64,000 bases of DNA from Ilumatobacteraceae bacterium. Lineage in GTDB: Bacteria > Actinomycetota > Acidimicrobiia > Acidimicrobiales > Ilumatobacteraceae. A program made the translations under genes and the position numbers. The DNA lies in assembly GCA_022425725.1 (NCBI GenBank), contig JAKMEY010000074.1, positions 1 through 64,000 on the forward strand, given 5' to 3'. Of this stretch, positions 1-64,000 are shown in pieces; position 1 is the stretch's first letter, and every line of letters starts with the position of its first letter. The notes under the pieces are model-generated. The model searched no databases and had not been told where the DNA came from. It saw nothing but the letters and a program-made list of their open reading frames with translations.

Positions 1-1035
1 CTTGCACTCATCTCAGGAGTTGCAGTTCTTACCCGGTCAATTCTTGACAGTTTCGAAGAGGTCCTCAACGAATCGATCTCTGCTGACCTCTGGGTTTTCG
101 AATCAAACCAAGGCCTTGAATTCTCGGGTCTTCTGGTCGATCAACTTGCTGGACTTCCAGAAGTTGATCACATCGCCGGATTCTCGCCTACCGCCATTCG
201 TATCGACAACGAAGTACTCACCGCAACTGGATTCGACTCATCGACAGGCACGTCAGTCGTCAACATGGGCCTTGTTGACGGCGTTGCTGAAATCGGGCGA
301 GAAGGAATCGCCGTACTCGATACCGTTGCTGAAGAACGACAACTTTCCATCGGCGATCAACTCGACATCGAGTTCGAAGACGGATATACCGCGACCCTCA
401 ACGTTCGAGGCATCTTTGACGACGCTGCGCTCGTAGGAGCTGACTGGCTTATCGACCGAGGCCTCACCACCGAACACCGCATTACCGACGGCATCACATT
501 TGCCGGCCTCACGTATGCAGAAGGCGTTGACCCCGCAGTCGGGCGGGCAGCGGTTGAAGCAACAACTTCAGCGTTCCCACAATTGAGCGTGCAAGACAAC
601 ACCGAGTTCCAAGAGGAAGCCGAAGGACAAATCGCCCAACTTCAGATCGTCATCACCGCTCTTCTCGTGCTGTGTCTCGTTGTCGCATTCTTTGGAATCG
701 TCAACACCATGGTGCTTGCGGTGCTTGAACGAACCCGTGAAATCGGTCTGCTTCGAGCCGTCGGTATGACCCGACGGCAACTGCAATCAAGCGTTCGATG
801 GGAAGCAGCCATCATCAGCCTTTTTGGTGCCCTACTCGGTGTTCTACTGGGCTTGCTGCTCGGGTGGGCAGCAGTGATTGCGATACCTGACTCATTCGTC
901 AGCAAACTTGGAATCCCATGGGGGCAACTCATTGTCTACGTAGTCGTAGGCGGCCTACTTGGGGTCATCGCTGCATGGTTCCCTGCCCGTCGCGCCGCTC
1001 GCCTCGATGTTCTTGAAGCGATCTCAACCCAGTAG
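1..1035 (+). CDS. ABC transporter permease, FtsX/MacB-like (5' end outside window)
   Basis: The reading frame is open from base 1 to the TAG at 1033-1035, giving the last 344 residues of a longer protein. A mostly extracytoplasmic region runs to about residue 210. It is followed by a membrane segment and the motif ERTREIGLLRAVGMTRRQ (bases about 727-780), the hallmark of FtsX-domain permeases. Two further hydrophobic segments follow, and the protein ends with the typical PARRAARLDVLEAIS tail. Members of this family work with an MacB/LolD-type ATPase to move lipids, peptides or antibiotics, or to transmit mechanical force across the membrane. The ATPase is presumably encoded upstream, outside the window. 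The substrate cannot be inferred. Confidence 0.9.
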   Translation, partial: LALISGVAVLTRSILDSFEEVLNESISADLWVFESNQGLEFSGLLVDQLAGLPEVDHIAGFSPTAIRIDNEVLTATGFDSSTGTSVVNMGLVDGVAEIGREGIAVLDTVAEERQLSIGDQLDIEFEDGYTATLNVRGIFDDAALVGADWLIDRGLTTEHRITDGITFAGLTYAEGVDPAVGRAAVEATTSAFPQLSVQDNTEFQEEAEGQIAQLQIVITALLVLCLVVAFFGIVNTMVLAVLERTREIGLLRAVGMTRRQLQSSVRWEAAIISLFGALLGVLLGLLLGWAAVIAIPDSFVSKLGIPWGQLIVYVVVGGLLGVIAAWFPARRAARLDVLEAISTQ

Positions 1036-1043
1036 CGACGACC

Positions 1044-1445
1044 ATGGCTCTCGATCCACACCAGTTGTCAGATGATGCTCAGGCATTTCTTCGTGACTAC
1101 GTCTTAGCGACCCTCACCACGTTGCGAGCCGACGGTTCACCCCATGTGGTTCCCGTCGGATTCAGCTACGACATGCCGACCGCAACAGCAATGATTATTG
1201 CTGTTGATGGCTCTCAGAAGGTCGCGAATGCTGACCGCAACGGCCGTGCCGTGGTGAGTCAAGTCGATGGGCCACGATGGCTGTCATTCGAAGGAACGGT
1301 CCGAGTCTCTCGAGACCAGGATGAGATACGTGTTGCCGAAGAGCGCTACGCGCGTCGCTACCGACAACCGGCTGAACGCGACGACCGGGTTGCCATCATC
1401 ATCGATGTCGACCGGGTACTCGGTCGAGTGCCCGAAGCCCGTTAA
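1044..1445 (+). CDS. PPOX-class (F420/FMN split-barrel) oxidoreductase
   Basis: This is a 133-residue protein with the pattern of the pyridoxamine-5'-phosphate-oxidase-like split barrel: an N-terminal FLRDYVLATLTTLRADGSPH strand-turn-strand, then the VVPVGFSYD and GRAVVSQVDGPRWLSFEG strands. In actinobacteria many short members (Rv1155-like) bind F420 rather than FMN. The ATG at 1044 lies 8 bp after the stop of the ABC permease gene, so the two may be co-transcribed. Its 3' end overlaps the end of the convergent Nei-like gene by 4 bp. Cofactor and substrate are not decided by sequence inspection. Confidence 0.82.
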   Translation: MALDPHQLSDDAQAFLRDYVLATLTTLRADGSPHVVPVGFSYDMPTATAMIIAVDGSQKVANADRNGRAVVSQVDGPRWLSFEGTVRVSRDQDEIRVAEERYARRYRQPAERDDRVAIIIDVDRVLGRVPEAR

Positions 1446-2275
1446 GACGGTTGCGCTCCACCCGGGGGCGTGTCATCGAGCAGTCGCCAGTCAAGACGGG
1501 TCTGGCATTTCGGACACCAATACAACGGGCGATTATCTGGCGGCGTGTTCGTTACCTCGATCGAATCACCGCACCGGTTGCACACGTGGCCATTTCTTCC
1601 GTACACCTCGAACGGAACGAGATTGACGAATCCGTCGTCACCCAGAGCGTTGAGGTGTTCGTTCAAAATTCGCGATGCGTAGTTCACGAGCATGATGAGA
1701 TCAGATCGGGCGATATCACCGACGCGTGCCCACGGGCTTAAACGTGTTGCCCAAAGAGCCTCGGCCGCATACACGTTGCCTAGACCTCGAACGACACGCG
1801 GATCGAGCAATGCTTCACGAATCCGGGTCGATGGATCTGAGTGATGAAGAATTGCTTCAACGACGATTTCACGATCGACGTCGGGATCAAAAAGGTCAGG
1901 CCCAACTCGACCCCGGGATGGGTGTCGATCGATCGGCTCTTTTCGGTAGGTCTCAACCTCAGCGGCATCAAAACACACTGCGACCCAATCCTCTGACTCG
2001 ATCAGCGCTGCTGCGTCAGCGTGCTTACGTCGCCAGCGGTCGCCAACGCGATACAGATCCCACGACCCTGAACGCCGAAGGTTCGTGTGCAATACGAGGC
2101 CGTCATCCCAAGTAAACTCAAACTCACGGCCGTCGCGTTCAACGAGTTCAATCACGCGGCCGACCCCTGGGGCTGGACCAGAGAGTTTGCGTGACGAGAA
2201 ACAAATCGTCTGCTGTCCGACCAACGCAGTCCGCATCGCGCTTGCACTACGACGGATCGCGGACGCTTCAATCAC
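1442..2275 (-). CDS. Fpg/Nei-family DNA glycosylase-like protein lacking usual catalytic residues
   Basis: This 277-residue protein has the Fpg/Nei architecture: an N-terminal beta-sandwich, a helix-two-turn-helix region around residues 158-178 (RVVRGLGNVYAAEALW, with the conserved Asn167), and a C-terminal zinc finger with Cys232, Cys235, Cys254 and Cys257. These enzymes excise oxidised bases using Pro2 as nucleophile, with Glu3 and a beta-hairpin lysine. Here the only plausible start is GTG at 2275, giving M-I-E-A-S. Glu3 is kept but Pro2 is Ile, and the lysine position (DGREFEF, Arg50) is Arg. An in-frame TGA lies about 25 bp upstream of the GTG with no other good start between. It may bind DNA without normal lyase chemistry, or use Met1 as the amine. 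Confidence 0.83.
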   Translation of the reverse strand: MIEASAIRRSASAMRTALVGQQTICFSSRKLSGPAPGVGRVIELVERDGREFEFTWDDGLVLHTNLRRSGSWDLYRVGDRWRRKHADAAALIESEDWVAVCFDAAEVETYRKEPIDRHPSRGRVGPDLFDPDVDREIVVEAILHHSDPSTRIREALLDPRVVRGLGNVYAAEALWATRLSPWARVGDIARSDLIMLVNYASRILNEHLNALGDDGFVNLVPFEVYGRNGHVCNRCGDSIEVTNTPPDNRPLYWCPKCQTRLDWRLLDDTPPGGAQPS

Positions 2276-2323
2276 AAACCGAATAGTAGATGCGCACTCT
2301 CACCGCAACGCGGATTTCGCGCG

Positions 2324-2875
2324 TCAAGGCAGTTGGCCGACGTGCGCCAACGCAAGCCGGATGAGACGGTCATGCCCACTTGTCATCTGTTGACGGACCG
2401 CATCTGAAACCGCTTCCTGCGGTGAGAACCATGACAGGTCAAGTGCCTTTTGAGTTGGCTGGCACTCACCGTCAACTGGCACGACGTAGGCAAGACTCAC
2501 CGCGTGTTGGCGCGGGTCGTAAAAGCCGCTGATGTCTGGGTCAGGAAAATATTCTACAACGGTGAACGGAGCCGGTGACACGGGGAGTCGGGGAAGCGCG
2601 AGTGGGCCGAGGTCTTTTTCACAGTGCCGCAACAATGCATCCCGCACCCTTTCGCCGTACAGCACTCTTCCCGAGATAAACGTGCGGGAAATATTTCCGT
2701 CTGGAGCAACCCGCAACAACATGCCAACCTCGGTGACGTTGCCATTCGAGTCAACTCTGACCGGCACCGCATCGACATACACAATCGGCATACGAGACCG
2801 AGTCACGGCCATGTCCTCTTCTGGGAGCCAGGCCACGTCGGTTTCGGTGTCGTTCGTCATCTCGATGTCACTCAC
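2324..2875 (-). CDS. DUF4916 / Nudix-like hydrolase family protein
   Basis: This 183-residue protein closely resembles the actinobacterial DUF4916 family as I know it: a VYVDAVPVRVDSNGNVTEVG strand pair, ISRTFISGRVLYGE, and DPRQHAVSLAYVVPV. Residues 69-88 follow the spacing of a Nudix box (G-x5-E-x7-R) but read RHCEKD where the metal-binding REUxEE would be, so the box is degenerate. Catalytic activity is therefore uncertain. The start is GTG 2875; an ATG at 2860 is an alternative. It is divergent from mftE, about 63 bp away, and could share a promoter region with it. Confidence 0.78.
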   Translation of the reverse strand: MSDIEMTNDTETDVAWLPEEDMAVTRSRMPIVYVDAVPVRVDSNGNVTEVGMLLRVAPDGNISRTFISGRVLYGERVRDALLRHCEKDLGPLALPRLPVSPAPFTVVEYFPDPDISGFYDPRQHAVSLAYVVPVDGECQPTQKALDLSWFSPQEAVSDAVRQQMTSGHDRLIRLALAHVGQLP

Positions 2876-2938
2876 TGGAACAGTTTCCCAGATTTCTGGC
2901 CTTCTTTGCGGACTTCAGCGATGCGTCATGATGGAAGG

Positions 2939-3613
2939 ATGACATCGCGCTCGCGCCCCCATGCCCTTGGTGCCACGCGCTGGAATGAAATCGATGAGGC
3001 GGTCACCCTGCTTATTCCCATCGGATCATGCGAACAGCATGGCCCTCATTTGCCACTCGATACCGACACCCAGATTGCTCTCGAGATTGCTCACCGCGCT
3101 GCCGCTCACATCGACGACTGTCTGGTTGCACCGCCGATCACGATCTCTGCATCAGGAGAGCACCAAGGGTTTCCGGGAACACTGTCGATCGGAAATGAAG
3201 CGGTCACCCTCAGTGTTATCGAGCTCTGTCGCTCGGCCGATTGGGCACGCCGCACCGTTCTCGTCAATGGCCACGGCGGAAATGTTGGCGCAATTACCGC
3301 AGCCTGCAAGGTACTTGCGGCTGAGGGACGTCCAGCTTTCAACTGGTGGCCAACGGGTTCGAACAGTGATCTTCATGCTGGCCGAATTGAAACCTCGGTG
3401 ATGCTGTTGATCGACCCTGACCATGTCGACATTGCGTCAATGGCAACGGGCCCGACTCCTTCGTTTGCAGCACTTGCGGAACACGGGGTGCAAGAACTTT
3501 CACCGACGGGTGTTCTCGGAGACCCACACGGTGCAACCGCCGCAGAGGGCGAAGAGTGGTTAACGAAGTGGACAACCGACCTCGTTACTGCCATCGGGCG
3601 AGACGAACCTTGA
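2939..3613 (+). CDS. mftE: Mycofactocin-system creatininase-family peptidase MftE
   Basis: This 224-residue protein belongs to the creatininase family in its MftE form. Metal-ligand positions are visible as SCEQHGPHLPLDTDT (Glu32, His34, Asp43), VNGHGGN (His112) and DLHAGRIETS (His146, Glu151), followed by GDPHGATAAEG near the C-terminus. MftE cleaves the C-terminal dipeptide of the MftA precursor after MftC has modified it, releasing the precursor of the redox cofactor premycofactocin. ATG 2939 is chosen; an in-frame ATG at 2921 would add six residues. The stop overlaps the TTG start of mftF (TTGA), so the two are translationally coupled. No mftA, mftB, mftC or mftD is present next to it. 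Confidence 0.85.
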   Translation: MTSRSRPHALGATRWNEIDEAVTLLIPIGSCEQHGPHLPLDTDTQIALEIAHRAAAHIDDCLVAPPITISASGEHQGFPGTLSIGNEAVTLSVIELCRSADWARRTVLVNGHGGNVGAITAACKVLAAEGRPAFNWWPTGSNSDLHAGRIETSVMLLIDPDHVDIASMATGPTPSFAALAEHGVQELSPTGVLGDPHGATAAEGEEWLTKWTTDLVTAIGRDEP

Positions 3614-4920
3614 AATTCTTCCTCGACACAACGACGCGCCTCACGCCAGGGCGGGTGGTCGGAGGCTCACCACCGAGCATCCTCAAGTTGTCACGGCGTG
3701 GCGAAACGACGATCAACAAGATCATCTCGGGAGGCGATGTTGAATACTCGGCTCTCGTTCGCCGAATGCTCAACCTCAATCAACTTCACCCGCGACCCGA
3801 ACCCTCTGAAGTCGACCGCGCAGACAACATCACTGTCATCACACCGGTATTTGGGCAGCGACTTCATCAACACCCTGCCGACAACGGCATCCACATCATC
3901 GTCGTCGACGACGGCTCGACACCACCGGTGCACGATGCGACGGTCAGGCTCGATCGCAATTGCGGACCGGCCGTGGCCCGTAACGTCGCCCTCACCTCCG
4001 TCACCACTGACTTCGTTGCATTTGTCGATGCTGATATTGATGTAGGACTCGACAGCACATGGCTGACCACCCTCCTGTTGCATTTTGACGATCCGGAAGT
4101 TGTCGCAGTTGCGCCTCGGATACAGAGTCGACCCCAGCGAGGAGTCATTGGTTATCACGAGCACCATAACGGCGCTCTCGATCTCGGTCCGCGGCCCGCC
4201 GTCGTGCGACCCGGTACGCGAGTGAGTTATGTGCCCGCAGCCGCGTTGATCTGCCGCACAGAGGCTGTGCGGGCGATTGGTGGGTTCGACGAAGACTTGC
4301 GAACCGGGGAGGACGTCGACCTCGTGTGGCGGCTCCACGATGCAGGAGGGACGGTTCGATACGACCCCTCTGTTGAGGTTCAACACGAACCACGAGCATC
4401 GTTTGGTGAATGGTGGAACCAGCGCGTCGGGTACGGCTACTCGTCGGCAGCCCTTGCTGAGCGTCACGGTGATGAGCAACTCTCCCCGCTCGTCACCTCT
4501 CCATGGAGCCTTGCTGTGATCGCCGCCATAGCTGCAACGAAGCGCCCCTCGGTCGGTTTGACAGTCGGCCTCGGACTCATTCGTGCCGCATCTCAACAAC
4601 TTCGACAGAGAGCCCCTGACCTCACCGAGCGTGAAGCTCGAAAGATTGTCATTCGCGGAACTCAGGCAACCGCAACTGCTCTCGGGCGCGCGATTCGGCG
4701 CGTGTGGTGGCCACTCCTGATATTGCTCTGTCCCATCTCTCGCAGCGTCCGGCGCCTCCTTGCCGCCTCAGCGGTTTTCGCAGTCACGCCGATGGTTGTC
4801 GTTGACGACATTGCCCACGGGGTTGGCATCTGGTCGGGCGTTGTCAAACATCGACGATTCGGACCCGTCATTCCCGTGCTTCGCCGCAGCCGACCACAAC
4901 CAGCGAGCCCCACCCCGTAA
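3610..4920 (+). CDS. mftF: Mycofactocin glycosyltransferase MftF
   Basis: This 436-residue protein begins at TTG 3610, overlapping the mftE stop. Its N-terminus (RLTPGRVVGGSPPSILKLS) is the short MftF-specific region. A family-2 glycosyltransferase domain follows, with IIVVDDGS around residues 97-103, the DxD metal site FVDADID (Asp140/Asp142) and the acceptor loop TGEDVDLVWRLHDAGG. Hydrophobic segments occupy roughly residues 300-420. In mycobacteria MftF adds beta-1,4-linked glucose units to premycofactocin. The order mftE-mftF is the same as Rv0695-Rv0696 of M. tuberculosis. A start further upstream in the same frame would place coding sequence inside mftE and is not supported by homology. 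Confidence 0.85.
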   Translation: MKFFLDTTTRLTPGRVVGGSPPSILKLSRRGETTINKIISGGDVEYSALVRRMLNLNQLHPRPEPSEVDRADNITVITPVFGQRLHQHPADNGIHIIVVDDGSTPPVHDATVRLDRNCGPAVARNVALTSVTTDFVAFVDADIDVGLDSTWLTTLLLHFDDPEVVAVAPRIQSRPQRGVIGYHEHHNGALDLGPRPAVVRPGTRVSYVPAAALICRTEAVRAIGGFDEDLRTGEDVDLVWRLHDAGGTVRYDPSVEVQHEPRASFGEWWNQRVGYGYSSAALAERHGDEQLSPLVTSPWSLAVIAAIAATKRPSVGLTVGLGLIRAASQQLRQRAPDLTEREARKIVIRGTQATATALGRAIRRVWWPLLILLCPISRSVRRLLAASAVFAVTPMVVVDDIAHGVGIWSGVVKHRRFGPVIPVLRRSRPQPASPTP

Positions 4921-4930
4921 CCTTTCAACT

Positions 4931-5854
4931 ATGACGGTCTCGCTCACCGTCGACCGCACGAGATGGTCGGCACATCTGCATCACACCCTTGAGCAGATTC
5001 GTGCCGTTGCGACACCAGTTCCAGTCGTCAAAGGAAACGGCTACGGCTTTGGCCGGCACGCCCTTGCCAAGATTGCTGCCGAGGGGTCAACAACTATCTG
5101 TGTGGGAACCATCCATGAACTCGATGGAATACTCGACTCACTCACACCCGTGGTACTCACACCAACATTGGCCGGGCCAACACCCTCAGCGATCCTCACC
5201 GTCAGCAACGAAGCGCACATCACACCTCTCGTTGGTTCTGCCCAACGAGTAATCATCAAACTTGCATCATCAATGCACCGCTACGGGGGGCCATCGTCGC
5301 TCGTACAACACGCACTCGACAGCGGACTTGACGTCGCAGGAGTAGCGATTCACCTTCCACTCATCGCAACAGACGATGAACGGGTTGCTGAAGTCACTGC
5401 GCTCTTAGACCCCATCCCGACCTCGATACCTGCCTGGCTCAGTCACATCGATCCATCGCTTATCGCATGTCTTCCCGATTCTCGGGCATACCTTCTCCGG
5501 GCTGGCACCACCTTGTGGCATGGTGACCGCGACGCACTGCACCTCTCGACAGATGTGATTGATGTTCGACCTATCCGAGCCGGCGAACACGCCGGATACC
5601 GAAAAACTGACGTCATCGAAGAAGGCCACCTTGTGATGGTGGGAGCAGGAAGCGCCCACGGGGTGCACTCACTTGCCGATGGGAGAAGTCCATTCCACTT
5701 CAATCGGCAGCGCGTCGACATGTTCGAACCTCCGCATATGCACACCACGATGCTGTTCATTCCTCAACACACCACTCCACCAGCCATTGGTGACACCATC
5801 GACCTACAACGACCTCTCACGCAGACGATCGTTGACGAAGTGATCTGGACCTAA
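4931..5854 (+). CDS. Alanine-racemase-like PLP-barrel protein
   Basis: This 307-residue protein resembles alanine racemase: the PLP lysine lies in VPVVKGNGYGFG (Lys34) and the barrel motif MHRYGG (residues 116-120) matches the MHRLG of Alr. The C-terminal beta domain is present but short, about 60-80 residues below the usual Alr length. Where Alr has GYADG, containing the second catalytic base Tyr265', this protein reads VGAGSAHG (residues 237-244), with no tyrosine. The racemase reaction is therefore doubtful; it may act on another amino compound or bind PLP only. It starts 10 bp after mftF and probably belongs to the same transcript. Confidence 0.75.
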   Translation: MTVSLTVDRTRWSAHLHHTLEQIRAVATPVPVVKGNGYGFGRHALAKIAAEGSTTICVGTIHELDGILDSLTPVVLTPTLAGPTPSAILTVSNEAHITPLVGSAQRVIIKLASSMHRYGGPSSLVQHALDSGLDVAGVAIHLPLIATDDERVAEVTALLDPIPTSIPAWLSHIDPSLIACLPDSRAYLLRAGTTLWHGDRDALHLSTDVIDVRPIRAGEHAGYRKTDVIEEGHLVMVGAGSAHGVHSLADGRSPFHFNRQRVDMFEPPHMHTTMLFIPQHTTPPAIGDTIDLQRPLTQTIVDEVIWT

Positions 5855-5873
5855 ACCGTCTGACCGCGCGATA

Positions 5874-6806
5874 TCAGCGCATTGCGGCGCGACGAGCCGA
5901 CCGAATTGCAACCGCACCTGCCCCGATTAATGGGCCACGATCAGCGAGACGGGTAGAAGAAATTCTCGGCATATACCCGTGAGGACGATGCACGTAATCG
6001 TCGAGCTCGAGCTGTGCCGCATTAAAGAACGTCGCACCGAAACCGAGAGCAACGGCACCGCCTACCAAGACAAGATCGAGATCAAGAGCGTTGCAGATCA
6101 TCGCTGCTCCGCGACCGACATACCGTCCCGTTCGTTGCATGATGTCATAGGTTGGCTCCGACGGAGGCCTACCGGTGATTGCCTCAATTGCAAGCCCTGA
6201 GGCCTCTGCCTCAAGACACCCGCGTGCACCACATCCACATCGCCGACCGCCAGGTTCAACGATGAGATGACCGACGTGGCCAGCGTTTCCACTGTCGCCG
6301 TCAAGCAGATCACCATCAACAAAGATGCCCCCGCCAATTCCGGTTGACACCGTCATTGCGCAGAAATTTCGTACCCCTTGCGCTGCACCGAGCCACCCTT
6401 CAGCTAGTGCAAGCGCTTTCGCATCAAGATCGCCGTAGACCGGCAGTCGAGTGAGGTCTGCGAGAAATTGGCGCAACGGGAATTCATTCCAGGACGCAAT
6501 ATTCACCGGTGACACCGACTCGCAATTTCGTTCAATCGGCCCTGCACATCCGATGCCGATGGCGCGGACAATTTTGCCGTGGTGACTTGATGCCCGGTCC
6601 ATCTGCTCGGTGACAATTCCTGCGAGAGCAGCGAAATGTGACTGCGGCCCGACGTCAGGGTCAACCTCAACGCGGGCACGATCGACGAGCTCACCCTTCA
6701 ACGTGACGAGCCCGGCCTCAAATTTTGACCCGCCGATGTCAACGGCACAAATGAGTGACGACTCAGCGGAGGCATCTGCGGCATCGGAGGTGAAGGTCGC
6801 ATTCAT
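5874..6806 (-). CDS. ROK-family sugar kinase (glucokinase-like)
   Basis: This 310-residue ROK protein has no N-terminal helix-turn-helix and so is a kinase rather than a NagC-type repressor. The phosphate-binding motif is AVDIGGSKFEAGLV (residues 21-34), and the catalytic Asp is in GDLDAKALALAEG (about Asp128). The second phosphate loop is VSTGIGGGIFVDG, and the ROK zinc site is His180 with CGCGARGC (Cys190, Cys192, Cys197). The family phosphorylates glucose, N-acetylglucosamine, mannose or similar sugars with ATP in the cytoplasm. Its ATG overlaps the stop of the upstream PLP enzyme by one base (TGATG), so both are in one operon. Confidence 0.85.
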   Translation of the reverse strand: MNATFTSDAADASAESSLICAVDIGGSKFEAGLVTLKGELVDRARVEVDPDVGPQSHFAALAGIVTEQMDRASSHHGKIVRAIGIGCAGPIERNCESVSPVNIASWNEFPLRQFLADLTRLPVYGDLDAKALALAEGWLGAAQGVRNFCAMTVSTGIGGGIFVDGDLLDGDSGNAGHVGHLIVEPGGRRCGCGARGCLEAEASGLAIEAITGRPPSEPTYDIMQRTGRYVGRGAAMICNALDLDLVLVGGAVALGFGATFFNAAQLELDDYVHRPHGYMPRISSTRLADRGPLIGAGAVAIRSARRAAMR

Positions 6807-7837
6807 CAGAGTTCAGGAACTCCGTCAGCAGCGAACACACTCGGGACGCCCCCCGTATGGATAAATACGACATCATCTCCAGCGGCCCACTCTCCAGCGG
6901 CGTCACGCCCGAGCACACCCGACAGACCCTTACCTGAGTAGACCCGATCGAGCACCCACCCACCACGTCGAGCAGCCCAACGAATCGCATTGTCGGCAGC
7001 AGGTGTTGGAACTGCATAGTCGTCGCCTAGCCAATCGCCGTCGACAACAACGTCTGACTCCTCAACGACTGCCCCAGGAGGACAATTCGGGAGGAGTGAT
7101 AAGGCCTCATTTGCGAGAGCGGTCACATCTGGTGATCCGATCACCACACCCTTGGCCACCCCAATTGCGATGACCGACGGCGCCGGCATACCGATCGCCC
7201 TGCACACTGCCTGACCGGCAACAAGCCCGGCGTGGGTGCCACCGCTCGACGAGGTATGCACCACGGTAGACACGTCAACCCCCTCGGCCAAGAGTTGTTG
7301 GGACAGCTCCAGATATCCAGCGACATAACCAAGGGCACCGACAGCGGTCGAGCCGCCAATCGGAATTGAATACGGTCGCATCCCATCAGCGACGAGAGCA
7401 TCGGTGACCGACTCCCGAACAATCTCCAACGCTCCCCAGTGATGGTCGGGCTCACCCATGAAATGCAGTTGTGCTCCGAACAACGCGTCGAGCAACTGGT
7501 TACCTTCCAAACGTTCAGGTCGCTCACCTGACAGCACGAGGTGAACATCGAGTCCCAGCAACGCTCCAGCGGCGGCCGTCATGCGGCAATGATTCGATTG
7601 ACCAGCACCAACAGTGACAAGAGAGAGTGCGTTCTCCGCTTGAGCAGCGCCACACAGAAACTCGAGTTTCCGAACTTTGTTACCTCCCACTCCGAGACCG
7701 GTGAGGTCGTCACGCTTGACCCACAGCTGGGCGCCAGAGTCGAGAACGGGCCCGCGTTCTAACGGAGTGACTCCTGAAACAAGCGGAGCACGGGCAACGC
7801 CTTGAAAGAGATCGCCTACGCCTCCGGTTTCACCCAT
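6806..7837 (-). CDS. D-cysteine desulfhydrase / ACC deaminase-like PLP enzyme
   Basis: This 343-residue fold-type II PLP protein has the PLP lysine in GGNKVRKLEF (Lys54), the substrate loop VTVGAGQSNHCRMTAAA, the phosphate-binding region SSGGTHAGLVAG, and a C-terminal FIHTGGVPSVFA. This is the family of 1-aminocyclopropane-1-carboxylate deaminase and D-cysteine desulfhydrase. ACC deaminases need two active-site tyrosines that I cannot confidently align, so D-cysteine desulfhydrase is at least as likely. It is the first gene of a two-gene operon with the ROK kinase. Upstream, the ung gene is transcribed divergently from about 40 bp away. Confidence 0.8.
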   Translation of the reverse strand: MGETGGVGDLFQGVARAPLVSGVTPLERGPVLDSGAQLWVKRDDLTGLGVGGNKVRKLEFLCGAAQAENALSLVTVGAGQSNHCRMTAAAGALLGLDVHLVLSGERPERLEGNQLLDALFGAQLHFMGEPDHHWGALEIVRESVTDALVADGMRPYSIPIGGSTAVGALGYVAGYLELSQQLLAEGVDVSTVVHTSSSGGTHAGLVAGQAVCRAIGMPAPSVIAIGVAKGVVIGSPDVTALANEALSLLPNCPPGAVVEESDVVVDGDWLGDDYAVPTPAADNAIRWAARRGGWVLDRVYSGKGLSGVLGRDAAGEWAAGDDVVFIHTGGVPSVFAADGVPEL

Positions 7838-7877
7838 TCCCGCATGCTACGTCGTCGCCGTACGATGTACCTCAGAC

Positions 7878-8534
7878 ATGACAACCGACTGGAATCCTTT
7901 GCTCCGAGACCAATTCGACGAGCCCTATTGGTCAGACCTGATGACGTTCGTCCAACATGAACGTTCACAGCATGAGGTCTACCCTCCACAGCCTGAAGTG
8001 TTTGCCGCTCTACACCTGACCTCGTTTGCTGATACCCGCGTCATCATTCTCGGACAAGACCCTTACCACGGGCCGCGACAAGCCCATGGTCTGTGCTTCT
8101 CTGTGCGACACGGTGTGCCGAAACCTCCTTCACTTCGAAACATCCACCAAGAGCTCTCCGACGATGTCAATGTCGACATTCCCAGTCACGGCTCGCTCGA
8201 GCGATGGGCATCGAACGGTGTCTTACTGCTAAACACGACGCTGACAGTTCGAGCGCATCAAGCCGCGTCGCATCAGGGAAGAGGCTGGGAACGATTCACC
8301 GACCGTGTGATTGAAGTAGTTGCAAACAAACCGTCTCCTGTGGTGTTCATACTCTGGGGTGCATCGGCTCGAAAGAAACGCAACATGATCGACACCGACC
8401 GGCACACCGTGATTGAGTCAGCACACCCTTCGCCCCTTTCTGCACACAACGGATTTCTCGGTTCGCGACCCTTTTCTCGCTCGAATGAGGCTCTCACCCA
8501 AGCAGGTCTCCAACCGATTGATTGGACGCTGTGA
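7878..8534 (+). CDS. ung: Uracil-DNA glycosylase, family 1
   Basis: This 218-residue protein is close to the usual Ung length. It has the water-activating loop GQDPYHGP (Asp61), the uracil-recognition strand VLLLNTTLTVR, and the DNA-intercalation loop HPSPLSAHNGFLGSRPFS, whose His183 is catalytic. It removes uracil from DNA to begin base-excision repair. The TGA stop shares one base with the ATG of the following YihY-type gene. A second, unrelated uracil-DNA glycosylase (family 5) is encoded at 48.6-49.3 kb. Confidence 0.96.
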   Translation: MTTDWNPLLRDQFDEPYWSDLMTFVQHERSQHEVYPPQPEVFAALHLTSFADTRVIILGQDPYHGPRQAHGLCFSVRHGVPKPPSLRNIHQELSDDVNVDIPSHGSLERWASNGVLLLNTTLTVRAHQAASHQGRGWERFTDRVIEVVANKPSPVVFILWGASARKKRNMIDTDRHTVIESAHPSPLSAHNGFLGSRPFSRSNEALTQAGLQPIDWTL

Positions 8535-9418
8535 TGCTGGGACTTCCACATTGGACCGAACTACGCGCGGTTCGCCGTCTTCGTCAACACCCGCTCGGCG
8601 ACCTTTTCGTGAGCAGTGCCCACGGCTACCAGCAACATCGATCAGCGAACGCGGCAGCCCTTATCGCCTACTACGGATTCCTTACTTTGTTTCCCGCGCT
8701 TCTCCTCGCAACGACGGTGCTCGGCTTCGTGCTCGACAACAATCCAGCACTTCGAGAAGACATCGTCGATACTGCACTCGCTCAAATTCCCGTTATTGGC
8801 AGCGAGGTTCTCGTCGAAACTGGCGGACTTACCGGCAGTTCGCTTGCAATCGCCATCGGCGTTATCGGTGCTCTTTGGGGCGCAACGCGAGCATTCGTTG
8901 CGCTTCAGAACGCCCTCGACGACATATGGGAAGTTCCTCTCGACGATCGACACAATCTCGTCATTCGGCGAGTCCACGGACTCGTCGGACTTCTCGTCAT
9001 CGCAGCTGGGCAAGTCGGAACTGTTGTTCTCACGAGCATCGCTGGTTACGCCGAAATCGGCTTCATCAGCCAATCGCTTATCGCCCTCGGCACCGTTGCG
9101 GTGAACACTGCAATCATCGGAACGATGTTCCGGTATCTCACCGCTGCCTCAGCGACATGGAACATGGTTCGTGTGGGAGCCGTCCTCGCTGGATTCGGTT
9201 TCACACTCTTGCAATTTGCGGGCACTTCGATCGTCGCCCGATTGCTTTCAGGAGCACAGGGCGTCTACGGAACGTTCGCATCTGTTCTTGCCCTTACAGC
9301 GTGGATTTCGTTTCATGCTGCGATCACGTTGTTCGCGGCCGAGGTCAATGCAGTTCGTTTTCGAACACAGGCTTCCTCAAATGGTGAGGCGCCCGATCTC
9401 AACGACGTCGCCAGCTGA
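8534..9418 (+). CDS. YihY/BrkB family membrane protein
   Basis: This is a 294-residue integral membrane protein. ATG 8534 overlaps the ung stop by one base, and GTG 8531 is also possible. The family signature is in the first third: NAAALIAYYGFLTLFPALLL, then the GALWGATRAFVALQNALDDIWEV segment, and later a GVYGTFASVLALTAWISFHAAITLFAAEVN motif split between the last membrane helices. About six transmembrane helices are apparent. The family was once called RNase BN, but that assignment was withdrawn; its role may be in envelope or transport functions. The 3' end overlaps the convergent GH3 gene by 42 bp. Confidence 0.87.
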   Translation: MLGLPHWTELRAVRRLRQHPLGDLFVSSAHGYQQHRSANAAALIAYYGFLTLFPALLLATTVLGFVLDNNPALREDIVDTALAQIPVIGSEVLVETGGLTGSSLAIAIGVIGALWGATRAFVALQNALDDIWEVPLDDRHNLVIRRVHGLVGLLVIAAGQVGTVVLTSIAGYAEIGFISQSLIALGTVAVNTAIIGTMFRYLTAASATWNMVRVGAVLAGFGFTLLQFAGTSIVARLLSGAQGVYGTFASVLALTAWISFHAAITLFAAEVNAVRFRTQASSNGEAPDLNDVAS

Positions 9419-11710
9419 TCGTCCGAGTTCGATGACGTGATCACCGCGCGGGATTTCCCATTGGTCAGATAACCATGATGAGAACCGACGCGCATCAAGA
9501 TCAATCGAGACCCGGCGTGTCTCGTGTGGGGCGAGCTCGACTTTGATCGAGCCGACAAAGCGCACATCGTCTGACATCTCAGGATGATCCCCGTCGAAGG
9601 ATGTAAAGAGCTGAGCGACATGAACTCCGACGCGACTCCCGACATTCGTAACTGACATTGCGACCGTCACGCCATCGCGAAGATCACCCGCCACCGACAC
9701 ATCACTGACCTCGAATGAGGTGTAGGAAAGTCCGTGACCAAACCAAAACTGAGGTGGAGTGGATGTCGCTCGATACCACCGGTATCCGATCTGCCGGCCC
9801 TCGCCGTAACGCATGACCCCATCAACACCCGGATAGTGCGGTGCAGCCGGGGTGTTGCTCAGTGACACAGGGAAGGTCAACGGAAGCCGGCCGCCGGGAT
9901 CGATCGCGCCGAACACCACATCACTCAATGCATCTCCGAGAGCTCCACCCGGGAACCATATGTACAAGATCGCTGCGACCTCATCGCGCCACGGCATGGT
10001 GACCGGTGAGCCCGCATTGACCACGACAACAGTGTTCGGATTGACCGCGGCTATCGCAGAGATGAGGTCATCTTGACGACCAGGAAGTTGCATCGTCCTA
10101 CGGTCTTCACTTTCGGTCTCCCAGTCGTCATCAGTGCCAACCACGACGAGCGCTCGATCAGATGCTGCGGCGACCTCCACTGCCTCAGCGAATAGATCGA
10201 TGTGCTGCGGCTCACGGAGCCCGACCATAAACCCACGAATTCCCGGGTGATCGTCAATCGGGTAATCAATAGTGATCTCAACGCTACGACCGGCAACGAG
10301 TTCAATGTCGACAGATCGTTCAGGTGAACCGTGCCCGAACACGCTCCCGCCTGCGTCTCCTCGGGAAATTACCAACACCTCTTTGCCATCGATTGCAATA
10401 CGGCATTCACCGACCGAGCGACATCCAAGCGACCATTGACCCGAGGTCTCGGGAGTAAATGTGCCGCTCATCGTCGCACCAAATGTCATCGACATTTCAT
10501 CGGTGGGGCCATCTTGCCAAAATGCATCGAGCGACGTCTTCGTCAATGACACCGACACACCATGCTCGTCAACAACATCAAGAGTGAATTCACCACGCAC
10601 TGACGGATGGAAGCGATTGATCGAACAACCCTGTGCCCAATCAACCCGAAGGTCACGGCTGTTCAACGACTCAAGGAGTGGCGCAACCCACGACGGTCGA
10701 ACCTTGGCACTGCCGCCACCTTGGGGTCGTCCCGTCGATGCATGCGGCCCGACGAGTGCAATTCGCTCACCAGCCTGCGCTGACCATGGAAGCTGGTCGT
10801 TGTCATTTGTGAGCAATACGGTCGACCCAACGGCCGCTCGATATTGGACATCTCGGGTCACCGCGTCATCTTCGGTTCGCTCCGACCCGTCACTCTTTGA
10901 CGCCTGCGCCCACTCTGCAAGCGCTCGCACCCGAGCAACTGATGCCTCGATTGTCGCAGAGTCGACTACGCCCTCATTCACCGCTGATTCGAGCAAGTGT
11001 CCCCGGTGACGTGTCGGCCCAGGCATCTCAATATCAAGGCCTGCATTAACGGCCTCAGCGGTCGAGTGCAGACCAAACCAGTCTGAAATAACCACACCGT
11101 CAAATCCCCACTCGTTACGTAACACCGTGGTGATAAGCCATTCATGGTCGGCGCAAAACGTTCCGTTGAGTTTGTTGTACGCGGTCATAACTGCTCGGAC
11201 ATTTTGCCCAACCGCCATTTCAAACGGCAGCAAGTAGACCTCTCGCAATGTGCGCTCATCGATCTCACTTGAAATGGTGCCGCGCTCATATTCGGTGTCG
11301 TTACCGATGAAATGCTTGATGCAGCAAGCAACGCCTTGAGACTGCACTCCTTCGACGTACGCGCGAGCGAGTACGCCGGTAAGGAGAGGATCTTCGCTCA
11401 TGCACTCAAAATTGCGACCACCAATAGGGGTGCGGTGAAGGTTCACCGTCGGTGCGAGCAACACGTGCGCTGACTTCGACCGGGCTTGATTGCCGAGCGC
11501 AACGCCGACCTCCTCAATGAGGCTCGGGTCAAAGGTCGCGCCGAGAGCGCTACCACAGGGGAAGACTGCAGACCGAGGCCCCGTCCATGACGTGCCTCTA
11601 ACTCCTGCAGGGCCGTCGCTCATCCGGATTTCTGGGATACCAGCGGCAACAGGTGTATGCCAGGAGTCGCGTCCCGACAGCACCGATACCGACTCGCCCA
11701 GCGATGTCAT
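9377..11710 (-). CDS. Glycoside hydrolase family 3 (beta-glucosidase type) with PA14-like insert
   Basis: This 777-residue GH3 enzyme has an N-terminal TIM-barrel with the HVLLAPTVNLHR and KHFIGNDTEYERG motifs and the nucleophile in VISDWFG (Asp210). Next comes the alpha/beta sandwich (residues about 300-590). It is interrupted at roughly residues 360-490 by a PA14-like domain, marked by FTPETSGQWSLGCRSVGECR. A C-terminal fibronectin-III-like domain ends the protein. No signal peptide is visible, so it probably acts in the cytoplasm on imported beta-linked oligosaccharides. Its ATG overlaps the stop of the OsmC gene (ATGA), showing translational coupling with that gene. Confidence 0.92.
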   Translation of the reverse strand: MTSLGESVSVLSGRDSWHTPVAAGIPEIRMSDGPAGVRGTSWTGPRSAVFPCGSALGATFDPSLIEEVGVALGNQARSKSAHVLLAPTVNLHRTPIGGRNFECMSEDPLLTGVLARAYVEGVQSQGVACCIKHFIGNDTEYERGTISSEIDERTLREVYLLPFEMAVGQNVRAVMTAYNKLNGTFCADHEWLITTVLRNEWGFDGVVISDWFGLHSTAEAVNAGLDIEMPGPTRHRGHLLESAVNEGVVDSATIEASVARVRALAEWAQASKSDGSERTEDDAVTRDVQYRAAVGSTVLLTNDNDQLPWSAQAGERIALVGPHASTGRPQGGGSAKVRPSWVAPLLESLNSRDLRVDWAQGCSINRFHPSVRGEFTLDVVDEHGVSVSLTKTSLDAFWQDGPTDEMSMTFGATMSGTFTPETSGQWSLGCRSVGECRIAIDGKEVLVISRGDAGGSVFGHGSPERSVDIELVAGRSVEITIDYPIDDHPGIRGFMVGLREPQHIDLFAEAVEVAAASDRALVVVGTDDDWETESEDRRTMQLPGRQDDLISAIAAVNPNTVVVVNAGSPVTMPWRDEVAAILYIWFPGGALGDALSDVVFGAIDPGGRLPLTFPVSLSNTPAAPHYPGVDGVMRYGEGRQIGYRWYRATSTPPQFWFGHGLSYTSFEVSDVSVAGDLRDGVTVAMSVTNVGSRVGVHVAQLFTSFDGDHPEMSDDVRFVGSIKVELAPHETRRVSIDLDARRFSSWLSDQWEIPRGDHVIELGRSAGDVVEIGRLTI

Positions 11711-12120
11711 TGTGTTGCTGGTGTGATCGTCTCGGTGACGATGGTTGCCGAACCTTCCATCACCTTGTGGACTGGGCAGCGGTGTGAAACATCGATGAGC
11801 CGCTCGCGTTCCTCTTCAGTGTGAGCACCATTGAACGAAATAGTTCGAGTAAAGGTCTCATGACCGCGTTCTCGTGAATGATCCACAGTCACCTCGAGGT
11901 TCTGAACATCCCAGCCTTTGCGCTCGGCATACATTCGGATCGTCATCGAGGTGCACGCTGAGAGAGCGGCGCCGAGCAACTCGAACGGATTAGGTCCGAG
12001 ATTTTCTCCGCCGAGACGCTCTGGTTCGTCACTGATCAACGAATGGGAACCCATCGTGACGCGATTTGCATAGCGGCTCCCGTCGGTCTCAATAGCATGC
12101 ACAATCGGAGATGAAGTCAT
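11707..12120 (-). CDS. OsmC/Ohr-family peroxidase-like protein
   Basis: This 137-residue protein has both cysteines of the OsmC fold: Cys56 in GAALSACTSMTIRMYA and Cys115 in HRCPVHKVME. It resembles the YhfA-like OsmC branch with the NPFELLGAALSAC motif. Such proteins reduce organic hydroperoxides with a cysteine pair. It is transcribed ahead of and overlapping the GH3 gene, an odd pairing in function but clear in layout. Confidence 0.9.
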   Translation of the reverse strand: MTSSPIVHAIETDGSRYANRVTMGSHSLISDEPERLGGENLGPNPFELLGAALSACTSMTIRMYAERKGWDVQNLEVTVDHSRERGHETFTRTISFNGAHTEEERERLIDVSHRCPVHKVMEGSATIVTETITPATQ

Positions 12121-12147
12121 AAGAAATGACGGTACCAGTCGGAGGTT

Positions 12148-12339
12148 TCATCGGCCGATACTGCAATACTTCGTCGTGATGGCATCGGCGAGTGCATCTG
12201 ACGTCGACACGGGTATTCGCACACTCAGCGTCGCCCGTACACCTTTCGACTTCTCGTGTGACGAGACCATCGCCAGCGCCACGTCTGCGATCGCCTCGAC
12301 CACTGCAATATCGACCGGTCTCTTCCTCGGGGTGCCCAC
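12148..12339 (-). CDS. Doubtful small ORF upstream of osmC-like gene
   Basis: The region 12121-12367 contains no gene I recognise. A 63-codon minus-strand frame (begins MGTPRKRPVD, ends KYCSIGR) and an opposing 60-codon frame at 12176-12358 both stay open. The minus frame has a fairly protein-like composition and points into the osmC-like gene. Neither has a clear ribosome-binding site or a family motif. It may be only the shared promoter region between osmC and the divergent GGCT-like gene. Confidence 0.2.
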   Translation of the reverse strand: MGTPRKRPVDIAVVEAIADVALAMVSSHEKSKGVRATLSVRIPVSTSDALADAITTKYCSIGR

Positions 12340-12367
12340 ACAGGCACAGGATCGTTAGGTCACGCAC

Positions 12368-12769
12368 GTGGTTACCGAGCTCTTTGTATACGGAACATTG
12401 CTTCCGGGAGACGTCAGGTGGCCTCTCCTCGAGCGTTACGTCACCGGTGAGGGCACGCCTGACACTGCATCAGGGCTGCTATATGACACCGGGCTCGACT
12501 ACCCCGCAGCAATATTCGACGAATCTGCAACAACGCTCATTCTGGGTCGTCGCTACTCCCTTCGAATCGACGTCATCGATGAGGCGCTTCGAGAGCTGGA
12601 TATTGAAGAAGACACCGTTGACGGCCTCTACACCCGAGTCGAGGTGACAACGCAGAACGGCACAAGATGTTGGGCCTACGCCTACGGAACAGGTCTTGAT
12701 CTCACGCCGATTCCGTCTGGTAATTGGTTTGACCGGCCACCGAGGCCCCCACAGCAGTTCAACAGTTGA
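12368..12769 (+). CDS. Gamma-glutamylcyclotransferase-like (GGCT/AIG2) protein
   Basis: This 133-residue protein starts at GTG 12368. It has the substrate-loop signature VYGTLLPGD (residues 7-15) and a GLLYDTGLDYPAA strand. A later acidic stretch, EDTVDGLYTRVEV, is the likely region of the catalytic glutamate. The family cleaves gamma-glutamyl amides to release 5-oxoproline, although many bacterial members are uncharacterised. It stands alone between the divergent osmC-like gene and the downstream nitronate monooxygenase gene. Confidence 0.8.
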   Translation: MVTELFVYGTLLPGDVRWPLLERYVTGEGTPDTASGLLYDTGLDYPAAIFDESATTLILGRRYSLRIDVIDEALRELDIEEDTVDGLYTRVEVTTQNGTRCWAYAYGTGLDLTPIPSGNWFDRPPRPPQQFNS

Positions 12770-12867
12770 AATCTGTCGACATCGCCCAGTTCACCGACTC
12801 CTCGTACTATTCGTTCTGAAGCGCTGCGTCCTGCGGACTGCTAGCAGATTCCATGAAAGGCTGACCC

Positions 12868-13803
12868 ATGCATCCAGCATTCGACCCTGAGAGAAATCGA
12901 GTCACCAGAGACCTCGGAGTTTCGATACCAATCGTGCAAGCACCAATGGGCTGGATCGCGCGAAGCCAACTCGCATCGGCGGTTTCCGCAACCGGTGCAT
13001 GCGGCATCATCGAGACCTCGTCTGGGGAACTCGACGCCGTGAAAGAAGAGATCAAGCGAATGAGAGATCTCACCGATCAACCATTCGGTGTCAATATCGC
13101 TCAAGCGTTTGTCAAAGACCCTGCCATCGCCGAGTTTGTCATCGAGCAGGGAGTCAGATTTGTCACAACTTCTGCCGGGTCACCGACGAAGTACACAGCA
13201 ACGCTGAAGGCCGCTGGTCTGACCGTTTACCACGTAGTTCCCACGTTGCAGGCTGCCCTGAAAGCCGTCGATGCCGGAGTTGACGGTCTCGTCGTCGAAG
13301 GCGGTGAAGGTGGAGGATTTAAAAGCCCGACGCCGGTATCCACCATGGTGCTGCTGCCTCTCATTCGATCTCAGGTCGATGTGCCCATCATTGCTGCCGG
13401 TGGCATCTGCGACGGCATGACGATGGCGGCTGCGTTCGCTTTGGGCGCCGAAGGTGTCCAGATGGGAACACAGATGGTCGCTGCAAAAGAATCGCCGGTG
13501 CACGACAATTGGAAACAAGCGATCGTCAACGCGGCGGAGACCGACACCATTTTCCTTAACGAACAATTCTCCCCGGCGCTGCGCGCATTGCGAACCGGCC
13601 GCTCTGAGCGACTTTCACAGGCCGACCACAACGTCTTCGGTGACTTTGGAAACGCGAAAGATCTTTACTTTGGGGGCGACATGGAGGCCGCTATCGCCCT
13701 CTCAGGTCAAGTTGCTGGACGAATAGACAAGGTCCGGTCGGTGAGCGACATCATTTCGTCGACTATCGACGAATTCGCAGCAACGGTTGCCCGCCTCTCC
13801 TAA
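12868..13803 (+). CDS. Nitronate monooxygenase (2-nitropropane dioxygenase family)
   Basis: This 311-residue FMN-binding TIM-barrel protein has IVQAPMGWIAR at the N-terminus, VVPTLQAALKAVDAGVDG, the phosphate-binding VEGGEGGGF, IIAAGGICDG, and GAEGVQMGTQMVAAKES. The family oxidises nitronates such as propionate-3-nitronate, or acts as an enoyl reductase-like flavoprotein. The ATG at 12868 follows a weak purine-rich site (gaaagg, about 12854-12859). It converges with the enoyl-CoA hydratase gene with a 4 bp gap. Confidence 0.87.
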   Translation: MHPAFDPERNRVTRDLGVSIPIVQAPMGWIARSQLASAVSATGACGIIETSSGELDAVKEEIKRMRDLTDQPFGVNIAQAFVKDPAIAEFVIEQGVRFVTTSAGSPTKYTATLKAAGLTVYHVVPTLQAALKAVDAGVDGLVVEGGEGGGFKSPTPVSTMVLLPLIRSQVDVPIIAAGGICDGMTMAAAFALGAEGVQMGTQMVAAKESPVHDNWKQAIVNAAETDTIFLNEQFSPALRALRTGRSERLSQADHNVFGDFGNAKDLYFGGDMEAAIALSGQVAGRIDKVRSVSDIISSTIDEFAATVARLS

Positions 13804-13807
13804 GGAG

Positions 13808-14596
13808 TCACTCGCCTCGGTATTGCGGTTCGCGACGAGACGCGAATGCGTTGATCCCCTCACGACCATCAACGGTTGCCATCGACTTGACGATCTCTTG
13901 TGCTTCGCGTTCACCCGCCTCTTCCAGCGATGATTCATAACCTTCGTAGATGAGGCGCTTCGCCACACCGATTGATCGTGAGGCACCCGCAGCAAGACTT
14001 TCCGCTAGCGAGGTCGCAGTCGCATCGACATCTTCATCAGGAACCACCATGTTGACGAGCCCCCAATCAAGAGCTTCTTGAGCACTCAGCACACGGTTGG
14101 TCAACGTAAGTTCCATCGCTCGACGCAACCCGATATGGCGGGCAAGGAAATACGTTGAGGTTCCGTCAGGCGTCATCGCTGCCTTGGTGTATCCCACCGT
14201 GAACTTCGCAGACTCGCCAGCAACCACGAGATCAAATGCACACATGAACGACAAACCTGCGCCACCTGCTGCACCACGCACTCCAGCGATAAACGGTTTC
14301 GGAACCCGATTCATGCGATAGGTCGCAGCGTGGTAGTCGGTGACAAGCCCAGAGGCGATCGCGGGGAGTTCGTCACCGAGTGATGCGAACTCTTTCAGGT
14401 CGCCACCTGCGGAGAACACCTTGCCTTCGGCTGTCACCGCTACCGACTTGATGGTCGGATCGTGTTCGATCGCAATCATTACTTCCCGAATATCTTTCGA
14501 GAAATCGACGTTCATTGCATTTGCCCCTTCAGGGCGGTCGAGACGAAGATGAGCGACGCCGTCAGCGACGTGATACGACATGGTTGAGAGATTCAT
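13808..14596 (-). CDS. Enoyl-CoA hydratase/isomerase family protein
   Basis: This 262-residue crotonase-fold protein has the first oxyanion-hole region KVFSAGGDLKEFA and the second in AGVRGAAGGAGLSFMCAFDL. TKAAMTPDGTSTYFLARHIG and a C-terminal ASRREPQYRGE complete the family pattern. It hydrates or isomerises an acyl-CoA in fatty-acid-type degradation; the substrate is unknown. ATG 14596 follows a GGGGAT purine run. A longer GTG start at 14617 would overlap the hrpA stop as GTGA and cannot be excluded. Confidence 0.88.
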   Translation of the reverse strand: MNLSTMSYHVADGVAHLRLDRPEGANAMNVDFSKDIREVMIAIEHDPTIKSVAVTAEGKVFSAGGDLKEFASLGDELPAIASGLVTDYHAATYRMNRVPKPFIAGVRGAAGGAGLSFMCAFDLVVAGESAKFTVGYTKAAMTPDGTSTYFLARHIGLRRAMELTLTNRVLSAQEALDWGLVNMVVPDEDVDATATSLAESLAAGASRSIGVAKRLIYEGYESSLEEAGEREAQEIVKSMATVDGREGINAFASRREPQYRGE

Positions 14597-14613
14597 ATCC
14601 CCATGCTGGCATT

Positions 14614-17600
14614 TCACCCCAGTTCGCGAAGAAGGCGAACCGAGCTGACCTGCTGCGCAACTCCAAGTTCTTGGGCGAACACTGCGACCCGCAACTCTTC
14701 GATCATGAACCCGAGTTCTTGAAGAGTGTCTGGCTCTGCGCCGTTCGGGTACTCCGCTAGCCGCTCAGCGAAGCGACGTTCAACCGGCGCTACCTCTCGC
14801 ATGCCCGCAAGATCGCGTTCTACCCGGCCAGCGAGATGTTGAAGCCGGTAGCGAATTCCATTCACCCAGCGCTCGAGGTCGTCGAGGCGCTCTATGCCAA
14901 CCTTTGCCAACATCCCTGGGCCAACGAGACGATCGAGATGATCATGGGCATCAGTTCGAATGCTCACTGCTCCGGGAGCTCGCAAGCGTTCGAGCATCTC
15001 GACCACCTGGCGAGAAATGTCAACGATCGCAAGACCTTGATTCACGAGGTCAATGAGCTTCATCGGCGACTTCGTGCGCATCGCCTGGCACAACACTTCG
15101 AATTCCGGTAGCGATCTACTGACACCATGTTGTTGGATGATGTGGTCAGCGATTGCGGTGATCGCATCATCGAGAAATGCTTCAACCCCAAGCCCGACCA
15201 TCGAGAGACCGAGTTGGCGGTCATTATCGATCATTCTTCGAACTGGGCCTCGCGCCGGACTTGCTGCGAGCAACAACAATCGACGAACCCCCTCATGCAA
15301 CAGTCGCTCGGCAAGCAGGTGGTCGGTGACGACGCGAAGAGAAACGCTGTCACCCCGGTCGAGCAAAGTTGGATACGCCCGCAGCATTTCGTTGCCGTCA
15401 GTCCACTCCAAGAGGTCAGGCAGAGTGCCGAGATCCCACTCGGTAATTCCACTCCGCTCATCGATCGGGGCCGATGAGGCCAACATCTGGCGGGCTTGGG
15501 GACGCACGATGTCGCGAATTGTTAACAAGTCGTCACCGAATGCATACACCTCACCGTCGGCATCACTCACCACAATGTGAACGATGAGGTCAGGTGATAG
15601 TCGACCAAGGTCAAATTGGTGTTCGGCAACGGCGACTCCCGAGACCTCGGTGAGCGCGACCGCCAACGCTTCAGCAAATGGCCGACCGTCGGGTTCACCA
15701 ATGACATTCATAGCCGCTGACAGCGTGTCGGCAGCGGGAATGAGGCGCCGGCGAATGTCTTTCGGGAGTGAACGGAACAATGCCTCCGCGAGGTCGTGTC
15801 GACGACTCGGCACGTGCCAGTCAAGGTTCACTCCACTGAACTGATTTACCGAGACGAGGGGAAGATGTAGTGTCACGCCGTCAAAGGGGCTCTCCACGTC
15901 GTGCCGGTAGGTCAGCATGTACTCGGCGCCGTCACGGTCTACCCACACTTCGGGTGAGCCGGCGTCAAGGAGTGTCGCTACTTCAGATTCGGGGAGATCC
16001 AACAGGTGTGGTGTTGTTGACTGCTGGTCGCGCCACCATCGATCGAAATGCCTCGTCGATGTGATGTTTGGGGGAAGCACATCGTTATACAGACGACGCA
16101 GATCACCTACACCTCCGGGAGAGCCGCGCCTGCTGCGCTCCCCCAACTGCTCCCATTCCTCAAGACGCGCACGGTTGCGAGAGATAAATCGTTGGCGGCG
16201 ACGCCATCGCTGATCGACGTCACCGGCGATGAGCGCGTTCTCGATAAACATTTGGCGAGCAGCGACCTTGTCGACTGCCGACAACGCAATGCGACGCCCC
16301 TCAACGATTGCAAGCCCGTAGAGCGAGACGCGCTCTGGAATCACTGCTCGACCAGATGTTGCGTTCCACTCGGGTTCCCCATACGAACGAGAGACTAAAT
16401 TGCCCGCAATAGGCTCAATCCATTCAGGCTGAATTGCCGACACTCGCCGAGCCCGAAGGCGATCGGTTTCAACGACTTCAGCAGCGACTACCCATTCGCT
16501 GCCCGCCCGACCAATCGCAGACCCAGGAACAACCTCAAATCGAGCTCCCCGAGCACCCTGATATTCGACTCGTGTCCGCCGATCGCGTTGCGGCCGGCGG
16601 TCGTCTCGACGACCGATATTCGACAATAAACCAGACAGCACAGCCTGATGCACCCGATCGGGGTGGCCCGCATCAGTGCCAGGTCGAATACCGATCTGTC
16701 CGGCGACTTGCCGGAGTTGGCTGTAGAGATCGCGCCATTCGCGCACTCGCAGCCAGTTGAGATACTCATCACGACACATCCGCCGGAACGCGTTGCCCGA
16801 CAATGTTTTCTGCTGCTCTTTCACGTAATCCCAAAGCGCAACGATGCTCATGAGATCAGACCCGGGAACGGTAAAGCGGCGATGTAACTCGTCAGCGCGT
16901 TCTCGCTGTTCTCGTGGGCGCTCCCGAACATCTTGAATTGACAAGGCAGCCGCGATCACCAAGACCTCACGCACACAGCCATGCCGCTCTGCAGCGAGAA
17001 TCATGCGAGCAATGCGCGGGTCAATCGGCAACCGCGCCAGTTTTTTGCCGATTGGAGTTAGTCGATACTCCCTGTCGTCTCCTTCGGTGAGAGCACCCAG
17101 TTCGTTCAGCAGCCGGTATCCGTCACGAACCATCGACGATTCAGGGGGCTCAATGAACGGAAAGTCACTCACGTCACCCAATCTGAGATTGGTCATCTGC
17201 AAGATCACCGATGCAAGATTGGTACGAAGAATTTCAGGCTCGGTAAATTCGGGCCGTTCCGCATGATCACCTTCATCCCATAAACGGATACAGACCCCTG
17301 GCGCGACCCGGCCACACCGTCCTGCACGCTGCGCTGCCGATGCTTGTGAGATGCCCTCAATTGGAAGTCGTTGAACTTTTAAGCGACGCGAATATCGACT
17401 AATTCGCGCAGTGCCGGTGTCGATGACAGCTCGCACCCCAGGCACGGTGATCGATGTTTCCGCGACATTTGTCGCCAGCACGATTCGTCGACCCGGATGA
17501 GAAGCGAACACCCGCTGTTGCTCTGCCGCCGACAACCTGGCGTACAACGGCAAAATCTCTGTTCGAGGTAACTCAAGTTGTCGAAGTGCGTCTGCCGTAT

Positions 17601-18324
17601 CGTGAATTTCTCGTTCTCCTGAAAGAAAAACGAGGATGTCGCCGTCGACCTCTTTGGTCAACTCAGTGACACCATCGATAATGGCTTCAACCTGGTCGGT
17701 GTCATCAGCAACCGGACGGTACCGAAGTTCAACGGGGTAGGCGCGCCCCTCAACGGTGAACACCGGGGCTGCGTTGCCGTTGTGGTCAGCAAAATGCTCG
17801 GAGAAGCGGTCAGTATCGATTGTTGCTGACGTCACGATGAGATGGAGCTCAGGACGTCGATGTAGCAACTGCCGCAGATACCCCAGGATGAAATCGATGT
17901 TGAGACTGCGCTCATGCGCCTCGTCGACAATGATGGTGTCGTAGCGGCTGAGATCGGGATCTCGAGAGAGTTCAGCTAGCAAAATGCCATCGGTCATCAC
18001 CCGAATCTGTGTCTCCGCGTTGACCTGATCGGTGAAACGCACCGAGAACCCGACCTCTGAACCCAACGCCACCCCTAGTTCGGTGGCAATTCGATCAGCA
18101 ACCGAGCGCGCGGCTACCCGACGAGGCTGGGTATGGCCTATGAGGCCGGCCATACCGCGGCCAGCCCGTAGACAGAGTTTTGGGAGTTGCGTACTCTTTC
18201 CCGATCCAGTTTCTCCAGCGACAACAACGACTTGATGATGTCGAATCGCATCGACAAGTTCGTCGGCATAGTGCGCAATCGGCAACTCCTCCGGAATCCG
18301 AACCTGTTCGAGTTTGATCGACAT
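14614..18324 (-). CDS. hrpA: ATP-dependent RNA helicase HrpA (DEAH box)
   Basis: This 1236-residue protein is close to full-length HrpA. Walker A is GETGSGKST (residues 37-45), DEAH is in IIVDEAHERS (134-137), motif III is SATIDTDRF, and motif VI is QRAGRCGRVAPGVC. Helicase-associated and OB-fold regions follow, and the long C-terminal half corresponds to the DUF3418 domain typical of HrpA. It unwinds structured RNA and, in other bacteria, helps rescue stalled ribosomes. It is transcribed just ahead of the enoyl-CoA hydratase gene. Confidence 0.95.
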   Translation of the reverse strand: MSIKLEQVRIPEELPIAHYADELVDAIRHHQVVVVAGETGSGKSTQLPKLCLRAGRGMAGLIGHTQPRRVAARSVADRIATELGVALGSEVGFSVRFTDQVNAETQIRVMTDGILLAELSRDPDLSRYDTIIVDEAHERSLNIDFILGYLRQLLHRRPELHLIVTSATIDTDRFSEHFADHNGNAAPVFTVEGRAYPVELRYRPVADDTDQVEAIIDGVTELTKEVDGDILVFLSGEREIHDTADALRQLELPRTEILPLYARLSAAEQQRVFASHPGRRIVLATNVAETSITVPGVRAVIDTGTARISRYSRRLKVQRLPIEGISQASAAQRAGRCGRVAPGVCIRLWDEGDHAERPEFTEPEILRTNLASVILQMTNLRLGDVSDFPFIEPPESSMVRDGYRLLNELGALTEGDDREYRLTPIGKKLARLPIDPRIARMILAAERHGCVREVLVIAAALSIQDVRERPREQRERADELHRRFTVPGSDLMSIVALWDYVKEQQKTLSGNAFRRMCRDEYLNWLRVREWRDLYSQLRQVAGQIGIRPGTDAGHPDRVHQAVLSGLLSNIGRRDDRRPQRDRRTRVEYQGARGARFEVVPGSAIGRAGSEWVVAAEVVETDRLRARRVSAIQPEWIEPIAGNLVSRSYGEPEWNATSGRAVIPERVSLYGLAIVEGRRIALSAVDKVAARQMFIENALIAGDVDQRWRRRQRFISRNRARLEEWEQLGERSRRGSPGGVGDLRRLYNDVLPPNITSTRHFDRWWRDQQSTTPHLLDLPESEVATLLDAGSPEVWVDRDGAEYMLTYRHDVESPFDGVTLHLPLVSVNQFSGVNLDWHVPSRRHDLAEALFRSLPKDIRRRLIPAADTLSAAMNVIGEPDGRPFAEALAVALTEVSGVAVAEHQFDLGRLSPDLIVHIVVSDADGEVYAFGDDLLTIRDIVRPQARQMLASSAPIDERSGITEWDLGTLPDLLEWTDGNEMLRAYPTLLDRGDSVSLRVVTDHLLAERLLHEGVRRLLLLAASPARGPVRRMIDNDRQLGLSMVGLGVEAFLDDAITAIADHIIQQHGVSRSLPEFEVLCQAMRTKSPMKLIDLVNQGLAIVDISRQVVEMLERLRAPGAVSIRTDAHDHLDRLVGPGMLAKVGIERLDDLERWVNGIRYRLQHLAGRVERDLAGMREVAPVERRFAERLAEYPNGAEPDTLQELGFMIEELRVAVFAQELGVAQQVSSVRLLRELG

Positions 18325-18365
18325 AACGGCGACGACGGTAACTGCTGAGAACTAGCGTCGGTCAC

Positions 18366-18815
18366 ATGGCCCATTGGTTGATGAAATCTGAACCCTACGT
18401 ATTTTCTTACGAAGACCTCATACAGGTGAAACGCGAAGGATGGGACGGCGTTCGAAATTATCAGGCACGAAACTTCATGCGCGAAATGAAGAAAGGTGAC
18501 CTCGTCATCTTCTATCACTCAAACGCAACCCCTCCCGGGGCTGCTGGCGTCGCCAAAATCATTAAAGAGGCCGAGCCCGACCCGACACAATTTGATCCTG
18601 AATCGAACTATTTCGATCCAAAAAGTTCCCCCGAAAACCCCAGGTGGGACTGGGTGACCCTAGGGCCAAAGAAGCGACTGAAATTTGTGTCTCTCGACGA
18701 GTTACGTGCGATGCCCGAGCTTGAAGAGTGTCGACTACTCGCTCGGGGCAACCGACTCTCGGTAATACCACTCACCGAAGCCGAGTTTGATGCGATCGTT
18801 GCGGCGGGCTCTTAG
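18366..18815 (+). CDS. EVE-domain protein (THYN1/YcaQ-like)
   Basis: This 149-residue protein is a single EVE domain of the PUA-like fold: WLMKSEPYVFSYEDL at the start, GWDGVRNYQARNFM, MKKGDLVIFYHS, and the late GNRLSVIPLTEAEFD. EVE domains bind modified bases in DNA or RNA. This family member is common and its role is undecided. It begins 41 bp from the divergent hrpA start, and the two may share a promoter region. Its end overlaps the convergent membrane-protein gene by 4 bp. Confidence 0.93.
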   Translation: MAHWLMKSEPYVFSYEDLIQVKREGWDGVRNYQARNFMREMKKGDLVIFYHSNATPPGAAGVAKIIKEAEPDPTQFDPESNYFDPKSSPENPRWDWVTLGPKKRLKFVSLDELRAMPELEECRLLARGNRLSVIPLTEAEFDAIVAAGS

Positions 18816-19708
18816 GGTTTACGGCTCACGAATCGAGCGCTTACGCTCACCCCAACAACAACCGCTCCTGCGATAAGCATCGTGTAGGCCGGTGCAGCCA
18901 CGCGTCCGACCAGGCTGTCGGCGATGGCGCGAATCATGTCAACGCGTGCAACCCCATCGATAGGCAGAACACCAGAGATTCGACTCACGCCGAAAAGAAC
19001 GACGCCGGCGAGAAGCAAGCCAACACCCACAGGAAGCAATCTGCGAAGAAACGCAGCAGGTGACAGCACGAGCATCAACGCTGCGGAGACGACCGCGAGA
19101 GCAAGCCCGATGTTCGACCACATTCGAACCGAATCAACGACACCTGAAAGATCAACATCGCTCTCCGTGCGTTCAAGGACGATCGGTTCAATACCTTCGA
19201 GTAACGAGCCTTCGTCAATCGCATCGAGTACTTCATCGGTGGCCGTCTCGATAAGGCCCTCGTCAACTTCAATTCCAAACTCTTCAGCTATCTCGGCAAG
19301 TTCGCTCGATTCGGTCGCGGCCGCAATCTGGTCGAGAGCCACCGAGGCAAGTTTGTTGACGTCGACTTCGGCTGACTCTGCGCCTTCAAAGAAAACGTCA
19401 TACGCAGCAACGCTCACGTCATCTTTAAACGCAGCAAATTCGTTGCTCGACAGCACGGTTTCGACTGCTATGCGGACGGTCTCGTCATCGGCATATTGGC
19501 TGATCATCGGATCAGAGGCGAACTGATTCGCGATCTCATCGACAAGTTCTGTCCTCACCTCTGGCAAGTCAGTGACCTCACCAACAATTGCCGTCACCGA
19601 TTCAGCTGAACCTGCGATTCCGAGCACCACACGTCCAAGAGCGAAGGCCACGATGCCAATCGACATCGTGATACTCGCAATCACGATGATAATTCTTCGG
19701 AATAGCAC
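18812..19708 (-). CDS. Uncharacterised membrane protein
   Basis: This 298-residue protein has one hydrophobic segment near residues 5-30 and an acidic, mostly helical extracytoplasmic region of about 170 residues, rich in Glu, Asp, Ala and Val. Three transmembrane segments then cluster in the last third (about 200-220, 226-247 and 275-293). This layout resembles a group of actinobacterial proteins of unknown function that sense or process envelope components. I recognise no catalytic motif. It is monocistronic by position. Confidence 0.72.
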   Translation of the reverse strand: MLFRRIIIVIASITMSIGIVAFALGRVVLGIAGSAESVTAIVGEVTDLPEVRTELVDEIANQFASDPMISQYADDETVRIAVETVLSSNEFAAFKDDVSVAAYDVFFEGAESAEVDVNKLASVALDQIAAATESSELAEIAEEFGIEVDEGLIETATDEVLDAIDEGSLLEGIEPIVLERTESDVDLSGVVDSVRMWSNIGLALAVVSAALMLVLSPAAFLRRLLPVGVGLLLAGVVLFGVSRISGVLPIDGVARVDMIRAIADSLVGRVAAPAYTMLIAGAVVVGVSVSARFVSRKP

Positions 19709-19773
19709 CCTTACAGGGTAGTCAGACTGGTACCACCCATATGCAATAAGTGGGCTTCTGTGCTGGCAACCAC

Positions 19774-20523
19774 CTAATCATTCATGCGACGGTGACCGGC
19801 CTCCCAGTCTTCTTCCACTGGTTGCTCAACAAGTCCGCCAAGGATGTTCAGCTGAGGCGTCTCTCGCAGCGACCGTTTCATCTCTGCAAAACCGGGGAAC
19901 GCGGCGAGGGTATTCACCGACTCCCATAACTTCACCGCCTCTGAGCCCCGAGGAATTCGAGAGATCACCGGCCCGAAGAATGAAAGACCATCGTCCCCAA
20001 ATGAAATGATTGGCGTACCAACGTCTCGACCTGTTCGAGACAGAGCCATCTCGCCTTCGGCGTCGATCATTTCGTCCCACGCCGCGTCATCAGCTGCGCT
20101 TGCGAAGTCGAGGTCGATGCCGGCCGTGGTGAGCACCTCGACGAGGTGATCGGGGGTCGAAAGTCGATCTCGCATGCCTGATCCCCTCGGCTTATCGAAA
20201 TATGACTCGCCGTACGCGGTCACAACAGGGTCAAGCGCGTCTCTCCCGAGTTCGTGTCGAATACGGGCAGCGACCCGAAGCATTCGCAAACCAGCCGTGT
20301 GGCCGAATTCGTAGCCCGGAGGAAAATGGGTGGGGTAATCCTTGTCTTTGTTGATGAGTCGCAGCGAAATAAACCGCCAATCCACAGTTAGGCCAATCTC
20401 AGAGCGCACCTCCTCAATCCAGCGCGAGGCCAACCACGCGAACGGGCAGACCGGGTCCCAGAAGAACTCAATCGTTCGATCTGGGTCGCGTGGCGGGGGC
20501 GTTGTCGGAATGTGGTTTGACAT
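19774..20523 (-). CDS. Rv2466c-like DsbA-family (mycothiol-dependent nitroreductase) protein
   Basis: This 249-residue thioredoxin-fold protein matches the Rv2466c family: FFWDPVCPFAWLASRWIEEV at the active site, ISLRLINKDKD, GTPIISFGDDGLSFFGPVIS, and SRIPRGSEAVKLW. In Rv2466c the active site is CPWC and uses mycothiol. Here it reads C26-P-F-A29, so only one cysteine remains at the site and chemistry would have to be monothiol. The ATG at 20523 lies 24 bp from the divergent acyl-CoA dehydrogenase start. Confidence 0.82.
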   Translation of the reverse strand: MSNHIPTTPPPRDPDRTIEFFWDPVCPFAWLASRWIEEVRSEIGLTVDWRFISLRLINKDKDYPTHFPPGYEFGHTAGLRMLRVAARIRHELGRDALDPVVTAYGESYFDKPRGSGMRDRLSTPDHLVEVLTTAGIDLDFASAADDAAWDEMIDAEGEMALSRTGRDVGTPIISFGDDGLSFFGPVISRIPRGSEAVKLWESVNTLAAFPGFAEMKRSLRETPQLNILGGLVEQPVEEDWEAGHRRMND

Positions 20524-20546
20524 ACCCCGAACGCTACGGTCATCGT

Positions 20547-21644
20547 GTGGCCGTCAACGACCTGAACCTCAGCGATTTCAGGGCGAGAGTGCAGCAGTTT
20601 CTGCGCGAGTCGAATGATGCCGGCATTGGATGTCGTGAGTACGGCACCATTCTTCCTCCGGCCCTCATCAACGATGCCAAGGTGTGGCAACACGCAATCG
20701 CCGAAGCACGTTTTGCAGGAATCGACTGGGACACATCACATCATGGCCAAGGACTCTCTGAGGCACACTCGGTCATCTGGTACGAAGAATGTGCCCACGC
20801 TGGGCTTGCTCCCTATGCCAATTTTCAAGGGTTTGTGCTCACCGCTGGTGCAGTACGAGCATTTGGCACACAAGAACAAGTCGATACTCACCTCCCCCAC
20901 ATCATCGATGGATCAATTATCTGGTGCCAGTTGTTTTCAGAACCGGGTTCTGGATCAGACTTGTCGAGTCTCCGCACCAAAGCCGAACCCGACGGGGACG
21001 GCTGGCGCATCACGGGTCAGAAAATTTGGACAAGCACTGCGCAAGTTTCGCAATGGGGAATACTTCTTGCCCGCACTAACCCAGGCTCGCGGGGGGCACG
21101 AGGCATCTCGTTCATGCTCATTGAGATGGACCAACCTGAGATCGATGTTCGTCCGATACGTCAGATGACCGGCGACACAGAATTCTGTGAAGTGTTCCTC
21201 GACGGCGCCTATGTTGCTCCTGGGGGTCTACTCGGCGATGTACATTCGGGCTGGCAGGTTGCAACAAGTGTTCTTGCTGACGAGCGAGCGGCCGTGGGCG
21301 CCGCATCAATTCGACTCGATCGACGACTTGATCGATTGGGTGATGACCCGGGAACCGAGCTTCGCGATCGAGGGTTTGCCCTTCGCCGTTTACTCGACCG
21401 GTCGGGCACAAACCCTCGGCTGGGCCCTCTCTCGAAGCTTGCGATGACCGAGTTTGAAACTCAACTCAGCCGCGCTGTTCTCGACACGCATGGTGCTGAT
21501 GCAATGCTCACCAATGATGATACGGAACCGTTCTTGTACGCCCCGGGGATGCGCATTGCTGGAGGCTCAAGCGAAGTGCAACGAGATCTTGTTGGCGAAC
21601 GACTGCTCGGCCTTCCACGTTCGCCCAAAACGCCATCATCTTGA
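20547..21644 (+). CDS. Acyl-CoA dehydrogenase family protein
   Basis: This 365-residue flavoprotein has the FAD/substrate motifs WCQLFSEPGSGSDLSSL and GQKIWTSTAQ, then a short C-terminal helical domain ending in AGGSSEVQRDLVGERLLGLPR. It is slightly shorter than typical (380-400 residues), mainly in the helical region. It oxidises an acyl-CoA to an enoyl-CoA and passes electrons to ETF; etfB-etfA lie at 52.2-54.0 kb. GTG 20547 is preferred, because the longer upstream frame would run into the divergent gene. Confidence 0.87.
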   Translation: MAVNDLNLSDFRARVQQFLRESNDAGIGCREYGTILPPALINDAKVWQHAIAEARFAGIDWDTSHHGQGLSEAHSVIWYEECAHAGLAPYANFQGFVLTAGAVRAFGTQEQVDTHLPHIIDGSIIWCQLFSEPGSGSDLSSLRTKAEPDGDGWRITGQKIWTSTAQVSQWGILLARTNPGSRGARGISFMLIEMDQPEIDVRPIRQMTGDTEFCEVFLDGAYVAPGGLLGDVHSGWQVATSVLADERAAVGAASIRLDRRLDRLGDDPGTELRDRGFALRRLLDRSGTNPRLGPLSKLAMTEFETQLSRAVLDTHGADAMLTNDDTEPFLYAPGMRIAGGSSEVQRDLVGERLLGLPRSPKTPSS

Positions 21645-21648
21645 GTGG

Positions 21649-21670
21649 AGATCTTCTTGAGCGAAGATCT
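21649..21670. terminator. Perfect inverted repeat between convergent genes
   Basis: AGATCTTC and GAAGATCT form a perfect 8-bp stem around a 6-base loop (TTGAGC), midway between the ends of the acyl-CoA dehydrogenase gene and recD. A related GATCTTCTTGA-like segment recurs on the opposite strand about 25 bp on. There is no clear T-run on either side, so a bidirectional terminator is inferred from position and symmetry only. Confidence 0.4.
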
Positions 21671-21694
21671 AGACCAGCGTTGAGATCAAGAAGA

Positions 21695-23488
21695 TCAGCC
21701 GTGCTCCTGCACCATCTCGAGGCGGTGACGAAGACCACTCACTCGGTGTTCTGAGCGGGAGAGGGCTGCGAGAACTGACGCCTGGGAAGCCACCAGAGTC
21801 ACCCGTCGTCGGGCACGGGTCACTGCGGTGTAGAGCAACTCGCGCGTCGCAAGTCGGGAACCCTCAGGCGGCAATACCACGACGACGTGGTCAAACTCAG
21901 ACCCTTGACTTTTATGAATCGTCATTGCATGAACTGTCGCGTGGTCTGACAACGAAACTGGCTCGATCAGCGGAAGATCTGAGTTGGGAAATGCAACCCG
22001 GAGACCTCGTTCATCTTTCACCACCACCCCGACATCGCCGTTGAATAGTCGCCTCGTGGGGTCGTTCGATGTGACCATGATCGGCTGACCTGGATAGTGC
22101 CCACGCGTTTGAACTTCTGCGCGTTCAAGAAGTCGTTCGGCACGAACGTTCCAACCGTCGACCCCGAATGGACCACTGCGGTGAGCGCACAGCACCCTAA
22201 ACGCGTTGAGTTGCCGTAACGCTCCCGAGATATCGCCATCAGAAGCCTTTGCAGCAAGAGACACTGCGTGGTCTCTCACGAATTGGTCGACATCGGCAGA
22301 CTCTTCGACCATCTCGAGAACGATTCCGTCAATCAATACCGAGCTTGATGCCGCGGTGCCGAGCGCCTCGTCGAGGACGTGTACTGCCGCGTCACTGTCT
22401 CCTCGCAACACTGCACTCGAAAACTGACCGATGAAGCTGTCGGTAGGAAACCGATGGGTTTCGGTGAGTTCAGCTACGCATGTATGAATTGGACCGTCTG
22501 CTCCAGCGATGTCGCCGAGCACCGAACCCGCATCGACACTCGCCAACTGGCCTGCATCTCCGACGAACACCAACCTCGCGGCGGGATGCAGTGCTTGGAG
22601 AAGGGCATCGACGAGTGGCAGAGACAACATCGACGCCTCATCGACCACAATGAGATCGAACGGAAGCGGATTGTGAAGGTCGTAACGAAAGCTGTCTGAA
22701 CCTCTCGCTCCAAGCAACCGGTGAACTGTCGAGGGCACTATGAGTTGAAGTGCAGATGCTGCGGCACCAATCAGTTCGTCATCAGTTGCAGAAAGTAGAT
22801 CGATCGACTCGGCCACACTCTCCGCCATTCGGGCTGCTGCCTTACCCGTCGGTGCGGCGAGCGCAACACGTGCAGTCGGAGAAGCGACGAACTCGTCCGC
22901 AACAAGGGCGGCTACCGTACGAGTTTTTCCACTCCCCGGCGGTCCGGTCAGTACCCCGAGTCGTGCGCGCCCACATACCTCAACTGCATGTTGTTGGTTT
23001 CGGGTAAGACGAAGAACATTGCTGACTTCAGCATTTGACACCGTTGATCGTGAGGCCTGCGCAAGCTCTTTGAGACGCTCTGCAACCCGCTCCTCGTGAT
23101 GAAAGAATCGGCGCAAGTAGATGAGGCCACGGTCAGCCACCAGCGGCGACTGCGTTGACGTAATGAGGCGGCTTTTCGACACCTCTTCGAGCCATTCGGC
23201 TGCATCTTCAGGCCATGGAAGATTCTCCACATCGGTGACTCGCGTAGGCGAGCGCGATTCTGCACTCACCAATGTGTGCTCGCGAATTTCCCGCAGGTCA
23301 ACCGCTGTATGGCCTGACTGGGGCGCAGCGACGGCGAATGCAAGCGCAAGAATGAGGTGTTGATCGTCTTCACCGCACATGTCGGCGAGCGCAACAGCAA
23401 CCGCCAGGTCTTGGCGTGTCAACGCCTCGGATAGAACCCACGGTTCAAAGCGGTCGTACAAAGTTCTTCGACGCTCTAGTTGTGTCAC
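21695..23488 (-). CDS. recD: RecBCD helicase subunit alpha, RecD
   Basis: This 597-residue SF1 helicase has Walker A GPPGSGKTRTV (residues 182-192), Walker B DLIVVDEASML, motif III FVGDAGQLASVDAGSVLGDI, and C-terminal TIHKSQGSEFDHV and LYTAVTRARRRV. The length matches E. coli RecD (about 608). RecD is the fast 5'-3' motor of the RecBCD nuclease that processes double-strand ends. It is the last gene of the recC-recB-recD operon and overlaps recB by 4 bp. Confidence 0.93.
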   Translation of the reverse strand: MTQLERRRTLYDRFEPWVLSEALTRQDLAVAVALADMCGEDDQHLILALAFAVAAPQSGHTAVDLREIREHTLVSAESRSPTRVTDVENLPWPEDAAEWLEEVSKSRLITSTQSPLVADRGLIYLRRFFHHEERVAERLKELAQASRSTVSNAEVSNVLRLTRNQQHAVEVCGRARLGVLTGPPGSGKTRTVAALVADEFVASPTARVALAAPTGKAAARMAESVAESIDLLSATDDELIGAAASALQLIVPSTVHRLLGARGSDSFRYDLHNPLPFDLIVVDEASMLSLPLVDALLQALHPAARLVFVGDAGQLASVDAGSVLGDIAGADGPIHTCVAELTETHRFPTDSFIGQFSSAVLRGDSDAAVHVLDEALGTAASSSVLIDGIVLEMVEESADVDQFVRDHAVSLAAKASDGDISGALRQLNAFRVLCAHRSGPFGVDGWNVRAERLLERAEVQTRGHYPGQPIMVTSNDPTRRLFNGDVGVVVKDERGLRVAFPNSDLPLIEPVSLSDHATVHAMTIHKSQGSEFDHVVVVLPPEGSRLATRELLYTAVTRARRRVTLVASQASVLAALSRSEHRVSGLRHRLEMVQEHG

Positions 23489-26400
23489 GTCGACTCCGTT
23501 ACCAGGAACAGTTGGTCGACTGCGTCGATGAGCTCACCCGATGGTTGCCACCAGATCACTCCGCGCGTATCGCTGGCAGGCCGGGAGGGGTCCATTCCTC
23601 GCACAAATAGATAGGCCGCACCAACCACTACATCATCTGTGTTCACCCGTGGCTTCCGACGACGCAAGTAACGCCTGAACGCAACCAGATACAGCAAGGC
23701 CTGAAGTGGGTAGCCGTGGTGATTCATTTCGTCGACCAATTCAGCGGTGGTGAATGCTGCATCATCACTCAGCCGATTGGTTTTGTAGTCAGCGATGAAA
23801 TACGAGCCGTCAACTCTTGCGACAAGGTCAATTGACCCGGTCAACATTCCTGCGATTGGCACCGTGATCTGACCATTTGCGACCTGGTGGAACCATGATT
23901 GGAATGGATCGTCATGTGGGGAATGAGCAACGACCACCTCCGCAATTGTTGCTGCGCTCGTGCTGGAAAGAGGCAACAAAAATTCGAGTTCATCGAGACG
24001 GTTAACTCGAGAAATTGTGCTCAGGCTGATCTCACCAAGTGGGCCTCCGAGCGGCGCTGACAACATTGTTGACAGCCCCTCCGCAAGGATCTCCGGATCG
24101 CACTCAATGGGCTGGTAGCGAAGACGTTCCAGGCAAAGATCGCGGAGGTCAGCCGTCACTGACGCCGAATCAAATTCAACATCTTCAAGAACTGAATGGA
24201 CCAGCGTTCCAAAGGCAGCAGAACCAGGAATTGCATGGAGCGGCGTCATCTCGGTCGGCCCAACCGAAATGTGTTCTTCGGTGGTTTCGCCAGGTTCATC
24301 GAGCCCGCCGATGTGAGGTGCAACGTCAACATCAAGGCGAGATCGGTCGCTGTCAGCCTGCAACGCTCGATCGATTGCGGTAAACGACCACACCTTCCAG
24401 GGCTCGTCGAATGTTCGATCGTTGGTGCTCACCAACAACGACGAATCATCAATTGATTGGGCGACGGGTTGAACCCGAGCGGGGCGGGAGTCAATGCGAA
24501 CCAGTTCAAGCGCCTCAGGGATTTCCGACGCCAGTCGTGCAACGTCTCCGCTGCATGACTTCTCAAGAAGATCAGCAAGCGGCCGCGTGCCCCTGGAGAA
24601 GCCAGGCACCGTCCAGAGCACAAGTTTGTGCACAGCTCGGGTGAGAGCAACATACAGATTTCGCAGATCCTCGCCTTGGGCTTCCGCGTCGGCGCACGTT
24701 TTGACACGCATCACCGCCTTCGCCCTTGAGGAACCATCAGCCACCCAGTAGCTATTCAGAAGCCTGCCACCCTCGTCGGGCATTTCAGCATGAGGCAACC
24801 CCTGAGAGCCTTTCTGCGTCGTCCACAAGGTCGGACAGAGCACCACAGGAAACTCCAAACCTTTCGCTTTGTGAATGGTCATGAGGCGCACCGTGTCGTC
24901 ATCACGATCGAGGCGACGATTCAGCAACTCACTTGTCGAACGATCAGAGGAACTCTGTCGCAATTCTTGGAACGCTGCCGCAACCTGAGTAGGACTGCAT
25001 GAACGACCTCGGGTGCTCTGATGCAGAAGTTCACCGATGTGCTCAATGTCGGTGAGCAACCGCTCACCGCCGACTCGAGCGAGAGCCCGCTGTTGGTATC
25101 CGTCTTGGCGCAACGCTGCAAGCAGGTGCGCCACTCCTCCGACTGCGAGGGCCCGAACCCGTTGCTGCTGCCGACTGAGTAACGCTGCCTCATCTTCGCT
25201 CTCGAAGTCATCGACCTCCCTGACATCAACATCGCTGAAGACACCCATCGCAACCGTTCGCGCCGCACGAAGGTCTGTCGGACGCAACAGACTTTGTAGA
25301 AGAAGTCGCCATTGAAGAGCGGCCGGAGAATCGAGCACAGAGTCGGTACCGCTTGTCACTGCCGGAATGCCCGCCGATCGCAGAGCCGATGCATAGAGCT
25401 CTGCATCGGAATTCGACTTCACGACAATGCCAATATCTGATGGTCGCAGTGACTCGGCAGAAGCGTCTTGCTGTCGGATAATTCGACTCTCACCGAGAAG
25501 CCTCACCACCTCAGCAACAACGTCTGCGAGCACCCAGTTACGTGCGGTTCCTGCATTGACGGAGCCTTTCGCATCAAGTGGAGGCTCTATCGATCGAATC
25601 TGCATTGGAGGCTGTTCACCGCTCAAGCCATAAGAACTCATCTCTTTGCCGGCGAGAACACGCTCGAAACCGACCCGATCATCGCCGAAGGTCGCCTGCC
25701 CAAACACATGCTCAAGAGCAATGAGCATGTCGGCGTCTGAACGGTAATTCGTGTCGAGATGAAAGCGCCGACCATCATGCTGATCGGCATACTCAACTGC
25801 ATCGAGATAGGCAGATAGTTCGGCTCCGCGGAAGCGATAAATGGATTGTTTCGGGTCACCAACAACGACGAGAGGCACGGCGGGAATATCTGTGTGTTGC
25901 TCGATGAACGCCGTCCGGAAGATTTTCCATTGCACGGTGTCGGTATCTTGAAACTCATCAACGAGGACAAGCCGGAACCGCGAACGGAGCTCTGCGATGA
26001 TCGACGGGCCTCGAACTTCATCACATAAGAGGTCACGAGTGTCGACAAGCATCGAATCGAACGTGCCTCGCCGCCAACGTCGTCGTCGACGAACCACTTC
26101 GGCCACCGATGCTTCGATGATCTCAATAAGGTCGTTGATCTCAGCTTGAACCCCGTCTGGAGCATCAGGGAATGTCGCCATACGAGCATCAGGCAACGTC
26201 AAACGGGTTTTGACCGCATCGATAACCCGAGATGGATTGGTGACCGTGTGCTGGCCGGCAAGGATGACATCGTGAACAACCTCACCGATGTCTTCGCTAT
26301 CGGAGGAAATATCGGCCGTTGCTACACCGACCGAGGTGAGCAACCGATGACAGAACCCATGGATCGTCGACACGGTCATCGCATCGAATTCGGTGAGAGC

Positions 26401-26748
26401 TCGTCGTAAATGTTCAAGGCGAGACCGGCGACCTTCCTCATCGTCGCTATCAGGCTCGATCAGCAAGGTGTCAACCGTGTCGGTGATATGCGCCCAGTCT
26501 TCGGGCGGGGTCATCAGGGCCTCAATTCCTTGCACGATGCGAGCGCGAAGTCGACCTGCAAGCTCCGCCGTCGCGGCGTCGGTAAATGTCACCACGCACA
26601 CTTCGCGGGGGCTGAATTCTCCTCTTGCGAAACCAAGTAGTGCGAGACCTGTGATGGAGTATGTTTTGCCAGTTCCCGCAGATGCCTCAAGCACCGTAAG
26701 GCCGGGGCCTGGCGGTTGCGAGATGTCAAATGGCAAGCTCGAGGTCAT
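23485..26748 (-). CDS. recB: RecBCD helicase-nuclease subunit beta, RecB
   Basis: This 1087-residue protein has the UvrD/RecB Walker A EASAGTGKTYSITG (residues 21-34), LVLVDEFQDTD (motif II), DPKQSIYRFRGAE, and MTIHKAKGLEFPVV. The C-terminal nuclease domain has GSIDLVARVDGSYFIADYKT at about residues 965-985, with the metal-binding Asp and the catalytic Asp and Lys. It is the 3'-5' motor and sole nuclease of RecBCD. Both ends overlap neighbours by 4 bp, indicating coupled translation. Confidence 0.95.
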   Translation of the reverse strand: MTSSLPFDISQPPGPGLTVLEASAGTGKTYSITGLALLGFARGEFSPREVCVVTFTDAATAELAGRLRARIVQGIEALMTPPEDWAHITDTVDTLLIEPDSDDEEGRRSRLEHLRRALTEFDAMTVSTIHGFCHRLLTSVGVATADISSDSEDIGEVVHDVILAGQHTVTNPSRVIDAVKTRLTLPDARMATFPDAPDGVQAEINDLIEIIEASVAEVVRRRRRWRRGTFDSMLVDTRDLLCDEVRGPSIIAELRSRFRLVLVDEFQDTDTVQWKIFRTAFIEQHTDIPAVPLVVVGDPKQSIYRFRGAELSAYLDAVEYADQHDGRRFHLDTNYRSDADMLIALEHVFGQATFGDDRVGFERVLAGKEMSSYGLSGEQPPMQIRSIEPPLDAKGSVNAGTARNWVLADVVAEVVRLLGESRIIRQQDASAESLRPSDIGIVVKSNSDAELYASALRSAGIPAVTSGTDSVLDSPAALQWRLLLQSLLRPTDLRAARTVAMGVFSDVDVREVDDFESEDEAALLSRQQQRVRALAVGGVAHLLAALRQDGYQQRALARVGGERLLTDIEHIGELLHQSTRGRSCSPTQVAAAFQELRQSSSDRSTSELLNRRLDRDDDTVRLMTIHKAKGLEFPVVLCPTLWTTQKGSQGLPHAEMPDEGGRLLNSYWVADGSSRAKAVMRVKTCADAEAQGEDLRNLYVALTRAVHKLVLWTVPGFSRGTRPLADLLEKSCSGDVARLASEIPEALELVRIDSRPARVQPVAQSIDDSSLLVSTNDRTFDEPWKVWSFTAIDRALQADSDRSRLDVDVAPHIGGLDEPGETTEEHISVGPTEMTPLHAIPGSAAFGTLVHSVLEDVEFDSASVTADLRDLCLERLRYQPIECDPEILAEGLSTMLSAPLGGPLGEISLSTISRVNRLDELEFLLPLSSTSAATIAEVVVAHSPHDDPFQSWFHQVANGQITVPIAGMLTGSIDLVARVDGSYFIADYKTNRLSDDAAFTTAELVDEMNHHGYPLQALLYLVAFRRYLRRRKPRVNTDDVVVGAAYLFVRGMDPSRPASDTRGVIWWQPSGELIDAVDQLFLVTEST

Positions 26749-29700
26749 GATGCGACCTCATTCATTGATTGCAATTTTCCCGTGCTGTCGTTGATCTCAA
26801 CAGAGCGAAGAACAGGAGCGAACCACTCGTCAACATCACGCAAAGTTGTTGTTTGGTCGAGCAACTCGTCATAGCCAAAGTCAAAAAACAAATGGTTGAA
26901 GGTCTGCTCACGTTCGCCCGGTCGCGCCTGATTGCCCTCCCATTCACCTTTTGGATCTCCGCCACAGCTCTGCGCAAGTGCGATACCTGCAAACAAGGGC
27001 ACCGGCCGGATGAGAACCTCTCGACGTAAGTTGATCAAACCAGCGAGTAATTCACGGGGGTCGGCTGATGGAGCCAATGAGGCTGTCAGGTGACGAACGC
27101 GCGCTTGCGTGTTGCTCACTCGGTACATAGAGAGGCGCCACTGTGTTTCAGGAGACACAACCGAGAGAACAACAAGATCGACCAATCGTTCACAGAAACG
27201 GTTGGCAAACGATGATGAGGCGGCAATGTCGAGAACTGTTGAGCCGTGAAGCGAATCGATCACCCCGGTTAATTCGACATCACCATCTTCTTTGGTGATG
27301 TGAACGTCGAGAGATGTCGTGACAAGCGGCAACGTCATACCCTCAGATGACAGGGCGTCAACTATGGCTTCTGTATCGTCTCGTGCTGCCTGAAGTGATG
27401 CGGCTCCGTACACACCGGGAGGAACGTCACCTGATGCGGTAAGGAAATCGACCCAGTCTTCTGGATTCCCTCCACCCATGGCAGATGACAACATGCCGTG
27501 ACGTAACCCGAATCGGTCGAGTCCATCAAGACCGAGCGGGATGTTCGACCCGCGCTCGCGCCCATACTCTTGAAGAGCGGCGAGATGAAGACGGTCCTCG
27601 CAGAACGTTCGTAATGGCTGGCTAAATGCATGGCGAAGATCGGCGACGGTGCAGGGCCCGTCGGGGCGCTCAGCTAACTCGAGTGACTCAGGTTGCTGGT
27701 TATGTTGACTGCGGCGGGACATCGCAGCCTTGACCGCGCTTCGATCATGGCTCCAGGGCCGATCGCTTACTTCAGGGTGGATGACAAAATTTGCTTCAGA
27801 CCAGGTCTGCCGCGGGTGGTGTACGAGGGGGAACTCGCAGCCAATAAGGTCACCAAGAGCATCGATGAGTTCGCTGAGTGCAGCCGACGGTGAGACCTCG
27901 GCACCACTCGTGACATCAAATCCGGTCGAACAGATGATGAGCCGATCTTGGGCCGACATCACAGCATCTAAGAGTTGGGCTTGATATTCACTTCTCTGGT
28001 CTCGGTCACCGATGCATTGTGGCGATTGAGTGAGGTCATCAGGGTTGGCGAGAGTATTTGGTTCACCCTCTCGGTCGACTCCTAAGAGACAAACAACGGA
28101 ATGAGGTACTCCGCGTACAGCAGTGAGCGAAGAGACCGTCACTCGCCCTGTCTGAAAACGAGGTATTCCCGCTGTCGAGGCCAATCTCGAGTTGACCAAC
28201 ACAGCAAGATCGGCGGGGTTGACCACCACCGACGCAGAGTCGTCCCCAGCGAGTTCGACCTCGTCGCATAGTTGCTCACACAGGTGGTCGATTGCTCGCC
28301 ACCACAGCACCTCATCGCCACTCACGGACACGAGTTGACCAAGTGCTTCGCGGAATGAGACAAACCAGTCTCGAGGTGTTGCTAAGAGATTGAGTTGTGT
28401 GCAACTATCGTGCAGTTGCTGAAGGAAAAGAGCGGTTTTCCCGAGTAGCCCAACGTCATCGAAACTCACTTCTCGAAGCGGGGCGATGCGATCGCCAACA
28501 AGTTCAGGCCCACTTGTGGCCGTGGCGACAGCAGAGACGAGACGGTTCAACGCGTCGAGCAGCGTGAATGCACCGAGGGGCTCGATGCCGACCGCACGCT
28601 GGTCGTCTCCGTCAAGACCCCAACGAGCATTTGCCATGGTGAAGAGTTCGCTCACACGATCGACATCAGAGGGTTCGATGTCGAACGACATCGCAACAAC
28701 GGACTGTGTCAAGAGCTCAACGACGTCATTAACTCGAAAACGCTCATCGAGTAATCGAAGCAACAGTTGGCCGACGCTCGCGATCGGGTTCGTCACTCCA
28801 AGCGAACGGTCAGCAATTTGTACTGGAATGTCGGGAACGCCGGCCGCGGGGTTACCAGCGAACACAGACTGCACCAGTGGAGCGAAACGTTCGACGTCGT
28901 TAGTGAGCACCACGACGTCCCTTGGCGCGAACACCACCGACCCGTCGCGATGCCGCTCGTTGAAAAGGTGAAGAAGATGGTCTCTCAGTACCTCAACCTG
29001 GCGTGTTGCCCCAAACGTTCGGTGAACGGCAACGGTACGGTCGAGCGGCACTTCAGCATCAGGGACGGCATCGTGATCGATGGCGTCTTGAAGTGATGAC
29101 AGGAGAGTGCTGTCGTCCTCGCCTGCAGAGTTGCGTTTGATATTCAGAGGCCCGTCCACTTCTCCGCTGGTGGCCAGCACAGAATCGAGTAGCAGCGTGT
29201 GACCCTCTTCGTTGGTACGACCCCACACCTCATTGAGTCGAAAGCCACCTGTTGGGCGAGGATGTGCGTCGCGCAACGCTGGAAATCGCAACTCTTCTCG
29301 CCACGCTGATCGAACAGACTCCCACCTCGACGATGATGACACGGGAGCGAACACTGCGACCTCGGTCTTTATTGATAACACTCGAAACAAATCGAGTTGA
29401 GGCTGCGGCATCGTCGTCAAGCCAAATATCGACACCCGCTGTGGTATCGAACCAGCGAATGAGATCTCATCTGCGGAAGCATGCGTGAGTTGTTCGAACA
29501 CGCGAGCATCTGATCGCCCTAGACGCGCTTCGAGTTGCCGCCAGAGTTCTGGTTGCCAGAGATGATGGTCAGCGAGGGCCTGTAGCGATCCATCGACATC
29601 TTCTCCATCAGACCATCGTCTCACCATGTGGGGTCGGTAGAGGATGTAACGATCGAACACATCGGCAATCGCACGTGCCCGCATGAGATCGTCGACACCA

Positions 29701-29993
29701 CCTTCTTGTTGGATGGCATGGATCGCCCACGTCAACGGACCTGTCTCCCAGGTGCCCATCTTCAATTCGAGACTGAAGGTGTCTTTGAGGAATCTCGCCG
29801 GATACGAGAACTGAATGTTGGAACAAATACCGAGGCGAAGGGCGATTGCGTGGGTTAGCCATGAACGAACGCCGTCACCTGGGACCACAATGGTTTCGGG
29901 GAGAAATGGGTCATCGGGCACCTCGCTCAAACGGTCAACGAGCCGGTCGGCAAGCGTCTCGAGGTCATTGGCGACGACGAGGTGCATTCCCAT
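26745..29993 (-). CDS. recC: RecBCD subunit gamma, RecC
   Basis: This 1082-residue protein begins MHLVVANDLETLADRL and has the typical RecC helicase-like features: FLPETIVVPGDGVRSWLTHAIA, GLTTMPQPQLDLFRVL, and DFGYDELLDQTTTLRDVDEW at the C-terminus. RecC splits the duplex and scans for Chi sequences. It is the first gene of the operon. ATG 29993 or the second ATG at 29987 may be the start; the second is better spaced from a TAGGAA purine run. Mycobacterial RecBCD has been linked to single-strand annealing, which may also hold here. Confidence 0.92.
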   Translation of the reverse strand: MGMHLVVANDLETLADRLVDRLSEVPDDPFLPETIVVPGDGVRSWLTHAIALRLGICSNIQFSYPARFLKDTFSLELKMGTWETGPLTWAIHAIQQEGGVDDLMRARAIADVFDRYILYRPHMVRRWSDGEDVDGSLQALADHHLWQPELWRQLEARLGRSDARVFEQLTHASADEISFAGSIPQRVSIFGLTTMPQPQLDLFRVLSIKTEVAVFAPVSSSSRWESVRSAWREELRFPALRDAHPRPTGGFRLNEVWGRTNEEGHTLLLDSVLATSGEVDGPLNIKRNSAGEDDSTLLSSLQDAIDHDAVPDAEVPLDRTVAVHRTFGATRQVEVLRDHLLHLFNERHRDGSVVFAPRDVVVLTNDVERFAPLVQSVFAGNPAAGVPDIPVQIADRSLGVTNPIASVGQLLLRLLDERFRVNDVVELLTQSVVAMSFDIEPSDVDRVSELFTMANARWGLDGDDQRAVGIEPLGAFTLLDALNRLVSAVATATSGPELVGDRIAPLREVSFDDVGLLGKTALFLQQLHDSCTQLNLLATPRDWFVSFREALGQLVSVSGDEVLWWRAIDHLCEQLCDEVELAGDDSASVVVNPADLAVLVNSRLASTAGIPRFQTGRVTVSSLTAVRGVPHSVVCLLGVDREGEPNTLANPDDLTQSPQCIGDRDQRSEYQAQLLDAVMSAQDRLIICSTGFDVTSGAEVSPSAALSELIDALGDLIGCEFPLVHHPRQTWSEANFVIHPEVSDRPWSHDRSAVKAAMSRRSQHNQQPESLELAERPDGPCTVADLRHAFSQPLRTFCEDRLHLAALQEYGRERGSNIPLGLDGLDRFGLRHGMLSSAMGGGNPEDWVDFLTASGDVPPGVYGAASLQAARDDTEAIVDALSSEGMTLPLVTTSLDVHITKEDGDVELTGVIDSLHGSTVLDIAASSSFANRFCERLVDLVVLSVVSPETQWRLSMYRVSNTQARVRHLTASLAPSADPRELLAGLINLRREVLIRPVPLFAGIALAQSCGGDPKGEWEGNQARPGEREQTFNHLFFDFGYDELLDQTTTLRDVDEWFAPVLRSVEINDSTGKLQSMNEVAS

Positions 29994-30096
29994 TCCTACG
30001 ATCGTACGTGCTGGGTGTGACGTGAATGCTGGTGATGGTCAGCATTCTCACTGCTACCGACACCTTCAGGCGGCGGTAGCCTTTCCACGTCATCCC

Positions 30097-30171
30097 GCCC
30101 TCGTAGCTCAGGGGATAGAGCATCGGCCTCCGGAGCCGTGTGCGCAGGTTCGAATCCTGCCGAGGGCACCA
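30097..30171 (+). tRNA. tRNA-Arg (anticodon CCG)
   Basis: The cloverleaf is complete: acceptor stem GCCCTCG/CGAGGGC, D-arm GCTC...GAGC, anticodon loop CTCCGGA giving anticodon CCG (reads CGG codons), and T-arm GCAGG-TTCGAAT-CCTGC. The discriminator A is followed by an encoded CCA at 30169-30171. The 27-43 pair of the anticodon stem appears to be a U-U mismatch. It lies between the recC start and the DUF3237 gene. Confidence 0.97.
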
Positions 30172-30180
30172 GCAATGGGG

Positions 30181-30651
30181 CTATCGAACGGCGAATAAGT
30201 CGTAGATAACCGACATCGCGTTACGACCTGCTGAGGCAATAAAGACGGTGTTGTTGAGCCATTCAAGCCCACGACCACCACTCTCGAGGTTGACCTGGAG
30301 TCTGAAGTAATACTCGTCTCGGGCGACATCCTCGCCGGCTGAAACCCTTTCCAACACCTCAGCAGGCCCATGCCGAAACCCACTCGTTGCGAGATAGATG
30401 AGAGAGCCATCAGCAGTCCTCGCGGAATAGCGGGTGTCAATTACTGCGGTTCCGTCAGCGGTCACAATCTGCCAGTCGGCACCGCCATCGAGAATTTCAG
30501 CATTCAACAGCGGACCTGTTATCGATCCTCCAATGATGGGGATGATCCGACGCTGCCCGGTGAGAACCGACCCGAGTTCTAAGGGTTCGCCAAGTTCAAC
30601 TTTGACATGAGCAACAAACTCCAACTCGGGAACGTGCTGAGGGGTCGACAT
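30181..30651 (-). CDS. DUF3237 family protein
   Basis: This 156-residue protein carries the DUF3237 pattern: LEFVAHVKVELGEPLELGS, RRIIPIIGGSITGPLLNAEI, GGADWQIVTADGTAVIDTRY, and a C-terminal LEWLNNTVFIASAGR. This small beta-barrel family is uncharacterised but often sits with oxidative or hydroxylation genes. It starts 17 bp after the P450 stop and is probably co-transcribed with it, which suggests a role with the P450 product. ATG 30651 is chosen because the longer upstream frame runs into the P450 gene and shows no homology. Confidence 0.85.
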   Translation of the reverse strand: MSTPQHVPELEFVAHVKVELGEPLELGSVLTGQRRIIPIIGGSITGPLLNAEILDGGADWQIVTADGTAVIDTRYSARTADGSLIYLATSGFRHGPAEVLERVSAGEDVARDEYYFRLQVNLESGGRGLEWLNNTVFIASAGRNAMSVIYDLFAVR

Positions 30652-30668
30652 GAAAACGTAAGTCGAAC

Positions 30669-31889
30669 TTAGAGAGGGTGACGTGTCGGGAATGTCACCG
30701 GGATGTTGCGCGGCCCTCGAACCTGGCCACCTGCCCACGTGACCGCATCGGCATCAGTGAGTTCAAACTCGGGAATCATCCTCAAGAACTCTTCGATCGC
30801 TACCTGCATTTCCATGCGAGCAAGGTTTGATCCCGCGCAACGGTGGATACCTGAACCGAATGCAATATGGCGGTTGTGCTCACGATCGATGATCACTTCC
30901 TCTGGGTTGTCGAACATTGCCGGATCGCGGTTCGCGGCAGGGAAGGTCAGCATCACTCGATCGCCTGCCTTGACCTCGCGATCACCGAGCATGGTGTCGT
31001 GATTTGCGACTCTGGCCATCGTCACCGGTGAATACGCGCGGAGAAATTCCTCAATCGCGGTTGGAATGAGGTCGGGCTCGTCGACAAGTCGCTGACGATC
31101 TTCGGGGTGCGTTGCGAGGTGCAACAGGGCTGAGCCGATTGAACTCCACGTCGTGTCGATTCCGGCGATGAGCATAAGACCGACATTGCCTCGAATGACT
31201 GGCATCGGAACGGGCTCGCCATCAAGTTCGGCATCGAGCAGGAATGAGATGAGATCGTCGCCTGGATTCTCTTGCCGGTACTCGATCTGTTCCAAGAAGA
31301 ATTTTCTGATGATCGAGGCATAGTGCTCCCGAATTTCGTCATCTTGCAATCCGAGTTCAAGCGCGCCCTGCACCCATGTGGTGAACTCGTCTGCCATCTC
31401 TGGTTCGATGCCGAGAATCGCAGCAATGATTCGGGGCGGGATCTGACGTGCGTATTGCTCTGCAATGTCAGCAGATCCCTCTTCAATAAATTCACGAATC
31501 AGTCGTCGGCACAACTCTTGGGTGTGCTCGCGGTACTTCTCAACCGCCTTCGGCGAAAAGAAAGGCAACATGAGCCGGCGTTCGGGGGTGTGGTCAGGTT
31601 CATCGGTGGCAATAATCGATCGAATGCGGTCGCCGTTCGCGTCATACGACTGTGGAACAGGGGTAACGGTCACCGAGTACGACGACCACGCCTCGGTGTC
31701 AGCCGCAATCGACCTCACTCCCTCATAGGTCGTGGGCATGAACGTGACCTCGCGGCGTTCAGTGCGGGCAAATGGGCATCCCTGCTCACGTAACTCGCCC
31801 CACACCGAATACGGATCTTTCACAAACTCCGGATCAAAGATCTCGAAGTCATTTGCCCAATCTGATACTGGATCAACTTCGGTCATCAT
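30669..31889 (-). CDS. Cytochrome P450
   Basis: This 406-residue bacterial class-I P450 has the I-helix AGIDTTWSSIG (residues 242-252), the ExxR-containing EEFLRAYSPV, and the heme loop AFGSGIHRCAGSNLARME with the proximal Cys351. It would need a ferredoxin and reductase, not encoded nearby. The start is ATG 31889 or the next ATG at 31886, just after a GAGGGGG ribosome-binding site. A perfect 10-bp palindrome lies about 65 bp upstream. The substrate is unknown. Confidence 0.93.
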   Translation of the reverse strand: MMTEVDPVSDWANDFEIFDPEFVKDPYSVWGELREQGCPFARTERREVTFMPTTYEGVRSIAADTEAWSSYSVTVTPVPQSYDANGDRIRSIIATDEPDHTPERRLMLPFFSPKAVEKYREHTQELCRRLIREFIEEGSADIAEQYARQIPPRIIAAILGIEPEMADEFTTWVQGALELGLQDDEIREHYASIIRKFFLEQIEYRQENPGDDLISFLLDAELDGEPVPMPVIRGNVGLMLIAGIDTTWSSIGSALLHLATHPEDRQRLVDEPDLIPTAIEEFLRAYSPVTMARVANHDTMLGDREVKAGDRVMLTFPAANRDPAMFDNPEEVIIDREHNRHIAFGSGIHRCAGSNLARMEMQVAIEEFLRMIPEFELTDADAVTWAGGQVRGPRNIPVTFPTRHPL

Positions 31890-31953
31890 TCCCCCTCGAT
31901 GACGTTGCCGGCGCGCCTGCCTTCTGGTCGGAATCGTAGCGCACACACATTTA

Positions 31954-31963
31954 GGTGTACACC
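31954..31963. promoter_or_regulatory. Palindrome upstream of P450-DUF3237 operon
   Basis: GGTGTACACC is a perfect 10-bp palindrome in the 86-bp gap between the nikO-like stop and the P450 start. Read in the direction of the P450 gene it is followed by TGTGTGTGCGC and a TACGAT that could be a -10 element. TetR- and Mar-like regulators bind sites of this kind, but no regulator gene is adjacent, so this is only a candidate operator. Confidence 0.3.
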
Positions 31964-31975
31964 GTGCCGTGACGG

Positions 31976-32719
31976 CTACAGCCGAGAGGGGTCAAAGCCC
32001 AGAGGAAGTTCTAAGCGATGTTCCGCCAGCAACTCAACGTTGGCAAGCAACTCTGGGGTGCGGCCATCGGCCACTACACGACCGTCGCTCACAATGACCG
32101 ACCGATTGCATAGCTGCAGAGCAAGGGGAAGGTCATGAGTGACGATGAGTTGTGTCTGCGTGAGGGAGGAAAGCAAATCAATGAGTTCGCGCCTGCCCGC
32201 AGGGTCAAGACCTGAGGTGGGTTCATCAAGAATGAGGACGTCTGGGTCCATTGAGAGCACGGTTGCAATCGCGACCCTTCGCTTTTCGCCGCCGCTCAAA
32301 TGATGGGGGTTTCGATCGGCGTAGCCGGCAGCTCCAACCCGTTCGAGCGTTCGTTCTACCAGCTCGTCGAGTTCTGCACCGCTGACACCGAGATTCGCTG
32401 GACCGAACGCCACATCTTCACGAACCGATGACATGAAAAGTTGATCATCTGCGTCTTGGAACACTGCGCCAACCCGGCGGCGAACTTCCATCAAATTCGA
32501 TTCGACAACAGGAGTATCACCAATCCGGACCTCGCCAGATTGGGTTGCCAAGAGGCCGTTGAGATGCATAACGAAGGTGGTTTTGCCCGAACCGTTTGGC
32601 CCAAGCACGGCAACGCGTTCACCCGCATTGACATCGATAGTGAGCCCTCTCAATGCATCGTGATGCTCCCCCGGATAACGAAAACCAAGTTCGCGAACCG
32701 AAATCGATGAAGCTGACAT
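31976..32719 (-). CDS. nikO: ECF-type metal transporter ATPase (NikO/CbiO)
   Basis: This 247-residue ABC ATPase has Walker A LGPNGSGKTTF, Q-loop VGAVFQDADDQLF, signature HLSGGEKRRVAIA, Walker B VLILDEPTSGLDP, and H-loop IVTHD. It belongs to the CbiO/NikO class with the FQDADDQLF variant typical of energy-coupling-factor transporters. ATG 32719 shares one base with the CbiQ-type stop (TGATG). It powers uptake by the M-Q-O complex. The name nikO rather than cbiO rests on the Nur-type operator in front of the operon. Confidence 0.9.
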   Translation of the reverse strand: MSASSISVRELGFRYPGEHHDALRGLTIDVNAGERVAVLGPNGSGKTTFVMHLNGLLATQSGEVRIGDTPVVESNLMEVRRRVGAVFQDADDQLFMSSVREDVAFGPANLGVSGAELDELVERTLERVGAAGYADRNPHHLSGGEKRRVAIATVLSMDPDVLILDEPTSGLDPAGRRELIDLLSSLTQTQLIVTHDLPLALQLCNRSVIVSDGRVVADGRTPELLANVELLAEHRLELPLGFDPSRL

Positions 32720-33486
32720 CACACCACCGCCACGGTGAGCACCAATGCGGCACCAATCGGGCACAGCAATACGGCCAGCCACTCTTTTGTTGACGCTCGT
32801 TGCTCAGACACCGTCGGCATCACTCCGGTGTAGCCGCGCGCAAGCATCGCCTGGTGCACGCGTTCTCCCCTCTCATAAGAACGAACAAAGAGAGCCCCCG
32901 CAGACGACGCAATCGGCTTCAGTTGCCACATCCATCTCGGGTCGTGACCTCTCGCCACCATCGAGCGACGCATCCGCCCGAGTTGTTCAACGAGTACATC
33001 GATATACCGGAGCATGAACGCAATGATCGCCACCAATAGTCGGGGAACTTTCAGTCGAGTCATGCCATGCAAGAGTTGTGCGACAGGAGTCGTTGCCGAC
33101 AGCGCAATGCTCATCGTTGCGCCTAACCCCGCTTTGGCAAGGATGTTCCACGTTGCCCACAGTCCGTCGATCGAGAGCGAGACGCCAAGCACCCGTACCG
33201 ACTCGCCGCCCCCGATAAATGGCACAATCAGAGCGAACATGACGAACGGAATAATCACTGATAAACGCTTCAGGTATGTCAACACGCCAATTTTGGTCGT
33301 CACAATGATGGCCCACGCCCCTAATGCATAGAGAGCGAACGCCACTATTTCTCGTCGTGGCGTCATCGCAATCACGACAACGACCGCAACGACCGCAACC
33401 AATTTTGCTTCAGGCGACAAACGGTGAATTCGCGAGTCTCCTGGCACGAAGAGACGCGAAACCGTCGAACCATGAGCTCCCGACAT
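32719..33486 (-). CDS. nikQ: ECF transporter transmembrane subunit (NikQ/CbiQ)
   Basis: This 255-residue membrane protein of the EcfT/CbiQ family has the conserved coupling helices ARGHDPRWMWQL (ARG motif) and QAMLARGYTGVMP (second ARG). These contact the ATPase dimer. Hydrophobic segments fill the first 130 residues and the last 20. It lies between the substrate subunit and the ATPase gene, with a one-base overlap to nikO and a 12-bp gap to nikMN. Confidence 0.9.
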   Translation of the reverse strand: MSGAHGSTVSRLFVPGDSRIHRLSPEAKLVAVVAVVVVIAMTPRREIVAFALYALGAWAIIVTTKIGVLTYLKRLSVIIPFVMFALIVPFIGGGESVRVLGVSLSIDGLWATWNILAKAGLGATMSIALSATTPVAQLLHGMTRLKVPRLLVAIIAFMLRYIDVLVEQLGRMRRSMVARGHDPRWMWQLKPIASSAGALFVRSYERGERVHQAMLARGYTGVMPTVSEQRASTKEWLAVLLCPIGAALVLTVAVV

Positions 33487-33498
33487 GAAGTGCTCAGC

Positions 33499-34479
33499 CT
33501 ACGCGGACTGTCGACGACGGGCGGAACGAGATGCGCTCACCACACCGCCACCGACCAGCAGTGTTATAGAGATCCCTGCGACTCCGGCAACTGCCAGGCT
33601 CACCGACTCATTCGATATTCCTGCTGTTGCATAGTCGGAGAACCAAATCGAAGACAATGCATGATCTGTGGCTGACTCCTCAAAGCCCTTATCGATCGCA
33701 ACGCGCTCAAGGCCGTCTGGGTTTGAAGCGGCAAATTGGCTGACCACGACGCCCACCACAACTGCAGCACACATGCTGCCAATCACGAATGGTCGGAAAC
33801 CGACGCGAGACGTCGCGTTCAACTCATCAACAGACAGATGCGCAGCACCCCGCACAAGGTCGGGTCGAGATGCCATTACCGCGGAGAGCACGAGACCCGT
33901 GATCACCGCCTCACCAATGCCGATCAACACGTGGACTCCGACCATGGCTCCGAAGACGGTGTCGAAAGCCACCGGAGCAGATGCCCCAAACAGCCATTCG
34001 ATTGAGAACGCAGATGCAGAAAGTACAACCGATATTCCGGCCGCAACCGCTCCCGCACCGACAACTCCCGCAGAGGTACGTGGCATCAACTTCCGTAACA
34101 GCACGAATGCCGCCCATCCGCCGAACGCAGTCACAATCGCCATATTGAGCGTGTTGTATCCGAGCGCCGTCAATCCACCATCTGCGAACAATACGGCTTG
34201 CACGATCACGACCACTGAAACCACCAACATGCCCACCCAAGGGCCGAGAAGCACTGCCGCCAACGCACCACCGAGCAGGTGGCCAGTAGTTCCAGCCGCT
34301 ACCGGAAAATTCACCATCTGCGCAGCGAAGATGAAGGCCGCAGCAACCCCCGCAAGCGGAACCTGACGATCACCGAGTTCACGATCGGCGTAACGAACCC
34401 CAGCCGATACTGCGACGAGCGCAATCACCGCAGTAATCACGGCGACGGACGGCTCTAAAAACCCATCTGGAGCATGCAT
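33499..34479 (-). CDS. nikMN: Nickel/cobalt ECF substrate subunit (fused NikM-NikN / CbiM-PDGLE)
   Basis: This 326-residue protein starts at ATG 34479 with MHAPDGFL. In the CbiM/NikM family the free N-terminal Met and His2 bind the metal, which decides this start against the longer frame. The membrane domain includes NFPVAAGTTGHLLGGALAA and GGLTALGYNTLNMAI. The C-terminal part has a PDGLE motif (NPDGLERVAIDKG) and a final membrane helix, equivalent to CbiN or NikN fused to the M subunit. A Nur-type operator lies 46 bp upstream, favouring nickel as the substrate. Confidence 0.9.
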   Translation of the reverse strand: MHAPDGFLEPSVAVITAVIALVAVSAGVRYADRELGDRQVPLAGVAAAFIFAAQMVNFPVAAGTTGHLLGGALAAVLLGPWVGMLVVSVVVIVQAVLFADGGLTALGYNTLNMAIVTAFGGWAAFVLLRKLMPRTSAGVVGAGAVAAGISVVLSASAFSIEWLFGASAPVAFDTVFGAMVGVHVLIGIGEAVITGLVLSAVMASRPDLVRGAAHLSVDELNATSRVGFRPFVIGSMCAAVVVGVVVSQFAASNPDGLERVAIDKGFEESATDHALSSIWFSDYATAGISNESVSLAVAGVAGISITLLVGGGVVSASRSARRRQSA

Positions 34480-34524
34480 AGCAATGTGCGTCACGTCCTT
34501 GACCGTAGCGAGGGGGAGCACTTA

Positions 34525-34541
34525 CTGCAAATCGTTCGCAA
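34525..34541. promoter_or_regulatory. Nur-type operator (nickel-responsive Fur family)
   Basis: The sequence cTGCAA-ATCGT-TCGCAA is an inverted repeat of two hexamers separated by five bases. It closely fits the Streptomyces Nur box, tTGCaa-N5-ttGCAA. It lies in the 164-bp gap between the divergent nikMN and Fur-family genes, 46 bp from the nikMN start. When nickel is plentiful, Nur-Ni would be expected to bind here and repress the transporter. Confidence 0.7.
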
Positions 34542-34643
34542 TTTACCCCCGCTGGAATGTGCGGCTCTCCCCTCTGAGAAATTCAAACCCGTCTTAGGGC
34601 AATGTGTCACACGGTGCTCTTCTCAACCCGTAAGGTGTCGTCC

Positions 34644-35057
34644 ATGAGTATCGACGAGGTCCTGCGCGCTCAGGACTTTCGCGTCACTCGTGCCCGCACA
34701 CTCGTCTGGCAGGTTCTCGACGAGGCACAGTCACACCTCAGTGCAGCCGACATTCTGCAGCGAGTTCACGATTATGACGAATCAATCAACTCATCATCGG
34801 TCTATCGAGCCTTGTCACTCTTTTCGGAACTTGAGCTCGTGAGAGAAACACGCCATGGCGAACTCAGCACGTGGGAACCTGCTCACGATGACGCAGTAAT
34901 CCACCTGCGTTGCGAACTTTGTGACACCACCATTCACTTCAACGCACCAACGGTCAACAACCTCCGTAAGCAGGTCAGGAACATCACAAATTTCACCCCG
35001 ACGTCAATCGACGTCCGCATCTCAGGCGTTTGTGAATCCTGCTCGTTTGCGACCTAA
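34644..35057 (+). CDS. nur: Fur-family metalloregulator, probably Nur
   Basis: This 137-residue protein has the Fur winged helix (FRVTRARTLVWQVLDEAQSHLSAADILQRV, then SSVYRALSLFSELELV). The dimerisation domain carries a structural zinc site, Cys-x-x-Cys in LRCELCD and again in GVCESCS. ATG 34644 is chosen because the upstream extension lacks homology. It is divergent from nikMNQO with a Nur-type box between them, so it probably controls that operon and possibly itself. Fur, Zur or Mur cannot be fully excluded from the sequence. Confidence 0.85.
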   Translation: MSIDEVLRAQDFRVTRARTLVWQVLDEAQSHLSAADILQRVHDYDESINSSSVYRALSLFSELELVRETRHGELSTWEPAHDDAVIHLRCELCDTTIHFNAPTVNNLRKQVRNITNFTPTSIDVRISGVCESCSFAT

Positions 35058-35098
35058 CGTTGTCGCTGTCGTCTGCGACGCGAGTAAAGGAGAAGGGC

Positions 35099-36382
35099 AT
35101 GGCGCATGAAGTACTCATCGTTGGCGGTGGCATTGCTGGCCTCGTAACCGCCCTGAGTCTTCACGCAGAGGGCATCGATGTCGCAGTCCGCGAATCAGTT
35201 CCTGAGGTACAACCACTTGGGGTCGGAATCAACCTGCTCCCTCACGCCATTAGAGAGCTCGATGCGCTCGGTGTATCCGACGAACTTGAAAGCGTCGGCA
35301 TTGCGAGCACGACCCTCGCCTACTTCTCGGCACGCGGTCAACTGATCTGGGAGGAATCACGAGGACGTGCAGCTGGATACCAGTGGCCACAGCTCTCACT
35401 TCATCGCGGCGCTCTCCACATGGTGCTTCACCACACGGCGGTCGAGCGACTTGGTGCCGACCGAGTCGTTCCGGGACGCCACCTCACCGCTATCGATCAC
35501 CACGACAGCGGCGCCACCGCCCATTTTGAATGCCGAGACGGTAGCGGTAACACCGAGTCGGTAGATGCTGCCATCGTTGTTGCCGCTGACGGAATTCACT
35601 CAACAGTTCGCCAACAACGGTTTCCCCACGAGGGAATGCCGTTATGGAATGGAGCCTTGCTGTGGCGTGGCGCAGTCGAATATGACCCCATTTTGGACGG
35701 CCGAACAATGGTGTGGGCGGGTCACCCTGACCAGAAATTTGTTGCCTATCCAATTCGCAACCTCGACAACGGAAAGCAGCTTGTCAACTTCATCGCCGAG
35801 TACCGCACTGACGACCGCGAACTTCTTGAACGGGAAGATTGGAACAGAGCCGGCAATCTCGATGATTTTGCCCCGCGTTTCGATGACTGGGTATTCGACT
35901 GGCTCGACATCCCAGAATTGCTCCGCGCTGCTCCGGAGACGTTCCTGTTTCCCATGGTTGATCGCGACCCCCTCGGCCACTGGACCGAAGGTCGCGTCAC
36001 CCTCATCGGCGATGCTGCGCACCCGATGTACCCCATCGGGTCTAACGGCGCCTCGCAGGGAATTCTCGATGCACGAGTACTTGCGGGATGTATTCGCTCG
36101 CATCGCGACGACCCCGACCGTGCGCTTGCGATCTATGAGGCGCATCGGCGGCCCGCGACCTCTGCAATCGTGCTCGCAAACCGCGGACTCGGTCCGGAAA
36201 TGCCAATGCGCCTTGTGCACGATCGTGCGCCAGAGGGCTTCGACCACATCGATGACGTCATCAGCCCCGAGGAAATCCTTGAGGTCACCGACGGCTATCG
36301 ACGAACCGCCGGCTTCGCGCTCGAAGCTCTCTCAAGCGGTGTGTCACTTATTGACGGCGACTATGCCGAAATGCCCGGGTAA
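35099..36382 (+). CDS. FAD-dependent monooxygenase (PHBH fold)
   Basis: This 427-residue protein has the dinucleotide fold VLIVGGGIAGLVTALSL at the start, AAIVVAADGIHSTVRQQ (the DG motif), and RVTLIGDAAHPMYPIGSNG, the second FAD motif (GD). It resembles flavin hydroxylases such as PhzS and salicylate hydroxylase. An AGGAGAAGGG site precedes ATG 35099. The substrate is not deduced. It follows nur by 41 bp and may be read through from it. Confidence 0.9.
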   Translation: MAHEVLIVGGGIAGLVTALSLHAEGIDVAVRESVPEVQPLGVGINLLPHAIRELDALGVSDELESVGIASTTLAYFSARGQLIWEESRGRAAGYQWPQLSLHRGALHMVLHHTAVERLGADRVVPGRHLTAIDHHDSGATAHFECRDGSGNTESVDAAIVVAADGIHSTVRQQRFPHEGMPLWNGALLWRGAVEYDPILDGRTMVWAGHPDQKFVAYPIRNLDNGKQLVNFIAEYRTDDRELLEREDWNRAGNLDDFAPRFDDWVFDWLDIPELLRAAPETFLFPMVDRDPLGHWTEGRVTLIGDAAHPMYPIGSNGASQGILDARVLAGCIRSHRDDPDRALAIYEAHRRPATSAIVLANRGLGPEMPMRLVHDRAPEGFDHIDDVISPEEILEVTDGYRRTAGFALEALSSGVSLIDGDYAEMPG

Positions 36383-36393
36383 TAGTCACGTCG

Positions 36394-36795
36394 TTACCCA
36401 CCTATCGACCCGAACGCTTCCCACTCTTCATCGGTCCACGGCGCCCGCAATTGGGTGGTCACAAAGTCTGACGTCCATCGAACCATGTCGATCCAGGGAA
36501 GGTCGGCACTCATCACTTCGGTGAATGCCATTCCCTGCAAAATGAGAGCGACGTCCTCCATCATGAGTTCCATCTGACGCTCGTCACCATCGCCCCGTGA
36601 GAGTTCTTCTGGGCTCCACACATCACGGAGTCGCTGCTCGAGGTCAACGACGCGCTCAAGGTCGAAGCCCCAACCAAATGCGCCGACATGCGACGAGACC
36701 GAGCCACCCATAAATGAATCGAGCACGATGCCCAAGATCTGGTCAATCGATGACGCTGCCTCAGCGGGCAGGGAGACCTGACGTGGCTCTGTCAT
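36394..36795 (-). CDS. Uncharacterised protein
   Basis: This 133-residue acidic protein has no motif I recognise. It is rich in Glu, Asp, Met and Trp, with an amphipathic central stretch and a short Trp-containing C-terminal half (RAPWTDEEWEAFGSIGG). Its start overlaps the stop of the upstream SDR gene by 4 bp (ATGA), so the two are co-translated and this one may be an accessory of the SDR. Confidence 0.6.
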   Translation of the reverse strand: MTEPRQVSLPAEAASSIDQILGIVLDSFMGGSVSSHVGAFGWGFDLERVVDLEQRLRDVWSPEELSRGDGDERQMELMMEDVALILQGMAFTEVMSADLPWIDMVRWTSDFVTTQLRAPWTDEEWEAFGSIGG

Positions 36796-37469
36796 GACGC
36801 AGCGTCGAAATCACTTGGGGCGAGAACCGACTCCCCACTTTCAATGGCAGCCCAGATTCTCTCCGCAACTGCGTCAGGGGTGAGACCGGCACCAAGCTTT
36901 GGAGCTATTCCAAATTCTGGGCGATCTGACAGGCCGGTTTCGGTATGCGGGGGCCTGATATCAATGCAACGTACTCCCTGCCGACGCCAATCTCGCGCCA
37001 TCACCGCAACCGCTGCCGATAGGCCTGTTTTCGCCGCCGTGTACACACCGGTGCCCAGCATGGTTGTATCAGCAACGGCTCCAGTGATGACGCCAATGGT
37101 TCCGCCGTCAGTCATCATCGGTGCGACGAGGCCGCACAAGGCGAGTGGGCCCACCAAGTCGACGTTGACGAGAGACTGCATTGCATCAGATCGGGTCATG
37201 TCAACTGTCCCAAAACCAACAACACCGCTCGCAATGATGACGACGTCAAGTCGACCAAGCTCTTCCAACGCAGCATCCACTATGCGCTCTCGGTCGTCAG
37301 CAGAGGTGATATCGCCCGGCACGTGCAATTGCTCGCCTCCTGGACCTCCCACAGAACGCGAAGACGTCACCACGCGAGCCCCTCTGGAGACCGCAGCTGC
37401 GGTAATCGCTCTACCGAGACCTCCCGTGCCACCAAACACCAATACTGCCGAGTCGCGTATTTCCACCAC
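36792..37469 (-). CDS. Short-chain dehydrogenase/reductase
   Basis: This Rossmann-fold SDR has the cofactor motif GGTGGLGRA, the VVIIASGV strand (in place of NNAG), and the catalytic VYTAAKTG (Tyr and Lys in YxxxK). The region after PPHTETG is short. GTG 37469 places the glycine motif about 10 residues from the start, as in other SDRs; GTG 37466 or GTG 37502 are alternatives. Substrate and cofactor preference are unknown. Confidence 0.85.
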   Translation of the reverse strand: MVEIRDSAVLVFGGTGGLGRAITAAAVSRGARVVTSSRSVGGPGGEQLHVPGDITSADDRERIVDAALEELGRLDVVIIASGVVGFGTVDMTRSDAMQSLVNVDLVGPLALCGLVAPMMTDGGTIGVITGAVADTTMLGTGVYTAAKTGLSAAVAVMARDWRRQGVRCIDIRPPHTETGLSDRPEFGIAPKLGAGLTPDAVAERIWAAIESGESVLAPSDFDAAS

Positions 37470-37540
37470 GCAAGTTTGTGGCCTTACAGAACTCTCGTGC
37501 ACTTCGTGCTGCCGATCTCTCCCGAATTACCGTCAACACC

Positions 37541-37954
37541 ATGAGAACATCAGTGAACGACCTTGTCCGTGCAGCCAAGGCTCGGATCGAAGAACTATCT
37601 GTCGAACAGCTCCAAGACGAAGTTGCGGCCGGATCGTGCACTGTCATCGATATCCGTGACTTCCGTGAGCGCCTTGAGAAAGGTGCTGTTCCCGGGGCGG
37701 TCTCGAGCCCACGTGGAATGCTCGAATTTTGGTTCGATCCGGACAGCCCGTATTACCGGGAGCAGTTCAAGTTCGATAATCGATACGTGTTGTATTGCGC
37801 CGGTGGTCAGCGCTCAGCACTTGCCACAGCGGTGTTGAATGACATCGGTTACACCAACGTGGCGCACCTTGAGGTCGGCTTCAACGGCTGGGCTGATGCT
37901 GGTGGCGAAGTTGAAGACGTCAGCGCAGATTCGAAATGGGTAAAGCGCTCCTGA
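37541..37954 (+). CDS. Rhodanese-like sulfurtransferase
   Basis: This 137-residue single-domain rhodanese has the CH2A motif VIDIRDFRERLEKGAVPGAVS, the active-site loop YCAGGQRSALA with Cys86, and a C-terminal VGFNGWADAGGEVE. Such proteins carry sulfane sulfur or act in thiol redox chemistry. ATG 37541 is chosen for its alignment with other single-domain rhodaneses. It is divergent from the SDR gene, with a gap of about 70 bp. Confidence 0.88.
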   Translation: MRTSVNDLVRAAKARIEELSVEQLQDEVAAGSCTVIDIRDFRERLEKGAVPGAVSSPRGMLEFWFDPDSPYYREQFKFDNRYVLYCAGGQRSALATAVLNDIGYTNVAHLEVGFNGWADAGGEVEDVSADSKWVKRS

Positions 37955-38057
37955 CGACGATTCCGCATTCATCTGCGTTGCTGCAGAGAGGAGGAACTCA
38001 TCACACAAGGTAAGTCGAGCCCACACGTTCGTCTCAATGATCCCGTCAGGAACTTTC

Positions 38058-38957
38058 ATGAATCTGGTTGATCTTTCTTCCCGCTCACTTGGCCAACTCG
38101 GCGAAGTTGGCCCGTTCTCTTTTGGCATGTGGCGATTCACTGACGCTGACTTGCAGCGCCGCATCGAACTCGTCGAATCTGCCCTCGACGCCGGTTTCAA
38201 CCTCATCGATACCGCTGATGTGTACGGACTCGACTGGAACGGCACCGGGTTTGGAACCGTCGAAACCGCCCTCGGTGAGGTTCTTCAGCAACGTCCAGAG
38301 CTTCGCAAGCGCATCGTGCTGGCAACGAAAGGTGGCATCGTCCCACCCACCCCTTATGACTCGTCGCCGTCAGCAATTCGCGCCGCGTGCGAGGCTTCAC
38401 TGCGTCGACTTCAGGTCGACACCATCGACCTCTATCAAATTCATCGACCTGACATGTTCGTGCACCCTGAGGACCTCGCTGCGACACTGACATCGCTGCG
38501 GGAAGAGGGAAACATCCGTGAAGTTGGAGTCTCGAATCACACCATTCCTCAGACGATTGCACTCCAATCGTTCCTCCCATTTCCAATGCTCACCACGCAG
38601 CCGCAATACTCTGCGCTCGACCTGACGCCCTTGCGGGACGGAACTTTCGACCACTGCATGACCACTGGGCTCACGCCAATGGCTTGGAGCCCACTAGCTG
38701 GCGGTCGCCTGGCGACAGGTGAAGACGTTCGACCAGAACTGCTCGCCACCCTCGACGACATCGCGCAGCGAGAAGCAACTGACCGCGCGGGGGTCGCTCT
38801 CGCATTTGTGCTCTCGCACCCGGCACGACCACTAGCGATCGTTGGCACACAGAACTCAGAGCGGCTTGCGCACATTCAGACATCAGCTGATATCAACCTT
38901 GACCGCAACGATGTGTATGCCATCATCCAAGCATCTGAGGGCACTCCCCTTCCATGA
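38058..38957 (+). CDS. Aldo/keto reductase
   Basis: This 299-residue (beta/alpha)8 aldo-keto reductase has the catalytic tetrad regions DTADVYG (Asp, Tyr), LATKGG (Lys) and YQIHRPDMF (His). EVGVSNHTIPQT and the later IVGTQNSERL, in the NADPH-binding region, also fit. ATG 38058 follows AGGA at a workable distance; an in-frame ATG at 38037 is possible. It overlaps the next gene by 4 bp (ATGA), suggesting coupled function with the flavin enzyme that follows. Confidence 0.9.
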   Translation: MNLVDLSSRSLGQLGEVGPFSFGMWRFTDADLQRRIELVESALDAGFNLIDTADVYGLDWNGTGFGTVETALGEVLQQRPELRKRIVLATKGGIVPPTPYDSSPSAIRAACEASLRRLQVDTIDLYQIHRPDMFVHPEDLAATLTSLREEGNIREVGVSNHTIPQTIALQSFLPFPMLTTQPQYSALDLTPLRDGTFDHCMTTGLTPMAWSPLAGGRLATGEDVRPELLATLDDIAQREATDRAGVALAFVLSHPARPLAIVGTQNSERLAHIQTSADINLDRNDVYAIIQASEGTPLP

Positions 38958-40039
38958 GCCCCCGACCGGTCGAAGTTGCATGGTTTGGAGCGCTATGCGA
39001 TGACGACTACGAATTCCTTGGAGTGCCCGAGGCCCATCGAGTGAGTTCGTGGACCCATTGCTCTGACATCGTGCAAGCAGCCGATCGAAATGGTTTTGAC
39101 AATGTGTTGCTTCCTTCGGGATACGACCTCGGCATCGACTCGACAGCCTTCGCTGCCGCAATTGCTACGCACACCGACAACATTCATCTACTGCTCGCAG
39201 TTCGCATCGGTGAAATGTGGCTGCCGCAACTTGCTCGTCAACTTGCATCAATCGATCAGTTCGCAAACGGCCGACTCACCATCAACATCATCTCATCTGA
39301 CATACCGGGTGAAACCCTTGCGTCAGGACCCCGATATCAGCGCACTCGCGAATGGATACGCGGTCTGCGCTCACTGCTCTCAGGAGAGGCTCTCGAGATG
39401 CGGGGAGACTTCGTTGACCTGTCGGTTGCCCCTCCTCGAGCAGCAACCCTGAGCGGTCAGTGCCCACCGCTGTATTTCGGAGGATTTTCCGGAGATGCCA
39501 AAGACGTCGCCGCATCAGAGGCAGATGTCTTCCTCACATGGCCAGATACCGTCGCTTCAGTCTCGTCAACAGTTGAAGAAATGCAGAATCGCGCAGCCAC
39601 CTATGACCGCGAGCTCATCTGTGGATTGCGGACTCATATCGTCGTGCGCGAAACCGAAGGTGATGCTCGAGCTGCGGCCGATCGACTCATTTCACGACTT
39701 AACGATGAGGCGGGTGCTGCGATTAGGGGCAAGTCTCTTGATTCAGCCTCGGTTGGCGTGCAGCGCCAAGCCGCCCTTCGCGAGTCGGCAACCGATGATG
39801 GCTATGCCGAAGACCACCTTTGGACCGGAATTGGCCGTGCGCGCAGTGGCGCTGGTGCCGCAATTGTTGGTGACCCCGACCAGGTTCTGGCAAAACTGCG
39901 GGCCTATGAAGAGGCTGGCATTGGAGCGTTCATCCTTTCGGGCTACCCACACCGGGAAGAGTGTGACCTATTCGCAGAACACGTTCTTCCACGAATGAAT
40001 CATTCAGCGCTGAAGCCACGCTGGGCAACGTCTCATTAG
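38954..40039 (+). CDS. LLM-class flavin-dependent oxidoreductase
   Basis: This 361-residue protein has the bacterial-luciferase-like barrel pattern: ADRNGFDNVLLPSGYD, LLLAVRIGEMWLPQLARQLAS, FANGRLTINIISSDIPGE, and the C-terminal GDPDQVLAKLRAYEEAGIGAFILSG. It is closest in form to alkanesulfonate monooxygenase (SsuD-like), although F420-dependent members share the fold. It overlaps the aldo-keto reductase gene, so both probably act on the same carbonyl or sulfonate substrate. Confidence 0.87.
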   Translation: MSPRPVEVAWFGALCDDDYEFLGVPEAHRVSSWTHCSDIVQAADRNGFDNVLLPSGYDLGIDSTAFAAAIATHTDNIHLLLAVRIGEMWLPQLARQLASIDQFANGRLTINIISSDIPGETLASGPRYQRTREWIRGLRSLLSGEALEMRGDFVDLSVAPPRAATLSGQCPPLYFGGFSGDAKDVAASEADVFLTWPDTVASVSSTVEEMQNRAATYDRELICGLRTHIVVRETEGDARAAADRLISRLNDEAGAAIRGKSLDSASVGVQRQAALRESATDDGYAEDHLWTGIGRARSGAGAAIVGDPDQVLAKLRAYEEAGIGAFILSGYPHREECDLFAEHVLPRMNHSALKPRWATSH

Positions 40040-40138
40040 CTTGTCGTCTACTATCCACACCTCGCCACAACGGGATATTTCTGCCACCTGAAGTGTGCAA
40101 ACAACAGCCACCTAATAGCCGCAGATAGCCTTGTCTGG

Positions 40139-40726
40139 GTGAACCAGGTGAAGAACCGTCTCCAGACTCTTGGGCTTCTCGATCGGACATTTGCTGTTGC
40201 GACCGACGAAGACATCACCGCTCTTGTCGAGGCTCTCGATGAAGACCACATAGAGGCGCTCACCGAGCTCGTCGGCGGTGAGCCCGATGCGGTGAGAGTT
40301 CGAGATGGAGTGAGCCGCGGGCGTCTCGACGGCACGATGGAAGGCATAGCCATCGTTCTCACCGACGCTTGCCTCGCCGATTGCATCGAAGAACTCGGCG
40401 ATTCCGCTGACTACCCGAGCACAGATGACCTCGATGAAGTGCTTCCGGGAATTATCGAACGCCATGGCATCCCAGCGACTCGCATCATGCTCGCAGCGAC
40501 GATCGCTGGCGAGGCTCCTGCCGCAGCAATCATCCGGGAGATTCTCAAATCTGACGAAATACTCGGACTTCCAGCGGTTGAAACAAGCTCAGTTGTTCCA
40601 CTGCGCAACGACGACGACTCTGACGATCGCGACGAGATCAAAGCCCGCCGCAAAGAAGCCAAAGCAAAAAAGCAGGCCGAGGCTCGGGCGCGTCGCGAAC
40701 AGGTTCAGCGCGCAAAAGGCCGCTGA
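40139..40726 (+). CDS. Uncharacterised charged protein
   Basis: This 195-residue protein starts at GTG 40139. The N-terminal 150 residues are acidic and apparently helical, with LVEALDEDHIEALTELVGG and a LPGIIERHGIPATRIMLAA stretch. The last 40 residues form a Lys/Arg/Glu/Ala-rich tail (EIKARRKEAKAKKQAEARA) likely to be a single charged helix that could bind nucleic acid or ribosomes. I recognise no family. Its end overlaps the convergent MFS gene by 22 bp. Confidence 0.6.
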   Translation: MNQVKNRLQTLGLLDRTFAVATDEDITALVEALDEDHIEALTELVGGEPDAVRVRDGVSRGRLDGTMEGIAIVLTDACLADCIEELGDSADYPSTDDLDEVLPGIIERHGIPATRIMLAATIAGEAPAAAIIREILKSDEILGLPAVETSSVVPLRNDDDSDDRDEIKARRKEAKAKKQAEARARREQVQRAKGR

Positions 40727-41907
40727 ACCGGTCGCCTCGGCAACATTGTCCATAGCATCACGAGGCCGCCAAGGGCGATGACTGCCGCTACTGCGAACCC
40801 ACCACGCTTTCCGTAAAACTCGGCAACGGTGCCGAGGATGAGGCCGCCTGCCACGCTACCGATTTCGAAAAACGCGGTGAACGAGCCCACAGCAACTGCG
40901 CGTTCAGATTCAGGAACTGCATCGATCACCGCTGCCATCAGCGGCGGATAGTTGAACGCCATTGCGATACCGACGAGGACTGCCGCAGTCCACAGCCCCC
41001 ATACCGTCGGAACCATGGCAAGGACCGTCATGCCAGCCGCCATGAACAACAACGCGATCGTCACCATCGGATGCGCGCCGAGGGCATCAGGTAGACGGGC
41101 GCCAATCACGCGCAAGAACAATGAAATCGAGCTGTAGGCGAGAAATAATCCTCCGGCACTCGACAGCCCGACCGAACGAGCATGGTCTGGGATAAACGCC
41201 CCAAACGCTGCGAAGGAGGCCAGTGTGCACATCAGCACGAGACCCGGCGCAATTGCGGCTCGATGAAAGAGCGAAGCCTTCGTGTCTGAACGTGGCGCTT
41301 TGCGATCGACCCTCGCAGGAATAAGCCGAGACATCAGCGCTGAGGCAACCGCAAACAGCGACGCCACGGCAAAGAGCAAACGGTAGCGATCATCGGCGAG
41401 CACCCATTCACCGAGCACGGGACCGAGGCCGATGCCGGTGTACACCGCTACCGACAAATAACTTGCACCTTCTGCTCGCCGGCCCTCCGGTGAAAGGTCT
41501 GCGATCAACGTCGCTGCAGCAACAAAGATCGCGGCCTCACCTACACCCGTCATCACTCGGAAGGCCAGGAAGACTGGAAGATTTGGTGCAAAGCCGGCCA
41601 ACACCCCTGCGCCAGCGGTGATCAATGCACCAGATGTCATCAACGCTCGTCGTCCGTAGCGGTCGCTCAGTCGACCTACGAATGGACGTACTGCGATCGC
41701 CGCAATGGCAAACGCCGCAATCGCAACTCCAATACCGATCTCGCCACCGTTGAGTTCAAACTCAACAAAGCGAGGAATTGCAACGATTGCCATTCCTACA
41801 TAAAGGAAAAACAACAGCATTGATGCTGTCACCGCAACAAACGGCAACGTCACGAGACGCGTTGATGCTGATGTGTTTTCAGCGACGCCTGTCGCTGATC
41901 GATTCAT
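40705..41907 (-). CDS. MFS transporter
   Basis: This 400-residue protein has about 12 hydrophobic segments. The major-facilitator loop motif GRLSDRYGRRALM follows helix 2, and the GVGEAAIFVAAATLIADL helix 4-5 region is clear. It most resembles drug or metabolite efflux carriers; the substrate is not deducible. It stands between the convergent charged-protein gene and the upstream acyl-CoA dehydrogenase gene, in the same direction as the latter with a 6-bp gap. Confidence 0.9.
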   Translation of the reverse strand: MNRSATGVAENTSASTRLVTLPFVAVTASMLLFFLYVGMAIVAIPRFVEFELNGGEIGIGVAIAAFAIAAIAVRPFVGRLSDRYGRRALMTSGALITAGAGVLAGFAPNLPVFLAFRVMTGVGEAAIFVAAATLIADLSPEGRRAEGASYLSVAVYTGIGLGPVLGEWVLADDRYRLLFAVASLFAVASALMSRLIPARVDRKAPRSDTKASLFHRAAIAPGLVLMCTLASFAAFGAFIPDHARSVGLSSAGGLFLAYSSISLFLRVIGARLPDALGAHPMVTIALLFMAAGMTVLAMVPTVWGLWTAAVLVGIAMAFNYPPLMAAVIDAVPESERAVAVGSFTAFFEIGSVAGGLILGTVAEFYGKRGGFAVAAVIALGGLVMLWTMLPRRPVQRPFAR

Positions 41908-41913
41908 CGGCGC

Positions 41914-43149
41914 CTACTCAGGGCGAGGTTCTTTTGGCAAGCCAAGCACACGTTCACCAACGATGTTTCGCTGAATTTGGCTTGTTCCTCCCCAGATCGT
42001 CTCCGACCGTGAGAAGAAGAATGACGACATCATTGCGCTGACCGGGTATCCGTCGCGTCGACGATCACGAAGCGCTCCTGGCCATGAGCCACTCTCTGGT
42101 CCCGAGTCGATCAGCATTGATTCGGCACCGAAAATATCGAGAGCGAGTTCCATCGCTGCTTTGTGCATTTCGGACCAAAACATTTTGTTCGTTGCGCCAA
42201 GGGCGATCGTGCCCATGTCTTTGCTTTTGTTGAGAGTGCTCGTGAGATTACGAAGTCCGTTGACGCGGAGAATCAGGACCTTCGTGTAGAACTGCATCAG
42301 CCGCTGACGGATCAATGGATCGTTGATGCGGCCATTTTCAGTTGCGACCTTGGCGAGGATTCGGTACTCCTCTTCGAACCGGCGGTAGCCGGTGGTTGCG
42401 GACTGACCTCGCTCAAATGCGAGCGTCGAGTTTGCGACCTTCCACCCGTTGTTAATTCCGCCGACAACGTTGTCGGCCGGGCAGCGAGCATCGGTGAAGA
42501 ACACCTCGCAAAATTCGGCCGTGCCGTCAGGCTGGGTGATTCCACGGACTTCGATGCCGGGCTGACGCATGGGCACGAGCAGATACGAGATTCCTGCATG
42601 CTTCGGCGACTCTGCGTCGGTGCGAGTGAGCAAGAAGCAGTAGTCAGCATGATGGCCCTGAGTGGTCCACACTTTCTGGCCGTTGATCACCCATTCATTG
42701 CCGTCGAGGACTGCTGTTGTCTTCAAGCTGGCAAGGTCTGACCCCGAGTTCGGCTCTGAGAAGCCCTGGCACCAACGAATTTCGCCCTTCAAAATTCCTG
42801 GAAGGAACTGCTGCTTCTGCTCTTCGGTTCCCCACTGCAACAGGGTCGGGCCGACGAGGGTGTCGCCGAAGAAATCGCCACGCATCGGGGCGCGAGCGCG
42901 GGCAAATTCTTCTGCCAAGACAACGCCTTGCATCGTGGTGAGGCCCTTACCGCCGTACTCGGTTGGCCATGTCGCGCAAATCCAGCCACCCTCGAAGAGC
43001 TTCTTCGGCCATTCGCGGTTGAACTCGGCTTTCTCCTCTTCGTTCATTACGAACCCCGGCTCAAACCACCCTTCAGGCAGGTTGTCTTCTAGCCATCCAC
43101 TAATCTCGACGCGAAAATTTTCGGCTTCTTGGGGGTATGTCAAATCCAT
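41914..43149 (-). CDS. Acyl-CoA dehydrogenase family protein
   Basis: This 411-residue flavoprotein has QGFSEPNSGSDLASLKT, INGQKVWTTQGHHAD (flavin-binding), and the C-terminal SRSETIWGGTSQIQRNIVGERVLGLP. Many long-chain, steroid side-chain and branched-chain acyl-CoA dehydrogenases of actinobacteria look like this. ATG 43149 gives the standard N-terminus MDLTYPQEAENFR. It is likely co-transcribed with the MFS carrier, which might move the same compound. Confidence 0.9.
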   Translation of the reverse strand: MDLTYPQEAENFRVEISGWLEDNLPEGWFEPGFVMNEEEKAEFNREWPKKLFEGGWICATWPTEYGGKGLTTMQGVVLAEEFARARAPMRGDFFGDTLVGPTLLQWGTEEQKQQFLPGILKGEIRWCQGFSEPNSGSDLASLKTTAVLDGNEWVINGQKVWTTQGHHADYCFLLTRTDAESPKHAGISYLLVPMRQPGIEVRGITQPDGTAEFCEVFFTDARCPADNVVGGINNGWKVANSTLAFERGQSATTGYRRFEEEYRILAKVATENGRINDPLIRQRLMQFYTKVLILRVNGLRNLTSTLNKSKDMGTIALGATNKMFWSEMHKAAMELALDIFGAESMLIDSGPESGSWPGALRDRRRDGYPVSAMMSSFFFSRSETIWGGTSQIQRNIVGERVLGLPKEPRPE

Positions 43150-43254
43150 AGCCGTATTCTGCCTTGCTTCTTCGCGGACGCGGCAACCGACCTCGAAACA
43201 CACTGTTCATTTTTCTCCAACATTCGCGTCACGATCATCGGTGAGCATAAGAAG

Positions 43255-43479
43255 ATGAGTTCTACAACCAGCGTGCTGTCACCCCAGGAACATGCCGTGT
43301 ATTCCGTCCTTGAAACCCACAAAGGACGTGTGGTGAGCCGCTACAACCTCATTCGTGAGGCGCAACTCACCGAACTCAGCGATCGTCGATGTGATGCCCT
43401 CATCTCTGCAATACGAGGGCATCTCGGATCTGACCGCATTGTGACTGTTCGCCGCCGCGGGTGGATGCTGACCGACTGA
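43255..43479 (+). CDS. Stand-alone OmpR/GlnR-type winged-helix DNA-binding domain
   Basis: This 74-residue protein consists almost only of a Trans_reg_C-type winged helix: LSPQEHAVYSVLETHKGRVV, SRYNLIREAQLTELSDRRCD (recognition-helix region), ISAIRGHLGSDRIVTV and a closing RRRGWMLTD. It lacks the receiver domain of OmpR/PhoB/GlnR proteins. The stop codon at 43477-43479 touches the first half-site of the GlnR-type operator upstream of amt. Its position suggests a role in nitrogen regulation. ATG 43255 is used because the longer frame upstream has no domain pattern. Confidence 0.7.
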   Translation: MSSTTSVLSPQEHAVYSVLETHKGRVVSRYNLIREAQLTELSDRRCDALISAIRGHLGSDRIVTVRRRGWMLTD

Positions 43480-43525
43480 ACAAACTGGTCACGAACTCGA
43501 AACAATTCGGCGACACTCGAGAAAA
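43477..43525. promoter_or_regulatory. GlnR-type operator array upstream of amt (first copy)
   Basis: Five pentamers repeat every 11 bp: TGAAC, GTCAC, GAAAC, GCGAC and GAAAA, each separated by six bases. The AC dinucleotides at 43480, 43491, 43502 and 43513 give AC-n9-AC three times over. The middle four units fit the Streptomyces GlnR consensus gTnAC-n6-GaAAC-n6-GtnAC-n6-GaAAC with only small departures. It lies 83-131 bp upstream of the amt GTG. Confidence 0.7.
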
Positions 43526-43607
43526 CTTCACCCTCTATCTTCTCTCTTGTCCCGGGCAGCGTGGCCGGTGGGACGCCCCCTATCCCATCACTACTGAGGA
43601 GGTTCAC

Positions 43608-44984
43608 GTGAAATCACGTGCTCTACGAATTATTTCCGGTCTCGGTGGAACAGCGGCGCTCGTCGCGTTGACACCGACCATCGGCTTCGCCGAAGAACTC
43701 ACCCCGGACGATGTCCAGATTGTGCTCAATAACCTTTGGGTCTTCATCGCTGGCATCCTCGTGTTCTTTATGCAGGCGGGCTTTGCGCTCGTCGAAGCGG
43801 GCCTTACCCGGGCAAAGAATGTGGTCAACATCTTTGCGAAGAACATGGCGGACGCGATCGTTGGCATCCTTGCCTTCTTTGCAACGGGTTACGCCTTCGC
43901 CTTTGGTTCAGGCGGTAGCAAGTGGCTTGGAAGTGGGAACTTTTTCCTCGGCGGCTATGACGACTACTCCGCTTTCGATGGCGGCTTGAGCCCGGCCACG
44001 ACATTCTTCTTCCAAGCTGTGTTTGCCGCAACCGCCGTCACCATCGCATCAGGAGCCATGGCGGAACGCACAAAGTTCTCCGCCTACCTGGTGTTCAGCC
44101 TCGTGATGTGCGCCTTCATCTACCCGGTTGTTGTCCACTGGACTTGGGGTGGCGGACTCATCGCCCAAATGTCAATCGGCGACGCGGTGTACTCCGACTT
44201 CGCCGGGTCAGGCATCGTTCACATGGTCGGAGGTATCGCTGCTCTCATGGGAGCGATGTTCCTTGGACCTCGAATTGGCAAATACTCACCAGACGGAACT
44301 CCCCGAGCCATCCCTGGCCACAACATCCCCTTCGCCATCCTTGGTGTCTTCATCCTCTGGTTGGGATGGTTCGGGTTTAACCCAGGGTCTGAGCTCGCGG
44401 CCGACCAGTACGTGATGTCGGTTGCGGTCAACACGATGCTCGCGGCCGCAGCAGGCGGATTGTTCTCGGCAGCCACCATTTGGCTCAAGGCCGGCAAGCC
44501 TGACGTCGCAATGGTTGGCAATGGCGCTCTCGCAGGACTCGTTGCGATCACCGCTCCGTGTGGAACGGTTGACCCGCTTCCAGCCGCTCTTATTGGAGGC
44601 ATCGGAGGCATCATCGTTGTCTACTCGGTGTATTTCTTCGACAAAGTGAAGATCGACGATCCGGTCGGTGCGATCTCGGTCCACGGTGTCTGCGGCATCT
44701 GGGGAACCCTCTCAATCGGGCTCTTTGCGAAGTATGACGACGCCTTCTTGGGACGCGAAGACGCGGGTCTGTTCTACGGCGGAGGATTTGATCAGCTCGG
44801 CATGCAGGCCGTCATGTTGATCATCATCATTGCGTGGGTCACGATCACCACCGCCATTCTCTTCACTGCCATCAAAGCCACCATCGGACTTCGAGTCTCA
44901 GCGGAGGAAGAAATCGAAGGCCTCGACGTTCTCGAGCACGGACTTGCTGGTTACAGCGGCGACTCAGTCTCCGTCGGCTCCTGA
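43608..44984 (+). CDS. amt: Ammonium transporter (first copy)
   Basis: This 458-residue Amt/Mep/Rh channel has a hydrophobic N-terminal leader (ALRIISGLGGTAALVALTPT) before the first core helix. Core motifs are AGFALVEAGLTRAKNVVNI, GSGIVHMVGGIAALMG (first pore His), and GAISVHGVCGIWGTLS (second pore His). An ideal AGGAGG site at 43597-43602 precedes GTG 43608, so the longer upstream frame is rejected. A GlnR-type operator lies about 100 bp upstream. The glnK gene starts 27 bp after the stop; its product plugs the channel when nitrogen is plentiful. Confidence 0.95.
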   Translation: MKSRALRIISGLGGTAALVALTPTIGFAEELTPDDVQIVLNNLWVFIAGILVFFMQAGFALVEAGLTRAKNVVNIFAKNMADAIVGILAFFATGYAFAFGSGGSKWLGSGNFFLGGYDDYSAFDGGLSPATTFFFQAVFAATAVTIASGAMAERTKFSAYLVFSLVMCAFIYPVVVHWTWGGGLIAQMSIGDAVYSDFAGSGIVHMVGGIAALMGAMFLGPRIGKYSPDGTPRAIPGHNIPFAILGVFILWLGWFGFNPGSELAADQYVMSVAVNTMLAAAAGGLFSAATIWLKAGKPDVAMVGNGALAGLVAITAPCGTVDPLPAALIGGIGGIIVVYSVYFFDKVKIDDPVGAISVHGVCGIWGTLSIGLFAKYDDAFLGREDAGLFYGGGFDQLGMQAVMLIIIIAWVTITTAILFTAIKATIGLRVSAEEEIEGLDVLEHGLAGYSGDSVSVGS

Positions 44985-45350
<366 letters not shown>

Positions 45351-45406
45351 CACCCGAGGCCAAAGGCACCGTCGCCCGTCCCCTTCCTGCGTTGTGCGGA
45401 GTAGGG

Positions 45407-45444
45407 GCGCTCCCGGATCGCATTGCGGTCCGGGAGTTGCGCGT
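45407..45444. terminator. GC-rich hairpin after first glnK
   Basis: CTCCCGGA (45410-45417) pairs perfectly with TCCGGGAG (45429-45436), and the loop itself contains CGC...GCG. Flanking GCGC tracts could lengthen the stem with a small bulge. It stands between the first glnK and the GlnR-type operator of the second amt. Only a weak TT follows, so a terminator or attenuator is likely rather than proven. It would separate the two amt-glnK modules. Confidence 0.5.
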
Positions 45445-45450
45445 TCGGTG

Positions 45451-45488
45451 AAGACCAAATCCGAACATTCTCGAAACATTCCAGAAAC
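45451..45488. promoter_or_regulatory. GlnR-type operator array upstream of second amt
   Basis: Four pentamers lie 11 bp apart: AAGAC, CGAAC, GAAAC and GAAAC. The AC dinucleotides start at 45454, 45465, 45476 and 45487, so AC-n9-AC holds three times. The array ends 24 bp before the ATG at 45512. As a second, independent copy of the pattern seen before the first amt, it suggests both modules answer to the same OmpR-type nitrogen regulator. Confidence 0.7.
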
Positions 45489-45511
45489 ATGTCGTGCCTA
45501 CGGTCCCCGGC

Positions 45512-47069
<1,558 letters not shown>

Positions 47070-47123
47070 AGATTCGGCGGTGCCAGATGCGCCGTTGCAG
47101 CCCTCATCGCCTACGTTGTACTT

Positions 47124-48311
47124 ATGAGCACGACCGAGAAGCCCGCCGCTCCAAGCCGTTGGACCGCCCAGTGGAAAGAACTTAAAGCCGAAGTCATTGA
47201 CACCGGTCTCTGCACGGGGTGCTCGGGTTGCGTTGTCACCTGTCCGCATGACGTCATCGGTTACGAGCATGAAGAGGGCAAATATCTGCCATTCCATCTC
47301 GAATCTGAACTCGGGCCCGACAACTGTGTCCACGGTGAGAAGGGTTGCACCACCTGCACGCGAGCGTGCCCCCGCTTCGGCGCATGGGAGACTTCCGCTG
47401 ACATGCACCTGTTTGGTCGCGTGCGTGAGCCAGATGAGATGGCGGGTATCTGGCAGCAATTGCTGCTCACCCGTGCCAGTGACGACATGGTGCACAAAAT
47501 GGGTCAAGACGGCGGCTTCGTATCAGCGATGCTGATCTGGCTTCGCGAACATGATTACATCGATGCCGCTCTGGTCTCTGGTGTCGAAGACGATGATGCA
47601 TGGAAAGCCAAACCTGTCGTCGTGTCGACCCGCGAAGAAATTCTTGCGACCGCCGGAAGTCGCTACACCTACTGTGCGAACCCGCTTGCATTGCCAGAGG
47701 CGAAAGCCGCTGGCCACGAGCGTCTCGCCCTCGTGGGAATGGGTTGCCAAACATCGGCTCCCCCGACGATGTGGGACAGGAAGGCCGGCAAAGTGTCGAA
47801 GCCCTTCCAGTTCAACATTGGTCTTCTCTGCTCGAAAACCTTCGACGACGCGATCTTCAGCGAACTCTTCGAAGCCAAATACGGCCTCAAGAAGCAAGAC
47901 ATGGTGAAGATGAATATCAAAGGCGCCTTCCAGATCTGGATGAAGGACGGCTCGTATCACGAGATCGATCTCAAGGAATGCCACGGCTGGACTCGCCAGG
48001 GCTGTAACCACTGCCCCGACTTTGCGGCGGAGCACGCAGATATTTCCACCGGTGGTATCGGCGAAGACAATGACTGGACGCTGACGATTGTGCGCACCGA
48101 CCTCGGAGTTGAGGTGATCGAGCGGATGATCGCCGATGGCGCAATCGAGGCTCGCCCGGCTCAAGAAGACGAAAAAGCGATGAAATTGCTCCGGATGCTG
48201 TCGATTGTCAGCCGGCGTCGCTGGCCCAAAGATGCTGATCCGGCTCCTGCAGTTGGCGTTCCACCGCCAAAGAAGAAAGCCGCAGCCCCGGCCCCAACTC
48301 CTGCGAGTTGA
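47124..48311 (+). CDS. F420 hydrogenase/dehydrogenase beta subunit (FrhB-like)
   Basis: This 395-residue protein has an N-terminal ferredoxin-like part with Cys30, Cys33, Cys36 and Cys40 (LCTGCSGCVVTCP) and a second group at Cys68, Cys75, Cys78 and Cys82, enough for two [4Fe-4S] clusters. The FrhB flavin domain follows: GQDGGFVSAMLIWL, GSRYTYCANPLAL, LVGMGCQTSA, and NIGLLCSKTFDD. It should reduce or oxidise F420 with ferredoxin-level electrons. A Lys/Pro/Ala tail ends the protein. It lies just after glnK; no hydrogenase subunits are nearby. Confidence 0.88.
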   Translation: MSTTEKPAAPSRWTAQWKELKAEVIDTGLCTGCSGCVVTCPHDVIGYEHEEGKYLPFHLESELGPDNCVHGEKGCTTCTRACPRFGAWETSADMHLFGRVREPDEMAGIWQQLLLTRASDDMVHKMGQDGGFVSAMLIWLREHDYIDAALVSGVEDDDAWKAKPVVVSTREEILATAGSRYTYCANPLALPEAKAAGHERLALVGMGCQTSAPPTMWDRKAGKVSKPFQFNIGLLCSKTFDDAIFSELFEAKYGLKKQDMVKMNIKGAFQIWMKDGSYHEIDLKECHGWTRQGCNHCPDFAAEHADISTGGIGEDNDWTLTIVRTDLGVEVIERMIADGAIEARPAQEDEKAMKLLRMLSIVSRRRWPKDADPAPAVGVPPPKKKAAAPAPTPAS

Positions 48312-48605
48312 TCAGGCGCCGCGGCAGGCAGAAAGTTTCGAACTGAACGAGTCGAGCACGATTTGATCTCCGCTTAGGGCGATCGTCTCAACCTCTTCTT
48401 CTGACATTGCTTCGACCACGTCGAGCATGCATTCGATCTCTGCGTCGGTGATGTCAACACCATTATCGTCTTTTGTCCCTCGAAGGGTCTCGATCATTTC
48501 GATCGCCACGAGGCGGGCTGGAGGAGGGCTCGAGCATCCGACGGCACTCACCGCAACGAGGGCAGCAAGTGCTAACGAGAAGAGTGGACGCCGTTGTGTA
48601 CTCAC
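48312..48605 (-). CDS. Small putative lipoprotein
   Basis: This 97-residue protein has a lipoprotein signal: RRPLFSLALAALVAVSAVGC with Cys24 as the lipidation site, then a short acidic domain with three cysteines in total (C-terminal SSKLSACRGA). I recognise no family. Its start overlaps the stop of the family-5 uracil-DNA glycosylase gene by 4 bp, although a shared function is not obvious. It abuts the convergent FrhB-like gene without a gap. Confidence 0.72.
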   Translation of the reverse strand: MSTQRRPLFSLALAALVAVSAVGCSSPPPARLVAIEMIETLRGTKDDNGVDITDAEIECMLDVVEAMSEEEVETIALSGDQIVLDSFSSKLSACRGA

Positions 48606-49306
48606 GAAGAACTGAGGCTATCGGCGATCTTGCTCGCCTTCTCAACGACGTCATCAAACATCTGCTCGGTCAACCTTCCTGTAAATGTGTTTTGTTGGCT
48701 CGGGTGGAACGAACACACGAGCGCAGGGTGCCTGTCGGACGCTGGAACCACAACACCGTGACCAAACGCTGGTCGTGGCGTGATGTTGAAATGTCGGCAC
48801 GCCGCCTGGTAGCCGAAGGCCCCGAGGCATACGACAACGGCACAATTTGTCAGCAACGCAAACTCGCGATCTAAAAACGGCTCACAGGTGTCTCGTTCTT
48901 GTGTGGTCGGTTTATTTGCTGGAGGGGCACAGCGCACCGCCGCAAGTACCCAGGCATCGCGAAGTTCAAGCCCGTCGTCAATCGATAGTGATTCCGGCTG
49001 ATTGGCCAGCCCTGCCCGATACAACGCCCGGAACAGCCAATCGCCACTGCGGTCACCGGTAAACACCCGGCCGGTGCGGTTTGCTCCGTGTGCGGCTGGT
49101 GCAAGACCGAGAAAGACGATCCGGGCCGACGGGTCACCAAACCCCGAAACCGGCTTTCCCCAGTAATCTTCGTCGCGATACGCAGCACGCTTTTCTTCGG
49201 CGACATGTTCTCGCCACTCGACCAGACGAGAACATGAACGGCAACTCGTGATATCGGCCTCGAGCTGCTCGAAGCTATCGATCGATGTGGTGTTGTTCTC
49301 GCTCAT
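48602..49306 (-). CDS. Uracil-DNA glycosylase, family 5 (UDGb)
   Basis: This 234-residue protein has the iron-sulfur cysteines typical of the 4Fe-4S uracil-DNA glycosylases (CRSCSRLVEWREHVA near the N-terminus, then RCAPPANKPTTQERDTC). The active-site motif I is FLGLAPAAHGANRTG, and HPSQQNTFTGRL is the DNA-intercalating loop. It removes uracil and other deaminated bases, and unlike Ung lacks the Asp of GQDPYHG. Together with ung and the Nei-like gene, three base-excision-type genes occur in this window. Confidence 0.88.
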   Translation of the reverse strand: MSENNTTSIDSFEQLEADITSCRSCSRLVEWREHVAEEKRAAYRDEDYWGKPVSGFGDPSARIVFLGLAPAAHGANRTGRVFTGDRSGDWLFRALYRAGLANQPESLSIDDGLELRDAWVLAAVRCAPPANKPTTQERDTCEPFLDREFALLTNCAVVVCLGAFGYQAACRHFNITPRPAFGHGVVVPASDRHPALVCSFHPSQQNTFTGRLTEQMFDDVVEKASKIADSLSSS

Positions 49307-49342
49307 GCGTCGCTCCTACTTCCGTTGTAGGTTTGCAGATCG

Positions 49343-49993
49343 ATGGCAAAATCTCGCACTGCAGCACCAGCGTTCACCACGATCCTTCTCGTTCGACATG
49401 GGAACACGCCAACGACTGGCAAAGTGCTTCCTGGTCGCGCGAAAGGTCTTTCACTTTCTGACACAGGACGAGATCAGGCAAAGACTGCTGCCGAGCGAAT
49501 CGCCGCGCTTGCTCGTGTCGATGCAATTTACTGCTCACCTCTCGAACGGGCCCGCGAGACTGCAGCACCGATTGCCGCTGGACGAGGTCTCAAGGCAAAG
49601 GTTGACCGAGGCTTGCTCGAGTGCGAATTCGGAGATTGGACCGGCGCCCAACTGTCGAAGCTCTCAAAGTTGCCGGAGTGGTCGACGGTGCAGCGCGCGC
49701 CGTCAACGTTTAGGTTCCCTAATGGCGAGAGTTTCACTGAAATGCAGGTTCGCATGGTGTCGACGCTCGATCGCCTTCGCAGCACCCATCCCGGTGGCAC
49801 CATCGTGTGCGTCTCACATGCCGATCCAATCAAAGCAGCCGTTGCGCACGCGGTCGGCACACACCTTGATCTCTTCCAACGAATTGTCATCTCCACATGC
49901 TCGATATCGGCTCTCGCATGGTCACCACACGGGCCAGCGGTGCTCGCAGTGAACACCACCGCCGGACCAATCGGAGATCTTGCGCTGTCATGA
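49343..49993 (+). CDS. Histidine phosphatase family protein (MSMEG_4193 family)
   Basis: This 216-residue phosphoglycerate-mutase-like phosphatase has the RHG motif LLVRHGNTP, SDTGRDQAKTAAERIAAL, CSPLERARETAAPIA, and the second catalytic His in VCVSHADPIKAAVAHA. In actinobacteria this branch is regularly followed by DUF3090 and SCO1664 genes, as here, with a 4-bp overlap (ATGA). The substrate is not known. Confidence 0.88.
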   Translation: MAKSRTAAPAFTTILLVRHGNTPTTGKVLPGRAKGLSLSDTGRDQAKTAAERIAALARVDAIYCSPLERARETAAPIAAGRGLKAKVDRGLLECEFGDWTGAQLSKLSKLPEWSTVQRAPSTFRFPNGESFTEMQVRMVSTLDRLRSTHPGGTIVCVSHADPIKAAVAHAVGTHLDLFQRIVISTCSISALAWSPHGPAVLAVNTTAGPIGDLALS

Positions 49994-50490
49994 ACCCGAT
50001 CGACGCATCTCTCGAACACGTTGAGGTTTTCACGACGGGCGCCATCGGGCGTCCGGGCCAACGAACATTTTTCCTCCAAATGTCAGGCGAGGGATCGAAC
50101 TATCACGTGAAATGCGAGAAGTTGCAGGTTTCTGCGATCTCGCAATATCTCATGAATGTTCTACAAGACCTGCCACCGGCAGATGAGGGCCCGATAGCAA
50201 GTTCGATGGTCCTGTCGAACCCTAGTGATCCGGCCTTTGTACTTGGCCGCATCGCACTCGGGTACGACGCTCACAACGACCGCCTCATTCTCGAACTTGC
50301 CGAGATGGGTGAAACCGACGAGGAAGATGAGGACGAGGAGCTCGGGCGAATTCGACTCTCCATTACACGGGGGCAGGCGATTGCGTTCTGCGAGCACGCC
50401 GTTGCCGCCGTATCGGCGGGACGTCCTCCGTGCCATTGGTGTGATGGTGTCGTTGATCCAGATGGTCACGTATGTCCGCGGATGAATTAG
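49990..50490 (+). CDS. DUF3090 family protein
   Basis: This 166-residue protein has the DUF3090 pattern: a GQRTFFLQMSGEGSNYHVKCEK strand pair, an acidic central loop (EDEDEEL), and a C-terminal zinc-knuckle-like CHWCDGVVDPDGHVCPR with three cysteines and a histidine. The family is the middle member of a conserved three-gene actinobacterial operon. The function is unknown. It overlaps both neighbours: 4 bp at its 5' end and 19 bp at its 3' end. Confidence 0.88.
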   Translation: MNPIDASLEHVEVFTTGAIGRPGQRTFFLQMSGEGSNYHVKCEKLQVSAISQYLMNVLQDLPPADEGPIASSMVLSNPSDPAFVLGRIALGYDAHNDRLILELAEMGETDEEDEDEELGRIRLSITRGQAIAFCEHAVAAVSAGRPPCHWCDGVVDPDGHVCPRMN

Positions 50491-51176
50491 ACCGCATCGA
50501 GATTCTCATGTCTGCCGACCTCGAAATCGAAGGTCGGATGCCATGGAGTTCAAATGCGACGTTTGCCGTGTTTGTGCGCTCTGGTGATGGTGAACACAGA
50601 GCGATTTACAAGCCGATTCGCGGCGAGCGTCCTCTCTGGGATTTTGAGCCCGGCCTCCATCGACGTGAGCGTGCTGCCTACGTGGTGAGCGAGTCGCTTG
50701 GCATCGGCGCCGTTCCTCCGACCGTCATCCGTGATGGTCCTTTGGGAGTCGGCTCTGTTCAGTGGTTTGTCGACGCAGATCACTCGGAGCATTACTTCAC
50801 CATCTACGAGTCGCGAGATGACCTTCACGACCAATTGCGTGGAATCGCAATTCTCGATCTTGCCGCAAATAACACCGATCGGAAAAGTGGTCATTGCCTG
50901 CTTGCCCATGACCATGTGTGGGCGATCGATAACGGACTGTGTTTCGCAACTGACTACAAACTCCGAACCGTCATCTGGGACTTCGGTGGAGAGCCGATTG
51001 CGGCTCAGCATCGGGAGGCTCTCGCCAACCTTGCAGATCACCCACCTGAGGAACTCGATGAACTCCTCGATCGTCACGAGATTGAGGCGCTACGAGAGCG
51101 CTGTCGACTCACCTCAGAACTCGGAGAATTTCCGATCGATGAAACAGGGCACCGCTACCCCTGGCCCCTCGTGTAA
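50472..51176 (+). CDS. SCO1664 family protein (PI3/4-kinase-like fold)
   Basis: This 234-residue protein is the third gene of the conserved trio. It has AIYKPIRGERPLWDFEPGLH (Lys and Arg-Gly motif), GSVQWFVDADHSEH, AILDLAANNTDRKSGHCLL, and HVWAIDNGLCF. The DxxxxNxDR and DNG patterns resemble the catalytic and metal-binding loops of phosphatidylinositol-kinase-like proteins such as HipA relatives. A kinase role is inferred, not shown. Its stop (TAA) overlaps the next ATG by one base. Confidence 0.85.
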   Translation: MSADELDRIEILMSADLEIEGRMPWSSNATFAVFVRSGDGEHRAIYKPIRGERPLWDFEPGLHRRERAAYVVSESLGIGAVPPTVIRDGPLGVGSVQWFVDADHSEHYFTIYESRDDLHDQLRGIAILDLAANNTDRKSGHCLLAHDHVWAIDNGLCFATDYKLRTVIWDFGGEPIAAQHREALANLADHPPEELDELLDRHEIEALRERCRLTSELGEFPIDETGHRYPWPLV

Positions 51177-52174
51177 TGCCTGCCGACGTTCACCCTGACG
51201 ACGAACTTGACGCCGCAGTTCATCGTGCCGATCTTGATGAACTCGTTCGGCTCATCGACCGCCGCACCGAACTTCGAGACTGGAACGGTCTCGTAAGAAC
51301 GAGACGGTCATGCATAGCGGCAGTCGACACCGGACGCCAGCTATGGCCCGCCGCGACGCTTGCGGAGTACCGCCTCGCGTTGTGGGCACCCGATGAGTGG
51401 TGCTCAATGGTGATGGAGGAGGACGCCGGCCGCTTCACACCAGGTCCACTCAGCGAGGTCGCAGCTGTGCACCACTCATGGGAAGGTCTTGGCTCGCACT
51501 TGGCTCCTGGACCTCTCAGCACATACTTCGCGCATGAGCGAAGCCTTCGAGGTGAAGACATTCCGGCAGCGGCTCGCCGCGATCTCGTGCCAGTGATTGA
51601 CATACCCATCGACCTTCAGCCATGGGAGCCGAGCTACTCAGTCGCCATCTACGACGACGATGGTGCTCATCACGATCGCCCAACATTGTTGACCCCTATG
51701 ACAACTCTCGAGTTGCCGGCTGATGTGAAGCCACTTGACGACACAGAGACTCAGGTGGCGTTCGCACAGATGGTTGAAATGTGGACAGACCAGTCGAATG
51801 GGCGATCTGAAGTGACCTGCGTTGAGGGCTCTGCCAGAGACGCAATTGCTGCGACAGGTGTAGGGCGAGCGAGGGCACGAGAAATGTCCTCCGCTCGAGC
51901 GCTTGACGTTCTGATGTGGGCAGGGGCGTCAGGTGGCGCACATGGCCGACGACGGGGATCAGCTACAGGGCGCTTCAGTCTGTGGTGGCTACTGTCAGCG
52001 ATCGTTGACGTCGAATGGTCAGATGACCTCAGCGAATTTGGCCGAATGGTGAGCCAACTCCGATGGTTCGAATGGGACTCGTGGGAGCCTTCGACCGGTT
52101 GGGAACTGAGACTCGCCGCCGAATGCCCAGAAACAGGAGTCTCTTGGGCCTTCAGCGCGATTGATGTCGATTAG
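51176..52174 (+). CDS. Uncharacterised protein appended to SCO1664 operon
   Basis: This 332-residue protein begins one base inside the SCO1664 stop, so it is co-translated. The N-terminal third is Arg/Asp/Leu-rich and helical (LVRLIDRRTELRDWNGLVRT), resembling helical repeats. A Trp-rich C-terminal part has DVLMWAGASGGAHGRRRGSA, a possible glycine-rich loop, and an acidic end. I recognise no family. Its position suggests an added component of the DUF3090/SCO1664 system. Confidence 0.7.
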   Translation: MPADVHPDDELDAAVHRADLDELVRLIDRRTELRDWNGLVRTRRSCIAAVDTGRQLWPAATLAEYRLALWAPDEWCSMVMEEDAGRFTPGPLSEVAAVHHSWEGLGSHLAPGPLSTYFAHERSLRGEDIPAAARRDLVPVIDIPIDLQPWEPSYSVAIYDDDGAHHDRPTLLTPMTTLELPADVKPLDDTETQVAFAQMVEMWTDQSNGRSEVTCVEGSARDAIAATGVGRARAREMSSARALDVLMWAGASGGAHGRRRGSATGRFSLWWLLSAIVDVEWSDDLSEFGRMVSQLRWFEWDSWEPSTGWELRLAAECPETGVSWAFSAIDVD

Positions 52175-52188
52175 GGGACGGTTTGTCG

Positions 52189-52202
52189 CCGGCGTCTGCC
52201 GG
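52189..52202. terminator. Short hairpin between convergent genes
   Basis: CCGGC and GCCGG form a 5-bp stem with a GTCT loop, in the 32-bp gap between the unknown gene and etfA, which converge. No T-run follows on either strand, so it is a weak candidate terminator. Confidence 0.25.
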
Positions 52203-52206
52203 TCGT

Positions 52207-53175
52207 TCAGCCTCGGCCCTCAAGTGCTTCGATGAGTTTCGGAAGCACCTTGTGAACATCGCCGATGATGCCAAGGTCTGCGACACCGAAAATCGGTGCT
52301 TCGGCATCTTTGTTGATCGCAATGATGTTCTTTGCACCCTTCATGCCCACCATGTGCTGCGTGGCACCTGAGATTCCCGCAGCAATGTACACGTTGGGCT
52401 TCACGACCTTGCCGGTCTGACCAACCTGCATCGAGTAGGGCACCCAACCGGCATCGACGATTGCACGCGAAGCGCCAGCGGCGCCCTTCAGGATCTTTGC
52501 GAGATCATCGACCATTGAGAACTTGTCAGCCTCGCCGAGTCCACGACCACCTGAGACGACCACGTCAGCCTCGTCGAGTTTCGGACCTGTCGACTCTTCG
52601 ACATGCACCGCGGTAACTGTTGCGCCTCCGGTCGAACCGAGGTCTGGCACCGGAGCGGCCGCTACCTCTGCTGCCCCGCCGCCGGCTGATTCTGCGGCGA
52701 ATGACTTCGGACGGAATGCAGCGAGGTATGGAGCAGAACCTGAGAATGACGTGCTCACCAACGTGTTGCCACCGAAGACCGGTGTCGTCACGGTGACGGT
52801 GTCACCGTCGACTGCAACGGCGACGTTGTTCGTCAACACCGTGCGGTCGACCTTGACGGAAAGCCGTGACATAACGTCACGACCCTCATAGTTCTGGGGG
52901 AACAAGATGAGATCTGGAGAGTCACCGCCGTCGATGACCGCCTTCATTGCCGATGCAACGGCCGCGCCTGGAAGCGCACCCCCGAGGTCACCGGTTGCGT
53001 ACACCTTTGTTGCCCCGTACTCGCCCAGAATTCCTGCGATCGCTGATGCGTCACCACCGACGAACGCTGTCACGCTTCCGCCAAGAGTGCGAGCATGCGT
53101 GAGGAGTTCGAGCGTGCCTGATGTCGCTGTTCCGTTTGATTCTTGTGAAAAAACCCAAATGTTGCTGATGCCCAT
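52207..53175 (-). CDS. etfA: Electron transfer flavoprotein alpha subunit
   Basis: This 322-residue protein is a standard EtfA: N-terminal domain I, then [20 protein letters not shown], then the FAD-binding region [40 protein letters not shown] and [20 protein letters not shown]. It accepts electrons from acyl-CoA dehydrogenases (two encoded in this window) and passes them to the quinone pool. It lies 46 bp after etfB in the same operon. Confidence 0.95.
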
Positions 53176-53221
53176 GTTCAGTTTCCTGTCTTATCTACTC
53201 GTTCGTTGCCTGTTGCGTTTT

Positions 53222-53998
53222 TTAGATGACCTTGATGGTCTCGAGGTACTCGACGATCTTGCCGAATGATTCACCGTCGTCTTCGATGATGGTTCCTGCT
53301 TCGCGTGCAGGAGCCTGCTCAACCGAGGCAACTGCCTGACCAGAACCTTCCCAGCCAACTGGGGTGACACCAAGATCTGCAGCGGTCACGGTCTCAACCG
53401 GCTTTGACTTCGCGGCCATGATGCCCTTAAAGCTCGGATAGCGAGGCTCGACCACACCAGCCGTCACGCTGACGAGTGCCGGAAGTGGGCAGGTGACCTC
53501 GTCGTAGCCGGCTTCGGTCTGGCGGTCGACGTTCAACGTCGAACCGTCGACGGTCACTTTCTTCGCAAAAGTCACAGAAGGAAGCCCGAGAGCCTCGGCC
53601 ATCTGTTCTGGGACAGTGCCGGTGTAGCCGTCGGACGACTCAGTTCCTGCGAGAACGAGGTCTGCTCCTCCGAGTCGTTGCACCGCAGCGGCGAGAACCT
53701 TGGCGGTTGTCAAGGCATCTGAGCCGGCGAGAGCGGGGTCAGACACTAAAAGACCCTGTGCTGCGCCCATTGCAAGAGCGGTTCGCATTCCCGACATTTC
53801 GTCGTTTGGAGCCATTGAGACGAGCGCAACTTCGCCGCCGCCTGCTGCGTCGACGAGCTGCAACGCCATTTCGACGCCATAACTGTCTGACTCATCGAGA
53901 ATGAGTTTTCCGTCACGCTTCAACGTGTTGGTTGATGGGTCAAGCTCTCCTGGGAGGGCCGGATCCGGGATCTGCTTTACGCATACGATGACCTTCAT
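53222..53998 (-). CDS. etfB: Electron transfer flavoprotein beta subunit
   Basis: This 258-residue protein begins MKVIVCVKQIPDPA, the canonical EtfB start. ATG 53998 is preferred to ATG 54007, which would add three residues. It has the AMP-binding GTESSDGYTGTVPEQMAEAL, and PLPALVSVTAGVVEPRYPSFKG. It pairs with EtfA. Confidence 0.95.
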   Translation of the reverse strand: MKVIVCVKQIPDPALPGELDPSTNTLKRDGKLILDESDSYGVEMALQLVDAAGGGEVALVSMAPNDEMSGMRTALAMGAAQGLLVSDPALAGSDALTTAKVLAAAVQRLGGADLVLAGTESSDGYTGTVPEQMAEALGLPSVTFAKKVTVDGSTLNVDRQTEAGYDEVTCPLPALVSVTAGVVEPRYPSFKGIMAAKSKPVETVTAADLGVTPVGWEGSGQAVASVEQAPAREAGTIIEDDGESFGKIVEYLETIKVI

Positions 53999-54070
53999 AG
54001 GGGACATTCTTACCCATGGGTAGCCCTAGCCCCAACCCGACCTCGGAAGTCCCTGATACCTTCATGCCTC

Positions 54071-55015
54071 GTGCGCCTGCTGCTCGTCGTCAACTCGTTC
54101 GCCTCATCGGTGAATGCGCGCAACACCGTTGTTGTCCACCGACTGCTTTCTCGGAACCATGAGGTTGAAATCGTTGAGACAAATCGGCGAGGGCATGCCA
54201 TCCGTTTTGCCCAAGATGCCGCTCGTCGCGGGCTCGATGCCGTCGTCGCATTTGGCGGGGACGGCACACTCAACGAGGTTGCCACGGGGCTCGCTGGCAC
54301 AACGACCGCTCTCGCCGTTCTTCCCGGCGGGTCCACCAATGTCTTTGCCCGAACGATTGGAATGGCGAACGATCCGGTCGTCGCAACGAATGGTCTGCTC
54401 GCCGGCCTCCAAGAGGGCCGGATCGAGCCGATCGGTCTCGGGCGAGTCAACGGCCGCTTTTTCTGTTTTCATGTCGGGATCGGATTTGATGCAGCGGTTG
54501 TTGCTCACGTCGAACGTCATGCCTCGCTGAAACGCTGGCTCGGCCATCCATTGTTCATTTGGAGCAGCGCAATGACGTGGGCGAGAGGCTACGACCGGTC
54601 ACGTTCGCAGTTTGCTATCGACGACCTTTCAACTGGCCAAAGACTTCCCGGGCTATTCACAGTCGTCCTCAACACGGGACCGTACACATATCTGGGCAAT
54701 CGGCCTCTCGATCTTGCCCCGGATTCCCGTCTCCAACGCGGACTTACTGCGGTCACATTTTCCTCTCTTCGACTTCCCACGATGGGCGCTGCTCTCATGA
54801 GCGCAGTACGTGGACGATCGGTTGCGACCGTTGGAGATGTCACCGAGTGGTCACCTGCAAATCACCTTCACATTTCTGCGGCCGAAGATGACATCCGAGT
54901 TCCGTTCCAGGTCGATGGTGACTACCTCGGAGACACAGAGACGCTCGACATTGACTACGTCGATGATGCCGTTCGACTGGTGTGGCCAGGCTCGGCTAGC
55001 GAAGTCGATCTCTGA
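54071..55015 (+). CDS. Diacylglycerol/lipid kinase family protein
   Basis: This 314-residue DAGK_cat protein has the nucleotide motif AFGGDGTLNEVATGLAG and ALAVLPGGSTNVFARTIG, then a beta-sandwich C-terminal domain ending in DGDYLGDT. It phosphorylates diacylglycerol or another lipid. GTG 54071 is used. Its end overlaps the convergent GDPD gene by 20 bp. Confidence 0.9.
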   Translation: MRLLLVVNSFASSVNARNTVVVHRLLSRNHEVEIVETNRRGHAIRFAQDAARRGLDAVVAFGGDGTLNEVATGLAGTTTALAVLPGGSTNVFARTIGMANDPVVATNGLLAGLQEGRIEPIGLGRVNGRFFCFHVGIGFDAAVVAHVERHASLKRWLGHPLFIWSSAMTWARGYDRSRSQFAIDDLSTGQRLPGLFTVVLNTGPYTYLGNRPLDLAPDSRLQRGLTAVTFSSLRLPTMGAALMSAVRGRSVATVGDVTEWSPANHLHISAAEDDIRVPFQVDGDYLGDTETLDIDYVDDAVRLVWPGSASEVDL

Positions 55016-55682
55016 CGCTTCGCGCGACGTCGGGAGCGTCAGTAATCACCGCATCGACACCCCAATTGATCAGGCACTCAAGGTCGTCTGGTTCGTTGCA
55101 CGTCCAAACGTTTACTCGTATTCCCAGATCGTGAGCGGCGAGGAGAAGCTCTGGGGTGAGGTCTTCCCACCTGGGATGCCACGCAGAATGAGCATGTTCC
55201 ACTGCTAGCGAGAGTCCAGCTTCCGGCTCGCGACTGGTGAGAAATGCGGTTGGGATTTCAGGACGCAACCGATGGAACTCGTTGAGGGTCTCGGGGTCAA
55301 AACTTGAGACAAGCCATCGACTCGGGTCATCAGCTCGGGAATCAAGTTCTTCGATCACCCGGTGAACAACAGCGAGATCACTGTCGTACGCGGGGTCGTA
55401 TCTCGAATTCTTGAGTTCGATGTTCACCGTTAGTGACCCACAAGCATCGAGGCCGGCATGAAGTGTCGGGATCGATTGCGGCAATGCGCGTAAATCGAGG
55501 GCGTGAACCTCTCGCCCGTCAGCGAGATGCGGATCGTGATGAATCACTGCGACGCCATCGGCGGTGAGCCGCACGTCGAGTTCGATTCCATCGGCACCGA
55601 GTTCACCCGCAAGATGAAATGCAACCTCAGTATTTTCTGGGGCGACAAGTCGAGCTCCCCGGTGAGCAAAGATAAGGGTCAC
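54996..55682 (-). CDS. Glycerophosphodiester phosphodiesterase
   Basis: This 228-residue GDPD has the catalytic IFAHRGARLVAPENTE (His, Arg, Glu), GADGIELDVRLTADG and VIHHDPHL, with the metal-binding Glu and Asp and the second catalytic His. Later motifs are NIELKN and VNVWTCNEPDDL. No signal peptide is seen, so it is probably cytosolic. It hydrolyses glycerophosphodiesters to glycerol-3-phosphate. It converges with the lipid kinase gene, and both may relate to phospholipid turnover. Confidence 0.92.
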   Translation of the reverse strand: MTLIFAHRGARLVAPENTEVAFHLAGELGADGIELDVRLTADGVAVIHHDPHLADGREVHALDLRALPQSIPTLHAGLDACGSLTVNIELKNSRYDPAYDSDLAVVHRVIEELDSRADDPSRWLVSSFDPETLNEFHRLRPEIPTAFLTSREPEAGLSLAVEHAHSAWHPRWEDLTPELLLAAHDLGIRVNVWTCNEPDDLECLINWGVDAVITDAPDVARSVRDRLR

Positions 55683-55743
55683 GCCTCAAGCGTAATGAGT
55701 CGATGACCTCGCAAATAGGTGATCATTATGAGATGATCGAAAG

Positions 55744-55772
55744 CCCCCAGGTATCACTTTGAGAGATGGGGG
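55744..55772. promoter_or_regulatory. Hairpin in the 248-bp region upstream of whiB
   Basis: The gap 55683-55930 before whiB holds an inverted repeat CCCCCA (55744-55749) with TGGGGG (55767-55772) around a 17-base spacer. A nine-codon frame (ATG at 55734, ending at the TGA inside the hairpin loop) precedes it. No CRP-type TGTGA-n6-TCACA site is clear. It may form a leader structure of the whiB transcript or serve as terminator for another transcript. No other gene is seen in the gap. Confidence 0.3.
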
Positions 55773-55930
55773 TATAGGAACTCGTGACAAGATATCCGCC
55801 TTTAGGCTCTTGCAAGGTGATCAGAACTCGCTCTACCTTCTCTTCGGCATCGAAATCTCGATCTGGTGTGCAGGTGACGAGTTTTTGAACGTAAACCCAG
55901 CATCCGACCCTCCAACCTTGAGGAGTTAAT

Positions 55931-56233
55931 GTGACAACTACCGGACATCTCGATGTGCGATCAACGGCAGAAGACGAGTGGCGTGATGATGCACTCTGCC
56001 GAAACACTGATCCGGAGTTGTTCTTCCCCATCGGAACGACCGGCAGTGCGATTGTTGCGATCGAGGAGGCGAAACGTCTCTGTACAAGTTGCACGGTGAG
56101 CAACGCATGTCTCGATTTTGCTCTCGAGACCAACCAAGACTCCGGTGTTTGGGGAGGCCATTCAGAAGAAGAACGGCGAGCAATTCGTCGTGTAAGAGCT
56201 GCTGAGACTCGGGCTACCCGTCTCTCAATCTAG
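55931..56233 (+). CDS. whiB1: WhiB-family iron-sulfur regulator, probably WhiB1
   Basis: This 100-residue protein has the four Wbl cysteines Cys23, Cys51, Cys54 and Cys60 (RLCTSCTVSNACLDFA), the GVWGG turn (residues 72-76), and a basic C-terminus ERRAIRRVRAAETRATRL. These ligate a [4Fe-4S] cluster sensitive to nitric oxide. An AGGAG site precedes GTG 55931. The pdtaS-like kinase lies close by, as in M. tuberculosis (whiB1 Rv3219, pdtaS Rv3220c), supporting WhiB1 assignment and a role with sigma-A. Confidence 0.88.
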   Translation: MTTTGHLDVRSTAEDEWRDDALCRNTDPELFFPIGTTGSAIVAIEEAKRLCTSCTVSNACLDFALETNQDSGVWGGHSEEERRAIRRVRAAETRATRLSI

Positions 56234-56249
56234 AACAGCACCACAGCAC

Positions 56250-57056
56250 CTACTCTTCTTGCAGTACCCGCTCGGCGCAACGAACGAGACGATCGATCTC
56301 CTTTGGCTCTAGCGGGCGAGACGTCGCCACATCGATGGAGATCTCTCCGGTCACCTCTCGGTACGAAGCAATGTCGTCAATAAAGAGCACTTCGGTCAAT
56401 CCGGCGGAGCCAGCAAGATCCTTTAACGTCGTTTCAACTCGGTGCATCGGCGGCGTGTCGTCCACCCGGATACGAAGTGTCGTCACTACTGGTTCTTGCG
56501 ACATATTTCTCAACATGTTGAATTGAGAATTCGGCACGTGAACCGATCCCTTCGCATCTCGCACTCGCGTAGTGAAAACGCCCACATATTCGACGAGACC
56601 CGAAAGTTCAGTACCTACTGGAGACTCCCATTCGATCGTGTCTCCAACTCCGTATCGATCCTCTAAGAGCACGAGAAGTCCAGTGAGGTAGTCATTCACT
56701 TTGTGCTGCCCACCAATCGCAACTGCAGCGCCAAGAAAACCCGCACTTGACAGATAGAACGCTGCGTCCACGTCAATGACATGGAACACGACGATGAGCG
56801 AAATAATCCACATCACCAGTGACACGAGATGATTCACCATTTTCGATGCTGCGTCGACTCGCTGTCGACGTCGCTGCTCTCTGATGGTGGTTGAACCCTC
56901 TTTCAATCGTGCCGAGCGGACTCTCCACGGGCCACTTCCCGCACTAAGGGCTCGATTTGCGAGATGTCGGACGAACCATTTCACAAGCAAGCCGTTGACG
57001 CGCGTCAGTAGCCACGTCCCGACAACAATGAGTCCAGCAGCCATCCAATTTTGCAC
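56250..57056 (-). CDS. Small-conductance mechanosensitive channel (MscS) family protein
   Basis: This 268-residue protein has an N-terminal helix, two further membrane helices around residues 75-95 and 100-120, then the MscS beta-domain signature GQHKVNDYLTGLLVLLEDRYG, VGDTIEW, and VHVPNSQFNMLRNMSQ. The final domain ends DRLVRCAERVLQEE. It relieves turgor or mediates solute efflux. It lies between whiB1 and the pdtaS-like gene, interrupting their otherwise mycobacterial neighbourhood, in the direction of pdtaS. Confidence 0.88.
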   Translation of the reverse strand: MQNWMAAGLIVVGTWLLTRVNGLLVKWFVRHLANRALSAGSGPWRVRSARLKEGSTTIREQRRRQRVDAASKMVNHLVSLVMWIISLIVVFHVIDVDAAFYLSSAGFLGAAVAIGGQHKVNDYLTGLLVLLEDRYGVGDTIEWESPVGTELSGLVEYVGVFTTRVRDAKGSVHVPNSQFNMLRNMSQEPVVTTLRIRVDDTPPMHRVETTLKDLAGSAGLTEVLFIDDIASYREVTGEISIDVATSRPLEPKEIDRLVRCAERVLQEE

Positions 57057-57080
57057 GGGAGAGATTCTGCCAGACGCGGG

Positions 57081-58577
57081 CTAATCGTTGGCGTCGTCGA
57101 CAACCGGCACGGACAGTGAGACCACGGTCCCGCGAGATCCGTTACCCGCAGACAATCCGGCAAGGGTGAGATCATCGTCCGATGCTGGGTCAATCGAGAT
57201 CGTCCCTGCGAGCTCGGTCGTCACGAGAGTGCGAACAATCGACAATCCGAGGCCAGTCGCCTGGTCAAGATCAAACCCGTGCATCACGCCGCGTCCGTTA
57301 TCGGTCACACGAATGTGCAAATCACCTTCGTGGGCAAGCGAGACGACAACGTCGCCGTCAGAGTCGCCATAGCCAAAGCCGTGTTCAACTGCGTTTTGCA
57401 GAAGTTCAGTCAGCACTACCGACAACGGTGTTGCGATCCGAGCAGGAATTCGCCCGCCGTCACCGATGACCGAAAACCGCACTGGTCGATCAGATGACTG
57501 CAAGCCTTCTTCTGCCAACCGAACCAACGGCCGGACGATTTCAAGGAAGGTCACGTCGTCGCCAGGTTCGCGCGATAGCGCCTCATGTACGAGAGCGATC
57601 GTCCGAATACGGCGAACCGATTCACCAACAGCAGCCACCGCTTCAGGGTGGGTGAGCCGCCGGGCCTGTAGTCGCAATAAAGATGAAATCGTTTGAAGAT
57701 TGTTTTTCACCCGATGGTGAATCTCACGAATGGTGGCATCTTTTGACAGGATCAGACGGTCACGACGACGCAATTCGGTGACATCGCGAACCAACAGCAC
57801 CCCGCCTACGACCTCACCACCCTCAACAAACGGGACACATCGACATAACAACGTGGCTTCGGCCCCTTGCTCAAACTCTTCGATAACCGGCACTCCGCGC
57901 TCAAACGCCTGACGGACCGGCCCATCGTGGAAACCCAATTCGGCTAGACGAACACCAACCGGGGTCGACTGAATCCCGACGCGGTGAAGCGCCGAGGTCG
58001 CATTCGGAGACGCAAAGCCAATGCAACCGTCACGGTCAAGGTGCATCACACCGTCGCCAACGCGCGGTGCCGACGATGAGTCGCCGACGCGTGAACTCGT
58101 CGGGAACTCTCCCGACGACACCATGCGAATGAAATGCTCAGAAATCTGCGTGTATACGCGTTCGAGTTCCCCGGGGCGGCGTCCGGTTTGTTCGATCCAC
58201 TCTTTTGTCATCACCGCAACAATTTCGCCCTCATGTCGGACCGGGATCGCCATCATTCGCGATTCGTCGGCGAGGCCCTCGACGAGGACCTCGCCGTCGA
58301 TCACCTCACCAGATTCGAAACATTCCGAGAGAACGATGTTCTCCGACTCGTTAGCAGGTACACCGACATAGTCGGTAGTGAAGATCGTTTGGCCGGTTGC
58401 CGGGCGAACTTGACCTACGGTCATCCACACACCGTCGTTGCTCCGCAGGTATAGCAATAAGTCTGCGAAACAGAAATCAGCCAGCATTCCCCATTCGGAG
58501 ACAAGACGATTTAGATGAGCGATCTTGACACGGTCGAGCGAAGTGTTCGCTTTTGCGAAGTCCGTTAGCGACGACAT
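57081..58577 (-). CDS. pdtaS: PdtaS-like sensor histidine kinase
   Basis: This 498-residue soluble histidine kinase has an N-terminal GAF-like domain (about 20-150), a PAS-like domain (about 175-270), and a HisKA_2 dimerisation region with the phospho-accepting His in REIHHRVKNNLQTISSLLRL (His287). A HATPase_c domain follows, with ELLQNAVEHGFGYGD, VTDNGRGV and GLGLSIVRTLV. No transmembrane segment is present. Mtb PdtaS phosphorylates PdtaR, an RNA-binding ANTAR regulator encoded elsewhere; no such partner lies in this window. It begins about 70 bp from the divergent HD gene. Confidence 0.92.
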   Translation of the reverse strand: MSSLTDFAKANTSLDRVKIAHLNRLVSEWGMLADFCFADLLLYLRSNDGVWMTVGQVRPATGQTIFTTDYVGVPANESENIVLSECFESGEVIDGEVLVEGLADESRMMAIPVRHEGEIVAVMTKEWIEQTGRRPGELERVYTQISEHFIRMVSSGEFPTSSRVGDSSSAPRVGDGVMHLDRDGCIGFASPNATSALHRVGIQSTPVGVRLAELGFHDGPVRQAFERGVPVIEEFEQGAEATLLCRCVPFVEGGEVVGGVLLVRDVTELRRRDRLILSKDATIREIHHRVKNNLQTISSLLRLQARRLTHPEAVAAVGESVRRIRTIALVHEALSREPGDDVTFLEIVRPLVRLAEEGLQSSDRPVRFSVIGDGGRIPARIATPLSVVLTELLQNAVEHGFGYGDSDGDVVVSLAHEGDLHIRVTDNGRGVMHGFDLDQATGLGLSIVRTLVTTELAGTISIDPASDDDLTLAGLSAGNGSRGTVVSLSVPVVDDAND

Positions 58578-58646
58578 CCCCCAAAGTCTGCACCAAAGAA
58601 CACCACCGAGTCCGTCATACCCGTCAGAAATGGCTACGGTACTGTC

Positions 58647-59228
58647 ATGAACGCAAAGGCTTCTTTCCGTAGTTTCGAAGAATCGACCGAGGCCGACTGG
58701 AAGATCATTCAGAATGATTTCCCGGTCACTCAGGCTCTCGCCGCCGCCAACATTATTGAACAGCTCCGAATTCTCGAACGCGACGACGGCGGTTTCCCGG
58801 TTTCACGGCTCGAGCACTCGCTCCAAACCGCCACTCGTGCAGCCGAGGACGGCCGCGATGATGAATATGTGTTGTGCGCCCTGCTACATGACATTGGCGA
58901 CACGCTTGCGCCGATGAATCATCCGTCGATTGCGGCAGGAATCATCAAGCAGTACGTATCAGAAGCCAATCACTGGATGGTTGAGCACCACGGAATTTTC
59001 CAGGGTTACTACTTTTGGCACCACATCGGTGCTGACCCGAACACACGAGAGAACTACCGAGACTCTCCATACTTCGAATACACCGAAGAGTTCTGTCACA
59101 AGTACGACCAAACCGCGTTTGACCCTGACTACACGTCAGCACCTCTCGACACCTTCGTGCCGATCATCGAACGGTTCTTTGTGCCTCAGACCGAAGCCGC
59201 AACGGCGGCGTACAGCGCCTTGAGGTAA
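58647..59228 (+). CDS. HD-domain phosphohydrolase / PhnZ-like oxygenase family protein
   Basis: This 193-residue HD-domain protein has the first His in RLEHSLQTATRAAEDG (His57), HD in ALLHDIGDTLA (His81, Asp82), and further His in EANHWMVEHHG. The late part CHKYDQTAFDPDYTSAPLD is similar to the PhnZ/TmpB-like diiron oxygenases of organophosphonate breakdown, as well as some uncharacterised HD proteins. The substrate is not determined. Its end overlaps the convergent methyltransferase gene by 43 bp. Confidence 0.8.
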   Translation: MNAKASFRSFEESTEADWKIIQNDFPVTQALAAANIIEQLRILERDDGGFPVSRLEHSLQTATRAAEDGRDDEYVLCALLHDIGDTLAPMNHPSIAAGIIKQYVSEANHWMVEHHGIFQGYYFWHHIGADPNTRENYRDSPYFEYTEEFCHKYDQTAFDPDYTSAPLDTFVPIIERFFVPQTEAATAAYSALR

Positions 59229-60427
59229 GCCCCTCGAGAAAAGCCGATCGGATGATCAATTGCGTGGCCAGTCCTGCGTGACTCCGTGAACGGTCGGCCA
59301 ACTTCGCGAGATGCAGTTCGCATTTCGCGCCCAAGGTCATCAATCGTGATTCTGCTCGAGCAGGAGGCCTGAACGAGCAGACCGCCGTCAACGGTGAGCC
59401 GCAGCCCGGCTCGGGCGAGGCGACGGTATGACGACAGCGCCTTCGGAATTGATTTCTCGTTCTGAGCAAACGACGGTGGGTCAATAATGACGACATCAAA
59501 TTGCTCTCCCGAGGCGGCGAGCGACTCCATGACGTCGAATGCATCTCCTTGCTGCGCAGTAATCTCGCATCTTCGAACGGCAGCGATATTTCGGTTTTGT
59601 TCGATGTTCACCTTCGCTACATCGATGGCGGGCTGAGAGATATCGACGAGGTGAACACTCCGAGCGCCGCCTGCCGCCGCTGCGAGGGCGAACCCTCCTG
59701 TCGCGGTGAAGACGTCGAGCACCCGCGCACCATCGCATGCGGCTCCGACCAGCATGCGGTTGTCACGCTGGTCGAGGAAGGCTCCTGTTTTGTTGCCCCG
59801 GCGAACGTCAGCACTCATCGTGAGGCCACGTTCGAGGTATGTCAGGGATCCATCAAACTGCGAACCAACAAGCACATCCCCGTCACCCGGAGCACCGGCC
59901 GGAGGCGACACTCGACGGGCGCAGCGAAGCACAATTCTTTCGCTCGGCATTACCTCTTGTGCGGCCTCAATGACGTCACCGAGATGCGGGTACCAAGCGC
60001 CGCTATACAACTTGATGACGAGAGTGCCGTCATAACGATCGAGCACCAGCCCTGGCAGGTCGTCGTTCTCCCCATGTACCCACCTCCATGCGGTCGTCAA
60101 TGGGTCATCGACAAGCCCGTGCCGACGATCCAGCGCAGCGGTGAGCCGATCAACCCACACACGAGGTTCGATCGCGAGCGGTCCACCCGAATGCAGCATC
60201 TTGACTCGAATTGGTGACTCAGGGTCCCAGAGACCAACCCCAACTACACGTCGGTCGTCGAAAATGACGGCAACACTTCCTGCTGGAAGATCGGTGGGGT
60301 CAGCGGATGCGATCGAGCCATCGAATAGCCACGGATCGCCCGACCTCACCGCACGAAGACCAGCGGCGGTAGGCCGCACTGCGACCCGCCGTGATTGCGG
60401 GTCGAAAGTCTGAGAAACGTCAGCCAC
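59186..60427 (-). CDS. RlmI-like 23S rRNA (cytosine-C5)-methyltransferase
   Basis: This protein of about 413 residues has an N-terminal PUA-like domain (VAVRPTAAGLRAVRSGDPWL, SVAVIFDDRRVVGVGLWDPE), a middle EEHEE-type region, and a Rossmann methyltransferase domain with VLDVFTATGGFALAAAAGGA (SAM-binding) and VIIDPPSFAQNEKS (motif IV). A catalytic cysteine is likely in LLVQASCSSRI. It methylates C5 of a cytosine in 23S rRNA, as E. coli RlmI does at C1962. GTG 60427 overlaps the DUF3107 stop by 8 bp; other starts nearby are possible. Confidence 0.85.
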   Translation of the reverse strand: MADVSQTFDPQSRRVAVRPTAAGLRAVRSGDPWLFDGSIASADPTDLPAGSVAVIFDDRRVVGVGLWDPESPIRVKMLHSGGPLAIEPRVWVDRLTAALDRRHGLVDDPLTTAWRWVHGENDDLPGLVLDRYDGTLVIKLYSGAWYPHLGDVIEAAQEVMPSERIVLRCARRVSPPAGAPGDGDVLVGSQFDGSLTYLERGLTMSADVRRGNKTGAFLDQRDNRMLVGAACDGARVLDVFTATGGFALAAAAGGARSVHLVDISQPAIDVAKVNIEQNRNIAAVRRCEITAQQGDAFDVMESLAASGEQFDVVIIDPPSFAQNEKSIPKALSSYRRLARAGLRLTVDGGLLVQASCSSRITIDDLGREMRTASREVGRPFTESRRTGHAIDHPIGFSRGAYLKALYAAVAASV

Positions 60428-60647
60428 CGAAACCGATACGGCGTTCTTCCGACGTACCGAGTTCGACGTATGCAATCTTCGCTGCGGGTATCGCGACTTC
60501 ACGGCCCTTCCGATCGGTCACCCACAACACATCGGTGGCCCCACCGAGGGCGGCATCAACTCGGCCATGGAGGTCGTCGCGTTGATCGTCGTCAACCTCA
60601 AATGCCAATTCTCTCGCAGTTTGCGTTACACCAATTCGTACGTCCAC
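60420..60647 (-). CDS. DUF3107 family protein
   Basis: This 75-residue protein begins at GTG 60647 with VDVRIGVTQTARELAFEVDD and continues with TDRKGREVAIPAAKIAYVEL, the DUF3107 family pattern. The longer frame upstream has no homology and would include the end of the MFS gene. Function unknown, but the family is widespread in actinobacteria. It overlaps the methyltransferase start. Confidence 0.87.
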   Translation of the reverse strand: MDVRIGVTQTARELAFEVDDDQRDDLHGRVDAALGGATDVLWVTDRKGREVAIPAAKIAYVELGTSEERRIGFGG

Positions 60648-60738
60648 ACGCCGTACGGTATCGCTTCTGCTGAGTACCCACCCCACGTTGCTACAAGTGG
60701 ACTCGGATTCGCTCACACTGCCGATACTGCGAAGTGCG

Positions 60739-61959
60739 CTATTCCACTTGAGCGACGTAGGCGGATGCCCACGAGAACAATGCGAACACGAGCGCAGCAA
60801 CTGCGAACGGCGTGACCGAAACGTCGATGCGGGTTGCGACGAGGCCGCCGAGGATAGAGCCACCCAGCATCCGAAATCCGCCCGACAGCGCAGAAACTGT
60901 CCCGGCAATATGAGGCAGTGGTTGCATTACTTCTGCGTTCATGTTCGGCATGATGAACATGAACGCCGACAGCATGAGCCCTAACGCCGGCATAAACACC
61001 CAGAACGATGGCTGACCACTTCCCGAGATCGCGATAATGACGAGAAGTGCTGCACATAGGTTGAGTACCATCAGCATCCGGTTGAGGACAGTTCGCACGC
61101 CAAAACGCACGACCGCCTTGCCGTTCACGAGCGAGGCAACTCCAAAGCCGATGGCAGTCACACCAAAAACAAACGGGAACCATGATCGATGTCCAAAAAT
61201 CTCGCTGACGATGAGTTCCGATGATGCGAGGTACATCGTGAACACGCTCTGCATGAAGATTGACGAGATCGAGTACCACAGCGTTGGTCGGGTTGCGAAA
61301 AACGTTCGATAGCTGTCAGCGATATCTGCTCGATCGAGTTGTCGCCGTTGGTCAACGGGCAACGTTTCCGGCAGTCGACGCGACCACAACCACAGCGCAA
61401 CCGACCAGAGTGCGCATGCCCAGAACACTGACTGCCAGGGCAGAAAGGCAACGATTCCGGCGCCGAGCGCTGGGGCAATGACGGGAACCATTATGAACAC
61501 GGCCATGATCTGTGACATCGCCTTCGCCATTTCGACACCCTCGAACAGGTCACGAACAACTGCAGTTGCAACCACCCTCGACCCTGCCGCCCCGATGCCC
61601 CACACGAAACGCGCAGCGAGCAACAAACCAAGACTCGGTGCCAGCGCCGACGCGACCGCTCCCACTACGTAAATCGCAATACTCACCGCAAGAATTCGTT
61701 TGCGACCAAATCGATCTGTCAACGGCCCATACACAAATTGAGCGACTGCAAACCCCATGAAAAAGACGGTGACCACTCCTGCGACATCATTCGATGTGGG
61801 GTCGAGACCAAATGTTGCTCTCATCTCATCGAACGCAGACAGCATGAGATCGATAGCCATCGCCATCAACGCCATGATGAGCGACAACATCGCCAGCAAC
61901 TCTCCGTTGCGGAGCTGTCGTTCTTGATGCGGGGGGCGCTCTTCGACAAGGGGTTTCAT
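60739..61959 (-). CDS. MFS transporter, Bcr/CflA drug-resistance type
   Basis: This 406-residue carrier has about 12 hydrophobic segments. The loop motif is GPLTDRFGRKRILAVSIAIY, and the helix-5 motif VRDLFEGVEMAKAMSQIMAV with PALGAGI is typical of Bcr/CflA/TetA-like drug and bicyclomycin exporters. It starts at ATG 61959 near a promoter region shared with the divergent oligopeptidase gene. The substrate is unknown. Confidence 0.9.
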   Translation of the reverse strand: MKPLVEERPPHQERQLRNGELLAMLSLIMALMAMAIDLMLSAFDEMRATFGLDPTSNDVAGVVTVFFMGFAVAQFVYGPLTDRFGRKRILAVSIAIYVVGAVASALAPSLGLLLAARFVWGIGAAGSRVVATAVVRDLFEGVEMAKAMSQIMAVFIMVPVIAPALGAGIVAFLPWQSVFWACALWSVALWLWSRRLPETLPVDQRRQLDRADIADSYRTFFATRPTLWYSISSIFMQSVFTMYLASSELIVSEIFGHRSWFPFVFGVTAIGFGVASLVNGKAVVRFGVRTVLNRMLMVLNLCAALLVIIAISGSGQPSFWVFMPALGLMLSAFMFIMPNMNAEVMQPLPHIAGTVSALSGGFRMLGGSILGGLVATRIDVSVTPFAVAALVFALFSWASAYVAQVE

Positions 61960-62104
61960 GGCATGTCGATGTCTAGCGCATAACTCAGCCGATTAAACAG
62001 TTGGCGGTGCGAGCAGACCTCGAGTGATGCTCAGGCTGGGGGCGGTGTCACGGTGTTCGATGCAGGCATAGCAGTAATGGAGAGTTTGCGGCCAGACTGG
62101 AGAC

Positions 62105-63910
62105 ATGTCATCTTCCGATACCGATCTCACCGCCGCTGATGTTTCCTGGGATCTTTCAGGTTTGCTCTCAGACGTTGATGCGTCGTCGCCTCGCGAGCTG
62201 GTTGAACGTGCCCAAGTCCTCGCTGATGGCCTTCAGCACTACAAGGGAACCATCGCTCATATCTCATCCGATGAGCTCTTCGACATGATAAGTGTGCTGT
62301 CGGAGACGTCTGAACTTCTCAGCCGGGCGGGGCACTTTACGACGCTGAAGTTTTCAGAAAATACTGCCGACCCTGAAATCGCCGCCGAAATGCAGTTCAT
62401 CAACGAACAAGCAAATTCCGTCAGCACAAAATTGCTGTTCATCGATCTCGAGTGGGCGGAGGTTTCCAGCGAACGCTCACGCGAACTTCTCCTCGGTGAT
62501 CGTTTTGACTTCTGCCGACACCACCTTGAGAACATGCGTCGCTATCAACCTCACCAGCTTTCTGAACCAGAAGAAACGGTGCTGTCCGAGACCTCGTTGA
62601 CCGGTGCAAGCGCATGGGTCCGACTCTTCGAAGAGCACACATCAGCAATCGAAGTTGATCTACCGGAGCCTCTCGGCGGCAAGGTGAGCCTGATGTCAGC
62701 GCTCGCCAACCTTCACGCCCCTGATACCTCTTCGCGCGAGCAGGCCGCTCACGCGATTTCATCTGCGCTCGAACCCGGACTCCGAACTCGGGCATTCATT
62801 TACAACACGTTGCTACTCGATAAATCGGTTGATGATCGTTTGCGGAGCTACCCGACGTGGATCACCAGTCGCAATATGGCGAACGAAGCAAGCGATGAAA
62901 GCGTGCAAGCACTTATTGATGCCGTGGTTGCCCGGTACGACATTCCTCAAAAGTGGTACGCCCTCAAAGCCCAGGTTCTCGGTGTTGATCGGTTGCGTGA
63001 CTTTGACCGAATGGCCTCTGTCGCGACGAGTGATACCTCGATCGGCTGGGAGGAAGGCAGCGCAGTCGTGCGTGAGGCCTACGCGAGTTTCTCGCCCGAG
63101 CTCGCTGGGATTGTCGGGCGGTTTATCGACGAGCGGTGGATTGATGCTCCGGTTCGCCCCGGTAAACGAGGGGGCGCGTTCTGTGCGTATGCAGTCCCTT
63201 CCCATCACCCGTACGTGTTGCTCAATTGGACATCTACTCCGCGCGACGTTGCGACACTTGCCCATGAACTCGGTCACGGTGTTCACGGCTTCCTCGCTCG
63301 CGAACAAGGAATTTTTCATCAGTCGACGCCGCTCACACTTGCTGAAACAGCATCTGTGTTCGGCGAGACCGTCACGAACAACCGGCTGCTCTCAATGCTT
63401 GAAGACCCGGGCGAACGGTTCGCACTTCTTGCAGCAACGCTTGAAGACTCGATCGCAACTGTGTTCCGTCAGGTAGCGATGAATCGGTTTGAAGATGCCT
63501 GCCACACCGAGCGGCGAGAGGTTGGAGAGATCTCTGTGGAGCGTTTTGGTGATCTATGGGAATCATCTCAACGGGCGATGCTCGGCGATTCTGTTGAGAT
63601 CACCGAGGGCTACCGAAACTGGTGGAGTTACATCCCTCATTTCATCGCCACTCCGGGTTATGTCTACGCATACGCCTACGGCCAACTTCTCGCATTGAGT
63701 GTGTACGCGAAATTTGAGGCGCAAGGTGACGCATTCGTGCCGAACTATCTCGACATGCTTCGAGCCGGCGGCTCAATGAAACCTGAGGATCTCACCGCTC
63801 TTGTCGACTGCGATCTCACCGACCCTGGATTCTGGTCTGCTGGCCTCGACATCGTTGAGCAACAACTCACCCGTGCATCTCAAGCGGCCGAGGCGGCCGG
63901 ACGTCTCTGA
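62105..63910 (+). CDS. pepF: M3-family oligoendopeptidase (PepF-like)
   Basis: This 601-residue zinc peptidase has HEXXH in LAHELGHGVHGF (His387, Glu388, His391) and the third zinc ligand in the downstream TLAETASVFGE. The C-terminal GYVYAYAYGQLLALS motif is also characteristic. The length matches PepF/oligoendopeptidase F (about 600 residues). It cleaves short peptides in the cytoplasm. The start context (ATG 62105) fits, although the upstream 145 bp shows no clear promoter. Confidence 0.93.
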   Translation: MSSSDTDLTAADVSWDLSGLLSDVDASSPRELVERAQVLADGLQHYKGTIAHISSDELFDMISVLSETSELLSRAGHFTTLKFSENTADPEIAAEMQFINEQANSVSTKLLFIDLEWAEVSSERSRELLLGDRFDFCRHHLENMRRYQPHQLSEPEETVLSETSLTGASAWVRLFEEHTSAIEVDLPEPLGGKVSLMSALANLHAPDTSSREQAAHAISSALEPGLRTRAFIYNTLLLDKSVDDRLRSYPTWITSRNMANEASDESVQALIDAVVARYDIPQKWYALKAQVLGVDRLRDFDRMASVATSDTSIGWEEGSAVVREAYASFSPELAGIVGRFIDERWIDAPVRPGKRGGAFCAYAVPSHHPYVLLNWTSTPRDVATLAHELGHGVHGFLAREQGIFHQSTPLTLAETASVFGETVTNNRLLSMLEDPGERFALLAATLEDSIATVFRQVAMNRFEDACHTERREVGEISVERFGDLWESSQRAMLGDSVEITEGYRNWWSYIPHFIATPGYVYAYAYGQLLALSVYAKFEAQGDAFVPNYLDMLRAGGSMKPEDLTALVDCDLTDPGFWSAGLDIVEQQLTRASQAAEAAGRL

Positions 63911-63917
63911 GGGCGAC

Positions 63918-64000
63918 CTACGTCTGAGCTGCTCGTGCAACTGGCAACGTGTAGAGCACGACTGTCGACACCCCGGCGGTGATCAGGGCGTAGGTGATTC
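63918..64000 (-). CDS. C-terminal end of a membrane protein (start outside window)
   Basis: Minus-strand bases 63918-64000 read, in the frame ending at TAG 63920-63918, as a hydrophobic helix (ITYALITAGVSTVVLYTLP) followed by a short VARAAQT end. The frame is open to the window edge. It looks like the last transmembrane segment of a gene converging on pepF, but it is too short to name. Confidence 0.45.
   Translation of the reverse strand, partial: ITYALITAGVSTVVLYTLPVARAAQT

Follow-up and report, generated by a model that had tools for sequence, protein, structure and literature searches.

In the window, that is, the whole 64,000-nucleotide stretch of DNA analysed here, a small gene upstream of the ammonium transporter gene amt1 encodes a receiver-less OmpR-type winged-helix protein. 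Computational analysis established that the gene is conserved, that its product has a winged-helix fold, that its neighbourhood is constant, and that its promoter has the geometry of the amt1 promoter. Judging from this promoter, which had gone unseen in the original prediction together with its operator array, the small gene most likely belongs to the GlnR regulon. Its product may be a GlnR-induced, receiver-less domain with a local tuning effect on the amt/glnK cluster, exerted at these arrays, a reading to which we give not quite an even chance.

The small gene, its product and its neighbours

The features of the locus are listed in Table 1. PF00486 (Trans_reg_C), the sole Pfam domain found in the small protein, spans residues 7–72 of 74 (31.8 bits against a cut-off of 26.2; 30.7 bits in the genome-wide search), so that the domain takes up the whole protein and leaves no place for a receiver; the Pfam search detected neither an N-terminal receiver domain of the OmpR/PhoB kind nor the atypical oligomerising receiver of GlnR. 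The AlphaFold2 model (mean pLDDT 91.9, with an alignment of 37 relatives) contains helices at residues 10–21, 29–35, and 43–57 and a two-strand wing at 62–65 and 69–72. Foldseek matched it to OmpR-family domains with a probability of 1.00, the nearest solved structures being the DNA-binding domains of NsrR, CovR, GlnR, YycF, and PhoB; for the GlnR domains 8hig_B and 8hml_B, TMq was 0.81 and rmsd 1.6. The open reading frame, the PF00486 match, and the model agree with the original prediction of a 74-residue protein made up almost only of an OmpR-type DNA-binding domain, and the stop codon does lie next to the amt array, as had been claimed, with the array starting 7 nt past it.

OmpR-type domains touch DNA through alpha-3 and the wing. 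Four arginines in these parts (R44, R54, R66, and R68) are invariant in alignment A1, which was built without G003 and G046, two of the 27 genomes with matches. The product very probably binds DNA. The protein is 74 aa long in the window's clade, mostly 89–100 aa elsewhere, and 74–134 aa over 43 loci, the variation being due to differing N- and C-terminal extensions; many of the longer homologues open with a short S/A-x-PAP-rich segment. Some relatives have long open frames ahead of the gene, of up to 563 codons (G008), which raised the possibility that it is fused to a larger protein. This was rejected, as the promoter and the in-frame, predicted leaderless start place the beginning of the gene near the domain.

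Table 1. Features of the small-gene and amt/glnK region in the window
Feature	Position	Strand	Remarks
Acyl-CoA dehydrogenase (ACAD) gene	41914..43149	-	Pfam; divergent; most constant direct neighbour
Own operator array, 4 x 11 bp	43194..43237	+	Units CGAAACACACT GTTCATTTTTC TCCAACATTCG CGTCACGATCA
Own -10 element, GAGCAT	43243..43248	+	Exactly 5 nt past array; ATG 6 nt on, predicted leaderless
Small gene	43255..43479	+	ATG 43255, TGA 43477-43479; 74 aa; receiver-less OmpR-type winged-helix protein
amt1 array, 4 x 11 bp, GlnR-type	43487..43530	+	Units GGTCACGAACT CGAAACAATTC GGCGACACTCG AGAAAACTTCA
amt1 -10 element, TATCTT	43536..43541	+	5 nt past array
GC-rich block in amt1 leader	43549..43574	+	Conserved; core GGCAGCGTGGCC
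amt1, ammonium transporter	43608..44984	+	PF00909, 1.1e-127; start GTG 43608, not 43461
glnK1, P-II protein	45012..45350	+	PF00543
amt2 array, three clear 11-bp units	45461..45493	+	5 nt, then -10 TACGGT 45499-45504
amt2, ammonium transporter	45512..46723	+	PF00909, 6.8e-122
glnK2, P-II protein	46731..47069	+	PF00543

Matches to the small protein at E ≤ 1e-3 were found in 27 of 61 genomes, the window's own included. The weakest, in G046 (L054; 1.6e-4, 32% identity), was dropped as being to all appearance a generic wHTH relative. A family profile reached at least 93 bits in 15 of 296 sampled genomes of the class, with the next match at 39 bits; 14 of the 15 belong to the window's family and one (G044) to another family of the order. 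Scanning named genomes with the patterns TVRRRGWM and LS[DEA]RRCD[SA]L[IV] yielded 37 loci titled Acidimicrobiaceae, Acidimicrobiales, Ilumatobacter or Ilumatobacteraceae, Actinobacteria, Actinomycetota, or plain bacterium, and one of them (L114) titled Acidobacteria, perhaps through a label error. Because retrieval was by pattern, the invariant residues of alignment A3 are partly selected, whereas A1 is free of such bias. The counts below refer to a set of 49 loci (the window, L084–L120, and L043–L053, with same-contig repeats removed), which are related and therefore count as non-independent events (the close pairs L085/L086 and L100/L102 share 96–97% DNA identity); the gene-bearing genomes G103, G202, G277, G312, and G318 lie outside this set.

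The dN/dS ratio was 0.02–0.13 between the window and its close relatives (five of six pairs computable); among all 21 pairs of seven copies, one was not computable, one near-identical pair gave 0.33, and the others gave 0.02–0.16. On this comparative evidence, the small gene is a real gene under purifying selection, and it is well conserved in its host group of mostly uncultured actinobacteria. The original prediction proposed looking for conservation beside amt and named a non-conserved gene or a broken frame as grounds for giving it up. The gene is kept in 15 of the 16 genomes of the window's genus and at the 49 loci, and neither defect is found in nearly all relatives, the exceptions being one broken copy (G198) and one absence within the genus (G013).

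In 44 of the 49 loci, a divergent ACAD gene is found no more than 500 bp away, as counted with a query that began at the first in-frame GTG (43203) and was 18 residues longer than the ACAD of Table 1. It is 2.6 kb (L046) and 3.8 kb (L095) from the small gene in two other loci, and none was seen within 3.8 kb (L103) or 6 kb (L053) upstream. Of the 49 loci, 46 have an amt gene no more than 6.5 kb away and 43 a linked glnK; in 23, amt immediately follows the small gene in the same orientation. No amt was seen in three loci, two of which (L093 and L105) stop short; the third, L051, has 5.7 kb of downstream sequence that contains none. A second lineage has the order ACAD, small gene, antiporter, glnK, amt, amt; the antiporter gene, of the sodium/hydrogen exchanger type (L104–L120 and L043:6252–8927), follows the small gene after approximately 40–100 bp, and the sequences suggest that the two may share one transcript. 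The antiporter of L043 joins a sodium/hydrogen exchanger domain to C-terminal ACT domains. In L045, L047, and L048, glnD is located between the small gene and glnK/amt (the L047 copy was confirmed by Pfam). Downstream of glnK2 in the window lies FrhB, an F420 hydrogenase beta-subunit-like gene (47124–48311) that accompanies the cluster in many loci (77–99% identity).

Operator arrays, promoter geometry and GlnR

The array upstream of the small gene follows one unit pattern in many genera: GTTCACA-n4-GTTCACA, then an (A)ACA unit, and then a GAAA(C/A)-like unit. We scored it with a 40-bp motif trained on 28 glutamine synthetase promoters, to which the small gene contributed nothing (29 loci were tried; L219 had no start motif, and L233 and the G005 match were left out). 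At 43 of 49 loci, the region upstream of the small gene scored higher with this motif than the 99th percentile of Markov shuffles, versus 4 of 49 for the reverse-strand control; the six negative regions were those of the window, L088, L113, L114, L120, and L043. The window's own array, which is in register with the arrays of its relatives, just misses the threshold (−14.5 bits against a null 99% value of −13.2, with 1 of 40 shuffles equally good). An array expression likewise found 43 of 49 loci, missing L113, L114, L120, L046, L043, and L053; the two sets do not fully coincide, and the counts are not independent of each other, as the expressions were composed after the arrays had been seen. 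The −10 and start-codon offsets are independent of the expressions.

With respect to these offsets, NANNNT stands exactly 5 nt past unit 4 in 40 of the 43 arrays and in at most four at any other offset; the three arrays without it read TTGCAT, TTGGAT, and TTGCAT. All 43 arrays are followed by an in-frame ATG or GTG at +17 (28 arrays), +18 (12), or +19 nt (3), which leaves no space for a ribosome-binding site. The small gene is accordingly predicted to have a leaderless promoter with amt1 geometry, which makes it a predicted GlnR target itself. Target genes of the GlnR regulon are recognised by tandem 11-bp sites at the promoter, and 43 of the 49 loci have these, the array of the window being marginal; according to PMC10704036, GlnR boxes have an 11-bp period. 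The four-unit array and the distance to the −10 element are shared by the small-gene and amt1 promoters, and a common activator is the best explanation for this.

On the amt side, TANNNN was found at offset 5 in 20 of 21 arrays. The ATG of amt2 lies 7 nt past its −10 element, where ORF callers would pick GTG 45494, and amt2 is probably leaderless too. A loose GlnR-type pair pattern occurred in the 64-kb window only at the amt1 and amt2 promoters; since 30 shuffles gave a mean of 1.1 and a maximum of 5 occurrences, only the placement is telling, and the count is not significant. The glutamine-synthetase-trained motif scored above threshold on the amt side in 12 of 49 loci, with the window below it (−14.8 vs −13.1). 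In the second lineage, with the antiporter, no amt-side array adjoins the small gene. Similar amt arrays were seen by eye in relatives without the small gene, so this gene is not needed for amt control.

The GC-rich block in the amt1 leader has the core GGCA.CG..GCC in 16 aligned loci, whose invariance is partly built in because the loci were chosen by an expression containing this core; the core also occurs in G013 and G031, which have no small gene. The flanks of the block look complementary within single sequences. Alifold of the amt1 leader alignment returned three invariant pairs and no covariation, for which reason no RNA element is claimed, and an Rfam search of the block gave no match of weight.

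Glutamine synthetase promoters (L182, L195, and L204–L232) carry a strongly conserved array of four 11-bp units with the motif TTCACACaGCGTTCACAaTcGgGaaACGGnngnGAAACgG. The gene was identified by PF00120 and PF03951 ('glnII' is a label chosen here) and in many genomes, including the window's, it shares contig and strand with glnR and precedes it by a few kb. GTTCAC repeats also precede PstS-like genes (PF12849; L169, L172, L175, L184, and L190), where the second unit is GTTCACC, forming a PHO-box-like class apart from the nitrogen arrays. The same repeat stands ahead of another solute-binding protein gene in L191, and in L170 and L194, of the same genus, GTTCAC-n5-GTTCAC precedes a gene of the Mrp antiporter/NADH-quinone oxidoreductase kind (assigned by Pfam for L170).

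The window's own genome contains seven further PF00486 matches. A full-length glnR, which the original prediction proposed looking for elsewhere in the genome, is one of these seven, L022, whose product matched the PDB entries 8hih (8e-38), 8hig (7e-34), and 8hml (3e-31) best; the latter two carry GlnR titles. GlnR (at least 225 bits) was detected in 43 of 47 genomes (27 of 31 with the small gene and 16 of 16 without it), being missing from G002, G003, G008, and, save for a 45-residue fragment, G277. This distribution suits GlnR for the role of shared activator, and on sequence grounds it is highly probable that GlnR reads the arrays. The earlier idea that the small protein might replace GlnR does not agree with the presence of GlnR in the own genome and in 43 of 47 genomes, nor with the persistence of the glutamine synthetase and amt arrays where the small gene is absent.

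Competition of the small protein with GlnR, also suggested earlier, is possible. The recognition helices of the two proteins differ strongly. GlnR reads RTVDVH(V/I)RRLRAK in all 30 GlnR loci examined, whereas alpha-3 of the small protein is RRCDALISAIRGHLG, which has few residues in common with it and is unlike it at most exposed positions. The same base contacts are thus unlikely, and a shared operator is not implied. Residues that we take to be those touching bases in PhoB and GlnR are replaced in the small protein family. The helix comparison proposed earlier showed that the GlnR recognition helix is absent; the central observation, a receiver-less OmpR-type domain beside the GlnR-type operators of amt, was upheld and extends to a conserved gene.

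Candidate roles of the small protein

Under nitrogen shortage, full-length GlnR, encoded elsewhere, would occupy the array of four 11-bp units ahead of the −10 element and so switch on leaderless transcription of the small gene, in the same way as at amt1. In the account of Shi et al. 2023 given by PMC10704036, four GlnR domains line up head to tail on the DNA, and the receivers form a tetramer. Having no receiver, the small protein cannot supply such a tetramer and would contribute nothing to the one reaching RNA polymerase. It might bind DNA at or beside the flanking arrays and so tune both the amt/glnK cluster and its own promoter, and a negative-feedback brake would be the simplest form of this tuning. 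Being conserved and apparently switched on by GlnR, the small gene probably serves to tune the nitrogen response from within. We propose the arrays as its site of action in that the small protein would be made from them and is encoded beside them, and a bare domain would disturb a receiver-dependent activator; such action at the arrays remains tentative, somewhat short of an even bet. A fuller version, in which the bare domain occupies at least one site of the array, disrupts the tetramer of receivers, and caps ammonium transporter expression, with the array and the gene forming a cassette between interchangeable arrays that can be lost by recombination, as G013 suggests, is rather unlikely as a whole.

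G013, of the same genus, has a single array between ACAD and amt, again 5 nt from a TATGTT; by eye, units 1 and 2 resemble the small-gene array and the last two the amt array. The sequence suggests that this array may be what recombination between two arrays would leave. Also by eye, G198 keeps a promoter-like array with a broken remnant of the small gene, G030 has two arrays between ACAD and amt and no recognisable small gene, and amt arrays persist in G013, G027, G030, G031, G291, and G140. The small gene can thus be dispensed with, and the arrays persist independently of it.

The same observations are compatible with a GlnR-induced factor that has different sites of its own, at the ACAD promoter or at distant genes, and that would relay the nitrogen signal with no feedback on the GlnR arrays. 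A recognition helix unlike that of GlnR and an amt array that is similar without the small gene both favour this reading, as does ACAD, the most constant neighbour (44/49) even where the antiporter precedes amt. However, no second conserved motif was seen by eye in the intergenic DNA, and ACAD is distant in L046 and L095 and was not seen upstream in L103 and L053; we regard such a factor as a real possibility with perhaps a third of the weight. The upstream array could instead be a PHO box for a PhoP-type regulator, with the small gene relaying phosphate starvation to nitrogen genes, given that units 1 and 2 are often GTTCACA direct repeats, that PstS-like genes of the same bacterial family carry GTTCAC repeats, and that PhoP and GlnR compete at the glnA, glnII, and amtB promoters of Streptomyces, according to PMC10704036. 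This is disfavoured and improbable, as the second repeat is GTTCACC at five PstS-like promoters but mostly GTTCACA at the small gene, where the repeats are followed by (A)ACA and GAAA(C/A)-like units as at the glutamine synthetase gene, and the geometry equals that of amt1.

Two further readings give up DNA binding or function altogether. Small size and the constant linkage to glnK (43/49) would fit a domain that acts through a protein partner, such as the GlnR DNA-binding domain or P-II, and no longer by binding DNA, but the invariance of the four arginines in alpha-3 and the wing makes this quite improbable. A functionless, decaying leftover of a response regulator would account for the absence in G013, the broken copy in G198, and the wide range of protein lengths; it is scarcely credible in view of the promoter layout and in-frame start common to all 43 arrays and of the dN/dS values of the window pairs, as purifying selection already disfavours decay.

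Relation to known regulators

If the small protein acts on GlnR arrays, it would be a simple case, occurring in nature, of an effector domain that exerts control on its own, and it would open a way into nitrogen regulation in a poorly cultured group of actinobacteria. A full-text literature search, with most subscription journals outside its coverage, returned no description of a receiver-less OmpR-type protein fixed in a global nutrient regulon, and the same search gave no paper joining GlnR with Acidimicrobiia or Ilumatobacter with an ammonium transporter.

The small protein resembles GlnR in its OmpR-type winged helix, in its linkage to amt, glnK, and 11-bp tandem GlnR boxes, and in the superposition of its model on 8hig and 8hml; unlike GlnR, it has neither a receiver nor the GlnR recognition helix, and it coexists with a true GlnR. 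NnaR, which combines a HemD-like domain with an OmpR-type wHTH and regulates nitrate/nitrite assimilation beside GlnR, as described in PMC6277429, is likewise a second nitrogen-linked wHTH. Among NCBIfam profiles, PRK07239 matched the small protein best, through its C-terminal domain (7.4e-7), but with 28.4 bits the match stayed below the cut-off of 273. Membership of NnaR was rejected because the HemD-like N-terminal domain is absent, and the small gene, in contrast to NnaR, sits at amt. GlnRII of Streptomyces, said in PMC10704036 to be of the OmpR type and to share some GlnR targets, is also a second OmpR-type protein of the nitrogen network, but it has, on the same account, a near-GlnR recognition helix and an N-terminal part, neither of which the small protein possesses. 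The small protein therefore fails a defining feature of each of GlnR, GlnRII, and NnaR, and with the OmpR/PhoB response regulators it shares the effector-domain fold while differing from them in having no receiver.
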